From Paguma larvata (taxonomy: Eukaryota > Chordata > Mammalia > Carnivora > Viverridae): 64,000 bases of DNA. Both the position numbers and the translations under genes were made by a program. Shown here one piece after another: positions 1 through 64,000 of this stretch. Every line of letters begins with the position of its first letter. The stretch's first letter is position 1. Location: positions 9,405,370 through 9,469,369 of the forward strand of contig CM057831.1 of assembly GCA_030068075.1 (NCBI GenBank), in the 5' to 3' direction. Under the pieces are notes generated by a model, which made no database searches, was not told where the DNA came from, and worked only from the letters and a program-made list of their open reading frames with translations.

Positions 1-3000
1 AAGGCCTGAGTGCATTAGCGGCCTTCGGGCTGTCAGGAGCAATTCCAAATGCCCCATTTATATTCCGAAGCAGAGGACTTGTTAATACGGAAGCCGCCTC
101 TAGGGGGATGGGAAGGCGCTGGGTGAAAGATGACAGATCACGCCCGCGCCCTAGGGCCAGACTGAGAGCAGTAATATCCACTTACATCTCATTCGTCAGG
201 GCCACTGTCTCTCCAGGCCTCGCCAGCCACTGGGTCTCAGCCATCTCAGAGGCCACAAGTGTCAGCCCTAGAGGCTCAGGGCTCCAAGAAGCTCTGGGGT
301 TGTCAGGAGGGGGCGGAGCCCTCTGTCCTGCCAGCAGGCCCCGGGAGGGCCCAGCAGCGAAGGGGAAGGGAGGGCACACACCCCCACCCCCACCCCCACC
401 CGGCGCAGCCCCACAGAGTGGACATGGGTGAAGCCCAAACCAAAACATTCACCGGGACAAAAGTTCTGCCTCTGTTACTGGCGAGAAAACCAAAGACTCA
501 GGATGCTACCACGTTCATCTTGGGCTGTGCCCAGCCTCTGCCTGGGGAATGACAGCCAGTCGGGCCACTGAGCCAAAAAGGGGCCACGATGGCCCCTGCC
601 CAGGACACAGCGGGAGCTCGGCACACAAACGCACAGTCGCACACGTACAGGCACACTTCACAGCCCAGACACAGGGCAGCGCCCGGCCGGGTACCGCCAT
701 GGAGCGGGCTCAATGCCCAGTGCCAGGCGGGGTGGGTGTGCAGTGTGAGTAACGGCGGGCGCGGGAGGCGCCCGAATCCTGATAAGGGAGAATAATAACT
801 TGTCAAAGATATATATGATATGTGTTTGCTTTCCCGACGGAATATCTATGGGGCTAATTCATCACGCCGGCGGGCTGGCTGGAGACCCAAGAAGGGAAGA
901 GAAGAGGAGCACGTGACAGGCGGGCCCCCAATCAGCTGGAGCTGGACCCACGCCAGAGCCCCGGAAAGCACGGAAACTGGTCCAGTCCCCGGGGGCCCCT
1001 AACCCAGGCCTCCAGGTGCATTTTGGGGTCTGTAATCCACAGCAGATGCCTCACGGACTTGGGAAGCACGCTGTTCTCTGATGCGTTCCGTCTCTTCCCT
1101 TTCTTTCCTGCCTTCCCTTCTTTCCTGCTGTGAAGACTGTGTAAAGCTTCTGATTGGCGAAGTTGGAGGATGATCAGAAAATCTCTCCCCTTTTGGAGAG
1201 GAGAAGATAAACAGAATCTGCTCTCCTGGTAGAACAAAGCAAGCAGCTAAAAGCTAAGAGAGTGGGTCCTACCTGGGTCCACTGTTCTACTGTGTGTCCC
1301 TCGCTCCCCCCACCCCTCCCTGTCGCACACACTCCCACGCAGCCCCCGGTCTTCCTAGGCCCTGCAGAAAGAAGGCAAGAGAAGGAAAACGAGAGGGCCC
1401 GTTCCCCTTAACCAGGTCATTTCAAGAACCTGAGGCCAGAAACCCCACCTGGAAACACGGGCACTACCCCAGCGGGGCTCCTCACGGGAAAAACATTCTT
1501 TCATCTGTGTACGCCTGGCAGGTCACCAGGGGATTAGAGCTTCCTTTCTAATCCCGGCTCTTCCTTCCTCCTCTCTCTTTGTTGCAGTAATTTAAAAAAT
1601 TGAATTAGTGTGCATCATACCAGGCCCTCCCCACGGGCTCTCGGAGGCCTGCCTGTGCCTGCATTCTGAGCCAGCCTGGGTTGGCCAAGGACTAATCTCC
1701 AGGAGGGAATCCCAAAATTCGAAGCCTCAGAGGAAGGGTCTCCAACGCGCCCTCCCAGGACCGCCCACCTCCAGACCTCACACATCCTCTGTCCCCAGTG
1801 GGGGCGTCTTCCCTGGCTCCCCATCAGGCGGTCACGTGGCACCTGGCTCACGGTCCCCCGGGTCTGCTTTCCACCACTTTCCACGGATGTGTCAACTCCC
1901 TCAGCTGGTAGCTCCAGGCTGAGATTCACCCTCCACCTCTTCTCATTCATTCAACAAAGGCTAACGCCCCTGCCGTACGCCAGGCCGCTTCTTGGCACTC
2001 GGGATGCATCGGTGGGCAAAACAGATGATGAGCCGCGCTGCTGTGGAGCCCACGGTGTTAAAATCTTGAAAACCTCCACTGCGGGTGGCGGACACGTACC
2101 ACCACCCCACCCCGCCCTCCCCTACCTCCCCACGACCCACCCACCAAACAGTTAGCTTCCGGCACAGCGCGGGGGGCCTGCAGGACCCTGGCCAGCTCCG
2201 GGCCTGGCCTCCGTCCTGGTTAGTAAGGACAGGTGCTAGCTACATGAGCATCTACCCTGCGGGAAGTAACTGAGGGCTTCTCTGCGCAAGGATCGCCCTT
2301 GGATTCTCCCTCCCTCTCTCCTTGCCTCCCTCCTTCCTTCCTTGCTCCCCTCCTTCCTTTTGTCTTTCCTTCCTCCCTCCTTCTTCCAGCCCTCCTTCCC
2401 TCTCTTCCTTCCTTCCTACCTACTTGTTGGAGGCCTAGGGGCTCCCTCCCAGTACCATTACCGTCTCCGAGCCCTCAGCTCCGGGCACAGATCTGAGAAG
2501 CTACCCACCAGTGCTCACAGCCCCCCTCCCTCCCGCCCAGGGCCATCCTGACAGCGGCTAGCATCTTCTGGATCCCGAGGACCAGGAAATATGGAGACCA
2601 GGCTCTGAGAGCACGGCCCCCTCCCCTTCGACATTCCTCCTTAATGGTCACTGATAGCCCATTCTCTCTGACCCCCTGCCCTTGTCCCCAACTCCCCCCC
2701 CACCACCCCACATTGCCCTGTCCACAGAGAGCAGGCCCAGGGCTTGAGAACGCTGTCCTGTCCCCCTCCCAGGGCATGCGCAAGGGGAGAGGAAAAGGGG
2801 GGCCGTGCCCCCTACCAGTGCAGCCTGAAGCTGGAGAGCAATTAACTTGGCATTTTCAAACAAGGGCAGAGGAAGCGGGAGCCACAGGACTGAGTCAGCA
2901 CATTGGAGAGGCGGGTGCCAAGTGGCTGGCTCAGCTCGTTAGCAGGACAAGGCTGAGCCAATGAGAAACAAGGTCAGGGAGGAGGGGACAGGAGCCCCCA

Positions 3001-4924
3001 AATGGAGATGGGGGGGGTGGTCAAGTCAAGAAGATGGCTGCCGGCCCCTCCTCATTCCCTGCCTGGCAGCCAGCCTGGATATGATCCTGGCTGCCAAGGC
3101 CACCAGACCAGCCCTCACTGCCCCCCTACCCCCACCTCCAGGCAGCCCACCAATCGGCAAATATTCTCCACATTCTGTGAGTACCCCACAACTGGGAGGC
3201 AAGGTAACAGATGCTCCCCGCCACTACTCCCCCCTCCATACACCCAAACACATACACACACAGGAGGTGGCCTCCCAGGAAGATAGCACCAAGGCCTGGG
3301 GCCTACAGAGCAGCAAAGATCTGGGAAAGATGGAGGAGCAGGGCTCTGGTGGCCTGGGAGGCTTCATGGAGGAGGTGGTCTTTTTAGTAGCTACACTTAA
3401 AATAAGGTCTGCGCACTCTGCCTTTTTCCAAAAAGAAAAAAAAACGCCACTGAATCCAGTCATCTGTTAAGTCCTTTGCCAGGTGCTGGAGGCATACCAC
3501 ATCGCGTGTGGTCCTTACACCAGCCTGGAAGACCCCTTCAGCTAGGGCCAAGGAGAGGCCAGGGGCTTACACGACTCCCCCTTGCTACACACAGGTACTA
3601 ACACTACCGGAAGAAATGAAAAAACTGAGGATGAGAGAGGCCCAGGATCATACAAGTGGTGTTTCCAAAACTCATGCTCTCTGCCACTAAAAGTAGCGAT
3701 GGGGAGGCTCTGACACCACTGGGCTACCCCCCTGAGATCTTCGCCAATCACCAAATTCAAAAATATCAGTGACATTGAACTTGCCCCCAAAGGCACTCAT
3801 TCCATGCTGAGGAACTTACTATGTGTTCAGTGGACACATGAATGATAGGCATCGGACCCTTCCCCTTGAGTTGTCACGATCCTTGGGATGGGCACCGCCT
3901 TGCCCAGGGTGTGTGACACCCAGACCGGAGCCCTTCCAGTGCTGGATTCTGAGCATCAAACAGTCTGCGGGAAACCCCTCTCATTTGAACTTCCCGGCCC
4001 CCACCTAAGGCTTGCTCACACAACTGCTGCCCAGCAGGTCCCGTGCTCCAAAAACCATCAGGCTCAAGTAGCTGTGCTTCGGGCTCAGCTCTCTGATGAG
4101 TCATGCCTCCGGCATGCATTCTCCAGGGGGGTGTTCTGGAGCCCGATGCTACACAGGGCTCCTGCAACCCCTTACACACTTCACCAGTGAGACACCATCC
4201 CCACCAGGACAGAGCAGCACGGCTTCCTAAGGAAAATGCCCAGCAGGTGAAGGCCAGAGACCAACAAGTCTTTGCACCTGGAAGGGAAGAAAGACTCTAC
4301 ATGAAGGTTTCCATGTGATGACCAGTTCAACTCTCGCTTTAGAAACCAGGACACTTGAGCTCTGTTGGAGGAGGCTGGACACTCGTCCCACCTCTGAAGA
4401 GATGGAACCAGGATGTGGACTCAGCTTCTCTATCCCAAACCCATGCCTCCCTTCTTCCCATTCACCCGAAGTTACAGGGAAGAGGTCAGTGCAGATGCGG
4501 GGGGCAGGAGGGGTGAGGCCGGGCCTCATGGCCAGGCAAGACATCGTGGCCGGTGTCATCCTAGCCCCACGTGCGAGCTGCTTCCACACACACCCATTCT
4601 GGCAGCTACCATGAGACTCATCCGGATGTACGTGGGGGCCTTCAGCTGGAGGACGGGTCCCTTCTCACAGCCTGGCCAATGTGGCAGCTGGGGGGGGGGC
4701 GGCACTCAGACTGTCTCAAGGGGACCCATGGTCTTGAGCATCAGGGTCCTGGGGACCAAGTCATCACCAGCACCCAGGACAGGAGGACCTGAGATCTTCC
4801 TCTCCCTCTCCCCTGCCCGTGCCCCCCACTGGGCCCATAACCTTCCTCCCCAGCCCACACTGGGCAAGTTTTTCCTTTCAGGGTTGAAAGGAACTTCCGA
4901 TAATTAAGCTATACCCTCCTTCAA
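1..4924. other. Gene-free GC-rich intergenic DNA
   Basis: No coding exon supported. Contains a (CACCCC)n run near 380-400, a polypyrimidine tract at 2296-2425, and degraded repeats. Open frames up to 169 codons (2961-3470) lack protein-like composition and splice context. Confidence 0.6.
2296..2425. repeat. Polypyrimidine tract (TCCC/CTTCC)n
   Basis: About 130 bp almost wholly C and T (CTCCCTCCCTCTCTCC, CCTTCCTTCC), with AC-free runs. Low-complexity DNA that could form triplex structure. Confidence 0.85.
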
Positions 4925-5255
4925 GTCTTCCGTACTCCAGCAATACGGGACTGTGTTCTCCTCTGGCTATCCCTCACCCTTGGCAGGTAAAGCCTTCACT
5001 CCCTCCTTCCCTGTCTCAGCCACTTGAAATCTCTCCCATCTTTTCAGACCCGGCTCAGATCTCGCCTCCTCTGCCGCCTCTGCTGGGATACTCTCCCCCA
5101 GCTCTGACCTCCCCAGAGTCCCCCCGTCCCTGCCCATTCCAGTGAGCTCACAATATTCCATCACGTGCTGTGGTGACATCTGCACACGACACTTTCCCTA
5201 GCACGGCACCTGGCACAAAGAAAGCTCGAAACCCATTCTTAAATGAATGAAGAAG
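4925..5255 (+). mobile_element. L2 3' end
   Basis: Pyrimidine-rich L2 3' text (AAAGCCTTCACTCCCTCC, AGCTCACAATATTCC, CACGGCACCTGGCACAAAGA, AAATGAATGAA). Confidence 0.65.
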
Positions 5256-5385
5256 TCCACCGTACGCATCACGTTACAGATGAGGAAACTGCGGCCAGGA
5301 GGGGTTCAGTGGTGTCCTCAAGGCCAAACGGCTGGTGAGTACCAGAGGCAGCTCCAGAACCCAGAAGAAGGGTGAGCCCCAGCCT
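5255..5385 (+). mobile_element. MIR element
   Basis: GTTACAGATGAGGAAACTGC, then a diverged allowance of the MIR 3' part (AACGGCTGGTGAGTACCAGA). Confidence 0.7.
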
Positions 5386-5577
5386 CGCCCTCTTTCCCCG
5401 ACCCGCACTGCCTCTTAGCATCTGAATCAAGCCAGGGGTCACGGGCTCAGGATGGAGGATTCTATTATTGCCATTCGTATTACTCATACAGAAGAGTATA
5501 ATACGTCCACGCAGTGATAAGAAGAACAGTCACCCGCCTGAGTCTCCGGCACCTGGATGAAGACACACAGTGTTAAT

Positions 5578-5810
5578 GCGGGGCGCCTGGGGGGCTCAGT
5601 CAGTTAAGTGTTCAACTTTGGCTCAGGTCATGATCTCACAGCTACTGAGTTCAAGCCGCATGTCGGGCTCTGTGCTGACAGCTCAGGGCCTGGAGCCTGC
5701 TTCGGATATTGTGTCTCCCTCTCTATCTCTGCCCCTCCCTTGGTTGTGCTCTCTCTCTCTTTCTCTCTGTGTGTCTCCTTCAAAAATAAATAAACATTAA
5801 AAAAAAATAC
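5578..5810 (+). mobile_element. Carnivore SINE
   Basis: Full-length element from GGGGCGCCTGG to AATAAATAAACATTAAAAAA. Flanks ACAGTGTTAATGC and ACAGCGTTATGC form a diverged target-site duplication. Confidence 0.93.
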
Positions 5811-7371
5811 ATACAGCGTTATGCCCCAGTGCCCCCTCCCACAGTAACCCTCCCCTACTAACCGGGGGAGTTAACCACTCTCCTAACACTCATATTAATC
5901 ACCCTCTTGTTTTGCTCTAGTTGGCACCACTTTAATGTGTCTCTGTAACCATGTGTTACCCTTTGCTTACACAGCTAGGTTTGTGCTTGCTACTCAGTTT
6001 TTCAAAACTAAATAGGATCTGTGATCTCTCCAATGCTTAACAGTGTTATGTTCAAGTTTTCCCAGTGCAGTGAACTCTGAGCAGATGCCTGTTATAAAAA
6101 CCAGGCCACAAAAGCATGTACGGAGTTCTCCCACCAGACAGGACCAGCCCTCTCCTAAAAGCCACTTTATTTTAGGCACTGAATTAATGGCGTACAAATG
6201 ACATGCACAGTAATGTGGAATTAGCATATGTCTTGATAGTTTTTTTTTTCAGGAAAGGATTTTCTGTGTGTGTGAAAAAGTCAACTGCTCACGCCCTTGT
6301 CTAACGGGGCTGTTTTGATCCCAGTTGTCTGACAGCGGGGACCTGCCCTCGTGTTTACAGGCAGAAAAGAAGCCCCAGGAGGGTGTGGGGAGAAGCAGAT
6401 TTGGAGGGTTCCCCAGGCCCCCTCCTCTCTTCCCTCGGGCCAGCCCTCACCGCGGTGGCTTTGGCCCACAGCTGCCCTAGCCCAGGGACCCAGTGGCAGA
6501 CAGAAACAGACCTACTTTGGTTTCCATGGCAACTGCAGGCATCGGGAGGCCAACCGAGTGAGCCGCAGCCAACGAGGCAGCTGGTTTGAAGGGTGTTGCT
6601 CTCTCTGCGGACCAGCAAGGCAGAACCACCAGGGACCAGAGGCAGCAACTGAGCCAGGAGGAGCCACAAGAGCTGGGCATATAGGGTCTACAGGGACCTG
6701 TGTGCACAGCTTGCACGTTTGCGGGGGCACACTCACGCACCCACACCCACCCACCTATCCGGGCACAGGCACCTGCAGAGAAATGGCCGTCCCTGCTCCA
6801 CTCCGTGCTCGCCAACTCAGGCACGTGTTCCCATCAAATACACTCGGGTTTAACATCCTGGACCATTTTCACAGTCAAAAATACATGCCCCTGCACATTC
6901 ATACGTAACGTGTAAGACGTGGACCCAGAAGCATCCCCGTTCGCCCCAACACGAGTCCTCTACACGCGGTCCCTCGCTCACAGACGCTGCGTACGATGCT
7001 CCCACCTCAGAGCCCCACGGACCCACGTTACGGGGAGAACCGCAGGCCCATGCTCGCCCGAGCACTCACAGGGACACCGCCCCATACATGCACGTGGACG
7101 CAGACTGGGACACCCGAAAGCTAAAACTGAGACGCCGAGGAGCCCCAGCTTTCTGAAGCGACTCAGAGACGAGACATGGCCCCACTCAGTGCTGTAGCGG
7201 CCTCACAAAACCCCAGAAACCACCCTCCAGGCTTGGCGCCTCATAAGCAGTGTCCACCGTCGAGGAAGGCCTTGAGTCTTCTCTGTTTCCTTACTCGGAG
7301 CAGTTCTTTTTTGTGTCCTCCATAAATGCCAAAAGGACAGAAACCTAACCATCTTGTGTCTCTCAGATTTG
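5811..7371. other. Intergenic DNA, nothing specific seen
   Basis: No gene supported. A 185-codon frame (6351-6908) is of low-complexity His/Pro/Thr composition over CA-rich DNA (CACGCACCCACACCCACCCA). Short AT-rich block at 5930-6100. Confidence 0.5.
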
Positions 7372-7588
7372 AAAAAAAAAATTTTTTAATTTTTTAATGT
7401 TTATTTAATTTTTGAGAGACAGCATGAGTGGGGGAGGAGCAAAGAGAGAGGGAGACAGAATCTGAAGCAGGCTCCAGGCTCTGAGCTGTCAGCACAGAGC
7501 CCGACGTGGGGCTCGAACCCATGAACCGTGAGATCATGACCTGAGCTGAAGTCGGACGCCTAACCGACTGAGCCACCCAGGTGCCCCC
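7372..7588 (-). mobile_element. Carnivore SINE (minus strand)
   Basis: Reverse-complement element: T-rich tail at the left, GGGCTCGAACCC B box, and GACTGAGCCACCCAGGTGCC head at the right. Confidence 0.93.
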
Positions 7589-8984
7589 AAAAAAAATTTT
7601 TGAGGATAGACTCACAGAGACACACACTCTTTTAAGATACCCGTGTGCGTCCCAGTCCGTAAGGAGGCTGGCCTGTCTCTGGACATGCTAGGGAAGGTTG
7701 GCTGCCCAGCTGCCCCCCAAAAAGCAGGGAGGCCTGTTGGAGGGACAAATTCCCAGAGCCCGGAGTAACTTGAGGGGTTAGCTCCTGACCTGGTGGGAAC
7801 ACCGGGTGACCACAGCCTCCATCCACCCAGACCCTCAGGGAAGTCAGAGGTCACAGCAGTAAAGTCTTGGTGGGGACATCAGGGGGCATTTTGTTGAGAA
7901 TCTCTTGAAGCACATTTGAAGATTTGTGACATTATTTCAATACTGTCCTATTGATCACGTAATCAATGTGTAGAAATTGAAAGACGTAGGTACACGTGTA
8001 TATTCCTATTGTAAGAACAATAACAGCTAATACGGGGCACAAAAAGTCAATAAATGTTAAGCTAATGTTATTATTGTGATTTGAGATTGATAATGAAAAT
8101 AATCTAGGCCTTACGAATGGGGAGTTCTTGAAGCGAAACTCTGTTCCATAGGATTTTAATTCATAAGCCCTTTTCAATTTTAGCAGCAGCAGTATTAGCA
8201 TCGTGTGGGACTTTACAAAAGAGTTTTACATACATCGTCTTATTGTGTCTCTAGCCTCTCCTGTGTGCCAGGCACCATGCTGGGGAGAGACTAATAAGAC
8301 CCTGACCGAGGCCTTGAAGAGCCCGAGATCTAGCCGGGAAGGGGTGGAGGGGCGGCCCTGGAGATGTGTAACACCTAGCCTCTAGTTATCACAAAGGCCA
8401 ACGCAAAAGGCATTCATTCCGCACAGGGAGAGGAGCCATTCGCTGATGGGGAAGAACCAGGAAGGGGAGGAGAATCTAAGAAAGCTGCAGGGAGTAAGTC
8501 ACATTGGAGCTGGGCCTGAAGGCACAAGAAGGTTCAGACAAGGCAGACTCTGGGAAAGAGCGTCGGATTCCCAGGCACCGCGCAGAACGGGGTGTGGATG
8601 GTCAGCTTGCACAGCTAGGGGAAGGATGGGGGCAGGAGCCGGGGAGAAGGAAGCCGCAAAGGTGAACTGAGGCCACAGATTCAAAAAGGCCTTGCAAGGC
8701 AAGCCAAGGAGTTTGGCCCTAGGGTGTCATCAGAGGTATGAAGAGGTCAGACCGGTGCTGGGGAGAAACACCCCCGACAGCTGGGCACTGGTCATGGGGA
8801 TATGGGGTATGGGAAGAGAATGCAGGGGTGTTGGGGCCGAACACTGTCGTGAACAGAGCTGAAGCCCCAGCCGCACCTAGCTCGGTGCCTGACCCATAAA
8901 AGGCCGTCCATAAATGTTTGCTGAACTTCGAGGCACCGCCAGGTCACGCGAGGAAAAGGGAATTCAGAATCAGGTGACCCAGAG
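7589..8984. other. Intergenic DNA with old repeat remains
   Basis: AT-rich block at 7920-8200. The stretch 8230-8760 (GTGTGCCAGGCACCATGCTG, GAGCTGGGCCTGAAGGCACA, AAGGCCTTGCAAGGCAAGCC) resembles old L2/L3-type repeats, family not certain. No gene seen. Confidence 0.5.
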
Positions 8985-9115
8985 GGCTAGTTCGGGCCCA
9001 CTATTGACTGACTCTGAGACCCTAGGCCGGAGACTGAACCTCTCAGGTTCTCGATTTCCACGCTGGTAAAACGAATCCGATAATGCCCTGACCTCCCTGG
9101 CTTAAGCCGCTGTGA
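8985..9115 (-). mobile_element. MIR element (minus strand)
   Basis: GACTCTGAGACCCTAGGCC, GAACCTCTCAGGTTCTCGAT, TTCCACGCTGGTAAAACG and CGCTGTGAGGCTCACAAGAG: reverse MIR with CpG-rich divergence, abutting the CpG island. Confidence 0.7.
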
Positions 9116-9119
9116 GGCT

Positions 9120-9510
9120 CACAAGAGGGTCCGCCTGAAGGTGCACGGCACTGGCCCAAGCCGGGGAGCACGCAGCCCGCGCCCGGAGGCTCGCCTTGCT
9201 CCGGGACCATATGCAGGGAGAGCGGGCTCAGCCGGCGGCAATTACCTGCGCCCCCAGCCCGACACCTGCGCTCCATTTCCGCACAGGCAGATGGTGCGGT
9301 CTGGCGGCGCGCCAGTGCGTCGGCTCCGCCCGGGGAGGATCGTGCCCGCGCCTCGCCGCCGCCGCCGCTGCCAACCGCAGCCGGCGGGGACAGATGCGGC
9401 CGGGACAGATGCGGCCGGGAGGGGCCCCGGGGCGCGGGAACTGCCACCGAAGAAGACGTGGACTGAGCGCCACCGCAGAGACCGCGGCGCACCCAAGGCG
9501 CCCCTTCCCT
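9120..9510. promoter_or_regulatory. Orphan CpG island
   Basis: Dense CpG and G+C (GGCGGCGCGCCAGTGCGTCG, CGCCTCGCCGCCGCCGCCGC) with a short tandem repeat of GGGACAGATGCGGCC (two copies near 9397-9420). CpG islands in mammals usually mark promoters, yet no coding gene is found nearby. On the minus strand a donor-like GGCGCAG|GTAATT at about 9246 could end a noncoding first exon (inference). Confidence 0.7.
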
Positions 9511-10444
9511 TCCGCAAACAGCGCCCCTCTCCCAAGGCCAAGGGAGCAGCAAGGCCTCTGCTAAGATTCTCAAATCCTCTCTGAAAAGTGAGGGGAGAAG
9601 GTATCTGCTCCTTGCTTCCCATGCAGAGAAACTGAGGCTCCGAGAGATCAGGTGACCTTCGGCTGGACACACAGATATTGAGAGATGGAGCCAGAGGGAA
9701 ATCCAAGTCTCAGCTCCAACCCTGTCCTTCCGTGGGCTGGTGCTGCTCTGGCTCCACAGACCACCACCACCATTGGGCGAGGGACAGGAATTCTTCCTTC
9801 ACCCAAAGCCGGCTTTGCCTCCCTCAGTCCAGCCCCTGTGCCTTCCCCATGCTACCCCACTTACCTAAAGGTTAGTGGGGATCTGAGCCAAGCGTCAATC
9901 AATGGATTAAGTCATAAAATACACACAGAAGAACACCTTTTGAAGAAATACAGATGATTTGTTCCCAACTGATCTTGTCCTCGGTTACCAGAAATGATTG
10001 GGAGCCGATTCTACCACGATAGAATTTTAGATCCTACTGCTTGGAAAGAATCTTTCAAGAGATCCGGTCTAAACGCCACCCTGGGCGAGCGTAGCTGTGG
10101 GTACAACAACATCACTGAGTGCTCGCCCGGCCTTCACTCCCACACCCCCTCCTCACCCTCAGCTCATCGTTCACCTCTGCCCAACTCTAGTGAGGAGAGA
10201 GCTCTGGCTTCTCTCTAGCTGAAACCCATCAGTCTCCTTACAGATCGAATAGTCTGTGGCAGGACCACAAGAGCAGGTCGGATCTCCCTTCCTTCCATGG
10301 CCCAGATGAGATTAGGAGGCCCCCTTCCTGACTCGAAGGCCCCAGTGCCTTCAACCATCCCTCGGAAGGCATGAGGTCTTCTCTCAGCCTCCAGGACACA
10401 CACTCGTTGGGTCCTGTCCTCCTTCAGAGCTCGGCACGAACACG

Positions 10445-10600
10445 TGTTCTCATCATGTGGCAGACGGCGTTAAGCCCGTTCCGTGTGCTGTCTCTTTTAT
10501 TCCTGACGGCAGCCCCAGGAGGGAGATGCGACGATCGTCCCCACTTTGCAGACGAGGAAACTAGGCACAGAAGGAACCTGGCAAGGGCTGCACAGTCTCT
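10445..10600 (+). mobile_element. MIR element
   Basis: CATCATGTGGCAGACGG, CCCCACTTTGCAGACGAGGA and AACTAGGCACAGAAGG: diverged MIR. Confidence 0.75.
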
Positions 10601-10984
10601 GACCCTCCCTTGCCGCCTGGTGGCCCCCGGGGGAGAGCAGTCATCTCCTCCGGCAGCTTGGGCAGAGAGACCGAGAGCACTGGGCCTTGTAGCCCACTGT
10701 CCCACACGTTACTCTGCCGCCCAGGCCAGCCATCTCTCTGCATCACCTGGTGGGTAACACGGGGATCCACCTGCTGGGCTTTAACGGAGACTAACAGAGA
10801 TTTAGAGCTGTGCCCCGAGTGAGCTCCTGACGTCCCTGCCAGGAGACCCAGTGCCGCCGGGCTCCCAGGAGCTGCGGCAGTGAGGGGATTCTGGCCACTC
10901 CTACCGCACTGGGGCCTTCTCTGGGAGGGAGCCAGGTTCAAGTCTCCGGGTCCTTCACCCGGCCTGGAGTTACTCTCTAAAATG

Positions 10985-11155
10985 ATCTGTCAAGTGACAA
11001 GCACAAATATATTACCAATTTAAGAGTGTGATTTGCCCGCAACTTTTTAATCCTCGGGCTGTTGTTGAATAGATTAAAGTGTCTGCTTTGATCCATGCAT
11101 TTAGATGGAAACATAAATATAGCCATCACTTCCTCTCTCAGCCGCCAGGACCGTG
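10985..11155. promoter_or_regulatory. Candidate conserved noncoding element
   Basis: AT-rich island within GC-rich flanks, with TTTTTAATCC, ATTAAAGTGTCTGCTTTGAT and TCAAGTGACA. It has no repeat character that I recognise. Conservation is an inference to be tested by alignment. Confidence 0.4.
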
Positions 11156-13529
11156 TCTCACACTGCGCCACGTTGGCTTCCGACCCAGCCAGGCGAATGC
11201 GTGAGGGAGAATGACCTTTCTGCCGTTCAAATCCCTCCTGCTCTGCCCTGGCCCATGCCACCTAATCTGACCGCAGCCCACGCTGGGCAGTGGTCGCTCG
11301 GCAAAGGGTGGAGCGGTGGACCCCAGTTCGCCCAGTGCCGCGAACTTGCCCCAGCTCGGCAGAGCCCTGCAAGAATAAATCTCCGGAGAAATAGATTTTG
11401 AAGAGGAATTTGGTACATAGATCTTCTGTCAGCGGAGCCGACTGCGGCTCAGCTGTTTTTCAGGCTCGCTGCTTATCCAGAAATACATCTATTTTTACAT
11501 GGATCTCTAGTGAGATTTCCTCTTCCTTCTTGGGGTGGGAGTTGATGGAGATAGCCAGAGGGCGGGGAGTGGCCGGCCGTAGCCTGGGGATGGCGGGGCG
11601 GGGCACAGCGGGCAGGGCAGGCCAGGGGCTGGCCCAGGGAGGCTGGAGCTCGGGCGGAGGATAACAGCGCCCGCCCGTGCCCAGCCCTGGGCTTCTCAGG
11701 CCTTCCTCCATCCCCAGGCATCTGGTCCTGGCCCTCTCCAAGTCTCTATCACTGCACTGGCCCCTCTGCACCCCTCTGCCCCCCAGCTTCATGATCCCCC
11801 AACGCTGAAGCCCCACCATGTCCACGCATCTGCACAACCTGACTGCACAGGGACACACACACACATCGAGGGCCCCCACCGAGCACCCACAGAGATGGAC
11901 CGCGCTCTCCTGTGGATGCAGCTTTATTCTGGGCCTGCCTGTCGATGCCAGACGGCTTCCGGCGGCTCTGAGCAGCCGCGCAGACCAGCCGGCAAGATGG
12001 CTGGCGGGGTCTCGGGGCAGTGCGCTGGGGCAGGCAATGAGGCCTAGACAAAGGCCGGCGAAATGTCAGAAGTGGCAGGGAGGCTGGACTCACAAGAACC
12101 TTGGGCACGTGGAGGGCCGTGTGGCCGACCACACACCGATGGAGCCGGAGCCCTGGGAACAGGGCTCTCCTGCTCCCAAAGGGCCTCCTGGCAGGAGAGA
12201 CACCTTTGTGTCTCCTCTTCCCAAACTTCCTTAAATAAATTACTCCTTTCGGCCAGACCTTTTGTGCTGCAAAGCCCCAGGCCCCCCACGATAAGCAGGA
12301 GACAGCAAGTAGACACAGGAAAGGAAGAACCCCACTGTGGCTGCATTTGCTGCCCTGTCCGGTCCTGTCCTCTGTCCCCTCCCACAGGCCAGGCGTCCAC
12401 CCCCAAAGGCTTCTGGTCTAAGAGGGCCACGGGCCCCTGCCCACCCAGGCCTACCCAAGTACCAGGCCCTGGCCTCCCCTCTGCCCTATGTGCAGACCCC
12501 CAGCACACAGTGGGCCCCATGTGAGCTCTGCCCTACCCACACATATTTATGGATGCACCTGTGGCCTCTCCTCCTGGAAGCTTCCAGCTCCATTCTCAAC
12601 CTCACGAGCCCCTGCCACTTAGGGGGCCTTGCTCCAGAATCGTATTCCTCCCCTCCTCCAGCAGCACCAGTTACCTCCCCTGCCCTGTCTCCAAGCACCC
12701 TGGCTTTCCCATCCCTCCCCACGTACCAACACACAGCGCCGGTGGGCCCTACTGAGCCCGTTGTGTGTTCCCACTCCCTCGCGCCATGCCACCCTATCTC
12801 TCCTCAGGCTCTGCACTTGGAAATGTGGGTCCCCCTCGCCCCTGGGCCTGCCATCACCCACTCGTGGCTTCTGTCCCACTCCGCTGCCAGACCTCTGTCC
12901 TTCCTGACCCCGCCGCGTGGCCTCGCAAATGGGACCTCTCCCAGTTCCCCTCCTTCCTTTCCAGTTGCCTGGCTCAGCCTGCTTCTTCACTCTCTCTAGC
13001 TACTCTTCCTCCTCTCACCTCTTCTTTGGTCCGCCCCTGAGATTCCAGCCCAGTTTCCTTTCTACCCGACCTCCCTTGGACACGACGATCCACACTCCAC
13101 TCCCCATCCCCACCCCAAGCCTTCAACCACTGCTTCCGTGTGACTGGCCCACAGGTTAGGATGACCAGATCTGACTTTTCTGTTGAGGGTTCCCAACCGC
13201 TCAGAAATCAGTTTCGGGTTGGTAAGAATTCTGCCGTCACCCCTAGGTCAGCCTGCCCAAAACGAAGACTTCATCTGCCCTCCACAACCAGCGCCTCCTC
13301 CTAGAGTGACCAGTGAGCTGTTGTTTCCTAGGCTAGATCCAAAGTCAATCCTCCCCTCCCCTTAACCACGCCCCCACACCCACACACATGCAACCAAGCA
13401 TCGAGCATCCTGTCCTTGCCCTTGAAATGACTTGGCACCTGCCCAGCCTTTCCATTCTCACGTCCCAAGTTCTCACCCTCATTTCCACTCACCAGGACTG
13501 TTGTAGGAACCACCTCAGCTGTCTGGGCC
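11156..13529. other. Intergenic GC-rich DNA
   Basis: No gene supported. Frames up to 220 codons (12337-12999) are Pro/Ser-rich translations of C-rich DNA, with overlapping long frames on the other strand. Confidence 0.5.
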
Positions 13530-14170
13530 CGTGTAGTAGGCAGACTACTGCCTCTCGCCCAGAACATTCATGCCCTAATCCCTGGAGCCTGGGAATATGT
13601 TGAACACGGGGCTGCAGATGTTTACAATAAGGGTTGTGGACCTTAAAATAGAGTATATTGGATATCCAGGTGAGTCCCATCTAATCGTAGGAGCCCTGAG
13701 AAGCAGAGAACTTTCTCTAGCTGAGGTCAGAGAGACGCAGAGAAAATTCTGGGAGAGATGCAGCAGAAAGGGAGGTCAGAGAGCTTCCAAGGCCAAAAAT
13801 GGACTCCCTACACCGTCGCTGGCCCTGACACATGGACCCGTGTGCCAGAACTGGGAGCGGCCTCTAGGAGGTAAGGGCAGCCCCAGTTCACAGCCAGCAA
13901 TGGAACGGGGGTCTCGGTCCTACAACCACAAGGAACAGCATTCTGCCAACCACCTGAATGAGCCTGCAAGTGGATCGTTCCCACGGCCTCCCCAGAGAAG
14001 CCCGGCCAGCCAACATCTTGATTCCAGTCTTGTATAAACCCAGACCAGAGAAAATCGTCAAGCCAACCTGCACTTCTGGCCTGCAGAACTGTGAGATGAT
14101 AAATTTGTGTTGTTTTAAGCCGCTAATTTTGTGGTAATCTGTTACAGTAGCGATGGGGAGCTAACACAGC
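13530..14170 (+). repeat. Probable MaLR/MLT-type solo LTR
   Basis: Text such as CATGCCCTAATCCCTGGAGC, GGCCTCTAGGAGG, CAACATCTTGATTCC, GCCTGCAGAACTGTGAGATG, then ATAAATTTGTGTTGTTTTAA and TGGTAATCTGTTACAGTAGC, is a common mammalian LTR-like repeat with its own AATAAA-like signal. No internal retroviral genes are present. The exact family is not certain. Confidence 0.55.
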
Positions 14171-14514
14171 CCACCATTGCCCACTTAGCAAACCACGGCT
14201 GTAAGATCGCCCCCGCACCCCTACACCCTTCAGGACCCCCAACGGCACAGCACGTATGTCCCCACCCTTCAGCGTGATGTCTGAAAGAGTCAGCCTCCAA
14301 CTTACGCCTATAGCTCCTATCCCGCAGAAGCCCCCACTTCAACACAGTGGCCGCCTCCACCTCCTCCAGAAGCGCTCTGAGCATTCCCTCCTCTGGGCCT
14401 TTGCTCACCCTGTGCCCTCATCTGGAATCCCCCCTCCTGGTCCCTCCTTCTGCCCATCCAAACCTGAGCTCTCCTCCCCCATGAAGCCTCCCTGAACCTC
14501 CAGCCTGAGAAGCC

Positions 14515-15313
14515 TTGCTGCCCTGCTCACTGCCTCACCCACCAGGCACCCAGTACATACCACCTCGGGCGCTGTCTGTGCCTCACCCACGGGGCACCCA
14601 GTACACACCACCTCGGGTGCTCACTGCCTCACCCACGGGGCACCCAGTACACACTGCGTCCGGCGCTCTCTCTGCCTCACCCACGGGGCACCCGGTACAC
14701 ACCGCCTCAGGTGCTCTCTCTCTGTGCCTCACCCACGGGGCACCCAGTACACACCGCCTCGGGCGCTCTCTCTGCCTCACCCACGGGGCACCCAGTACAC
14801 ACCGCCTCGGGTGCTCTCTCTCTGTGCCTCACCCACGCGGCACCCAGTACACACCGCCTCGGGGGCTCTCTCTCTGTGCCTCACCCACGGGGCACCCGGT
14901 ACACACCGCCTCGGGGGCTCTCTCTCTGTGCCTCGCCCACGGGGCACCCAGTCCGCACCACCTCGGGTGCTCTCTGTGCCTCACCCACGGGGCACCCAGT
15001 CCGCACCGCCTCGGGGGCTCTCTCTCTGTGCCTCGCCCACGGGGCACCCAGTCCGCACCACCTCGGGTGCTCTCTGTGCCTCACCCACGGGGCACCCAGT
15101 ACACACCGCCTCGGGGGCTCTCTGTGCCTCACCCATGGGGCACCCAGTCCGCACCACCTCGGGTGCTCTCTGTGCCTCACCCACGGGGCACCCAGTCCGC
15201 ACCGCCTCGGGGGCTCTCTCTCTGTGCCTCGCCCACGGGGCACCCAGTCCGCACCACCTCGGGTGCTCTCTGTGCCTCACCCACGGGGCACCCAGTACAC
15301 ACCGCCTCGTGTT
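14515..15313. repeat. GC-rich minisatellite, 16 units of about 44-53 bp
   Basis: The unit core is CCTCACCCACGGGGCACCCAGT followed by ACACACCGCCTC or CCGCACCACCTC, then GGG(T/G/C)GC and a variable (TC)n(TG) spacer. I count 16 copies of CACCC(A/G)GT. Units differ at a few diagnostic sites and in the CT-spacer length. Because the array is GC-rich and almost free of stops, it creates open frames of 200-266 codons in several frames and on both strands; these are artefacts. Confidence 0.95.
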
Positions 15314-15846
15314 AGGTTCTGTCCCTTGTCGACAACCTTCCCTAGTGGTGGCAAAAGCCACATCTATCATCTCCCTCCCATCTCCCACTGTGGCCAGCAC
15401 AGTTCGGCATACGCAGTAGGGGTCAACAGAAAGCCGTTGAGTTCCAGTTGAAATGAAAGTGTTTCCAGGCACTGTCCTATTGAACACTGGATCCCAGCTG
15501 TGAGGAACAGACGGAACGTCCTGCCTGAACCTGGCTGCCAGGGACCAGGAGAGAGGCCAGGAGGCCTCTGTGCGTGTGGGGAGGAGGTAAGAGGGCAAGA
15601 ACAATTCAAACCACATAGAGTCCCCAGAAGGCCCAGCACCGGGGGGCGGGAGGGGCGGGCCACTCTCCAGCCAGGCCGGAAACGATCAGCTGTCAGGAGC
15701 AGGTGAGCCGAAAAGGGCAGCCGGGCTCAGGAGTCAGGACAGATCAGCTGGGACCTGCAAACCAGCCACTACCTACCTACCTCCAGGCAGTGCGACAGGG
15801 ACTGCGTGGGCTGTCACCAAGTGCCAGTCGACACCCAGGAAGGCTC

Positions 15847-15975
15847 CAGAGAGGCTGAAAAGAGAGGAGAAAGAAAATAGAAAAGATTAAGAGGGCAAGG
15901 AGAGGGAAGAGGGAGAGGAAACAGGGAGAGGATGTGAGGAGGAGAGAGAGAAGAAGAGTGGCAGGAGAGGCGGAC
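15847..15975. repeat. Polypurine tract (GAGAGG-rich)
   Basis: About 130 bp nearly all A and G (AGAGAGGAGAAAGAAAATAG, GGGAAGAGGGAGAGGAAAC). Low complexity. Confidence 0.85.
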
Positions 15976-16079
15976 ATTTGTCCCTCAGTGGCTCTTGGGA
16001 GAAAGACCACGATGCCCAGACACCCCTAGCCTGCTGGGGTTAAGGTGCAGGGAAGGAGATGGAAACTCCCAACCCCCCG

Positions 16080-16275
16080 TGGCCGCCACAACTAAGAAAT
16101 TATGTAGAGTAATTAATCAAAAGCTAATGAGAAATGTGTTTTCTCTCCCGGCCTAGCCCCACATCATATTCTTATTAGCTGAGGCGATTACAATAGTAAT
16201 CATGCGTGTTCCAGGCGCAAATTGGGTTTTTTGCTCCACTGCCCCCAATATAGAAAACCATTAATGGCAAGATAA
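16080..16275. promoter_or_regulatory. Candidate conserved noncoding element
   Basis: Contains AGTAATTAATCAAAAGC, AAGCTAATGAG, CTTATTAGCTGAGGCG, ATTACAATAGTAATCATG and CCATTAATGGC, the last a perfect palindromic TAAT-type homeodomain dimer site. Flanks are GC-rich and unique. Function inferred only. Confidence 0.45.
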
Positions 16276-16877
16276 AGCCCCCATGGCTCACACCAGGCCA
16301 AGCCTGGGGAACCCGCTGCCGGCTCTCTGCTCCCACTGTCCAGAGAGCGGGCTCCCCAGGGTGGCCCCCGGGATCCAGAGGTCTGCCCGCTGGAAGGAGC
16401 CAAACCCTGGAGGGGGAGGTGGCAGGGGCACCGGGCGTGGGGCGGGGGACCTTGGATTTCACACACACACATACACACGCACACCCTCCACTGTAATCAC
16501 TAGGGCAGAGATGGCCCTCCAGAAGTGAACCATAAAGCTGAGCTTGCCTCTGGGGTCCAAGTCATCCCAGTTTTCTCTGGAGCCCTTTGCCCCTCAGAAC
16601 CTATTCTCTAGAAAGGTCTGGCTATATCTAGGGCTCCCAGACACAGGCACACAGTCGGGTGCGGCCTCCCCATGAAGATTCCACTAGTTAAAAGAGAGTA
16701 ATACAGGTTTTCATAAAGCCAATTTCAGTTTAATTCTGAAGTTTCCCTTCCTCCTTCGTTTGTGGTTTTACCTACAAACGTGCGCGTGTGCATACGCACA
16801 GGGTATCTCTAAAACCTTGCTTGGTACTTACTCAGGACTCTTTCCATTGCGAGGGAAGGATTTAAAATGATACTACA

Positions 16878-17116
16878 GGGGCGCCAGGGTGGCTCAGTCA
16901 GTTAAGCAGCCGACTTCGGCTCAGGTCATGATCTGGCACGGTCTGTGAGTTCGAGTGCCGCGTCGGGCTCTGTGCTGACGGTTCAGAGCCCGGAGCCTGC
17001 TTCGGATTCTGTGTCTCCCTCTCTCTCTGCCCCTCCCCCGCTCACACTCTGTCTCTATGTCTCAAAAATAAATAAACGTTAAAAAAATTTTTTTAAGAAA
17101 TAAAAAATAAAAAAAT
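16878..17116 (+). mobile_element. Carnivore SINE
   Basis: Full-length element with an A/T-rich tail. The flanking duplication AAAATGATACTACA (left) and AAAATGACACTGCA (right) marks its ends. Confidence 0.93.
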
Positions 17117-17974
17117 AAAATGACACTGCAAAACTGGAGGTATGCTGGCTCACGTGACTAGGAAAAGCGGGGGTAAAACCAGGCAGTCGGATGGCACGGT
17201 CAGGTCTCTCTCTTTCTCCGTCTCTCTTTGCATTGCCCTTTTCTCTCTTACTAAATCTGAGCTGCCTCCCTGGGTTGGGACCGTAGGAGGAATGATCTCT
17301 GGGTTTATGTTATCCTTGCTTAGGATCTCAGAGGAAGAGATCTTCATGCTCCCTCTGTCCCCACACGTGAAAGCCAGGTCAGGACTCTATGACTGTCCCC
17401 CTGTGGGCCGGATGTGTATATATTCTAAGGCCAGTCACTGCGGTCAGCGGGGGCCAGGCCTGAGTCATGGGATTACTCCCGAGGACCAGGTAACGGGACG
17501 GTCCTGCTGCCCCGCTAGAACAGGGGAATCGCAATAGCCGATGCCCGAAAGGAAGGAGGGGCATCGTAACTGAAAAAGAGGGGCAAGGGGTGGTGTGCAA
17601 AGAAGACAGTCATCTGCGACGCCTACTCCTCCACCCACACGGCACGAGCTTTTCTGAACGTCTCGGGAACTACAGAGTTAAATAGTGAGACTCGAGAAAA
17701 GGTCAAAAGACCAGTTTGGCCGTGTCTATCCCTTACGATTGACACAGAAGAGAGTTCCATTACTTTAACCGCAGTGGCAAGGTGCTAATGCAGGCTCTTA
17801 GCAAGCTGGCTGGTAGAGAGGGCAGTCTCAGAACATCAGAAAGCCTGTCTGCGACATCAGGACATATTGGCAACTCCCCCAGCCCGCTTCGGGTATTCTG
17901 CACTGAAAACTAAGGTGTAAGTCTAGAAAGTTCTCACAGCCACAGTGCTAGGAGTGTAAAGTCAGCAGGCAGCA

Positions 17975-18175
17975 GGACGCCTGGGTGGCTGAGTCGACTC
18001 TTGATTTCAGCTCAGGTCATGATCCCATGATTCGAGAGATCGAGAGTTCGAGCCCCACATTGGGTGCTATGCTGACGGCACAGACCTTGGGATTCTCTCT
18101 CTGCCCCCTGCTGCGCAAGCATGCATGCACTCACGCTCTCTTGCTCGCTCATAAAAACATTAAAAGACAAGTCAG
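17975..18175 (+). mobile_element. Carnivore SINE, older member of a nested pair
   Basis: Diverged copy (GGACGCCTGGGTGGCTGAGT) with a shorter head. Its outer flanks GTCAGCAGGCAGCA and GTCAGTAGGCAGCA enclose both this element and the next one. Confidence 0.9.
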
Positions 18176-18390
18176 GGGGCACCTGGGTGGCTCAGTCGAT
18201 TAAGCAGCCGATTTCAGCTCAGGTCATGACCTCACAGTCTGTGAGTTCGAGCCCCGCGTGGGGCTCTGTACTGATGGCTCAGAGCCTGGACCCTGTTTCA
18301 GATTCTGTGTCTGCCTCTCTCTCTCTGCCCTTCCCCTGCTCATGCTCTGTCTCTCAAAAGTAAATAAATGTTTAAAAAAAAAAAAAAAAA
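18176..18390 (+). mobile_element. Carnivore SINE, inserted in the tail of the previous one
   Basis: Full-length element with a long A tail. Its own target-site duplication AAAAGACAAGTCAG is at 18162-18175 and 18387-18400. Confidence 0.93.
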
Positions 18391-18689
18391 GACAAGTCAG
18401 TAGGCAGCAATTTCTCCACAGAAGGAACTCCGCAGGGCCCAAAGATCTCACGGAAACCCAGCCAGCTCAGCTTGAATACACTTCCAGGATGTCTGGCTCA
18501 CAGGCGAAATGGTTTTCTCTTAGCCCCGCCCTCGGCGCACCTATGGCCTGTCCAGTTAGTTGATCAGAAGTATGATCACAACATACTCTGGTTTGGTTTT
18601 GTCATTTTTATCATTTGTTATTTAGCTCTTTGACCTCGTTGTCCCCAGAAGTCCCTCGTAATAATAACCTGCCCTAAAACAGACCTGAC

Positions 18690-18790
18690 TTTGAAGTAGA
18701 GACACTTCTTACTGGCTATTTGGCTTTAGCTAAATTCTTTGGCCTCTCTGATACCCAGCTTCTTCATCTGTAAAATGCACCTTCAGAAAT
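18690..18790 (-). mobile_element. MIR fragment (minus strand)
   Basis: TAGCTAAATTCTTTGGCCTC and CTTCTTCATCTGTAAAATGC are reverse MIR text. Confidence 0.7.
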
Positions 18791-19837
18791 GGTCCTGGAG
18801 CACCCAGACAGCCCAGAGACATTCCGGCACCTTCTGGTAAACTTTGTTGGGCACGTACTCAGGTGCTGAGCATGAAGACAGGACTTCATTCTGGGTGGGG
18901 AGAATGATGGGGAGAGAAGACACATGTCCTCTCTGTGTGATTCAAAGGAGAACGACGCACACATCATGAGACAGGGATGACCCAAGGGCTATGGGGGTTT
19001 AAGAGGGAGACGATACTGCCTCCAGCTGTGGGGGAGGTCAGATCAGGTAGAGGAGAAGATGTCTACTCTGGTCTGGAAGGACAGATGGCATGCGGTGAGG
19101 AAGACAGCGCGTGTTCTGCAGAGGGGATGGTCCAAGGAGAGGTGTGGAAACGAGAATACTGAGAGTGGGTAGGCTCCCTCCTCTGGATCTGGAGAAGGCC
19201 CTGCTGGAAGGGTCCTCCCTTCGAGACCATCTGCTTCTTCTTCTACCACAGCCCAACCCTCTCCACTGTGCAGTCATGGGCGACAATGCCTGGACACAGC
19301 CAAGGAGTGGCAAGGGAGCGGGGTCACCTCGGGACCTGTCCCTGGAGAGTCTGTGACACCCTCGGCAGGACCATCCGTGGGCCGCCTCACCGCCTGCACT
19401 TCCCCTTATCTGCCTCTCTGGCTCGGCCAAGGTTCAGTGCTGCTAATTGGCAGCCATCGGCTCAGCTCTCCCAGCCCCACCCCTGCCAGATGCCAAGGCG
19501 TCCTTTCCCTCCTGCAGGGAAGGCACGGCAGGTGGCAGAGGCAGGGGGCAGAAAGAAGGAAGGGGCAGCTCTGGCGGATGACTGAGGTGGAACACAGGGA
19601 GGAGATGGAGGGGTTTGGAGTCCTTAGCCTGGACGAGCTGAAGGTCTCCCTAGCCCCTCCTCGGACTGAGCCTCCTGTGTAGTACAAAGCCCTTTCCCAC
19701 AGTATCTCATTAGTTTAGTCTCCAAACAACCCTGAGGTCCACAAGGGAAGGGACCGTGTCAGCCTCGTCACTGCTGTGCATCTTCAGTGCCACATACAGT
19801 GCCCAGGATGGAGGTGGCATCCAACGAATAATTGCTG

Positions 19838-19880
19838 GATGGATGGATGGACGGACGGACGGACGGACGGACGGATGGAC
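19838..19880. repeat. (GGAT)n(GGAC)n microsatellite
   Basis: GGAT units change to about six GGAC units and back to GGAT. C/T changes at a CpG-creating position suggest gain or loss of CpG by deamination inside the array. Confidence 0.9.
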
Positions 19881-21431
19881 ACACATACAGATGGATGAAT
19901 GGATGCTAAATTATCCCATTTTATGGATAAAGAAACTGAGGAGGAGAGAGGGGGAAAAAAGGGACTTACCCAAGACCAGTCCGACTGCTAGCAGCCGATC
20001 AGTACCGAGCCCCCAGTGCCCTGGCCTCCTCAGCCAGCCTGCTTCCCAACGCTCCAAACTGCTCTCCCTTCGTCGGTTTCTTGAACAGGCTCGGCCAAGA
20101 AAGGCCACCCTTCGGCAGCTCTGATTCCAATCCTTCCTCTAGCAGTTGGTCAGAAACCAGGCTACTACCAACTCGGCTCCACCACGAGCAGGATCCCCCC
20201 AAAGCCCAGTGATCATGGACTAGAGACAGGGAGGCCCTCTCTGGTCATGGTTCTGGAAAAACCTGACTGAAACAACGAGTGGGGGCAAGGCGGACGGGGG
20301 CATCCAGAGCATGAGCCCCTGCGGAGGAACTGAGAACCCAGGGTGTCGGGTGCCCGGTGCAGGGCCTGGAATCACAGAGACCATTAAGACCCCAGCTTCC
20401 AGCCTTCCGCAAGCATCTGCGTCCCACTGCGATGCACTCCCTCCTCTGGATCTCAATGAACATGACTCCTAACCTCTCCGAGCCTGTCTCCTGGGCAATA
20501 TCTATCACACACGTGACTCTGAAGGTTGAACCGCTGATGAGGCGAAGTTCTACCCTGTCACAGTCTCCTGGCTCTACCTAGATTTCCTGCCTCCTTGCCC
20601 CTCAGGAACCCCCAAGCCCCAGCATCAACGCATACTCCTCTCCAGCCCCTCCACACCCCGATCTGGAGACCTTGTCACTGCAGCCTCATTTCTCCACCTC
20701 AGGCCTCACCTGCCGCCCTAAGGATCTACCATCTTCCTTCACACTGGCTCCATCCCTACCTCTGCCCCAAGGTCAGGTCAAGGTCGCTTCTCTTCAGCTC
20801 CTGTGCTTTGCTTCAGAGCCTACTTGCCTTCCAGTTCCAGGGTCACTTCTTAGCCTCCAGGTAAAAGTTCTCCACAAAGGCAGTTGGGTCCCTTCCCAGG
20901 AGGCTGCCCTCAGACTTCCCACACAGACCCTGGGGAGGCCATTTGGCTTCCCCCTGTACCTGTTGTCCCCTCTGCCCCTCTGGTTTTCTAAAACTCCCAG
21001 ACCACACAGGAGTCCTTCGCCTCAGGTCCAGGAACTCTAAGAAAGTCCTCAGAACACTTTTGGGTCGGTAGGAACACACGCTCATTTTAGAGGAAAAGCG
21101 TCCACAGCTAGAGAATTCCCTGACCCCAGAAAACTTGAGATTCACTGCCTGGAAGTCCCGTTTCCCCTCCTACCCTACGCATGACGGACAGCTCAGGGTC
21201 AGTGCGTTGTAACCCGGTGTGAATTTTGCCCTTTTCAGAGCCCACTTGATAAGATTCTTCCTGCCTGGTCTGACACGTACATGAACTTCAGGGACATTGG
21301 GCTTTGACGCTGGAAGCATATCAACGGCACAGACTTTGGGCCCTCCCCCCACCCCACCCCCCGGCCCTGGCCTCCTTGTGCCACCAAGCCTGGGGCGGCT
21401 ACCACCCTTCCCCCTCCACAAAAGAGCCTTC

Positions 21432-21645
21432 TTTTTTTTTTTTTATGTTTATTTATGAGAGAGAGAGAGACAGAGCACAAGCAGAAGAGGGGCAGAGAGA
21501 GAGAGGGAGACACAGAATCCGAAGCAGGCTCCAGGCTCTGAGCTGTCAGCACAGAGCCCAACATGGGGCTTGAACTCACAGACCGTGAGATCACGACCCA
21601 AGCCGAAGTCGGACGCTCAACCAACTGAGCCACTCAGGCACCCCC
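21432..21645 (-). mobile_element. Carnivore SINE (minus strand)
   Basis: T-run, GA-rich body, and a head ending CCACTCAGGCACCCCC. Target-site duplication ACAAAAGAGCCTTCT and ACAACAGAGCCTTCT. Confidence 0.94.
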
Positions 21646-22239
21646 ACAACAGAGCCTTCTGGTGTGAGGCCAGCGAGGCTCTGGGGGGTCCTTGATGAGG
21701 GCAGGGCATACACGCAGTGGGACATGACCGCTTCGCCAGGCAGGTGGAACTAGAACCTTGGCAAAGGTAAAGATCCCATAGAATCTTGGAGTTAACATCG
21801 TAAAGAGATCCCTAGAGGCCACGTGAGGCAACCAGTCGTTCAAAAAGACTACTCCGGAGCACCTTCTCCGGACCCAACGCTGGAGATGGAGAGACGGACA
21901 CAGCCCACTGAGATGCTATCCGTGCGATTCCCATTTTTCGGAAGAGGCGACTGGAGCCAGAGGGATCCATGGCTCATCTAAGGTCAAACAGTTGGCAAGG
22001 AAAGAAGAGAAGCTAGATAAGACCTGAGCACCCTGTCTTCTCGGGTCAGGCCCGGAGTTCATGACACGTGCCCCTGTCCAGTGGCCCCAAATGCGGCTGC
22101 GCAGCCCCTGTCTCCCGCTCCAGAAGCGGCAAGTGGCCGGCAGGGCTGCCTGCGTGTGGGCAGACCCTGGAGTCACCGGGTCTCTGTTTTGCCGGAGGCG
22201 CACAGGGGGCTCCTGGCAGAGGAGGGTGGGAGAGATTCG

Positions 22240-22330
22240 GGAAGCCACAGCCTGTGCATGCAAATGAGGCTGCTGCACGATTAATCATCATCAAACAGTT
22301 TCATTAAGAGATGGAGCTTTCTGGCTGTTT
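22240..22330. promoter_or_regulatory. Candidate enhancer with octamer and TAAT sites
   Basis: A perfect octamer ATGCAAAT at 22258-22265 is followed by CGATTAATCATCATC and TTTCATTAAGAG. A short AT-rich, repeat-free block in GC-rich DNA. Function inferred only. Confidence 0.4.
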
Positions 22331-23104
22331 GTCTTGGGGGGAAAAAGAAAACACTCCAACAGCAGGAAGGGGAAGGGAGAAAGGAGGCTTTGACTATTCG
22401 GGCAGGCCCGACTCAGAAACTGATGACCCCGCCCCCTAGGGGAGCCCAGGGGTCTGAGGATAGTGACAAGATCTGTTAGGAGAGGAGGCTGATGGCTTCA
22501 GGATGCGTTAGCCCCCAAATCTTAGACTTGGGCTCCCCAGAAGTAATCATATCCCTCCCGGACAGGGACGGGGCCCTCAGCTGTCAGCCCATCAAGAACC
22601 ACACCAACCGCTTCCACTCAGGCCTCTTCCAGAAGCCAAAGTTTGGGGAAGGCAAGTGGCCACCTCCAGGCTGAGCTCAGGGACCATTCCAGAGCAGCAG
22701 AGTGAGGTGGCTACTGGAAATAGATTCCCGGCTTCGGAGCAGGGGCTTCCCCAGAGAGAGAACAGATCCCCTATATATATATACCCTGGACTCAAAGCTC
22801 AAAGCCTCCAAAATGGTCTCAAAGCAGTCGTGGGACAGAGAGAAGCAGCCACTTGGAGAAGCCAAACCTGGAGCCCTACTGATCCCTAAGTCTCCACCTA
22901 CCCGTTCCCCCTGCCCTGACACCTCTTCCGTTACTCAAAAATGGAAAGAGAAAGGCAGGGGAATGGGGGGCTCCTGGTCAAGCCTTTTGGGAGCTAATCC
23001 CACAAGGCTGGAGCCTCCCTAGGTGCCCAGCTGTGGCATGGGGCCCCCAGTTGTCCTGGGCCAGGGAGGCCACCCCTCAGAAGAAATCTTACCAACTCTT
23101 CAAG

Positions 23105-23560
23105 ATCCGACTCTACTTTCCTGCCACCTTCTTGTCCCTGTTTTCAGCCTCTGTTCCATTCACTTCAAGGGACTTTCCATCTGCCCAGCAGCCACGGCCT
23201 CGCACCCTCGCACCCTCGCATGCTGTTCCCGCTTCGGGAACAGCCTTCCTGTTCTCCGTGCTGCCTGCCTCTTTATCTTCCGATGCCCGCTTCAACCGTC
23301 CCCTCCTCTGTAAAGTCTTCCCTGCCTCCCACACCCTAGCAGGTGACGCATCTTCTCCCCTGTGCTCTGCATAATTTGTGTCGTAATTATCCGTTTACCG
23401 GACAGGCCACGAAACAATGAGGTCCTTGAGGACAGAGACCACAATCTTTCTTCATCTTTGTATCACAAAGCCCTGAGCTGCACTTTCAAAGTTTGTCAAC
23501 TGAACGCATTTCATGAACTGGGAAAGATCACAGACACTCGCGTCATCTAGACACCGACTC
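23105..23560 (+). mobile_element. L2 fragment
   Basis: CATGCTGTTCCCGCTTCGGG, GTAAAGTCTTCCCTGCCTCC and AATGAGGTCCTTGAGGACAG follow the L2 3' consensus. Confidence 0.65.
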
Positions 23561-24059
23561 TGGACAAACGTCTAAATCATCCAGATCAAGTTCGTTTTCT
23601 TCCTGAGCCAACCCCGAATCTCTGAGACTGGGAAGGGGTGTAAGATGGGAGAAGCGACCGTCACTCAGCAGGCCGGGTTCCCAGGACCATGAGCCCAGGT
23701 GCCGGAGGCTGAACGCCAGACCACAGCAAAGGCCTAGTGTGCTGGGCCAGAGCCCACGGAGCTCTCCTCCTGAGCTGAGTGACGCTGCGTGACAAGGGGT
23801 GTTGTGTGGGAGCGCGCTGGGGCTGACGGGACTGCAGTGCCCCTAGATCCCGGTGGCCACCGGGCCCGTCGGAGCGCCCTCTACCTATGAATGGCTTTTC
23901 CTACATCTCCGAAGCTCTTCTGGTAACCAGGTGTGACCGCAGCTCTGCCTGCCGGCCCAGATTCTTTTCCCCTCTTTTCTGCCCGCCCCTGTCCCCTCTC
24001 CTCCAAACCTGTTGACTCTTTGTGACTGAAGTCTTCCCTGTGATGGCCAGAAGGGAGAG

Positions 24060-24150
24060 GATCCATTTTAAATTAACAAGGTTATTAGCACTTAATTACC
24101 TGAGGTATCATGGTAATTGAAAAGAAAAAGAGAGAAAAGAGGTTCATAAA
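24060..24150. promoter_or_regulatory. Candidate conserved noncoding element
   Basis: TTTTAAATTAACAAGG, TATTAGCACTTAATTACCTG and TGGTAATTGAAAAG give four TAAT/ATTA cores in about 60 bp, including a CTTAATTA homeodomain-type site. Function inferred only. Confidence 0.35.
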
Positions 24151-24449
24151 CATTCCGGCTGCCGCCCGTTCGCCCTCCTCACTGTCCCTGTGGCCGGGGT
24201 AGGGGGACAACCACGATGTCCCCTAGGCCAGGTGTACAGGCCGCTGGCTTTTCTTGCTCTCAGCATCCTTCCGTGTGCTCCCACTGTTTTCACTGGGATC
24301 TTTGGAAGGGGAAACCAGACTCAAGGAGGGTAGGCTGTCTACTCTGCCGATGCCTCAGATGCTGAGAAACGGTCAGCCACAGCCCTAAAGATGCAGACGG
24401 ATTCCTTTTACATTGGGGGTGTGCAGGAAGGCGGCACACGCCTGAGGCC

Positions 24450-24560
24450 TGGAGGCAGTATTTTTAGTGATTTTTATCTCAGATTGTCCTCAGTGTGTCT
24501 GCAATTAAGCATGGCTGGCATACGTCAGCATTATTGATTTTTTAGTACCAAATTCGCCGC
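24450..24560. promoter_or_regulatory. Candidate conserved noncoding element
   Basis: GGCAGTATTTTTAGTGATTT, TGCAATTAAGCATGGCTGGC and GTCAGCATTATTGATTTTTT form an AT-rich, repeat-free block with NKX-like (TTAAGCA) and MAF-like (GTCAGCA) text. Function inferred only. Confidence 0.35.
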
Positions 24561-25489
24561 CACCAGAGACACCGCTATACCAGAGATCATCACTTTCTCC
24601 TTCCTCCCCCCACCCCCCACCAGCCCCTGCAGGGGCTCAAGGATTCCCGGAGCGGGAGGGACCTAAAGAGGACACAGAAGGCAAAGCCCCTCCCTCATGC
24701 TAACGTCAGCACCCTCTCACTAGACGCTCAGGCGAAGACCCCTAGGACCCCTACCCTGCAGTTCTTATCGGAGAGCCCATCGCCTGCAGAAAACTCACCA
24801 GAGGCCATCCCCTCCCCGAGGCCTCATAGAAGGAGCCCCAGACCACAGACTCCATGAAGTATCCACCTAAGGGAGACCCCCGTTCTCGCCACAGTGTCCC
24901 CAGTTTAGGGTAAACCAGTAGGAGGAGCCAATCTGCGAGCTACAACTCCTCCCTCTTCCCCTCCAAAATGTCTCCCCCAGACCCCAGACCCCGGCAGCAA
25001 GAGCCAGGGGCTCTCATCTCAGGCCGGGGCATTGGTGGAAAAGCGTGGGGGTTCTGATACGGAGAACACGGTGTGGGCGCTGACGGGCTGGAGGGGGAGC
25101 TCGAGAGGAAGGTATCCACCCAGCTGCTTCAAGCCTCTGCTGCCCTGAGACAGCCTGGGACTCCCGACACCCTCCCTGTCCTCCTTCCTTTCCCTCAGCA
25201 AGGCTCCAGCTCCCCTGCCCTAGACTAAGCCCTCTCCCCTCTGGACCTGACTTTCCTGAGCAGAATGCAGCCCCCTGAGTAGTAACCAGAGTGCTCAGGA
25301 GCAGACCCCTCACCCCCCACCCAATCTGGAGGCAATAACAAAGAGCAAAGTGGGGAACAACAGAGCACATACAAAACCCATACAGAATCACGTATGTGTG
25401 CAAGTATGATTATATGCAGTACACTTCATGTGTGCATATATCACATATGATATGCACATATGCATACAGAAAAGTGCATATCTCATTAC

Positions 25490-25650
25490 ATGTCTTAATT
25501 GAGCATTTACTATGTGACAGGTAGGTAACGGTATTAGCCACATTTTATGAATGGAGAAATTGGGGTTCAGAGACCTAAGTAATATGTCCAAGGTCACACA
25601 GCGGTTCTATGATGGAGAAGAATATGAACCTAGGCAGTCTGTCTCTAAAC
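25490..25650 (+). mobile_element. MIR element
   Basis: TTGAGCATTTACTATGTGAC, CATTTTATGAATGGAGAAAT and CAAGGTCACACAGC are the MIR core and 3' text. Confidence 0.85.
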
Positions 25651-27689
25651 TGCCTAAACCCTAAGCCTTCTAGTACATGGTTTTCAAAGATTCCACCAAA
25701 ATGGGGCTGGGGTGGGGAGGAGATGGCTGGGGAGCCAAGACATACTCAAACATTCCTCTCCCCATTCTGCATGGGCAGGGCGGCTGCTGTCCAGCCCAGG
25801 ACAAGAGTCACCGCTCCTCTCTTCTGCACCCTCAGGTGGGAGCAGGGCATCAGTGTCCTTGGTGGGGTGCAGCCAGCCCACCAGCACAGACTCCCTCGCC
25901 GGTGCTCCCTGCCTCTCTGCTCTCCACCCATGCTCAGAGTAGAGGGACGGAGCTAGGGCAGGGGAGGGAAAGGCCCCCCGTCTAGTCCTCCTTTCCCCAC
26001 CTGCAGAGCTGCTCCCATTCCCCCTCCCGCTGAGTCTGCACTGTTCAAAGTCACCTCGTGAGTGTCTCCCGTGCCCGGGAAGGCAGCCAGGGGAAGAGAA
26101 GCAGATGGGCGGCTGACATGGGCAGGCATGTCTACAGCTAGCCTGGGGGAGGGCGGGAGGGGGTAGGGGAGGCTGCTGCTAACCTGGAGCCTGGAGTCTG
26201 GGGCGACAGCTAGGGTAGAGGGAAGGGCCAGGGGTGAGCCCATAACCTCAGGCTGTCCCTGGAACTGGGTGCACTTGGACCAGTGTACGGGTCTGATGGA
26301 CCACGGATGTAGCACCTGACACCTGAAGCAGGGTGCCATCTCACACCTGCAGCCACTGGAGAGCCACGACGTTCCCAGGAACCAGAGCTTCCTTCCAAAA
26401 GAAGCCTAACCAGTCGTAACCGCTTTCCTTTCTTCCCTGGGAACCGAGAAAACATCTAAAACAACTGGCCAGCGGGAAGGAAGGAGGCCAGAGCCCACTG
26501 TCCCAACTCTCCCCACCCTGTGCATCCTAGCCCCCCTGGGATTTGCCTCCTCTGGCTCTCTGCAGGGGTGCAGCAGGACGGAAGAGAGCCACCCTCAGAT
26601 CTCTCCCTGCCACTTAATGACTGGGAAAAATCGGTTCACTTCTCGAAACAAAATGCGTAAGACATAGTAGGTGCTCAACAGATGTTGGTTTCCTCTCCCT
26701 TTCCCTGGCCGCCACGTCCCCCTGGAGGGAAGCCCAGGTGTCTCGCAGAGGCTGGGGGCAAAGAGCCTCTCTCCCTTCCTGGTGGCAGGGCCCAGGGAGG
26801 GGAGGGCAGCAGATTCTCTTCCAGGCACTGTTCTGGCTGGCAGCGGTGGGGAGGAGAGGCGCTTTGGATATCCTGAGGAACACTGGGACGTCAACACTAG
26901 AGAGTTCTGAGATTTCACGAGTGCTGGGGCCTTCCAGGGATTCTATCGGAAAGATACTGGTGCAGAGTAAGAAAGCAACAGGAGTTGCTGGGGACATACT
27001 GGGAAGTTCCTGGGAAACTCTGGGGTGTCTCAGGGAGCAAAGGCACATGCACGGGCGTTCCTAGGCACACCGGATTTCAGAGGGCAGCATGCCAACTGGG
27101 GACTTTCGGAGATAACTAGGCACTCCCTGTGGGGCACGCATGGGTTCCACTAAGTGCTACAGTCTAGGCTGCCCTTCTCTTGAAAAGGAGCATGGGTGGG
27201 TAGGGATGCAGCCTGCCCCACGGGGGCCACGGCAGGATGACACTGCCCTGCAAGAGGAAGTAAGCAATCCTATGAGCAGCAACCACCAAACTGGGCTTCC
27301 CCGGGATGGTGGCTGCCTCCGAGGAACGTGCAGCCTGGTTTGGAAAATCACCCCTAAAGAGGAGAGCAGCTCCCTGCCTGGCATCGGTCCCCTCCACCTC
27401 GGGCCCCGGGCCCCACGTCTACCTCCAAGGTGAAGGGGTCTGGAGCTCGGGGGAGGCAGGACTGAGGCAGTAAGACTCGGGGGGGGCGAAGGAGGCGCCT
27501 CGTCAACAGCAAAGCCTCCCAGCATGGAAGAGTGTCCCACTCTGAGGAAAGGAAATTTGGGGACGCACAGGCTGGACCTTTGACCTATGAAAACCTCAGC
27601 TTCTTAGCCCTGGATGGCAATAGCTGTCAGGAAACCTGGACTCCCTGGGGAAAAAATAAAGCCTTAGGGAACCTACTCCCCCATTGTCT
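25651..27689. other. Intergenic DNA, nothing specific seen
   Basis: Unique GC-rich sequence. Long frames on both strands (up to 144 codons) have no splice context or recognisable motif. Confidence 0.45.
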
Positions 27690-27870
27690 AGCTCGTACCC
27701 ACTTGTCTGAGTCCTGCTCGTCCTTCAAAGACCAGCTCCCCATCCTCGTCCTCCCCAGAAGCCTTCCTCACATCCAGCGGCCCCTGCTCCTTTAAATGGC
27801 AAGAGCTCTTCGGCAGGCCTTGACCTCTGCCTTGATCTGCGCTCTTCTCTGGACACGGAAGGCCTTCTCC
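27690..27870 (+). mobile_element. L2 fragment
   Basis: TCCTTCAAAGACCAGCTCCC and AGAAGCCTTCCTCACATCC match the L2 3' consensus; short and diverged. Confidence 0.5.
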
Positions 27871-28604
27871 CCTCTCCACCTGCTCCTGCTACCGGCTCAG
27901 AGCCTGGCAGGAGACCGCTGTGCTCCAGCTAGCAGGGAGTTTTTGTGAAGGAGACTGCATCGGCTGCTGCCCTGCTTCGGCGGATGGGGCCCACGATGGC
28001 TGCGTGCCCTGGAAAGCACCAGCGGCACGGTTGGGACAGAGGAGCTCAGACCCTTGTGCCCCCAGCCTAGAGCCACAAAGTCAACCCGAGCCAAAGCAGC
28101 TGCTAAGCATCCTCGGTCTGGAGGAAGCTGGCACGCAGGTTGGACACGGAGAAGGCGAGTCACTCAGCCCAGAGCCCCGCCTTGGTTCCCATGTGCCCCC
28201 CTGCCCCACCCCCGGAGTCAGGAAAACTGACTAAGCCCAGAGTAAGCACAAGCCCCCAGGCAGCCTCATGCACCTGTCCGCCCCTCGCTCTCAGCACTGC
28301 CGTGACGCTCCACGTGTCCCTTCACTGGAGCTCAGGAATCTGCGTGGCTGAACCAGGGAATGTGCCCCAGTCCCCCTGCCCAGGTCTGAGGCGGCAGGTG
28401 GTACAGGCCGGCAGAAAGCAGCAGAGAAGCTCTGTGCTGTACCGGCCCTTCGGGGTGGCCAGGCTGCTTCTCCCCATCCCCCCCCACCCTTCCTCATGCT
28501 CAGCCAGCTCCAGCCTGGCCAGGGGGCGGTGAGGAGCGGCAGGAGAGGGACTGAGCACTAGCGGGGCTGGCCGCCCACTCCTCCACCCCTGGCAGCACTG
28601 AGCC

Positions 28605-28900
28605 CCATCATCAGGCACTAATTAAATCCCCCTAATGAGGAAATAAGGATGCGGGAGCCGGCTCCGCCGCGGCCTCCCCGGCCCACCGCCCTCGCCTCTC
28701 CATCGGACTTATCGCTCGTCACAGGATGTTTACAATAATTTTTAATTTGTGCAATTATTAATCACTTTTCTATCTGCCTCATTTGCATAATAATTAGTCA
28801 TCTCACTGTTTGGCATGCCTGTGAATGACAGTGTTTTAAATTGAATTAAGATTTTAATATTCTATTTTCCTGCTTTCTTCCCCCCTCACACGCTAATCAA
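28605..28900. promoter_or_regulatory. Candidate conserved enhancer with octamer and homeodomain sites
   Basis: The most striking AT-rich island in the window: GGCACTAATTAAATCC, CCTAATGAGG, ACAATAATTTTTAATTTG, GCAATTATTAATCAC, a perfect octamer ATTTGCAT at 28781-28788 joined to AATAATTAGTCATC, and AAATTGAATTAAG. It carries no SINE or L1 text. GC-rich DNA flanks both sides abruptly. Typical of ultraconserved developmental enhancers, but only alignment would show it. Confidence 0.5.
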
Positions 28901-31649
28901 AGTCAGATTTGGCAGCCAGAGGGAGGGCGGGGAGGAGGCTGGCAGGCACCGGACTTGGCCTGCTCCTCGCTCCTGAGAACTGAGCCGGGAGGAGGGGCAG
29001 GTCTGGAGAAGGCAACGGCAACCGCCGGCACCCCAAACCTGGTGCCCAAGGGGTTAACCCGGCCTCGCCTAATGGAGTAGGATGAGTGAGGAGTGGGCGG
29101 CGGGCTGTGGGGAGGGAGGGCGTCAGACTGTCTCAGTGGAGCCAGAACAAGAAAAGCACTTTCCTTTTCTGTCCAAACAGGCTGCTTTTTGCAAGGGAAG
29201 CTGGAAAGCACATTACAGGCCAGTAATTGATCCCCGGTTACTAGTCTAGGTTAACTTTGATGGCTCAGGGTCCCCCAGGTAGAGAAGCGGCTGGAAAAGC
29301 CCCAAACCCTTCACCATTCTTTGGACGGACTGAGAAAACATCTCTCTGCAGTTGAGTTGGGCTCCCATCCCCCCTCTGGAGCCACCAGCTCTCCACACAC
29401 CAGCAGACCCTCTGCCCGGGCTGGGCGCTTCCCAGAAGCCTGCCAGAGAGGGTGGGGTTCCGGCTGACAAGGGGCAACAGGCTGGGGAGGGGGGGGCACG
29501 CCGGCCTCTGTCAGGGGCAGGGGTGGGTTCTCCTCTCTTTCCCTCAAGCCCCCCTCTGACCACCCCAGGAATCCTGCTCCAGCCCCACCTCCTCACCACT
29601 AGGCTTGTCTCTCGTGTTGCCATGGTAATCCCTGTGGCTGCCCTGGATACCCACTGCTGCTCCAGAATTCTCTACTTAGGCAGGGCGGCTCTGCCCGCAG
29701 CCTGTTAGAACACCTCCCCTTTTACCATCACTGAGGCCAAAGCGTGAGGAGCTAGGGTATGATCACCAACACGTGGCCTGCAAAGTCAGACACCGTCTTT
29801 CCCTTAAGGTGAGTAGGGAGAGAGCCGGTGGGAGCCAGCCAGGATGTCCCAGGCTGGGGAGCGGCGGATCAGACTCCGCTCGGCCACCAAGGCTTTCCCC
29901 AGGCCAGAGGAGAGGAAGGACGGCAGCCTACAGAAATCCCTTCCTCCCGCAAGGAACAAGGTCTCCCAACTCAGCACTTAGGGGTCAAGGGACGGAAGTC
30001 CTCTTGGGGGACAGGGGGAGACAGAACTGGGGTCTTCGTGCCAGAGTTAAGAGCTAGATGAGGAGAGAGAGCTAGAAGTTTCCAGGAGAGCCCTTCTCCT
30101 TCACAGGACTCCATGGCTGGGTCTGCATTCAGGCAGAGAAGATTCTAGGTATTCCTGCAGTCCCCTCTGACGCGGGATGTCCCTGGGCTGACCCCAGGAG
30201 CCCTCTTGCTAATTCACCTCGGCAGGCACCAGCCTCGGGAGCTGGTAGGACCGCACGCCCACTTGCCCAGTCATTGTCTGGAGGGGCAGGACGAAAATTG
30301 CCAGGATTCAGGACTGGCACAGTCCAATCCAGGAATTACAGGGAGCTTTTGAGAAACCAGGCCCCCAGGGGCTTGGGGCTTTGTCCCCAACCCCACTAGA
30401 AAGAACACACGGCCTTCCTATTAGTTTGTAAATCAGGCCCAGATGAGCCGACTTCACTGTCTCCTACCTCATCAGCAGGGGACCAGCCTTTACCACAACC
30501 AGCTTCATCCACCACACCCGGCCTCTGCTCCCCAGCCCCAAGTGGCAAAGGGAGCTCTCCAGGCTCGGAGACCTGTGCGTGGATCTGGGGCCGCAGCCGT
30601 CTCTGCTGGCTGCCTTCGCCTTCCATACCTCCCCTAGGAACAGGAGACCCTCGGAACTATGCTCACCACGAATTCCAGTTTACTGGGGACAGTCCTGTTT
30701 ACACCTGTTGTCTCGGCATAATTATTAATAGCACATGCGTGCTCACGTGAACACACATACACCATTCACTCTCAGAAGTGTCCTAGTTTGGACAAGAAAA
30801 TAAATGGTTTCTCTAATCACAGGCAACTGCAAGGTCCCAGAGAGCCTGGGGAGAAAGTGGAGAAGCTCTCAGCGTAGAGACAAGCCACTCTCTCTCAGTC
30901 CCCAAGGAGAGTTGAAGCTACTGACTGAGCTTTCAGTCAGCACCAAGGGCAAAAGTCAGAGCCCCTCCTCTGGGCCAGAGCGCTGGCATCTCAAAAGTCT
31001 AGCGGGGAGACACCTGACACAAGGAACAGTAAAAAGGAAGATAGAAGAGCCAGTTCAGCAAAAAGTTAGCAGCCTGAAGGGAGGAAGATTCTAGCTTTGT
31101 GTCCAGCAAACGGCAACCGGGAGCAGTGTGTATCGGCCCAGGTTGCAGTTGGGACAGCCCCACCGAACTGGCTGCCCTGGGCTGCTCTGGGGTGCGTCCT
31201 CCGACCTTCCGAAAGGTCCACCTAGACTGCAAAGCCCCTCTCGCTTTACCTGCTTTCCCCCAGCCGACTCCCTAGCCTGAACTGCAAGATCAATATAGAC
31301 ATTTCGCAAGCTCCCGTCCCCAACCTAAGAGACGAAGAAGAGAAATCGAGAAATTGGAGCAGTCAGCCTCCAGGGTAGCAGAACTCCTGGATCCCTTCCT
31401 TTTGTGCTGTTACCTGATTGACGCAAGGCTCTTAGGGACCCCCGCTTCTCTCCACCTTCCTGAGTTGGGATTCCTAAGTTCAGAAGTTTAGAGACCACTG
31501 TGTTTGTAGGATGGGGTTACAGATATTGGGGACTTTCTATGTCCTATCGCTCAGCGAAGTCCATGTAAATTAGCTGCAAAGTACGCTACAAATGCAGACT
31601 GTCTACATCAGGAACCAGTAGTTCTGCATTCTGGGGACTCAGCAGCCAT
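28901..31649. other. Intergenic DNA, nothing specific seen
   Basis: Unique sequence following the AT-rich island. No gene, repeat array or SINE that I can support. Confidence 0.45.
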
Positions 31650-34600
31650 GGTCCCCACCCCATGTCTCATTGTGGTTTTGATTTGCATTTCCTGATCATT
31701 AGTGATACTGAGCATTTTTTTATGTGTCTGTTTGCCATCTGTATGCCTTCTTTGGGAAAATTCTATTCAGATCTTCTGCTCCCTATTTAATTGTTTTGTT
31801 TTGGTTTTTTCTATTGAGTTGCATGAGTTCTTTATATATTTTGAATATTAACCCTTTCTCAGATATAAGCTTTGGAAAGGTAGGTGTCCTTTTCACCTGG
31901 TTGATGGTTTCCTGGGCTGGACAGATGCTATTTAGTTTGATAGTGTCCCACTTGTTTATTTTTGCTTTTGTTGCCTTTGCTTCTGGAGTTACATCAAAAA
32001 ATCATCACCAAGACCTAGGTCAAGGAGCTTACTCCCCGTGCTTTCTCCAGACTTATGGTTTTAGGTCTGACATTCAAGTCTTTAATCCCTTTTGAGTTAA
32101 TTTTCTTGAATGGTGTAAGTAGTCTAGTTTCATTCTTTTGCATGTGGCTGTCCTGTTTTCCCAACACCAGTTATCAAGCAGACTTTTTCCTCATTGTATA
32201 TTCTTGCCCCCTTTATTATAAATTGATTGGCCATATATATGTGGGTTTATTTCTGGGCTCTCTTTTCTGTTCCGTTGATCCACGTGTCTCTTTTTCTGTC
32301 AATACCATACTGTTTTGATAACTATAGCTTTGTGATATAGTTTGAAATCTGGGAGTGTGATGCCTGCATGATCTTCTCTCTCAGGACTGCTTTGGCTATT
32401 TGGAGTCTTCTGGGGTTCCATACAAATTTTATGAGTTTGTTCTGTTTCTGTGAAAAATGCCATTGAGATTTTGATAGGGAGTGCACTGAATCTGTAGACT
32501 GGGGTAGTATGAACATTATGACAATATTAATTCCTTCTAATATAAACACAGGATATCTTTCCATTTATTTGTATCTTCTTCAATTTCTTTCATCAATGTC
32601 TTACAGTTTTCAATGTACGGGTCTTTCATGTCCTTGGTTAAACGTATTTCTGAGTGCTTTATTCTCTCTGATGCAATTATAAATGGGATTATTTTCTTAG
32701 CATCTCTTTCTGCTAGCTTGTTGTTAGCGTATAGAAATGCAACAGATTTTTACACATTGATTTTTGTATCCTGTGACTTTACTGAATTTATCTACTAGTC
32801 TAACAGTGTTTAGGTAGAGTCTTTAGGGTTTTACAAAATCATGTCATCTTTGGCGAGTGACAGTTTTACTTCTTCCTTACCAGTTTAGAACCCTTTTGTT
32901 TATTTTTCTTCCCCAACTGTTCTGGCTAAGACTTTCAATACTGGTTTAATAAAAATGCTGAGAATGGACCTCCTTGTCTTGTTCCTCATCTTAGAGGAAA
33001 AGCTTTCAGCTTTTCGCCATTGCATATGGTGTTGGTTGTGGGCTTGTCATATGTCAAAGTACATGGCATCTATCTATACCTGCTTTGTTGAGTTTTCAAT
33101 CATGAATGGATGTTGAATTCTGTCAAACGCTTTTCCTGTTTCTACTAAGATGATCATATGATTTTTATCCTCATTTTGTTACTGTGTACTGTGTAGATTT
33201 GTAGATGTCAAAGCATCCTTGCAATGATGGAATAAATCCCACTTGGTCATTGTAATTTTTTTAATGTATTGTTGAATTCGGTTTGGTAGTATTTTGTTGA
33301 GGATTTTTTTTCATCTAGGTTTACCGGAGATAATGGCCTGCAAGTTTCTTCTCTTGATGTGTCCTTGTCAGTTTTTGGTATCAGAGCAATGCTAACCTTG
33401 TAATATGAGTTTGGAGGTGTTCCCTCTTCTTCAATCAATTCATATTTTCTATTTATTCATGATTTAGTCTTGGAAGTTTGTATGTTTCTAGACCTTATCT
33501 ACTTTTCTAGGTTGTCCAATTTGCTGATGTGTAATTGTTCACAGTAGGCTCTTATGATGCTTTGTCTTTGTGGTATCAGTTGCAATGTGTCCTCTTTCAT
33601 TTCTGATTTTATTTGAGCCCTCTCTTTTTTTCTGGGTAAGTCTAACTAAAAGTTTATCAAGTTTGTATCTTTTCAAAGAACCAGCTCTTAGTTTCACTGA
33701 TCTTTCGTATTATCTTTTTAGTCTCGATTTCATTTATTTCCACCCTGATCTGTTATTTCCTTCCTTTTACTAACTTTGGGCTTCTTTTGTGCTTTTACTA
33801 GTTCCTTAAAGTATAAAGTTAGACTGTTTGAGATTTTTGTTTCTTGAGGTAGGCATGTATCACTATGAACTTTCCTCTTAGAACTGCTTTTGCTGCATCC
33901 CATAAATTTTGGTATGTTGTATTTTTCCATTTTCATTTGACTCAAAGTATGTTTTTTATTTCTACTTTGACTTCATTGACCCACTGGTTCAGCTGCATGT
34001 TGTTTAATAGCCCATATTTATGATCTTTCCAGTTTTCTCCTTGTAATTAATTTCTAGTTTTATACCATAGTAGTTAGAAAAGATACTTGATATTATTTCA
34101 GTCTTCTTAAATTTATTAAGACTTGTTTAGTGGCCTAACATATGATCTATCCTGGAGAATGTTCCATGTGCCCTTGAAAAAACATGTATTCTGCCGCTTT
34201 TGGATGGGATGTTCTGTATATAACTATTAAATCCATCTGATCTAATGTGTCATTTAAGGCCAATGTTTCCTTATTGATTTTCTGTCGGGATGATCTATCC
34301 ATTGGTGTAAATGGGGTGTTAAAGGACCTCACTATTATTGTATTGCTGTCTATTTCTTCCTTTAGGTCTGTTAATATTTGTTTATAGATTGGAGCACCTG
34401 GGTGGCTCAGTCAGTTAAGCATCTGACTCTTGGTTTCGGCTCAGGTCATGATCTCGTGGTTTGTGAGTTCAAGCCCTACATAGGGCCCTGCACTGATACT
34501 GCAGAGCCTGCTTGGGATTCTCTCTCCCCTCTCTCTTTGCCCTTACCCCACTCATACATTCTCTCTCTCAAAATTAATAAACTTAAAAATATATATATTA

Positions 34601-34665
34601 AAAAAATGTTTTTTATAGATTTAGGTGATCCTATGTTGTGTGTATAAATATTTACAAATGTTACA
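31650..34665 (-). mobile_element. L1 (LINE-1) ORF2 fragment, antisense, 5' truncated
   Basis: Read on the minus strand it starts inside the ORF2 endonuclease (SFNTPFTPMDRSSRQKINKE, TLALNDTLDQMDLIVIYRTS at 34147-34332), runs through the reverse transcriptase (ALIPKTDKDTSREETCRPLS at 33247-33438) and ends in the 3' part near 31650. Many stops and frameshifts break it, so it is an old dead copy. A carnivore SINE at 34391-34607 interrupts it. Confidence 0.9.
34391..34607 (+). mobile_element. Carnivore tRNA-derived SINE inside the L1
   Basis: Head GGAGCACCTGGGTGGCTCAG, B-box-like GTGAGTTCAAGCCC, CT-rich body, and A-rich tail. A direct repeat TTTATAGATT at 34381-34390 and 34612-34621 is the target-site duplication. 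Confidence 0.93.
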
Positions 34666-37420
34666 TAAATAGGAAGCACTTAATTCAGCCATTTTGCCCA
34701 TAGCAAGGAAGCCAGGGAAAACTCCATGAAGGAAACACTTGACTAGGCCCTGAAGGATGAGTAAGGTTCTGCTATGGCGAGAAAAAAAACAGAATAGCAG
34801 AAGCGGCTTGGAAAAACACAGAGGTCTGGACCAGTGGTGTTTGATCAGGGAAGTGAGAAGTCCAGAGATTCCAGGGAAGGGGTTGATAGGCCAGGTCCCA
34901 AAGGACCTTGACAGAATGCTGAGGAGACCCAACACATCTTGTAGATAAAGGCTTCCTCCTCAATCTGCCTCCCACGTGACCCTGGGGACATCCTTATCCT
35001 CAGTCTCTCCATCAATACTGGGATAATCATGCTTCCCTTACCCTGTTCCCATGGAAGCTCCAAACTCTTTGTCACTGGGACTGGGTTGGCTGGCAGAGCC
35101 ATCTCCATGAATATCTGACAAGAGGTTCATGTACTAATTAAGCATTCATCTAATGTTGCATACGTGACAATCAATTATTAAAGACTTCCACTAAGAAGTT
35201 TTGGGGAGCAACCGGAGGGCAATGAACCAACTTTGGCCTACTCTTACCCAGAGGAACCACCTCAAGACTCATTCATTCATTCATTCCGGACAAAGGGCAT
35301 GGACTTTGGAAGTTCTGTGGTCTTTAGCCTCAGTTTCCTTGTCTACAAAATGGAAATACTAGCATCAATGTGTTGAGTTTTTATGAAATTAATGTATAGA
35401 GAGTGCCTGGCCCACAGTGGCACTAAATAAAGGATAGCTATTAGTTCTGAGGTGTAACACCTTAGTCTAGGAGCTGGGGATTTGAAAATGAGTAAAAGGC
35501 CTAAGAAAATAAGAATATAAATAGGAATAAGAAAATGACTAAGAGTCTTGGCCACAGGACCTCATGATCCACAAAACAGCATATGAATGTTGACTACAAA
35601 ATGCCATGAAAACTCAGAAAAAAAGGCTGAATTGGCAAGCTGACCCCGCACTTACAGCAGCAACACAAGTTTGCATTGTGAGTCCCTAAGCAGAAGTGGG
35701 TAGGCAGGGCCCTTCTAGCCCCTGCCATATCCCCTACAGGTCTCCCAGCACCTCCAGTGTTTGCTTGGGTTTGTCTCTGTCAAAAGTTTCTCTAAACTCC
35801 ACACTGAAAGACTTTCTAATTTGTAACTCAGGAGTTAAGTCCTCTCCAGCATGAGACCATTGTTGGCTGAACCTTAGGAGAAGGAACGGGCCCAGAGAGG
35901 CCCCATTCCAGCCCCCTCCTCTCCTGCACCAAGAAAAACCAGGACAAGGCCGCCGTCCCATTACCTTACATGTTGAGAAAGTGTCAAAGAGCAAGGCAGT
36001 GGGGTTTCTAGGGGCTGAAGTTAACTCTACTGGCCCCAAACGCCAACTCCACAAGTAGGCAGTGGGGGTGATGTGGGTTTATCTCCTCTCGCAGCACGTG
36101 TAAAGGAGCAGTGGGAACTTTTGACGATAGTTTTCTCCGTGGGAATCAATGGTGGTACGTGATGACTAAGGAAGCTCGTTCGACCTTAAATACATTGATT
36201 ACAATATAAGATCTAGATGCAGGGAAGGAACAGTCCTACTGTATCTGATCAGAACACCCTGCACCTTAGGATCCAAGCCAGGTGCTGGACTTTAGAAGGG
36301 GCGGCAAACTGGAGTGACCTCACAGAAGATAGGATGGGACTCAAAGTCACAGCTGAAGAAACTAGACAAAAGTAAGATGCGCCCAGCAGCTTTCTTAAAA
36401 TTTCACATAACTGTGACAAAACTTCCCAATCATAAAGGAGGTGCCGCAGTTAAGGGGGAAAAGGTCTTCCTGTCAGCTACTCGAGCACAATGAATTCCAG
36501 AGATCATTCCTTCAGTCCCTGCTTCAGGCTCCTGTGATATTCCCCAACCTACACAGCACCTGCAGGAGGCCAGGTTCAAGAATAGTTCTTCTAGTCTATT
36601 CAGTCTGTCCCTGGGCTTCATTTATGACTCTAGGACCCGCCTTGAGGCCACCCTCAAAGGTTCACCGTGAACCTGACCACCTCAGTCCTCTCCTCTGGTC
36701 CTTCATCCCGTATCTCCCGCCGCCTCTTATGTCAGCCTCTGGCTGGGTTGTCATGCTTCGTTCTGCCGCTGGATTGGGGATGGAGGGGAGGGGAGAGGCC
36801 CTATGTGGAGTGTCTATAGACACAATGAGACCCTCTATATATAAAGATTAATTTTCTACTACCTTTTATGCAAAAAGCGTCTGCTTCCTTTCTGATATAA
36901 GTTTCTGTACAAACCCTCCTCCTATTACCTTAAATTTAAGACTCCAGAAGAGAAAGAAAAATTTATTCCAACACATTTAAAATGTTGTCAGGTAAAAGAG
37001 GGGTTACTAGTCTGTTTTTGTAAGCCCCAGGATGAAAAATTCAGACAAATGGTGAAGCCACAGGGGAACATAACTGCAAATAGCTAGAGTTGCACGAGAA
37101 TGGGCTATGTACGTCCCTGGAAGTGTTGACAGGGTAGAAAGTGTTCGAACGTGGGTAGGAGCGGCACTTCCAGAAACGTGACCTGCCAGGGGACGCCAGC
37201 AGTTGCGTGGACATGAGAATCAGGTCTCTTTAAGGCCCTAACTTTGATTCTAGGATTCGTATAATTAGCAGTGTATTTCCATAGGACCAAAGGTTGGGAT
37301 AGCCGTTGAACTAGTAAACTGATAGAAAATACTTTTAAATTAATTGGTGCGGGCAAAGGGTCATGAAGAGAAGTCCTTATGGTACCCTCTACCTCTGAGA
37401 TTCCTATTTTATGATTCCAG
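34666..37420. other. DNA upstream of the new gene
   Basis: Old repeat text at 34680-34960 (GAAGGATGAGTAAGGTTCTG, AGAAGTCCAGAGATTCCAGG), a (TTCA)n run near 35270-35285 and a reverse MIR. A promoter or 5' exons of the new gene may lie here, but there is no CpG island and I could not fix an exon. Confidence 0.45.
35290..35450 (-). mobile_element. MIR element (minus strand)
   Basis: GCCTCAGTTTCCTTGTCTAC, AAAATGGAAATACTAG and GAGTGCCTGGCCCACAGTGG are reverse-complement MIR text. Confidence 0.8.
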
Positions 37421-37465
37421 GTTCTGAAGAGTGTCAGCTACTGGCAAATTCATACAGCTGACAAG

Positions 37466-37497
37466 ATGCAGGTCAACCTTCTGTCTCAGGACAACTG
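37466..37497 (+). CDS. New gene, exon 1 (possible start codon)
   Basis: ATG in a good context (A at -3) followed by ten codons to the donor ACTG|GTGAGTGTG, exit phase 2. The same frame is open upstream to an AG at 37419-37420 (VLKSVSYWQIHTADK), so this may instead be an internal exon starting at 37421. The donor runs straight into a (GT)n microsatellite. Confidence 0.6.
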
Positions 37498-37539
<42 letters not shown>

Positions 37540-40500
37540 TAGAGATGAGGGCAGGAGACAACAGACGTTTTCTGAAGGGCGCACCATGCACACACACATC
37601 TCCCACACATGGTGGAGATCCAGAACTGGACTTGAGAAATGGCAGCAGAGATAAGATCCAACAATCTTGAGACCCGACCAATTCCATAATCGCCCCCTCC
37701 CCTAGCTGCTGGTCCCAGGAGTGTTGTTAGGAAAACAGCCACTTCCACCTCCCCTCCCAAAGCCAGTAGGGTGGCTTTCCTATTAAATGAGGAGGACGCT
37801 GGCAACTTAAGACACCAAACCTTAGAACCAGTGCCAATCTGCCAAAGTATAGGCACTCACTTGGGAGCTGGGGACAGAGGGCAGGGCCGAGCAAGGATGC
37901 TACTGCAATCACCACCCAGAAAGCCAGAAGGCCACAGTGCCCACCTTCAGCCATCTCTGTGAGTTCTGTGACTGTGGCTGAGTGTCCTCTGGTCACCCCC
38001 TACCCAGCATCCCCCTTCTCAGTCCTCTACGTGTCCCCAAAGCTCCTGCTCTCTGTTTCTCTAACACAGGGTTGAGAGGCAGAAGACACAGGACACTTCT
38101 TATCCCGGGTACTGCTTTCACCCAGGGTGGCTCAGACCTTAGTGGTTTAAGGGCACACCTCCCCACAGAGTTCTTTACACCTGCTCCCCCCCACCGCTGC
38201 AGTCTCCCAACATCACCCATCAGAAAAATGGCTCTTTAGCAGGTCCGTTCTCCATCCTGCAGGTCACCACACACCCTACCCTCCACTTCACACTGGCCAG
38301 TCCAAAATGTTCTTTCTTCGCCCGCTAAAAAGCTGCTTCTAAAAGGGCAGCAGCCCCTTCTCTCCCAATCTCCCACCCTTTAACCTAAAATGCTGAGTCT
38401 AAGAGGGCCACCCTGCCTCCCTCTCCCTGAAAGTGTCAGCTGCTGGGAAATCCCTGTGGAGGGGCTTCTACAGGCCCCATGGGGTATATCCCTACAGCAT
38501 CAAAGCGAGCGAGGAAACAAACCCGACTCAAGTCTAACCCTCTCATGCTCCTAGAGACTACTCTTTCCTCTGCCTCTTAGGAAACACAGACACAGCAACT
38601 ATACCAAGCCCTGGGGTAGGGCATCGCCCTATCCAGAGTTCGGCCCATCGACCGGTGAGTCCACCACCAACCAATGTCATCATAAGCCACCTCTCCCACA
38701 ACCACCACTCGTTTCAAGGCCAAAAAACAAAAAGAAAAAAAAAAAAAAGACTTGAAATGCTCATTTAAAATAACTGCTGTTGAAATGTCACATGCCCTTA
38801 AGTGCAGAGAAAGCACTGCACAATCACACACGCACATACACACACACACACACACACATACATACACACCCATCCTGCCCAGTTCCTACTGCTTGGGGCC
38901 TCAAATAAACTCAGTTTGGGTCCTATCCCATGGTTACACCAGTAACAGCCCAGCTCTGCCCTGAGGGGGTGGGGTAAGGGTAACGGTTAAGGGAAGGCTG
39001 CCATGAGGTACAAGAGGAAGACTCGCTGGAACAGGTCAACCACTACTCCTCCCCCTGCTCTAGACACCCCCTCTCCTGGGGACAGAAGACCCGGCCCACC
39101 TGACCACCCTGCTTCAAACAGCCCAGCCCTCAATCCCACCCCGCAAGACACGCTGGCTCTCCAAACCCAGCCGGGGAACCGCCATCCTGGTGTTCAGGTA
39201 AGGTGGGGAGTGAGATGCGAGTGCACCCAACAGGACACGTGCCCCTGAGACAGCGGAATGCTCGTGGAAATGTCTCAATGTGTGAAGCGCCTCCTCCATG
39301 CCAGGCACCATGCTGGAAACTTTGTCTCAGATCCTCTCCAGTCACCCAGAAAGAGAGTTTACAAATAAGGAAACTGTGGCTCAGAGAAGTTGGGGAACTT
39401 GCTAGAAAGTAGCACCTGACTACTCTCACTCTAAGAGAGCCATCCCCCACTGACTTCCCCAATTAAGATGGAGAGATCAGAAGGAACCCACTCGGGGGAA
39501 GCAGCAGCAGGCGGGTTGCTTTGCAGGAGTCAGAAGCCCAGGAGGAAATAGCCCCAGGAGATATTAAATACCGCCTGGAGCCCCTTCCCAAGGCTCCGCT
39601 CCAGTCACAACGCCCAAGCTACTTCAACAAGCACAGAAGGCCTCGGTGGCTCTCCTTCGGTACAACCTATGAAGAATGTTACAAGCCCGGGAGGATACAG
39701 CCTGTGACTTACCATGGGGAGAAGCCCTCCCATTCAGGTCAGACTTAGCCTGGTGGCAGACAAGGGTAACCGGATAGAGTGGCACTCTGTATAAACCCAC
39801 CTACCTCACCCTTCCCTGGGAGCACTCCTGTCCCCCTGCTGATCCCAGGGGTGGGAACCACCAGCCCAGGAGAATACAATAAGCAGTAAGGGCCCCAGCC
39901 TTGTCTCTTTAAGAGCCCTTCAGGCAATATTTGGCTACAAGGCCAGCCAGAAGCACTCTGGGAGGGGACCACCCCCACCACCCCATCCTAGCCTACACTC
40001 TTTCCTATTTAGGCTAGACCAATGAGCAGCCCTGTCGTCCAGGCTTTCAAAGCTCTCATGACCCAAAAAGGGGTGGGAGAAAACTCTGGATTCCATATTA
40101 AAGATTCTTTAGTTCTGGTCTTGGGGAGACAATCCTGGAGGTCCGACTGGCAGAAGAGGCAATGCTCTTATATTTGGGTCTATTTTTCCCATTATAAAAG
40201 GTTTGGTTCCATAGGACGAGCTGTGCAGAAGCCTAGGCTGGGGTCCAGGTCCACACCTTTACTTTCAAGACCTTCCGTCTCAAGACTTTCCCGCCCAGAG
40301 GAGACCCTCTGCATGCTTTCTTGCTCCCTTCAGGTGACACTACTCATCAGGTTTCCTTGCAGAGCCCTCTTCTTGGCCGGTCCCTGTTCCCAATTCACGT
40401 TCAGGGCAGAAAAATAGGACCAACAGTGCGTCCAGGCTACGTGGAGTACATGGGCCAATACCAGAGTGACTTCCAAGCCTCAGAGTGGAATCAAGTCCTC

Positions 40501-43309
40501 AAAACTGACCCAGACAAAAGAAGCCAGGGGATCCAGTGAGTAACCAGAACTGTTGGCAAGCTGCAGGGTTGCCGTGGGGAAGGGGCCAGAGGAGGGTTCT
40601 ACTGCCCAAGAGGAAGGTACAGACGGTCCCCGACTTACGATGGTTTCATTTACAATTTTTTGACTTTCCGATGGTGCAAAAGTGATGCACATTCAGTAGA
40701 AACCGTGCTTCAAATCATGCATCCGGATCTTTCCCCAGGCTAGTGCTACGCAACCCGGACCCCCTGGTGCCGCTGAGCGGTGGCAGCGAGCCGCAGCTCC
40801 CCGTCAGCCCCGCGATCACGAGGGTCCCCTGACAACGTTTCTGCACCCCTGCAGCCATTCTGGTTCACTCTCAGTACAGTATTCAGTACGTGACATGAGC
40901 ACTTTCTGATAAAACAGGCTTTGTTGCCCATCTGCGGGCTAACGTAAGTGTTCTGAGCACATTTAAGGGAGGCTAGGCTCTGCTACAATGTTCGGTAGTT
41001 CAGATGCATTAAATAAATGCATTTTCCACTAAAGATATTTCCAACTTATGATGGGTTTATGTAGACGTACCCCCATCATAAGATCTGTAATAATTGAGAA
41101 CTCAGTCTTCTGTCCAATTCAGACATGGCTATAGAAGGCAACAAAGCAAAGGACTAAACGTTTTAGAATCCTGGATCTCCAACTAGTTCAGATTCTTTTC
41201 GTCCTCACCTCACCCTAAGTTTTGGGCATGCCGCTCATAACTGGGGGTAAGTCTCTTCCCCTGTGCGTCTCTGGGAGACACAAGCTCTACCTGCAGGCCA
41301 GGAGGTAGAGCCGCCAGGCTTGTCTGGTACTCATGTTACAGAGAATCGGGCATTCCCCTTGCCCATCCTTGTCCTGGCTTCTCCCCTGTTAAAGCCTGCT
41401 TCTCCTGGAGGCCCGGAATGGCCCTCTGCTTCCCTCTGACTCACCCCTGAAAGGTTAGAAGGCCCAGCTCCAACGCAGAGCCAGGCACACGCACACAGTG
41501 CCACACAAATGTTACAGAAATGTGCTACTCCACAGGGGGAGAGGAGAGAATGACCCTCACTGGGAAGCCATGAGGGACGCGAGCCTAGCAAATTCGAAAG
41601 CTCTGTTCCCCCTTCCCCAACACACATACCTCCAAGCTCATTCCCAAGACCACATTCTCTGAGCCGAGCCTCTAGCTGCCTAGCAGGGCGTTCTAGAAAC
41701 GCTCTGCGTCGCCCTATCCTTTGGCTGCAGGCGTCGCGTCCTCTCTGCTGGGTCTTAGCATGATAACGAGGGAGTATGAAACAGAAACAGAGACAAAATA
41801 AATTAAAATTTTCTTTTCAGAGGAAATGTAAGTATGTATTCGACATTACCTGGAAGCGCCCTGCACAGTTTCGGCAGACACACACATGAAAAGCAAAAGA
41901 AAGCATGCAGATGGCCGGGCGCCCCTCTCTCTGGGATGCCTGGATCGGTTCACGGGTATAGGTCCCGACTTCTAGAGATGTTTTTACCCCACGCAGCAAA
42001 TACATCCAGGCTGTGCAGAAACTCACTGCCCCTGGCTGGCAGCCCACGACGCATCAGCGTCCGAAGGCGAAACAGCTGAAGCAGGAGAGGCCCATCCTGG
42101 GTAGGAAGAGCGCTGTCAACTTTGATGGAGACACACTGGCCAGGGTAAAGTGCCCAAGCTCTCTGTCAAGAGGTAATCCGCGTGAGGGCCCTAACTACTC
42201 CCTCGACCCAAGGAGGGGTGTGGGGCTAGACAGGGAACGAAGGGAAAAGCTTACCCTACCAGGACACCCAACCCCACTTGTCTTGAGAAATCCAGAAATT
42301 TTACTTTCCTGAATCTGCAACCACTTACGGACTCTGATATTTGTCCCTGACCACAGAGGTGAGGTACGTATGCACTTAACATATGCTTGACACGTGGTAA
42401 GTACTTTACAAAAGATAGCGATTAAAATCATCGCTATTATTATTTCCCCAGTCACGCATTCCTCTCTTCCCAGATGTCTTATCTACCTCCTCCCAACTCC
42501 CCGGGAAAAACAGTCAAGGGTAAGTGCCCCTCTAGCACGCTCAGGGTCTTCGAAGCCAAGTTACAAACTGAAACTACCAGCAAGCAATTCCTCCAGGACC
42601 GCAGAACTCAGCCCCAAATAGGTCTCCAAGACCCTCATCACAGAGGCTCTGAGAAGCCCCTGGTAAGAACTTCCGTTGTGGGCAGGGGACAGTGCTTGGG
42701 ACTCCCCCTTCGCCTCTCACCTTGCTATTGGGGTGAGGGTGGGTGGGGGGAGACCTGTAGGGAGAGGAGAGTCTGATGTTTAAAACCTGGATCTGTCTCC
42801 ACCTAGAGCAATTCTGAGCAAGTTAACCTCTCTGCACAAATGTTTTCTCCTCTGCCAAAAGAAAAAGGAAACAAACCTTGCTCACTAAGCACCCGACATT
42901 GCATTTTTATCTGTGACTCCTTCTAACTCCATAGCTGACAGACGGTGCTGAGCCTAACAGGCAGGGAGGGGAAGATTTACTCCTTTTTCAGCTGGCTGCT
43001 CTCTGTCCCCTCAGAAGAGTGTGGCTTCACAGGCACCAACTCAGGATCAAACTACCACCCGGATCTCCTACATGCCCTTGTTTTCTGAAAGGCTGAACCT
43101 CTGTAAGCCCAAGGTCAACAGCACCAAACGGGAGCCAAACACGATTTCTCTACTGAGCAAAGGAAAACACTCAGGTACAAAGGAAATTTGTCTTCCCAGA
43201 TACAATACTGTTTGCATATGGCAAAAAAAAAAAAAAAAAAAGTCTTGGGGCAGACATAATTTGGCTCCAGTCTGGCCCCATAATCTTTCTGCCTATTTTT
43301 ACAGACTAG
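37466..43309 (+). CDS. Unrecognised eight-exon gene, about 383+ codons, convergent to BUD13
   Basis: Eight plus-strand segments (37466-37497, 38581-38654, 39064-39197, 39527-39737, 40334-40535, 41997-42144, 42474-42662, 43015-43174) have canonical GT-AG borders. They join in exit phases 2,1,0,1,2,0,0,1 without one stop, about 1,150 nt. The predicted protein starts MQVNLLSQDNWKHRHSNY. It has no signal peptide or membrane segment, is basic and rich in Pro, Gln, Lys and Tyr, and carries short elements such as LSFGTTYEECYKPGR, RPGYVEYMGQYQSDF, GWQPTTHQRPK and TTTRISYMPLFSERL. Such scattered Tyr/Pro/Arg motifs recall sperm or ciliary microtubule-associated proteins (SAXO type), but this is a guess. 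From memory, mouse has an uncharacterised testis gene (4931429L15Rik) beside Bud13; I cannot verify orthology. The start may lie further upstream, because the first exon is open back to a possible acceptor at 37420. The 3' end is unresolved: a strong acceptor at 43304 gives an almost immediate stop at 43307-43309, and a weaker one at 43416 adds about 48 codons. Confidence 0.78.
37501..37538 (+). repeat. (GT)n microsatellite at a splice donor
   Basis: About 19 GT units in an uninterrupted run, starting directly after the GTGAG of the exon 1 donor of the new gene. Confidence 0.95.
38581..38654 (+). CDS. New gene, exon 2
   Basis: 74-bp exon. Strong acceptor (CTCTTTCCTCTGCCTCTTAG) and donor ACCG|GTGAGT. 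It completes the split Trp codon and reads KHRHSNYTKPWGRASPYPEF, then GPST. Exit phase 1. Confidence 0.75.
38829..38868. repeat. (CA)n microsatellite
   Basis: CA-rich run with a few TA interruptions in the second intron of the new gene. Probably length-polymorphic. Confidence 0.9.
39064..39197 (+). CDS. New gene, exon 3 (Pro-rich)
   Basis: 134-bp exon. Acceptor CTCCTCCCCCTGCTCTAG, donor TTCAG|GTAAGG. It encodes a proline/asparagine/glutamine-rich linker (DTPSPGDRRPGPPDHPASNS, then PALNPTPQDTLALQTQPGN). Exit phase 0. Low complexity makes it the least distinctive exon, but both splice sites are good. Confidence 0.72.
39260..39415 (+). mobile_element. MIR element between exons 3 and 4 of the new gene
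   Basis: CATGCCAGGCACCATGCTGG, ACAAATAAGGAAACTGTGGC and TCAGAGAAGTTGGGGAACTT are MIR text. Confidence 0.8.
39527..39737 (+). CDS. New gene, exon 4 (GTTYEECYKPGR)
   Basis: 211-bp exon. Acceptor GGTTGCTTTGCAG, donor CATTCAG|GTCAGA. It encodes EIAPGDIKYRLEPLPKAPLQ, PSYFNKHRRPRWLSFGTTY and EECYKPGRIQPVTYHGEKP. Exit phase 1. The sequence looks like ordinary conserved protein, with no low complexity. Confidence 0.8.
40334..40535 (+). CDS. New gene, exon 5 (RPGYVEYMGQYQSDF)
   Basis: 202-bp exon. Acceptor TTGCTCCCTTCAG, donor ATCCA|GTGAGT. It encodes SLQSPLLGRSLFPIHVQGRK, IGPTVRPGYVEYMGQYQSDF and QASEWNQVLKTDPDKRSQGI. Exit phase 2. Confidence 0.8.
40618..41092. mobile_element. Non-autonomous Tigger-like (MER-type) DNA transposon
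   Basis: Left end GTCCCCGACTTACGATGG and right end ACTTATGATGGG...CCCCATCATAAG are imperfect terminal inverted repeats. The interior has the AT-rich text typical of old non-autonomous pogo/Tigger copies, with a GC-rich insert near 40740-40850. It lies in the intron between exons 5 and 6 of the new gene. The exact family name is not certain. Confidence 0.6.
41997..42144 (+). CDS. New gene, exon 6
   Basis: 148-bp exon. Acceptor TTTTTACCCCACGCAG is chosen because it alone restores the frame from exon 5; the nearby AG at 42011-42012 would not. Donor GCCAGG|GTAAAG. It encodes KYIQAVQKLTAPGWQPTTHQ, RPKAKQLKQERPILGRKSAV and NFDGDTLAR. Exit phase 0. Confidence 0.77.
42474..42662 (+). CDS. New gene, exon 7
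   Basis: 189-bp exon, phase 0 on both sides. Acceptor TTCCTCTCTTCCCAG, donor CCCCTG|GTAAGA. It encodes MSYLPPPNSPGKTVKGKCPS, FEAKLQTETTSKQFLQDRRT and PQIGLQDPHHRGSEKPL. An internal GGTAAGT at 42519-42525 could act as an alternative donor, but it would leave in phase 1, which exon 8 does not accept. Confidence 0.77.
43015..43174 (+). CDS. New gene, exon 8 (TTTRISYMPLF)
   Basis: 160-bp exon. Acceptor CTCTCTGTCCCCTCAG, donor CACTCAG|GTACAA. It encodes SVASQAPTQDQTTTRISYMP, LFSERLNLCKPKVNSTKREP and NTISLLSKGKHS. Exit phase 1. Confidence 0.78.
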
Positions 43310-43416
43310 CCCAGCTGCCTGAGAGCCGGCTCGAGAAGTACTTTTGACAACAAGACCCAAAATTCCAAAAAAAAATAATTGGGAGGAAAAAAATGCCCAA
43401 ATAATCTATGCAAAAG

Positions 43417-43562
43417 TGCACAGTTGGGGACCTACGTATCCTAGCCTTAAAACTGAGGTCCCACCACAACTTCCTTACATCGTGGACTCAGCTTTCCCAC
43501 TGGGATTTCCCAGCCACGCCCCCAAAGACCCCAGCTCTTTGAAACGAACTGAGCAAGGGTGA
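43417..43562 (+). CDS. Alternative terminal exon of the new gene (weak)
   Basis: If the acceptor AAAAG at 43412-43416 is used, the phase-1 frame continues as HSWGPTYPSLKTEVPPQLPY, IVDSAFPLGFPSHAPKDPSS and LKRTEQG, ending in TGA at 43560-43562. The composition resembles the rest of the protein, which favours it. The acceptor has a poor pyrimidine tract, which does not. A donor-like AGG|GTGAGT overlaps the stop, so a further exon is also possible. Confidence 0.35.
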
Positions 43563-44439
43563 GTAACCTCTTTAGAAAGAAAGGATGCACTTTGAGTCTT
43601 AGAAGGTGAGTGTACCCCAGGATTTCTGAGGGAAAAGAGATCAGACTATTTCCCCCTAACTAATGACTTTTCTCAAGTCAGTACCATTGACTAATTACAT
43701 TCTATTTGAGCTACAGTGTCTGCTCACTACTGCTTTTTCTCCCTCTTTACATTCTCTGAGGTTATAATTCATATAAAAATTCACCTTTTTAAAGTGTATA
43801 TTCCAGTAGTTTTTAGTGCTGCTCACTGCCACTCAAGTCTAAACTTCAGGGTGGAGAAAGTGGTGCAGGAAAGGAAGGAGAACAAGAGGGTCTGAATTTG
43901 ATTGAAACAAACAAACAAAATCTTCCATGTAGAGAAAGTATTCCAAAGCCTAAGGGAGAATCCGATCAAAATCTAAATACCAGGTCTCTCTCTTAAAAAA
44001 ACTTACCATATTGAAAATAGGACTATGCTTCTGGTTTTAAGGTAGGGATAAGAAATGGAAGAGGCAACTGAATTTAGCCATCTCTCTTCTTGAGAGATGC
44101 TAAAACATGGATAAGACGCAGGGGCCTCCTTTCCTCGGTCAGGAAAAGGCATATCACACTGCCCTCTAGTAGCCAGCCTAGGAAATGACAGCCAGCCGCC
44201 TGAGGGACAGACTTGGAGGTCTCTGCCCTGGAGGACGTGCTGGGCTCACACACACAAAGGTAGAAAATCGGAAGGAGAAGGAATTCATAAATTTTCAACA
44301 AGGCCTACTAAACACAGAGCTCACCTACAACAGAATCTACCTACTTCCCCTCCAACTCGGTCTGTTTGAAAACACATAGATTCCTTTGTTAAGGAGGAAA
44401 AAAAATGTGGTGTAAGGTTTCCGAATTATCTGAGCCTGT
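43563..44439. other. Region downstream of the new gene
   Basis: AT-richer unique DNA. No clear AATAAA close to either proposed stop of the new gene, so its 3' end is open. No exon recognised. Confidence 0.4.
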
Positions 44440-44785
44440 CTCACTTAGTCCATTCAGGCTGCTATAACAGCAATACCCTATACTGGGAGGCTGACCCCAC
44501 ATATGTTTATTTCTCACAGGTCTGGAGGCCTGGGGGTCCAAGATCAAGACACTAGCAGATTGATTTGGTGTCTGACGGGCGCTCACTTCCTGGTTCACAG
44601 AGGCCAGCTGCTCGCTGTGCCCTCACATGGCAGAAAGAACAAGGACACTAATCTCATTTGTGAAGCCCCACCGTCAGGTCTTAATCACCTCCTAAAATGC
44701 CTACCTCCTAACATCATCACATCGGGGCTAGGATTTCAACATGGGAATGTGGGGGGATACGGGGCTCAGTCCATAACAGCCTCTT
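44440..44785 (+). repeat. Ancient interspersed repeat (TTAGTCCATTC family)
   Basis: Opening TTAGTCCATTCAGGCTGCTA, middle TTTATTTCTCACAGGTCTGG and CCTCACATGGCAGAAAGAAC, end GGATTTCAACATGGGAATGT and CAGTCCATAACAGC. I recognise it as a common mammalian repeat, family name not certain. Confidence 0.65.
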
Positions 44786-46596
44786 AAAGCAAGCTGTTCC
44801 TAAGAAAGTGTGGGGCTCCATTAAAATGAAGTGAAAGCCTGGGTCCATGTGGAAATAAAACCCAGCTGTGCATAAGAGCTGTGACAAGCGGAGAGGAGTT
44901 GAATGTACTCACTGCCACTTCCGGCCAAGGAAAGGGACGTCTTACAAAACAGCTTACAAAAGTATAAGCTCTGAAGTAGGAACTCAGAATAGGATCCGGG
45001 GCCCAGAGCCTATATTCACTGAGGGCTTTTTATAAAATAAGCTTTTTATTTTGGAAAAAAATTTAAACTTCTAGCAAAGTGTAAAGATAATATAGAGTTT
45101 GTTTTGTTACTCTGTACTCCACTGTCCTGTTACACTTCTTACATAACTACGGTACATTTGTCAAGACTGAGAGACGAACAATGCATGCATTTGTAGGAAC
45201 GAAACTCCAGCTTCTATTCAGATCTCACCAGTTTCACCACTAACGTTCTAACCTTGGTTTTTACAAAACGTTGACAGCAAGGAGCCAAAGGGCCAGAAGG
45301 TCAGAGTGCAACCCGGTAGGACACTGGGTTCAAGTCCCAACTACGTGTCATGCTAACCATAGAATCTTAGCAAGTTTTCTGAGTGTGTTTCCTCTTTATC
45401 ATACCTCCACCTCTCTGCCTACACATCTGACAGCCACTGGCCGGAGTCAGGGAAGAGACATCTCCAGCTTGGCAGTGACTCCGGCTCATGCTCTCCAGTT
45501 AAGAGAAGGGATGGAGTCCCTTTGGGATTTTTAGATTTCAACATTGCTTCAAAATCCACATTATGTGTCAAATGGCTGGCCGACGGACAGCCTTTCTTTT
45601 GGGGTCTGAGAAGTGCACACTGCAGCAGAGACCACAGCTGTCTGATAAGATCCATTTTCCCCTTCCTCCTGGTGTGCACTGCATTTCTGAGGCTCTCTTG
45701 CATGAAGGAGCACCATGCAACTAAATTCTAGCTGTCAGAATGTGAGTCAAAGCCTGTGCCGTTTCTAGAGCTGCCCTGTTACCTCTCCTAAGCCACCTCC
45801 CAAGCTGTCTCCAAGCTCGGCTCAACTCACTAAAATGACAATAACCCAAAGCGACCTTGTTAGCGTCGACACCAGCCTAGTCCCTAAACGGCCCCCCAAA
45901 AAGAGTATGTTCCTCCCACTACCCCAATCTCAAACTACCCCACATGTTACATGAGTGAGGAAGGAGAAAAAAAACTCCTATGATGGCAAGCTGGTCCATT
46001 CGGTGGCTGTCATGGAGGTTTAGCCTAACACAGTGCTAAAAGTCGATTCCGAGAGAGCAAGACGTTCCTTCCGGATCTGTGCTCAGCGCCTCAGGGGCAC
46101 AGGACTGAGGTGACAACCTGTCAGAGTCCAGGACACAGGATCACATTCATCCAAGTAAGGCCTTGCTTTTGTTTCCCTTTCCCTCCACCATTCGCGATAC
46201 CGGTCCCATTCCATTCCCTCCTACAGCGCTATTCCAGGGAGTTAAGGTGTATAGACCCCTCAAAAAAACGCTGCTTAGTGTGTCTTAATTTACTTAGCTG
46301 GTTTTTGCTGTAAGTCGAATTCTTCTTTATTTTCCTCCCCCGGAGTCTGTCATGTCACAGCAGTTCCTAACTGCTTGCGTCTGGCTGCGTTTATGATATT
46401 CTCTCCTATGCACATACCACGTTACTTATCGGTTCCCTTGGGGACAGACATCCGAGTTGCTTCCAGCTTCTTGCTACCCAAACTATACACAGATAAACAT
46501 CCTTTTATGTAACTCCTTGTGGATCTATCTGCAAGTTTCACGGAAGGATACGGCCAGAAGTAGAGCTGCTTTGATGTAGAGTATATACATACTTAT
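44786..46596. other. Intergenic space between the convergent genes
   Basis: Holds old repeat remains: LINE-like text at 45021-45250 and 46290-46590, and a MIR piece at 45295-45425. The 94-codon minus frame at 45419-45703 has no recognisable motif. Confidence 0.4.
45295..45425 (-). mobile_element. MIR fragment (minus strand)
   Basis: CACTGGGTTCAAGTCCCAAC and AATCTTAGCAAGTTTTCTGA resemble the reverse MIR 3' part; degraded. Confidence 0.6.
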
Positions 46597-46667
46597 TGCA
46601 TTAGTTACCTACGGCTGTGTAACAAATTACCTCCAAACTTGGCAGCTTAAAACAACAACACCCACAG

Positions 46668-47590
46668 GATGAGAGAACATGTTGGTAAATCATGTATCTG
46701 ATAAGAGACGGGGAACCAGAATATACAAAGAGCTCTACATTAGAGTGTATGTGTGTGTGTGTGCGCGCGCACGGGTGCATGCTTGTATGTACGTATGACA
46801 CACAACCCAAGTGAAAAATGGGTAAAGGATTTGAATAAACATTTCTCCAAAGAAGATATATACGAATGTTAAACAACATTAGGCGCTAGGAAAATGCAAA
46901 TCAAAACCACGGTGAGACAGCACTTCACACCGGCCAACATGCCCCTAATCAAGGCAGATAGCAACCCGTGTTGGCAAAGATGTGGAGAAACTGGAACTCT
47001 CATACGCCGCTTTGGAAGTTTGGCAGTTCCTCAAAAAGTTAAACGGGGACTTTATGACCTTGCAAATCTACGTCGAAAGAAGTGAAAATGTAGGTCATAC
47101 AAAAACTTGTAGGTAAGTGTTCACGGCAGCATCACTCACAACGGACAGAAGGCAGAAACGGCTCGACTGTCCACCAACTAAGGCATGAATACAATGTGCT
47201 ATCCATACAAGGGGATATTATCAGCCACGAAAAGGAATGAAGAACTGAGACGTACTACAACTAAAAACAATATACTCAGTGAAAAGAGCTAGACACGAAA
47301 GGCCACATATTGTCAGAGAGTCCCATTCACATACTACAGGAAATGTCTCCAACAGGCGGATTCAAAGAGACAGTGGATTCGTCTCTGGGGGGGATGGGGG
47401 AGCTGGGGACAAGCGAGGAAGGACTGCTAATGGATACAAAGTTCTCATACCCAGAGTGATCAAAATGTTTTAAAGTTAATGGTGGAAATAGGTACACAAC
47501 TCTGTGATATCTAAAAACCACTGAACTATATTCATGGGAAATGAGTTAACCGTATAGTATGAGTTACAACTCAATAAAGCTTTTTAAAAA
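46668..47590 (+). mobile_element. L1 3' end
   Basis: Contains the sense-strand text of L1 ORF2's end and 3' UTR (AAATGGGTAAAGGATTTGAA, TTTCTCCAAAGAAGATATA, TTGGCAGTTCCTCAAAAAGT) and closes with AATAAAGC and an A-rich tail near 47585. A TG/CG microsatellite sits at 46748-46770. It is inserted into an older repeat. Confidence 0.85.
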
Positions 47591-47816
47591 ATGAACACCT
47601 ATTATTTCACTGTTTCTTTGGGTCAAAAGTTTGGAGCTAGGTGATTCTGGCTCAGGATCTCTCATGGGGTTGTGGTCACATGTCAATCGGGGCCACGTTC
47701 ATCTAAAGGTGTGAATGGAGCCAGAACACCCACTTCCAAGGTGGTTCACTCACACCAATAGGTGCCATCTATTGGGGAGAGGTCTTAGTTCCTCTCCACA
47801 TGGACTTCTCCATGAG

Positions 47817-47897
47817 TATTTTTATTTGCATTTCTCTAATTACCAATGAGGCAATATACTTATTAGTCATTCTGGTTTTCCCTCTAGATTTTGGCTA
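47817..47897. repeat. Inserted copy of a downstream L1 segment
   Basis: This segment (TTTATTTGCATTTCTCTAAT, TACCAATGAGGCAATATACT, TATTAGTCATTCTGG) interrupts the older repeat exactly between CTCCATGAG and CTGAGTGTCC. It matches 48511-48585 in the same orientation with only about five or six differences. Confidence 0.85.
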
Positions 47898-48119
47898 CCT
47901 GAGTGTCCTCATGACCTAGCAGTTGGCTTCTTCCACAGCAAGCGATCCAAGAAAACACAAGGCAGGGGTTTCGATGTCTTTTGTGACCTAGTCTCAGAAG
48001 TTACACATTTCCAGTACATCCTACTGGTTACACGGGACAGCCCTATTCATTACGGGAGGGGACTACAAAGGGCTTAATACCAGGAGTCAGGGATCATCGA
48101 GGGCAATCTTGGAAGCTGG

Positions 48120-48345
48120 CTATAAACACGTGATGATTGGGAAGACAATAATAATAACAGCTAACAATTTTGTGACACATACTATGTGCCAAGCACTGTT
48201 CTAAGCTCACAAAAAACCTACAAGGTAGGTACTATTATCTCCATTTAACAAAGAAGTTAAGTGGCTTACCAAGGTCACGCTATTAGCAAAAGACATAGCT
48301 GGGATTCAAACTCAGGCAGTACAGCTCCAGAACCACACTCTTAAA
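48120..48345 (+). mobile_element. MIR element
   Basis: ACTATGTGCCAAGCACTGTT, CAAGGTAGGTACTATTATCT, ACCAAGGTCACGC and GGGATTCAAACTCAGGCAGT: a well-preserved MIR. Confidence 0.9.
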
Positions 48346-48369
48346 AACTATGTATCCCAGATATTACTT

Positions 48370-49060
48370 AATTCCAGTGAAGTGCTGCCCATTTGTTCTC
48401 CAGAATGGATACACCAGTTGAAACTCTCCATTGAGTTTTCATTCCCTGTGAGGGCTCAGTCTCCTATTTTTGCCAAACCAATAGATACAAAGTAGAAACA
48501 CATGAACGTTTTAATTTGCATTTCTCTAATTACCAACGAGGTAATATACTTATTAGTCATTCTGGTTTCCCCTTTAGATTTGCCTATTTACATTCTTTGC
48601 CCATTTTTATCTTGTTTTGTTTTTCTTCCTGATTCGCGGTAGTACTTTTTATATTCAGTCTTTTATATATGCAATCCCTTGTCAGTTTTAAACACTGCAG
48701 ATATTTTCTCCTAATCTGTACACATCTTAACTTTGTGAGATGCTTTGTTACCAGAAATCTTTAATTATGAAGTAGTCAAAGGTATCAAATCTTATGGATA
48801 GTGCTTTGGGATCTTATTTAAGAAATCTATCCTCACCCCAAAGTCACCAAGACTTTCTCCAATTTTTCCTACTGGCTTTAACATTTTACCTTTCATTTAG
48901 GTCTTTCATCACTTTGGGATGTCTTTGTCTTACGTGGTTTGAGGTAGGGATCCAACTTTATTTTTGTCCATGTATAAGTCAATTTTCTAAGCGCCATTAT
49001 CTGTTTCTGCTCCACTAATTTGTGACACTACCTTTGTCATACGCCGTGCCTCCAAATAGC
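48370..49060 (-). mobile_element. Old L1 3' region (antisense)
   Basis: Text such as TTTAATTTGCATTTCTCTAA, CTTTGCCCATTTTTAT, TTCTCCTAATCTGTA and TCCATGTATAAGTCAATTTTC is typical of antisense 3' parts of old L1 families. No open frame survives. It lies just downstream of the BUD13 poly(A) site. Confidence 0.7.
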
Positions 49061-49254
49061 TATGTCTATTCCTAAGTCTAGTTTAGCAGTAATTCATATT
49101 TTCTAAGAGGAAGGACCTATCACTGCCAGTTTCTACTTCCACTGCTTTCTAGATTAATGAAATCCAACCATCACTCTCCAAGATCCATGGAGGTTCAACA
49201 TTAGCTTGTGTTCTAATGAAAAGAGAATACCCAGTTAAGAACATGACTGTGAAA

Positions 49255-49547
49255 AAATAAATGCATGTTTATTAAAAAAGAAAAACCCTAACCAAGAACA
49301 AACCCTGGGACACGGAAAAAGCAACGCTTCCTCTGAAGGCCAGCAATCACCAGTGTGGGCGCACCTGAGAAGTGCAGGCGCCTCAGTCCAAACATCAGGT
49401 CTCAAAATACTCTTCTGTAGTCAAAGCTGGCATTCAGGCTGCTGGTCTGTGTGGACCCTGATTACTAGCAGGGGCTGTCGCAGCTGGATGTCTGGCTGCC
49501 CTATGTCCATTGCCACAACCCACAGCCGCCCCACAGCCTCAGGAAAG
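49255..49547 (-). other. BUD13: BUD13 3' untranslated region with poly(A) signal
   Basis: Minus-strand sequence after the stop contains AATAAA at 49268-49273, followed by an A/T-rich and T-rich stretch (CATGCATTTATTTTTTCAC), a typical cleavage context. This predicts a short 3' UTR of about 290 bp. The cleavage point is inferred. Confidence 0.7.
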
Positions 49548-49641
49548 TTACATATCCTCAACACTCCACTTGTAGGCAAGTTCCTCCACCGCCTTCTTGC
49601 TGGCAAGCCTGGCAAAGCGCTTCTGTTCAAATCCATTGGAT
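49548..49641 (-). CDS. BUD13: BUD13 final coding exon and stop
   Basis: The acceptor CTTGATTGCAG precedes 49641. The exon completes the split Arg codon and reads [18 protein letters not shown] then [12 protein letters not shown] and TAA (49548-49550). This is the exact C-terminal end expected of vertebrate BUD13. In another frame on the same strand a 108-residue open frame overlaps it and is a shadow. Confidence 0.96.
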
Positions 49642-52167
49642 CTGCAATCAAGAGACACTGGTCAGCCAGAATCCTGAACTGGACATTCATTTTTGAAAAA
49701 AGAAGAGTTGACAACCTAACGAATGAGGAGGAAAGTAAGGCGGTCATGTGAAAATATGTAAGACATACGCGGTAGAATCAAAAAGCCAAAACACATAATT
49801 CATCCTTTTATTAGTTCTTATTCAGACCCTTCTGCCAGTCTTTGACAACCGTTCCGAACATCTACCACTCTACAGGCCCAGCTCCGTCTCAGCCGAAGTC
49901 CACATCTTCCAATGTATCCATTCGTCACACAAACATTTGGTGGATTCTTACAGGCACCGCTCATCTAGGTGCACCGCACTGTACCGCACTTACTTCGTGC
50001 CTCGGTGTCACATGTTGGTAACTTGCAATATCTCAAATTTTCTCGTCATCTGTTACGGTGATCTTTAACCACTGATCTTTACCATAACTACTGCAAACTG
50101 TTTTGGAGTGCCACGAATCGCGCCCACAGGAGACGGCAAACTTAGGTGGTGAATGTTGTGTGTCTTCTGATTGCTCCACTGACCGGCCACTCCCCCGTCT
50201 CTCTCCCTCTCCTCCAGCCTATTCCCTGGGACACAGCAATACTGAAATCAGGCCAGTTAATGCCCCTACAGTGGCCTCTAAGTGTTCAGGCAAAAGAAAC
50301 ATCTCGCTTTAAGTCAAAAGCTAGAAAAATGATCAAGCTCAGTGAAGAAGGCAAGTTGAAAGCCAAGAGAGGCCAACAGCTACGCCTCTTGCACCAGTCA
50401 GTCAACTTAAACGCGAAGGAAAAGTTATTGAAGAAAGTTAAAAGTGCTACTCCAAAGAATATACAAACGACAAAGAAGCAAAACAGCCCTATTGCTGATA
50501 TGCAGGAAGTTTGAGTGGTCAGGACAGGGGATCAAACGAGCTATAACGTTCCTCTGAGCCGAAGCCTACTCCAGAGCGAGGCCCTGACTCTCCTCAATTC
50601 TGTGAAGGCTGAGAGAGGGGGGGAAGCTGCAGAAGAAAGGTTGGAGCTGGCAGAGGTTGTTCGTGAGGTTTCAGGAAAGAAGTTGTCTCCATAACATGAA
50701 AGTGCAAGGCGAAGCAGCAAGTGCTGATGGAGAAGCTGCAGCGAGTTGTCTAACAGATCCAGCAAAGACAGTCAGTGACGGTGGTCACACCAAACAGCTT
50801 TTCAGTAGAGATGAAATGGCCCCCCACTGGAAGAAGATGCCATCTAGGGCTTTCATAGCTACAGAGGGGAAGTCAGCGCCTGGCTTCGAAGTTTCAGAGG
50901 ACAGGCTCACTCTCTTGCCAAAGGGCCAATGCAGCTGGCGACTTTAAACTGAATTTCTTGAAAGAGCTTGTATTCATTGCCTACACTTCGTCACTTTTCA
51001 TTCACTCCTTAACACAAGGGAACCTAGCTTTTGTCTCTCATGCCACAGAGTTAGCTCTCTTTCAGGCCACTGGTGACCTTCCCTATTGTCAAATCCAGTG
51101 CTTTCTCTCTCTCCCCAAGTCAGTCACCAGGTCCTGCCACCTCATCCCCTGAACACTCCCCTGCAGTTCGGACCTCCACTTCCTTTCCCCTGACCTACTG
51201 CAGTAGCCTTTTATCTTGTCTCTCCACTTCCACACTTGTGCCTTTCAAAGGCTTCCTGTTACTGCCTTAATGACTCGTCTATCTAACACAAAAATCCTTC
51301 GGGGGGGCTTTGCCTTTAGGGTGAAGACCACACTCATCGGAAATGCTTCTAAAGCCTGCTGTGCCCAGGCCCCTGCTTACCTTTCCAATCTGCCACACAC
51401 GCTCCACTTCACACTTCACGCTACCCGACAACAGCAAACTGCTGATGACTGCCCCCCCATAACACTATGACGCCCCACACCCTTATGACTTCGCACTTTA
51501 ACCTCCTTCCTCTTCTTATGTTGGCTGGTGACTGACATCCCTGAAGACTAAGCTCGCGAATATTCTAGGAAGCTTTCCCTAACCGCACTCTCCCATGGCT
51601 GAATTTATCCTACCTTTGTGCTCCCAGAGCACCTTGAAAGTCCTCTATAGTAATACTTAGCAAGTAGTATTGAAATTACTTGTCTTTCTGCTCTAGATAG
51701 AAAGTAAGTTCCTAGGCGTAGGGACTATGACTACCTGTGAGAGCCTAGCACCTGGTACACGGCTGCTTCAAGTAATCCCATCTTTGCTAAGTGTTACTGA
51801 ACCGATGGAGAGAACCGGCTTCCCTCTTTCCTAACGCCTTCCCTAACGGATGAGAAGGATGAATAACAGAGTGTTTTAGGAAGAAGGAAGCTTACTACAA
51901 ATGGTTCCATTTCTAACCTTAGAAGCATGCAGGGTATTCTAGAGCACCAAGGAAACCACTGTCTTTTGCCCTGGGGAATAAGTACTTAAGAGAACGAACA
52001 CGAATATGATCATACAGATGAAGGACATATGAATAACAAACCAAACCCCACAGAATAAAAAAAACACACCCTAAGAGAACACACAGTAGAAAAGACTTGG
52101 ACTAGAGAATCAGGAGCCCAGGAGTCTTATAATGTTTTTATTTTTTTTTTGAGAGAGAGAAAGAGAC

Positions 52168-52198
<31 letters not shown>

Positions 52199-55100
52199 CA
52201 GAGTACGAGCAGGGGAGGGACAGAGTACGAGGGACACACAGAGTCTGAAGCAGGTTCCAGGCTCTGCGCTGTCAGCACACAGCCAGCTACAGGGCTCAAA
52301 CTCACAAACCGAGAGATCATGACCTGAGCCGAAGTCAGACACTTCACCGACTGAGCCACACAGGTGCCCCAAGAGCCCAGGATTCTAATTCCAGCTTTCT
52401 CGGGAGAGCTAAATAACTCGAGGTAGGTAGTTAAATTTATATGGGCCTTGCTTGTCTCTTAAATAGTAATGGGATTAGATTAGTTGACTCTATGGGTTTT
52501 TCCAACTACAGATATGTTCTAGAAACGTTCACTTGCAATGGGCCAAAACCAGACAAACTAGAAGAGGTGACGAAAGAATGAATAATCAGAAAGAAAACAA
52601 AGATGAAACAGGGAACTAAAAGGAAAGATCTAAGAAAAAATACTAAGTGGAAGAAAATTCCTGGGAGAGCTGGAGACAAATCAGATTCTAAGAAAATACT
52701 AGGTGAGGGAGAGTTCTGAGTTTGGATCCAGAATTTAAAAAAAAAAAAAAAAAAAAAAAAACAGGGAAAAAAAAAAAAAGGATGGACTCAGTGCAGCAGA
52801 GAAAATCTTTAGGGTTATGGTTATAAAAAGATCTGGCTATAAGACAAATTAGCATTCTGAAAAATGCTCCCACTACCAAACAAAAAGCCTATATCCAATG
52901 AACTGCAAATCAAAGTAGTAAGCTAGCCTGAAACCACGGCCACCCTGAGGATACCCGGTATCAGGAACTAGAGCCTCAGATTTTGATGGCAGCCTGGGGG
53001 ACAGAAGACAACACCTTAGGCCCATAGGAGGTGGGACAATGGATTTCAGTCACAGCAGAGGAATCTGAGCAGACTAATCTACTCTCAGATAGCAATTATA
53101 AAGTCTGGACAAAATATGAAGGTGCAAGTATTTGAAATTCTTTGATGGCAAAGGAAAGTGACCAAAAGCAAGCAGAACCTGGATAAGAGTCCATTTGTGA
53201 GAACGGACACATTAGCTTGAGGTATCAGCACAAAGAGGGCAGAGCAGCTGGAAAATCAAGAAGGACTCTCGAAGGGGAGGAAGCTACAAAACAGCTGAAC
53301 CCTGGAATCCACACACAAACGGCACCCAAATCCTTGGCTAACTGCTAAACTGTGCTTGGGCAGGAGAACCACACTGGGCCCAGTGAAAAAGCGGCAGTTA
53401 GAAACTGAAAGAACTGAGCAGAAATTGTAGCTACTGCCCACTGCAAAGGAGACAGCATTTGGAGTTCAAATACACCCAAGTTAACAGTCTACTAGAAATA
53501 AAAATCAACAAACTTCAGAGGAATATAAAAGATTCCAAGTTCTGACAACATATACTTATAGTGTCCAATATATGTTAAAAAAAAAATGACCAGACATAAA
53601 AAGAAACAGTAAAATGTAATCAAACTCAAGAAAAAGGCTATTCATAGAAACCAATCCTAAGGTGACCCAAATGTTACAATGAGGAGACAGGACTTCAAAG
53701 CACCAATTATAAATATTCTCAAGGAAGAGGGAAATGTCTCATAATGAATGAGCAGATGGAAAATCTCAGCAGAGAAATACAAACTATCAAATGGAAACTC
53801 TAGAGGTGAAAAATACAATAAACTAGCTGAAACAAAAAATTCACTCTGCGGGCTTAATAGATTGGAGATGGCAGAAAGTCAATGAACTTGAAAACAGATC
53901 AACAAAAACTATCTGACCTTAAGAACAGAGAGAAAAACGGTGCTAGAAAAATGAACAGGACTTCAGAGCTCTGCGGAATAACAGTAAGTGGTGGAAAATA
54001 GTGTAACTGGAGAAGAAAGAGTAGTTCAGAAAAAATAACTGATGAAAAAATAGCCAAATACTTCCCAAAGGTGAGTAACATGAATTTAAAGATCCAGAGA
54101 GCACCACAAACCCAAAGCAAGATAAATGCAAAGAAAACCACACCGAGGTACATCATAAACTGCTAAAAACCTAAAATGAGAAGAAAATCTGCCAGAGAAA
54201 AACCATATATTGCAATTTGGGGGGGCCGGGGGAGTGTAACAATAAAATAAGTGAGGACTAAGGATTTATTTCTAATTAGAAATAATGGAGACCAAAAAAT
54301 GATGAAACTTCCTTAAAGGCTGATGGACTCTCAGAGAACTCTGATACTATCAATCCAGAGTTCACGACCTTGTGAGCTTCCTGGGTTAAGTCTGAAATTG
54401 GCCCCAATACATGGAGGGCAAGGAGGGAACAAAGGAAGAGGCAGGCCACTCCAGATCGATAGGGAGCAGGTTTAATAAGCAAGAGAACTTACATATGAAG
54501 CCTCTCTTGGGCAACCACCTGAATCACAAAAGCTTACACAGAGGCCTTAACTGGATTCAGCCACATATTTGGCCAAGGTGGTCTCAGTAACACCTTACTC
54601 TTTCAAGGCTACATCCTTGAAACAGCTGCTACTATAGGAGAGCAGGCAGGACACACATTCCAAGGACAAGGGAGGGGGTAAGAGGCCTCTGACTGCCTGG
54701 GTCCAGCTTCTGGGTCAACCAGTGGTCCTGTCATTTTGATGACCTCCTCCAACACTATATCAGTAAAACTATCCTTCAGAAATGAAAGTGAGAAAAAGGT
54801 CTCTAATAGAATTGTGCCAATGTCGACTTCCTTACTCTGGTAATACACTATGGTTATGTTAGATTATCACTGGGGGAAGCTGGGTAAAGGGTATACTCTA
54901 ACATGCTGTACCAATTTTTCAAGTTCTTGTCTAAAATTATTTCAAAATTAAACTTTAAAAAAAAAAAGGTGAAATAAAGACATCTTCATATCAACAAAAA
55001 CTGAGAGAATGTGTCACCAACAATCCTACACTAAAGGAATATTAAAAGTTGTTTAGAGGAAAGAAAAAAAAGAACACCAGAAATGGTAAATACGGGAGTT

Positions 55101-58100
55101 AAATATTAACACCTATATATTTTGTTGCTTTTTTAGTTTGTTTTTTTAAATAACTGTAAATAAAAAAATTAGAACACTGAAGGGGCGCCTGGGTGGCTCC
55201 TAACTTGGCTCTAGCATCTAACTTGGGCTCAGATCATGATCTTACAGTTTGCGAGTTCAAGCCCCACATCAGGCTCTGCACTGACAGTGCACAGCCTGCT
55301 TGCAATTCTCTCTCCTTCTCTCTCCCCTCCCCCCCACACCCATGCTTTCTCTATCTCTCAAAATAAACTTAAAAAAAATTTGGAACACTGTATTGTGGGA
55401 TCTATACCATTTATGTAATATATATGACAACAAAGGCACACAGAAGAGGGTAAGTGGAACCACAGTGTTACAAGGTTCATATATCTTATATGAAACGATA
55501 CAGTTATAAACTCCCAGTAGGCTGTGATGAGTTAAAGATACATACTGTAATCCTTAGAGCAAACACTAAAAAAAAATTGCAGGGAGGTTTAGCTAAAAAG
55601 ACAGAGCAATTAAAATTCAATACTTAAATGTACACACCTAAAATCCAAAACACTGACAATACCAAAGGCTGGCAGATATGGAACAACAGGAATCCTCATT
55701 CTTTGGTATATCAAAAAATGGTACAGGGGCGCCTGGGTGGCTCAGTTGGTTAGGCGGCCGACTTCAGCTCGGGTCATGATCTCACAGTCTGTGAGTTCGA
55801 GGCCCGCGTTGGGCTCTGTGCTGACGGCTCAGAGCCTGGAAACTGTTTCAGATTCTCCCTCTCTCTCTCTCTCTCTCTCTGCCCTTCCCCTGCTCATGCT
55901 ATGTCTCTCAAAAATAAATAAATGTTAAAAAAAAAAAAAATGGTACAGCCACACTGGAAGACAACTGGCAGTTTCTCATCAAGTTCAACAGAGCCTCACC
56001 GTATAATCCAGCAATCACTGGGTATTTTTACCCAAGTAAACTGAAAACTATGTCCACATAAAAATCTATACACAAATGTTTACTGCAGCTTTAGTCATAG
56101 TCACTAAAAACTGAAGACGTCCTCCAATTGGGGAATAAACAAACTGACACAGCCATACAATGGGATATTCATGCAAGAACATGGATGAGCCTTACATGCA
56201 TTTTGCTAAGTGCAAGAAGTCAGATTCAAAAGGCTACATATTGTGTGATTCCATTCCTGCGACACTCTGAAAAAGGCAAAACTACAGCAACAGAAAGCAT
56301 AGCACTCATCGCAAACAAGGGTTTGGTGGAGAGGGTGTGACTGACTGAGACGACTTACAGGAGAAATTTTAGGACAATGGAACTGTTCTACATAGTAGTA
56401 GGATGGGGAATGAATGACCCCATGCATCTGTCAAACCCCACAGAACTATACACAATAAAAAACAAACACTAACAGAAGCAAACTATAAAAAGGGAAAATC
56501 ACCCAGGATGTCAGGAGATTCCAGGACTGACTGCAGACTCTGACAAATGAATCCAACTATAGTACAAATGTAAGACATGACAGTACTGGAGCGGGGCAGT
56601 TGGAAAATGGTACTTTCACCAGAAATCATAAGGGTAATAACAAAAGGAACTACACATAAATCCTATATATTTTCGGAAATCTGTTTCTTCTTTCTTAATT
56701 TCTCAATTCCAAAACCACTTTACATGTATACGGAGATGAGCAAAATGGATGCTAGATGGGGGTGCTAGGTTTCTCAATGCCGGAGAGGGAAGTTACAGAC
56801 ACGCAGGGAGAAAAGGTAATCCCCCACTGGAGTCATTTACACACGAACTCATATTTATGTATCTGTATACAGACACACGCGTACAGATGAGTAGGTACAG
56901 AAATAATGACAGATACGTGTGTATACATGAATCACTAGACACGTATTACCTAGCTCTGTCTGCTGGCAGGGCCTAGAAACAATGACACCCCAGTAACCAG
57001 TACTTCTAGCAGTCAGATCTTGGTTTCTAAATACCATTACTCGTTAAAAGCAGCCAGGACTGTTTGGAGAAATGGCTGATTCGAGGGCTGGGACAAGGAA
57101 CATACAAGATGAGCCTGGAGCATCCTGCAGTATCAGAAAGTCAGACAGTGCTCAAAAAATAAAAGGACAGGCCACGCAAAAGGGACACCTTCAAGAATTC
57201 CCAGTGGACGTCACTAGTGTTAACGTTTTTGATTTAGGCACGTCCCAGTGGCTAAAGAACAGAACATTTGAGCAGCAAAATAAATAACGTATTACTGGAT
57301 TACAATCCACAGTATAAAATATACATGAGTCACTACTGATATAAATAAATAACTAAGCAGATCAGGTGACAAAACAAATCCCTATAGAAAAAAAGTCCAA
57401 ACAATATATGTAGCTCTCCCACCTAGGTCACCTTTTCAGTACAAGCTAAACTCAGCGACTCGCTTCTAGAGAACAGAGCGTGGAAGGGGAAAGGGTAACT
57501 CAAGTGGAGGCACCTGGCACACACTCACTGCACCTTAACCTAGTGACTGAGGTTAACACTAGTGCCGCCCTGTGGTTACCAGGTACTGGTTAAAAGGATG
57601 TGCTGAGAAGGGCACGCCGCCGCTGTAGCATTCTTTCCCAAAACCCATAACCCCGGTCCAACCATGAGAAAAACATCAAATGAACGCAATTTGAGGGACA
57701 TTCTACAAAATAACGGATCATATTCCAAAAATCTGTCAGGGTTACAAAGAGCAAAGAAAGACTGAGAAACTGTCACAGACCAGAGCAGACTAAGGAGGAA
57801 CGACAACTAAGTGCAATGTGGGATCCTGAACAGAAAAAGGACTTCACTGGACGAACTGGTGAAATCCAAGTAAAATCTGGTACATTAATAATAACATACC
57901 AATGTTGTCCTGATAAATGTACCATGGTAATGTAATGAATGATAATAAAACTGGATGAGGAGTGTACAGGAATTCTTTACACTATCTGCAAATTTTCTAT
58001 AAATCTACAATTATTCCAAAACGAAAAGTTTATTTTGAAAAAATACAAAAAATAATTTTCAAAACACTCCCCAAAACAACTGCAGGATAGTACGTATCAG

Positions 58101-61100
58101 ATGCAAACGGACTATTCCCCAAGATAAACCACATACTGGGCCACAAAACACATCTTAATAAATTTCAAAAGATCAAAATATTATGGTGTATATTCTCTCA
58201 CCTCATCAGAATTAAACTAGAAATCAAAAACATTGAGATATCTGTAAAAGTCTAAATGTTTGGAATTAAACAACACAGTCCTAAATAACTAACTCATGGA
58301 TCAAAGAACGAACCAAACTCCAACATACATTCCAAAAAAAAAGAGAAACTCTCAGCAAACAAGGAATAGAAAGGAATCTTTTCAACTCAGTGAAGGGAAT
58401 CTACAAAAACACCTATAGCTTACAACATATTTAATGGTAAAACACTGACTGTTCTCCTAAGATTTAGGAAGAAGGCAAAGATGTCCGTTCTTACTGCTTC
58501 CATTCAACATCTGCACTGCAAGTTCTAGTTAGTGCAGTAAGGTAAGAAAAAAAAAAACAAAAAGGGCATTTGGATTGGAAAGGAAGCAGGAAAACCCTGT
58601 ATTCACAGAAGACCTGATCCTCTAGGTGCAAAATCTGATGGAATCTACCAAAAAGTTACTGCACAAAAAGCTTTAACTTGAGTAACAACTGATATTTGTC
58701 GCCAATGATAAAATTCAAGACTTTAAGCATAAACTAGAATTCCAAAAACCTTGTATCCGCCACCATGAACTCTAGCTTCCTATTAAGAGTTTGGTGATGA
58801 GATCAGAGGTAATGTTAACAAATACAGAATCGCTGATATCATATAATGAAGAATGGCAACATTTGGCAGGTCTGAAAAAACTCAGCAAACCAGTATTTTC
58901 TAAATGATCAGCACATGATGTTATAAAATCACGCAGTGGGAAAAGATCCATCCAAAGTAGAAAAAAAAAATGGATTTTAATGTTACAGTATTGAAAGTTC
59001 TTTGATATGGTTTCAGACTCCATGTTACAAAACACCTTTAAGAAACTATCGCCTGTTGAGTTTCTGTATAGAATCAAATATAATATACCTTCCTTTTATA
59101 ACAACCTATGTATAAGGCTGAATTTTGTTTTTTTAAAAGTAGGCTTCATGCCCACCCCAACGCCCAACGCAGGGCTTGAGCTCACGACCCTGAGATCAAG
59201 ATCGGAGCTGAGATCAAGAGTCAGACGCTTAACCGACTGAGCCACCCAAGGGCCCCACCACTGAGTTTCCTAAGGCAAAAATTTTTCTTCCATACTTCAA
59301 CTCAACACACTGCAACACACTCAATGCAGAATTCCACTGTCTACTGTTAAGCCAAACAGTAATGAGATTCGCAAAAATGTAAATCAATTCTTCTATTTTC
59401 TTTGTTTGGAAAATAGTTGTGTTTCTTTAAAAATATGGTAATTATATTAACATAATGGCTTTATTATGTTTTTAATGAACAAATTCATAAATACTGGTTA
59501 AACTTCTCATTTTAATTTCTAATAAGGTAAATATTGGTAGATATAATCCACGTTGTTTGGGGTCCTCAAGTATAAAGGGGTCTTGAAATAAAAAAGTTTC
59601 AGAACCACTTTGCTAACCACTAGAACAATGTCCTTTCATAGGCAAGAAGAGATGGAATCTCACATGTAAGCAGAGGGACAGACTTTCAATGGAAGCACAC
59701 AAGAGACAGTAAGTTAGAGTATACAGGTGCAGATGCGGGCCATAGAGTCAGGGAGACATCGTAAGTAACTCATTCCTACAGCAGTGAAGAGAAGGTTCAA
59801 GGGCTACATTTTAAAGATATACAATACGGAAGACTCCAGACTACCACCCATCACTCATCTCCTCTACACCTTAGAAAATATTGCTAGGAGTGACCAATGC
59901 CAAAAACAAAGGGTATTCTATCAGAACCACCAGAGTTGTTTATCCAGAGCTTTAAAAAAAACTTTGAAAAGGAAAAACGCAGGAGGAGGAATATTTTAAG
60001 CATGGGAAAATGGGATTTGAGGACCTCAGGGACAGAAGCAAGCAAACTGCAGATTACTAACTTTGCGATCAGAGCAGAGAATGAGGCAGAGTGTAGAGTG
60101 ATTTAAGAACGGCTAGGAAAGGATAGGGTCAGATAGAAAACAAAAAAGTAGGAAATACTCAGGCTTACCTGTCCACTCCGTCCCAGCGATATCCAGGCCA
60201 GATGTTGAATCTGTTGGGAGGAGGTGCAGGACCACTGTAGCGAGGTCTCGCTGGTGAGAGGAGAGAGAGAGAAAAGAAGTTAGTTAATTCAGAGTTGGGT
60301 GGCCGTGGGAACAAAAATTTTATACAGAAATCTCTACTGAGCTGAACGCAAATCCCCAGATACAAGGAACCTAAGAGACTGTACGGGAAAGCCTTCTCTG
60401 CACCTGACTGCGCATCGCCAACCGAAAGACTCTGTCTGTTCACACAAGTCACCTTCATCTCTGATGAGTCCCAGAAGGCTCACCTTTCTTATTCTTGTTC
60501 TCCTTCGCCTTATTCTTCTTGATGAAGCTGGCCATGGGGTCCCCCTCTCTCTCCTGTTCTCTCAGCATCCGATCCAGATCTTCGTCATCAATATAGCGCG
60601 CCAGAGGCTTCTGCATCTCCTTCACTGCGTCCTCCACGTTTTGTTGCTGCTGCCGGCTCTGGGCGAGCCTGGGCAAAAAGAACCAAGGACGTGTGCCATC
60701 CTGTTTAACATTTGCACTCTCACACTGAGCGGACCATACGGCTACATTTAGGGAACCTCCTTTTCCTAAGCGGCAGAGGCCAAATATTGAAAAAAACAAA
60801 ACTCCTAGAATACCAACGGCAAGTGTGGAGTACACCAGTATCTTAGGTGGGAGACCAAGCACACTGAACCTTCCATTCCTGAAGCAGCTTTGCAGGCAGA
60901 ACAGTAAACTCACTGCTCAGAAAAGCAGAGAATGACCTCCTCCAGTTGGCACAGTCTGGTTCTCCACTTCGGTGGTTCTCTTACCCTTTTCCCCACTGAG
61001 CGTACAGCTCCTCTCTCTTCGAGTCCTTCTCTGCTTTTCTCCTTTGCTCTAAACGTTCCAGTTTTAAATTCCTCTTACGACCAGACTTATCTCGAAATAC

Positions 61101-63419
61101 GGTTTCAGCATATTGGAATTCAGCTGCAAAGGAAATTATACTTTTAAAGATAAATGCCAGGTATCAGAATCGGGAATATTCTAAGAGTTGAAATCAACCA
61201 CAAGGGATCCTGATGCCGGATAAAAACTTTTGCAGCCAGACTACAAGGAGTTCCTACAAGGTTTAACTAACCTTTTTCAAGAAAGAAAAGAACCACTTGG
61301 GGCCACTAAGAAGTTAAAATAATACATACAACCAGAGCTGAAATTTGATCTCAATTAAAAGTTTAAAATATCAGATACAATCAACTACACAAAAAAAAAA
61401 TAATAAAATCTACGGGAGCCTCGAATGGTCTCTACATTTTCACATTTTTACCTTCAAGTGCCACGGTTTCTTGGTCCCGCTTCTTGAGCTCCTGCTGCTC
61501 TCGCTGTATGTCAGTTAACACCAACCCAGTTCTCGCCCCAGAATACATGTGCGCAGCCTGTGCAACGGCAAAGGGAGCGTCCAACATTAATGAGACAAGG
61601 CAGCAGCAGGCTCCAGGGTAGACAGTTAGGGGCCTGACCTTTTCCCTGATGATAAGCAATAACCAAACCAAAAGACTCCAGCTTTGTATTCTCCACCAGA
61701 GTCACAAAATAAAAAAGAAATAAAATCGAACTTTGTGCCAAATTAAAAGTACTACCCAAGTTTGAAGAATAAACAGAAACACGAACAAAAAAATATTACA
61801 GAAAAGACTAAGCATCTATATGGTTCTGACTTCTCAGTATATAAACTGCGTACATGAAGACACACTCTCAGGACACCTGACCAGAAACCCGGAGCAAGCT
61901 CTATGCCCTCCGGTAGAGACCCACACTGATAAAATATTTCATTTAAACTATAAACTCAAGTCTAAGGTCCTTCAATTGTGGATAGATTTCGGGATAATGA
62001 CAAGTTGTGACCAAATCAAACCTTCTTACTAAACCCTATTTCACAGCAAGATAACCAACCCACCCACAAATGGGGTATACAGTGTATCGTGGCGTCCTTA
62101 AGCAATGTGCTAAATTGATTAATATGAAACTGTCCATGAAGTAAACAGACACCTAACATGTCAAGGGGCACAGCAGCAACACAGACCTCACTGTATTCCC
62201 CAAAAGAGAAGAACCCTACTCCTAGACCAGGGACAGGTCGCCAGGACGCTGTGGGCTACAGGGGAGACTTGCCTGAAAAGTCTGGGTTGGAGGAAAGTGT
62301 GCACACTGCAGGCTCTATTATTCCGTTTCTTAACCAACTCGCTGGAATACGGTTGTTCTCCTAGCACTGGGGTGCCTTACAGAGCACCTGCTCTGAGCGG
62401 ATGTTCTGGGTGATTCATGCTTCAACATGGGTGTCAGATAAAACGAAATACTGACTTCCCAGGTGGCACGATTTCTAAAAGTAGTTCTGTATCTTAAATG
62501 CCTCTTTAAGCTCCGTGAATGGAGACCTGCAGTCCGATTTATAGTAATCAACTACTTACGCCAAAGTCTGACTTTGTTCCGGGCACTGTGCTAAGAGTTT
62601 TACTTACATGAACTGATTTAATTCTCCCAATAACCTCATGAAGTATATACTACTGTTATGCCCATTTTACAGATGAAGAAGCTGGGGCTTAGAGATATTA
62701 CGTATCTTGCATGAATCTCACAGACAGTAAGCAGAAGCAGGAGGACTCAAACGTGTCATCTGATTAACACAAAGTCTGTGCTCCAAACTCTACTCTGTAA
62801 ACTATAGTTCTCAGTTTATTCATGAGAAAACAAGAAGTTTTTCTGGACCCATTAAAAAATGACGTTTGTGGAATAAAGAGGATATAAAGTCAGAAGCTCC
62901 TTAGGAACTGGTGCCTGCAAGTTTACCCCAGCGGGGTCACAGGCGGTCCTGCCTTCGGAAGCAGCAAAGAGCTCCAGAGGCGACTCTGCCCTAGATTTAC
63001 GAGACTACCAGGAGCTATGTCCTCGCTGACTGGCTGTATCCCTGAGACTCGTACAGAACTACTAGACAAGCGCAGTCACTCTAAGGGAAGGATGTGGCTT
63101 CTGAAAATTCCTACCTTCTTTCCTGGTGGCTGACTCCTTCGAGGTGGAGACAGATCGGAATCAGAAGATTTGGCTCTCTGTGTCCTCCTTGGTGGAGACA
63201 GGTCAGAGTCAGAGCTCCGGTATGTAGGCCTATTCCGTGGAGGTGACAGATCTGAATCAGAATCTTTGTGCCCTGAGCTCTGCTTTTGCCGTGGAGTAGA
63301 AAGATCTGAGTCAGAGGCTTTCCGACTGTCGCCTGGGTAGGAGGAAGAGTCCAACACACGACCCTGATATCTCCTAGGTGAAGAGTTTGGATGATATTTC
63401 CTACGGTTGGGGGAAGAGT
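49548..63419 (-). CDS. BUD13: BUD13 homolog, C-terminal half (six exons)
   Basis: BUD13 is a subunit of the RES (retention and splicing) complex with RBMX2 and SNIP1; it acts in the nucleus in the activated spliceosome. Six minus-strand exons (63115-63419, 61452-61557, 60985-61123, 60484-60668, 60169-60250, 49548-49641) have GT-AG borders and compatible phases, and give about 303 residues ending in a TAA stop. Seen in order: an Arg/Ser region with repeated SDSDLSPPR units, a helical charged part ([37 protein letters not shown]), then [39 protein letters not shown] and the end KWSVEDM. The RWDGVDRSNGF block is the conserved family signature and contains the tryptophan used, in yeast Bud13, to dock on the RRM protein Snu17. 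The human protein is about 619 residues, so the N-terminal half lies beyond the right edge. The last intron is unusually long, about 10.5 kb. Identification is very secure. Confidence 0.97.
50180..50960 (+). pseudogene. Tigger (pogo-like) transposase relic
   Basis: A decayed transposase of the Tigger1/TIGD1 type, with frameshifts and stops. The frame at 50272-50514 shows the N-terminal helix-turn-helix region ([32 protein letters not shown]) and IADMQEV. A second frame at 50657-50947 shows [20 protein letters not shown] and [20 protein letters not shown], then KDRL-type text. The first catalytic block, usually NVDET, reads SRDEM here. The copy is truncated before the second and third catalytic acidic residues, so it is inactive. 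It lies in the last intron of BUD13 on the opposite strand. Confidence 0.85.
51060..51790 (+). mobile_element. L2 fragment in BUD13 last intron
   Basis: GTCTCTCCACTTCCACACTT, CCCAGGCCCCTGCTTACCTT, GAAGCTTTCCCTAACCGCAC and GAGAGCCTAGCACCTGGTAC follow the L2 consensus order. Confidence 0.7.
52130..52370 (-). mobile_element. Carnivore SINE in BUD13 last intron
   Basis: T-run, a long GAGA-rich body, and a head ending CCACACAGGTGCCCC. Flanks AGGAGCCCAGGAGTCT and AAGAGCCCAGGATTCT are the target-site duplication. Confidence 0.93.
52739..52779. repeat. Interrupted poly(A) run
   Basis: About 25 A residues, CAGGG, then a further 13 A residues, in the BUD13 last intron. Probably an orphan retroposon tail. 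Confidence 0.85.
53000..54361 (+). mobile_element. Old L1/HAL1-type internal fragment (part 1)
   Basis: A-rich sequence resembling the ORF1 region and linker of old L1/HAL1 elements (ATACAAACTATCAAATGG, GGTACATCATAAACTGCTAA, AAGATCCAGAGAGCACC). It stops at about 54361 and resumes at 54968. Confidence 0.6.
54362..54967 (+). mobile_element. L1 3'-end fragment inserted in the older L1/HAL1
   Basis: It ends with GGGAAGCTGGGTAAAGGGTA, TTCAAGTTCTTGTCTAAAAT and ATTTCAAAATTAAACTTTAA plus an A-run, the typical 3' end of old L1 families. The flanking L1/HAL1 text continues at 54968 (GGTGAAATAAAGACATCTTC). Confidence 0.55.
55182..55380 (+). mobile_element. Carnivore SINE in BUD13 last intron
   Basis: Head GGGGCGCCTGGGTGGCTCC has an altered A-box region; the body and A-rich tail are typical. 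Flanks TTAGAACACTG and TTGGAACACTG are the target-site duplication. Confidence 0.9.
55640..56470 (+). mobile_element. Old L1 3' part, interrupted by a young SINE
   Basis: Text such as CAACAGAGCCTCACCGTATA, CTGCAGCTTTAGTCATAGTC, TGGGGAATAAACAAACTG and AGTCAGATTCAAAAGGCTAC matches the 3' region of old L1s and continues across the SINE at 55727-55940. Confidence 0.75.
55727..55940 (+). mobile_element. Young carnivore SINE inserted in an L1
   Basis: Near-consensus element with a perfect 14-bp target-site duplication AAAAAATGGTACAG at 55713-55726 and 55935-55948. The surrounding sequence is an L1 3' part that continues on both sides. Confidence 0.95.
56500..58045 (+). mobile_element. Old L1 3' UTR and 3' end
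   Basis: AT-rich sequence ending in ACACTATCTGCAAATTTTCT, ATAAATCTACAATTATTCC and AAAACGAAAAGTTTATTTTG, a typical 3' end of old L1 families. The 5' part (56500-57290) is less certain. Confidence 0.55.
58085..58760 (+). mobile_element. L1 ORF2 fragment
   Basis: Broken ORF2 text (CCACATACTGGGCCACAAAA, TTAAACTAGAAATCAAAAAC, TGGTAAAACACTGACTGTTC, TTCATTCAACATC-type RT-region text). No long open frame remains. Confidence 0.7.
59130..59257 (-). mobile_element. Short tRNA-derived SINE (minus strand)
   Basis: Only the tRNA-like head is present: GGGCTTGAGCTCACGACCCT (B box) and CGACTGAGCCACCCAAGGGC. The CT-rich body is missing, so it is a truncated or older SINE subfamily member. Confidence 0.85.
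60169..60250 (-). CDS. BUD13: BUD13 exon ([19 protein letters not shown])
   Basis: 82-bp exon, acceptor CTCTCACCAG, donor GGACAG|GTAAGC. It encodes the proline-rich [19 protein letters not shown] and RWDGVDR. The tryptophan in RWDGVD is the family's RRM-docking residue by analogy with yeast Bud13. The codon for the last Arg is split across the 10.5-kb intron to the final exon. Confidence 0.96.
60484..60668 (-). CDS. BUD13: BUD13 exon ([14 protein letters not shown])
   Basis: 185-bp exon, acceptor TTGCCCAG, donor AAGAAAG|GTGAGC. It encodes [15 protein letters not shown], then [20 protein letters not shown] and a lysine/asparagine-rich end ([12 protein letters not shown]). Phase 2 in and phase 1 out agree with the neighbours. 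Confidence 0.95.
60985..61123 (-). CDS. BUD13: BUD13 exon (charged helix)
   Basis: 139-bp exon, acceptor TTTGCAG, donor AAAAGG|GTAAGAG. It encodes [18 protein letters not shown] and then a Lys/Arg/Glu-rich helix ending ELYAQWGKG. Phases 1 to 2 agree with both neighbours. Confidence 0.95.
61452..61557 (-). CDS. BUD13: BUD13 exon ([15 protein letters not shown])
   Basis: 106-bp exon between acceptor GCACAG (before 61557) and donor GAAG|GTAAAA (after 61452). It enters in phase 0 and leaves in phase 1. It encodes [20 protein letters not shown] and then a charged helix; the MYSGARTGL block is one of the best conserved parts of the family. Confidence 0.95.
62560..62800 (+). mobile_element. BUD13: MIR element in a BUD13 intron
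   Basis: CCGGGCACTGTGCTAAGAG, CCCATTTTACAGATGAAGAA and ACTCAAACG: clear MIR text, in the intron between the 305-bp and 106-bp BUD13 exons. Confidence 0.88.
63115..63419 (-). CDS. BUD13: BUD13 exon with SDSDLSPPR repeats
   Basis: 305-bp exon. The acceptor is TTCCTAG before 63419 and the donor is AAG|GTAGG after 63115. It enters in phase 1 and leaves in phase 0. It encodes an RS-like low-complexity stretch in which the unit SDSDLS(P/T)PR recurs about four to five times, spaced by short basic linkers ([14 protein letters not shown]). In human BUD13 this repeat region is longer and sits in one large exon, so this may be only part of it or a shorter felid version. Serines followed by proline are likely phosphorylation sites (inference). 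No other BUD13 exon is visible between 63,420 and 64,000. Confidence 0.93.
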
Positions 63420-64000
63420 CTAGGAATTAAAAAATAAAGTCTTTAATCCCTTTGACGGAATCTTAAAAATGGAACTTATCTGGCAAATGTCCAATATTCA
63501 TTCAGTCCTCCTCTAAAGAGCTGCCACTAGCCTAAACACAAGTACAGGTGACACGGGAAAAGAGCAGAGTCAGGGACAACTTTTAAAACCAACAGGCAGG
63601 ATGTGGCGTTCTATTACTGGTGACTGTGACTAGCATGTGAGGCCTCAACACACTCACCTACGTCCCACTTATCTGAGCACAGAATGGGAGAAACAAGTCA
63701 CGGTCAGATCTCAGTGCTGTGGTCAAAGCTACCACTACCTGGATCACACTGTGACGTCGGAGACTAAAGGATAAAGATGCACTTTATTTAAGAATGAAAA
63801 CGGTACCTAGGGACAAAGCCAGAGTAAACAAATCTCACTGCACACGCCTGAGTTGGAGACAGAAACAGTGCAAATCACTTCCCAAAGAAGCAATCTGCAG
63901 TGGGTATCCACGGTCTTAAAAACATACATGCCCCTGAACCAACAAATCTCAATTTCTACTATTTCCCAGGAAACATATCTAGAAGTACTTAAATTTCCAG

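What the first reader, a model, noticed from the sequence alone, without database searches (positions are those of the whole stretch)
37421..43562. An unrecognised multi-exon protein gene convergent with BUD13
Eight plus-strand segments with canonical splice sites join with phases 2,1,0,1,2,0,0,1 and give about 383 codons with no stop. Chance agreement of eight consecutive phases and good acceptors is very unlikely. I know of no protein-coding gene annotated at this place in human, immediately 3' of BUD13. From memory, mouse has an uncharacterised testis gene there (4931429L15Rik). It may be a mammalian gene lost in some lineages such as apes.
Basis: partly seen in the sequence, partly recalled or inferred. 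Interest (0 to 1): 0.88.

Follow-up and report, generated by a model that had tools for sequence, protein, structure and literature searches.

The report
Fast-evolving orphan gene beside BUD13
This stretch of a carnivore genome holds a multi-exon protein gene, the counterpart of the uncharacterised mouse gene 4931429L15Rik, which likely works in developing sperm, changes fast outside two short motifs, and appears damaged in some cats, dogs and seals.

Summary
Eight plus-strand exons with GT/AG borders join with the phases claimed (2,1,0,1,2,0,0,1); a short ninth adds one codon and a stop: 384 codons. The gene is not unknown. 52 predicted protein entries (41 named mammal species, isoforms included, 3 entries unnamed) match it, among them mouse LOC74361 and a Peromyscus entry named 4931429L15. 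Of their 256 matches in the window, 236 overlap these exons, 226 in the gene's frame, none on the minus strand. No second copy was found in its genome, no Pfam family and no solved relative of weight. New here: an upstream first exon about 7.6 kb away with an RFX X-box-like site beside it, a fossil exon, predicted disorder, and two constrained motifs (aa 81-106, 341-366) in a protein otherwise changing near the neutral rate. The window's own copy has lost the C-terminal tail; felid, canid and seal models suggest damage elsewhere. Most likely a spermatid protein that works through linear motifs in the sperm tail; expression and function are untested. The window is not domestic cat. No monkey or ape was named among the hits, but ape loss could not be tested.

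The parts
29616..29629 (+). RFX X-box-like 14-mer GTTGCCATGGTAAT next to the predicted first exon
   Evidence: one mismatch from GTTRCCATGGYAAC; 2 such sites in the window, 0.06 expected; with the looser pattern 10 found, 5.55 expected. Role inferred.
29642..29808 (+). predicted 5' exon (start uncertain), donor GTGAGT, phase-compatible with exon 2
   Evidence: matched by goat P0006, raccoon dog P0014, Lycaon P0048/P0049 and Mastomys P0037 models (E 0.002 to 7e-5); sequence
37421..37497 (+). exon 1; ATG at 37466, MQVNLLSQDN-W
   Evidence: acceptor; donor and frame; N-terminus shared with hyena P0001 and, less closely, mouse P0045
38581..38654 (+). exon 2
39064..39197 (+). exon 3 (open here; models suggest frameshifts in cat and Lycaon)
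39527..39737 (+). exon 4
39527..39604 (+). constrained motif 1, aa 81-106, ESEAQEEIAPGDIKYRLEPLPKAPLQ
   Evidence: 22 of 26 identical to goat (omega-like 0.22), 14 of 26 to mouse
39848..39943 (+). fossil exon 4b: coding in ground squirrel, tree shrew and lemur models, in-frame TAA (39887-39889) here
   Evidence: P0012, P0024, P0025
40334..40535 (+). exon 5 (four residues near its start absent that 13 of 19 relatives in alignment A1 have)
41997..42144 (+). exon 6 (fastest-changing of exons 5-8 against felids)
42474..42662 (+). exon 7
43015..43174 (+). exon 8
43045..43122 (+). constrained motif 2, aa 341-366, DQTTTRISYMPLFSERLNLCKPKVNS
   Evidence: 23 of 26 identical to goat (omega-like 0.16), 12 of 26 to mouse
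43305..43309 (+). coding part of exon 9: Asp codon completed, TAG stop where hyena, otter, fox and felid models have Gln
49548..49643 (-). last coding exon of BUD13 (convergent neighbour), ...ELAYKWSVEDM*
   Evidence: recognised from recalled BUD13 motifs

Best explanation
The segments are a protein-coding gene, related along its length to mouse 4931429L15Rik, whose 384-residue basic product is predicted to be disordered and likely made in spermatids under RFX control, where it would act as a flexible sperm-tail linker that binds partners through two short conserved motifs. Shown here: exons, frame, relatives, no second copy found in the genome, and stronger conservation of the two motifs than of the rest. 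Predicted: disorder (AlphaFold2 on the otter ortholog) and the upstream first exon (from relatives' protein models). Inferred: RFX control (an X-box-like site by that exon), spermatid expression (recalled origin of RIKEN 493x clones in testis libraries) and the sperm-tail role. How likely: real conserved coding gene about 0.97; testis or motile-cilium expression about 0.7; sperm-tail linker about 0.4.
For: Gene: phases and open frame; 52 entries, all with an in-frame match, 226 of 256 matches on the exons in frame; in the whole genome all 5 matches of the hyena protein lie at this locus. Regulation: X-box-like site at 29616-29629 against 0.06 expected per window, beside an exon supported by goat, canid and Mastomys models; the N-terminal Met-Ala-Thr of the Mastomys model is compatible with ATGGCAAC, the second half of an X-box. 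RFX2 sites in mouse testis are 14-bp inverted repeats near transcription starts, and 80 of 138 direct targets changed in the Rfx2 mutant are cilium-linked (PMC4498915, passages). Protein: pI 9.86, 58% disorder-promoting residues; otter model mean pLDDT 46.8, 0 residues at 90 or more and 3 at 70-90. Motifs, goat against window: omega-like 0.22 and 0.16, against 0.64 to 0.83 for the other blocks from exon 4 on.
Against: No expression data were available. The X-box was noticed after the fact and is seen in this one genome only; a second match at 6520 has no link to the gene, and with the looser pattern the window is not unusual (8 of 100 shuffles reach it). No match of weight to any solved chain for the window, profile, mouse or Bos query, so no deposited sperm doublet structure was found to hold it. 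Felid exons 5-8 change at 1.3 to 1.5 times the felid intron yardstick (lion 1.34, clouded leopard 1.46, Geoffroy's cat 1.42; range for lion 0.76 to 2.25), compatible with loss of constraint. In the goat comparison aa 12-80 give 1.17 and aa 1-11 give 3.12 (1 of 11, a different start in that model). The motifs are weakly kept in mouse: 14 and 12 of 26. Two conserved motifs do not name a partner.
Confidence: 0.45

Rival explanations
1. The gene is real but decaying in carnivores: it lost importance, and this copy is intact mainly by chance.
For: Felid-window change at or above the intron rate; the window lineage has more private changes than lion (30 against 13 of 216 sites, p 0.014) and tends to have more than hyena (33 against 20 of 299, p 0.098); the C-terminal tail is lost here; the cat model reads exon 3 in two frames, 7 of 9 felid entries start in exon 4 or 5, canid models skip, shift or lack exon 3, and grey seal and Lycaon models lack exons 4-6.
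Against: Under neutral change over about half the felid distance (0.05 per site) 0.102 of 1000 simulations stay free of stops, and 0.018 would stay free of frameshifts on an assumed indel rate. All eight introns keep GT and AG. Motif 2 keeps 25 of 26 residues of hyena and 24 of 26 of lion. Models may hide or invent damage, and missing exons may be isoforms (a dog entry, P0018, has exons 4-6).
Confidence: 0.3
2. It is a basic nuclear or chromatin protein of spermatids rather than a tail protein.
For: High pI, net charge +21 in the window protein, predicted disorder and fast change also fit sperm nuclear proteins.
Against: Only 3 cysteines and no run of Arg longer than two in the window protein, pI nearer 9.2 in mouse and rat, and the X-box points to the cilium programme.
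Confidence: 0.15
3. The joined frame is a chance product of a non-coding transcript facing BUD13.
For: No reads were available; no Pfam or structure match of weight.
Against: 0 of 20000 random joins open; 52 entries from 41 named species match, 226 of 256 matches on the exons in frame.
Confidence: 0.02

Closest known systems
Mouse 4931429L15Rik (LOC74361) and its predicted mammalian orthologs
   Same: Similar over most of the length; matches fall on the window's exons; no entry carries a function, and nearly all names are 'uncharacterized' or 'hypothetical' (one deer entry is labelled CEP57)
   Different: 34% identical to mouse over 95%; murids have a different C-terminus; this copy lacks the tail after exon 8 and four residues in exon 5
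RFX2-driven sperm flagellum and cilium genes (PMC4498915, passages)
   Same: 14-bp X-box-like site beside the predicted first exon; no CpG island there (observed/expected 0.24 to 0.41)
   Different: RFX binding and testis expression not tested; found only in boreoeutherian mammals in these searches, unlike core cilium genes
Sperm microtubule inner proteins
   Same: Works-like comparison only: basic, predicted to lack a folded domain, likely extended
   Different: No sequence match of weight to any solved chain, with mouse and Bos queries included
Protein phosphatase 1 regulators with an RVxF motif
   Same: RVKF or KVKF in motif 2 of six mouse-family rodent entries (P0037, P0042-P0046)
   Different: RVxL, RLxL or KVxL in the other 38 of 44 entries whose motif 2 was found, of 52 searched

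Membership tests
4931429L15Rik ortholog group | similarity over most of the protein, above any other locus in the genome | tested here: met
   this locus; of 11 places at E up to 10, 7 are here and the other 4 have E 0.255 or worse (best candidates only are scored)
4931429L15Rik ortholog group | matches on the same exons in the same frame | tested here: met
   226 of 256 matches on the exons in frame, none on the minus strand
4931429L15Rik ortholog group | same neighbourhood as the mouse gene | tested here: inconclusive
   BUD13 beside it here; the mouse gene lies in a chr 9 interval with Cadm1 and Cep164 (PMC9024903, passage); mouse Bud13 position only recalled
RFX2 target genes of spermiogenesis | X-box near the transcription start | tested here: inconclusive
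   site present one base off consensus, but the start itself is inferred from protein models
RFX2 target genes of spermiogenesis | RFX2 binding and testis expression | not testable with these tools
   no ChIP or RNA data
Sperm microtubule inner proteins | present in a solved doublet microtubule | tested here: not met
   no match; only a long bacterial chain with no stretch passing on its own; no positive control was run
PP1 regulatory subunits | conserved RVxF docking motif | tested here: not met
   6 of 44 entries, mouse-family rodents only
Any Pfam family | match above the gathering score | tested here: not met
   window protein none; among 20 members five families with one member each, best E 0.0062 (hedgehog, 16.2 bits against a cut-off of 25), the others 0.11 or worse

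The most novel reading that the evidence does not exclude
A new mammalian protein family without any known domain: an RFX-switched, disordered sperm-tail protein held under selection only at two short motifs, free to change elsewhere and repeatedly broken or discarded (cats, dogs, seals, perhaps all monkeys and apes), so that one locus would record how sperm-competition pressure rises and falls among mammals.
Probability: 0.25. Interest if true: 0.62.

Novelty: new member of a known kind. Interest (0 to 1): 0.42.

Why it matters
It turns an anonymous mouse RIKEN gene into a defined gene of boreoeutherian mammals with mapped exons, a candidate promoter switch, two testable motifs and candidate lineage-specific damage. 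If the sperm role holds, it adds an uncharacterised sperm gene for which no monkey or ape protein was named in three searches, and which work that starts from human genes would miss.

Tried and rejected
Pfam, PDB by sequence and by profile: nothing of weight. A Bos match to the bacterial protein CagY (E 6e-7) was set aside as a repeat-type match: 0 stretches passed on their own. Paralogs: weak places on contigs 6 and 4 of the genome have E 0.255 and 3.21 genome-wide; read alone 26 matches hit the first, best E 1.9e-7 for 2.5 kb, 31% identity, keeping VKLC but not the PLF or KPK of motif 2, so I judged it chance; two places on contigs 13 and 7 (E 3.5, 6.5) were not fetched. PP1 docking: not conserved. 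Fold search was not run because the model is of low confidence. Viral contigs scan: one stretch matched a pattern, none encodes a relative. A bacterial promoter and terminator scan of 43000-43600 has no bearing. True dN/dS could not be computed: no relative's DNA was available, so protein models that read into introns served as a small neutral yardstick (Felis and Lynx, 89 of 106 residues; unnamed entry P0050, taken as bovid because its exon 8 equals goat's, 19 of 41). Those stretches were picked by eye, which favours alignable parts, and the substitution settings and indel rate are assumptions. Papers: seven searches; 4931429L15 occurs in one paper, PMC9024903 (one passage seen). PMC2864566 and PMC4498915: passages only; all others only in listings. 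PMC2864566 on human unitary pseudogenes holds no 4931, BUD13 or 11q23 in its main text.
Full report
What is there. Exons 37466-37497, 38581-38654, 39064-39197, 39527-39737, 40334-40535, 41997-42144, 42474-42662 and 43015-43174 have AG before and GT after (the first exon's acceptor is before 37421, so 45 bases are 5' untranslated) and join with phases 2,1,0,1,2,0,0,1. A ninth exon at 43305 completes one Asp codon and stops: 384 aa. BUD13 lies on the minus strand, its last coding exon near 49.55 kb and other exons near 60.2, 60.6 and 63.1 kb (recognised from recalled BUD13 motifs).

It is not chance. 0 of 20000 random joins of equal pieces from 30-45 kb were open. A search of 5.8 billion proteins with the joined protein gave 37 entries (E up to 1), and a 20-sequence profile gave 52 (E up to 10, weakest 6.5e-17): 49 named entries from 41 species, isoforms included, and 3 unnamed ones. 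They span carnivores, horse family, ruminants, narwhal, ground squirrel, chinchilla, pocket gopher, kangaroo rat, mice and voles, rabbit, tree shrew, mouse lemur, hedgehog and mole. P0045 is Mus musculus LOC74361 and P0040 is named RIKEN cDNA 4931429L15 gene. All 52 have an in-frame match in the window. Of 256 matches 236 overlap the nine exons, 226 in frame, 0 on the minus strand; of the 20 others, 5 are the upstream exon, 3 the exon 9 tail, 1 a read-through of intron 6, 2 in intron 1, 1 at 35.9 kb and 8 scattered. Ten Markov-shuffled windows gave 13 matches in all, best E 6e-4. In the whole 2.44 Gb genome no second copy was found: with the otter protein 7 of 11 places up to E 10 are here and the other 4 have E 0.255 or worse.

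The gene is larger than the finding. Models from goat, raccoon dog, Lycaon and Mastomys place an exon ending at 29808 with donor GTGAGT. Joined to exon 1 it would be untranslated; joined to exon 2, as in the raccoon dog model, it stays in frame and would give an alternative N-terminus. At 29616-29629 lies GTTGCCATGGTAAT, one base from a full X-box; 2 such sites occur in the window against 0.06 expected, the other (6520) unconnected; with a looser pattern 10 against 5.55. RFX2 sites sit close to starts of testis genes (PMC4498915, passages). Between exons 4 and 5 a fossil exon, coding in ground squirrel, tree shrew and lemur models, is still readable with an in-frame TAA.

The protein. Pfam gave nothing for the window protein and only single-member chance-level matches among 20 members, best E 0.0062 and below its cut-off; no solved relative of weight. 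It is basic (pI 9.86), 44% P, Q, S, T and K. AlphaFold2 on the otter ortholog with 33 sequences gave mean pLDDT 46.8 and one nine-residue helix: predicted disordered.

Selection. Without relatives' DNA I compared exon identity with the identity of intron stretches that some models translate. Goat against window (yardstick: intron 8 of unnamed entry P0050, 19 of 41): motif aa 81-106 22 of 26 (ratio 0.22), motif aa 341-366 23 of 26 (0.16), other blocks from exon 4 on 0.64-0.83, aa 12-80 1.17, aa 1-11 3.12 (a different start in the goat model). Against mouse the motifs keep only 14 and 12 of 26. Felids against window (yardstick: Felis intron 6 and Lynx intron 8, 89 of 106): exons 5-8 ratio 1.34 in lion (0.76-2.25), 1.46 in clouded leopard, 1.42 in Geoffroy's cat; exon 6 2.2-2.3, exon 8 0.65-0.87. 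The window lineage has more private changes than lion (30 to 13 of 216, p 0.014) and not clearly more than hyena (33 to 20 of 299, p 0.098). So the motifs are held and the rest is nearly free; in this lineage constraint may be weak.

Signs of damage. Here, exon 9 has TAG where hyena, otter, fox and felid models have Gln, removing 23 to 46 residues by comparison with otter and hyena, and exon 5 lacks four residues that 13 of 19 relatives in A1 have. The Felis catus model reads exon 3 in two frames; 7 of 9 felid entries start in exon 4 or 5; the Lycaon model reads exon 3 in another frame, fox and raccoon dog models skip most of it and the dog entry lacks it; grey seal and Lycaon models lack exons 4-6, which the dog entry has. 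These are inferences from protein models, which may be isoforms, not from DNA. Among 53 listed entries the only primate named is Microcebus, also when the lemur protein was the query; names inside clusters are not all shown, so absence in monkeys and apes is suggested only.

Species. Felis catus is 136 of 181 identical over exons 4-6, hyena 263 of 340 and otter 260 of 375 overall. The window is thus a carnivore outside the cat family, probably feliform; not identified.

Verdict. A real, fast-evolving, uncharacterised mammalian gene, already predicted in many relatives. Function is inferred: likely spermatid expression under RFX and a sperm-tail linker acting through two motifs.

Noticed in passing
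window 35892-35996: The N-terminus of a ground squirrel model (P0012) matches here (E 0.001), a possible alternative first exon; no good donor was seen by eye in the window.
   Followed up: partly
window 6520-6533: A second X-box-like site, GTTTCCATGGCAAC; what lies beside it was not examined.
   Followed up: no
window 14468-15685: Long open frames on both strands made of a repeat-like sequence (THGAPSTHHLG...).
   Followed up: no
window 38072-38296: Two stretches of intron 1 match a Lycaon model (P0048), read as an extra exon in that isoform; the window has in-frame stops there.
   Followed up: partly
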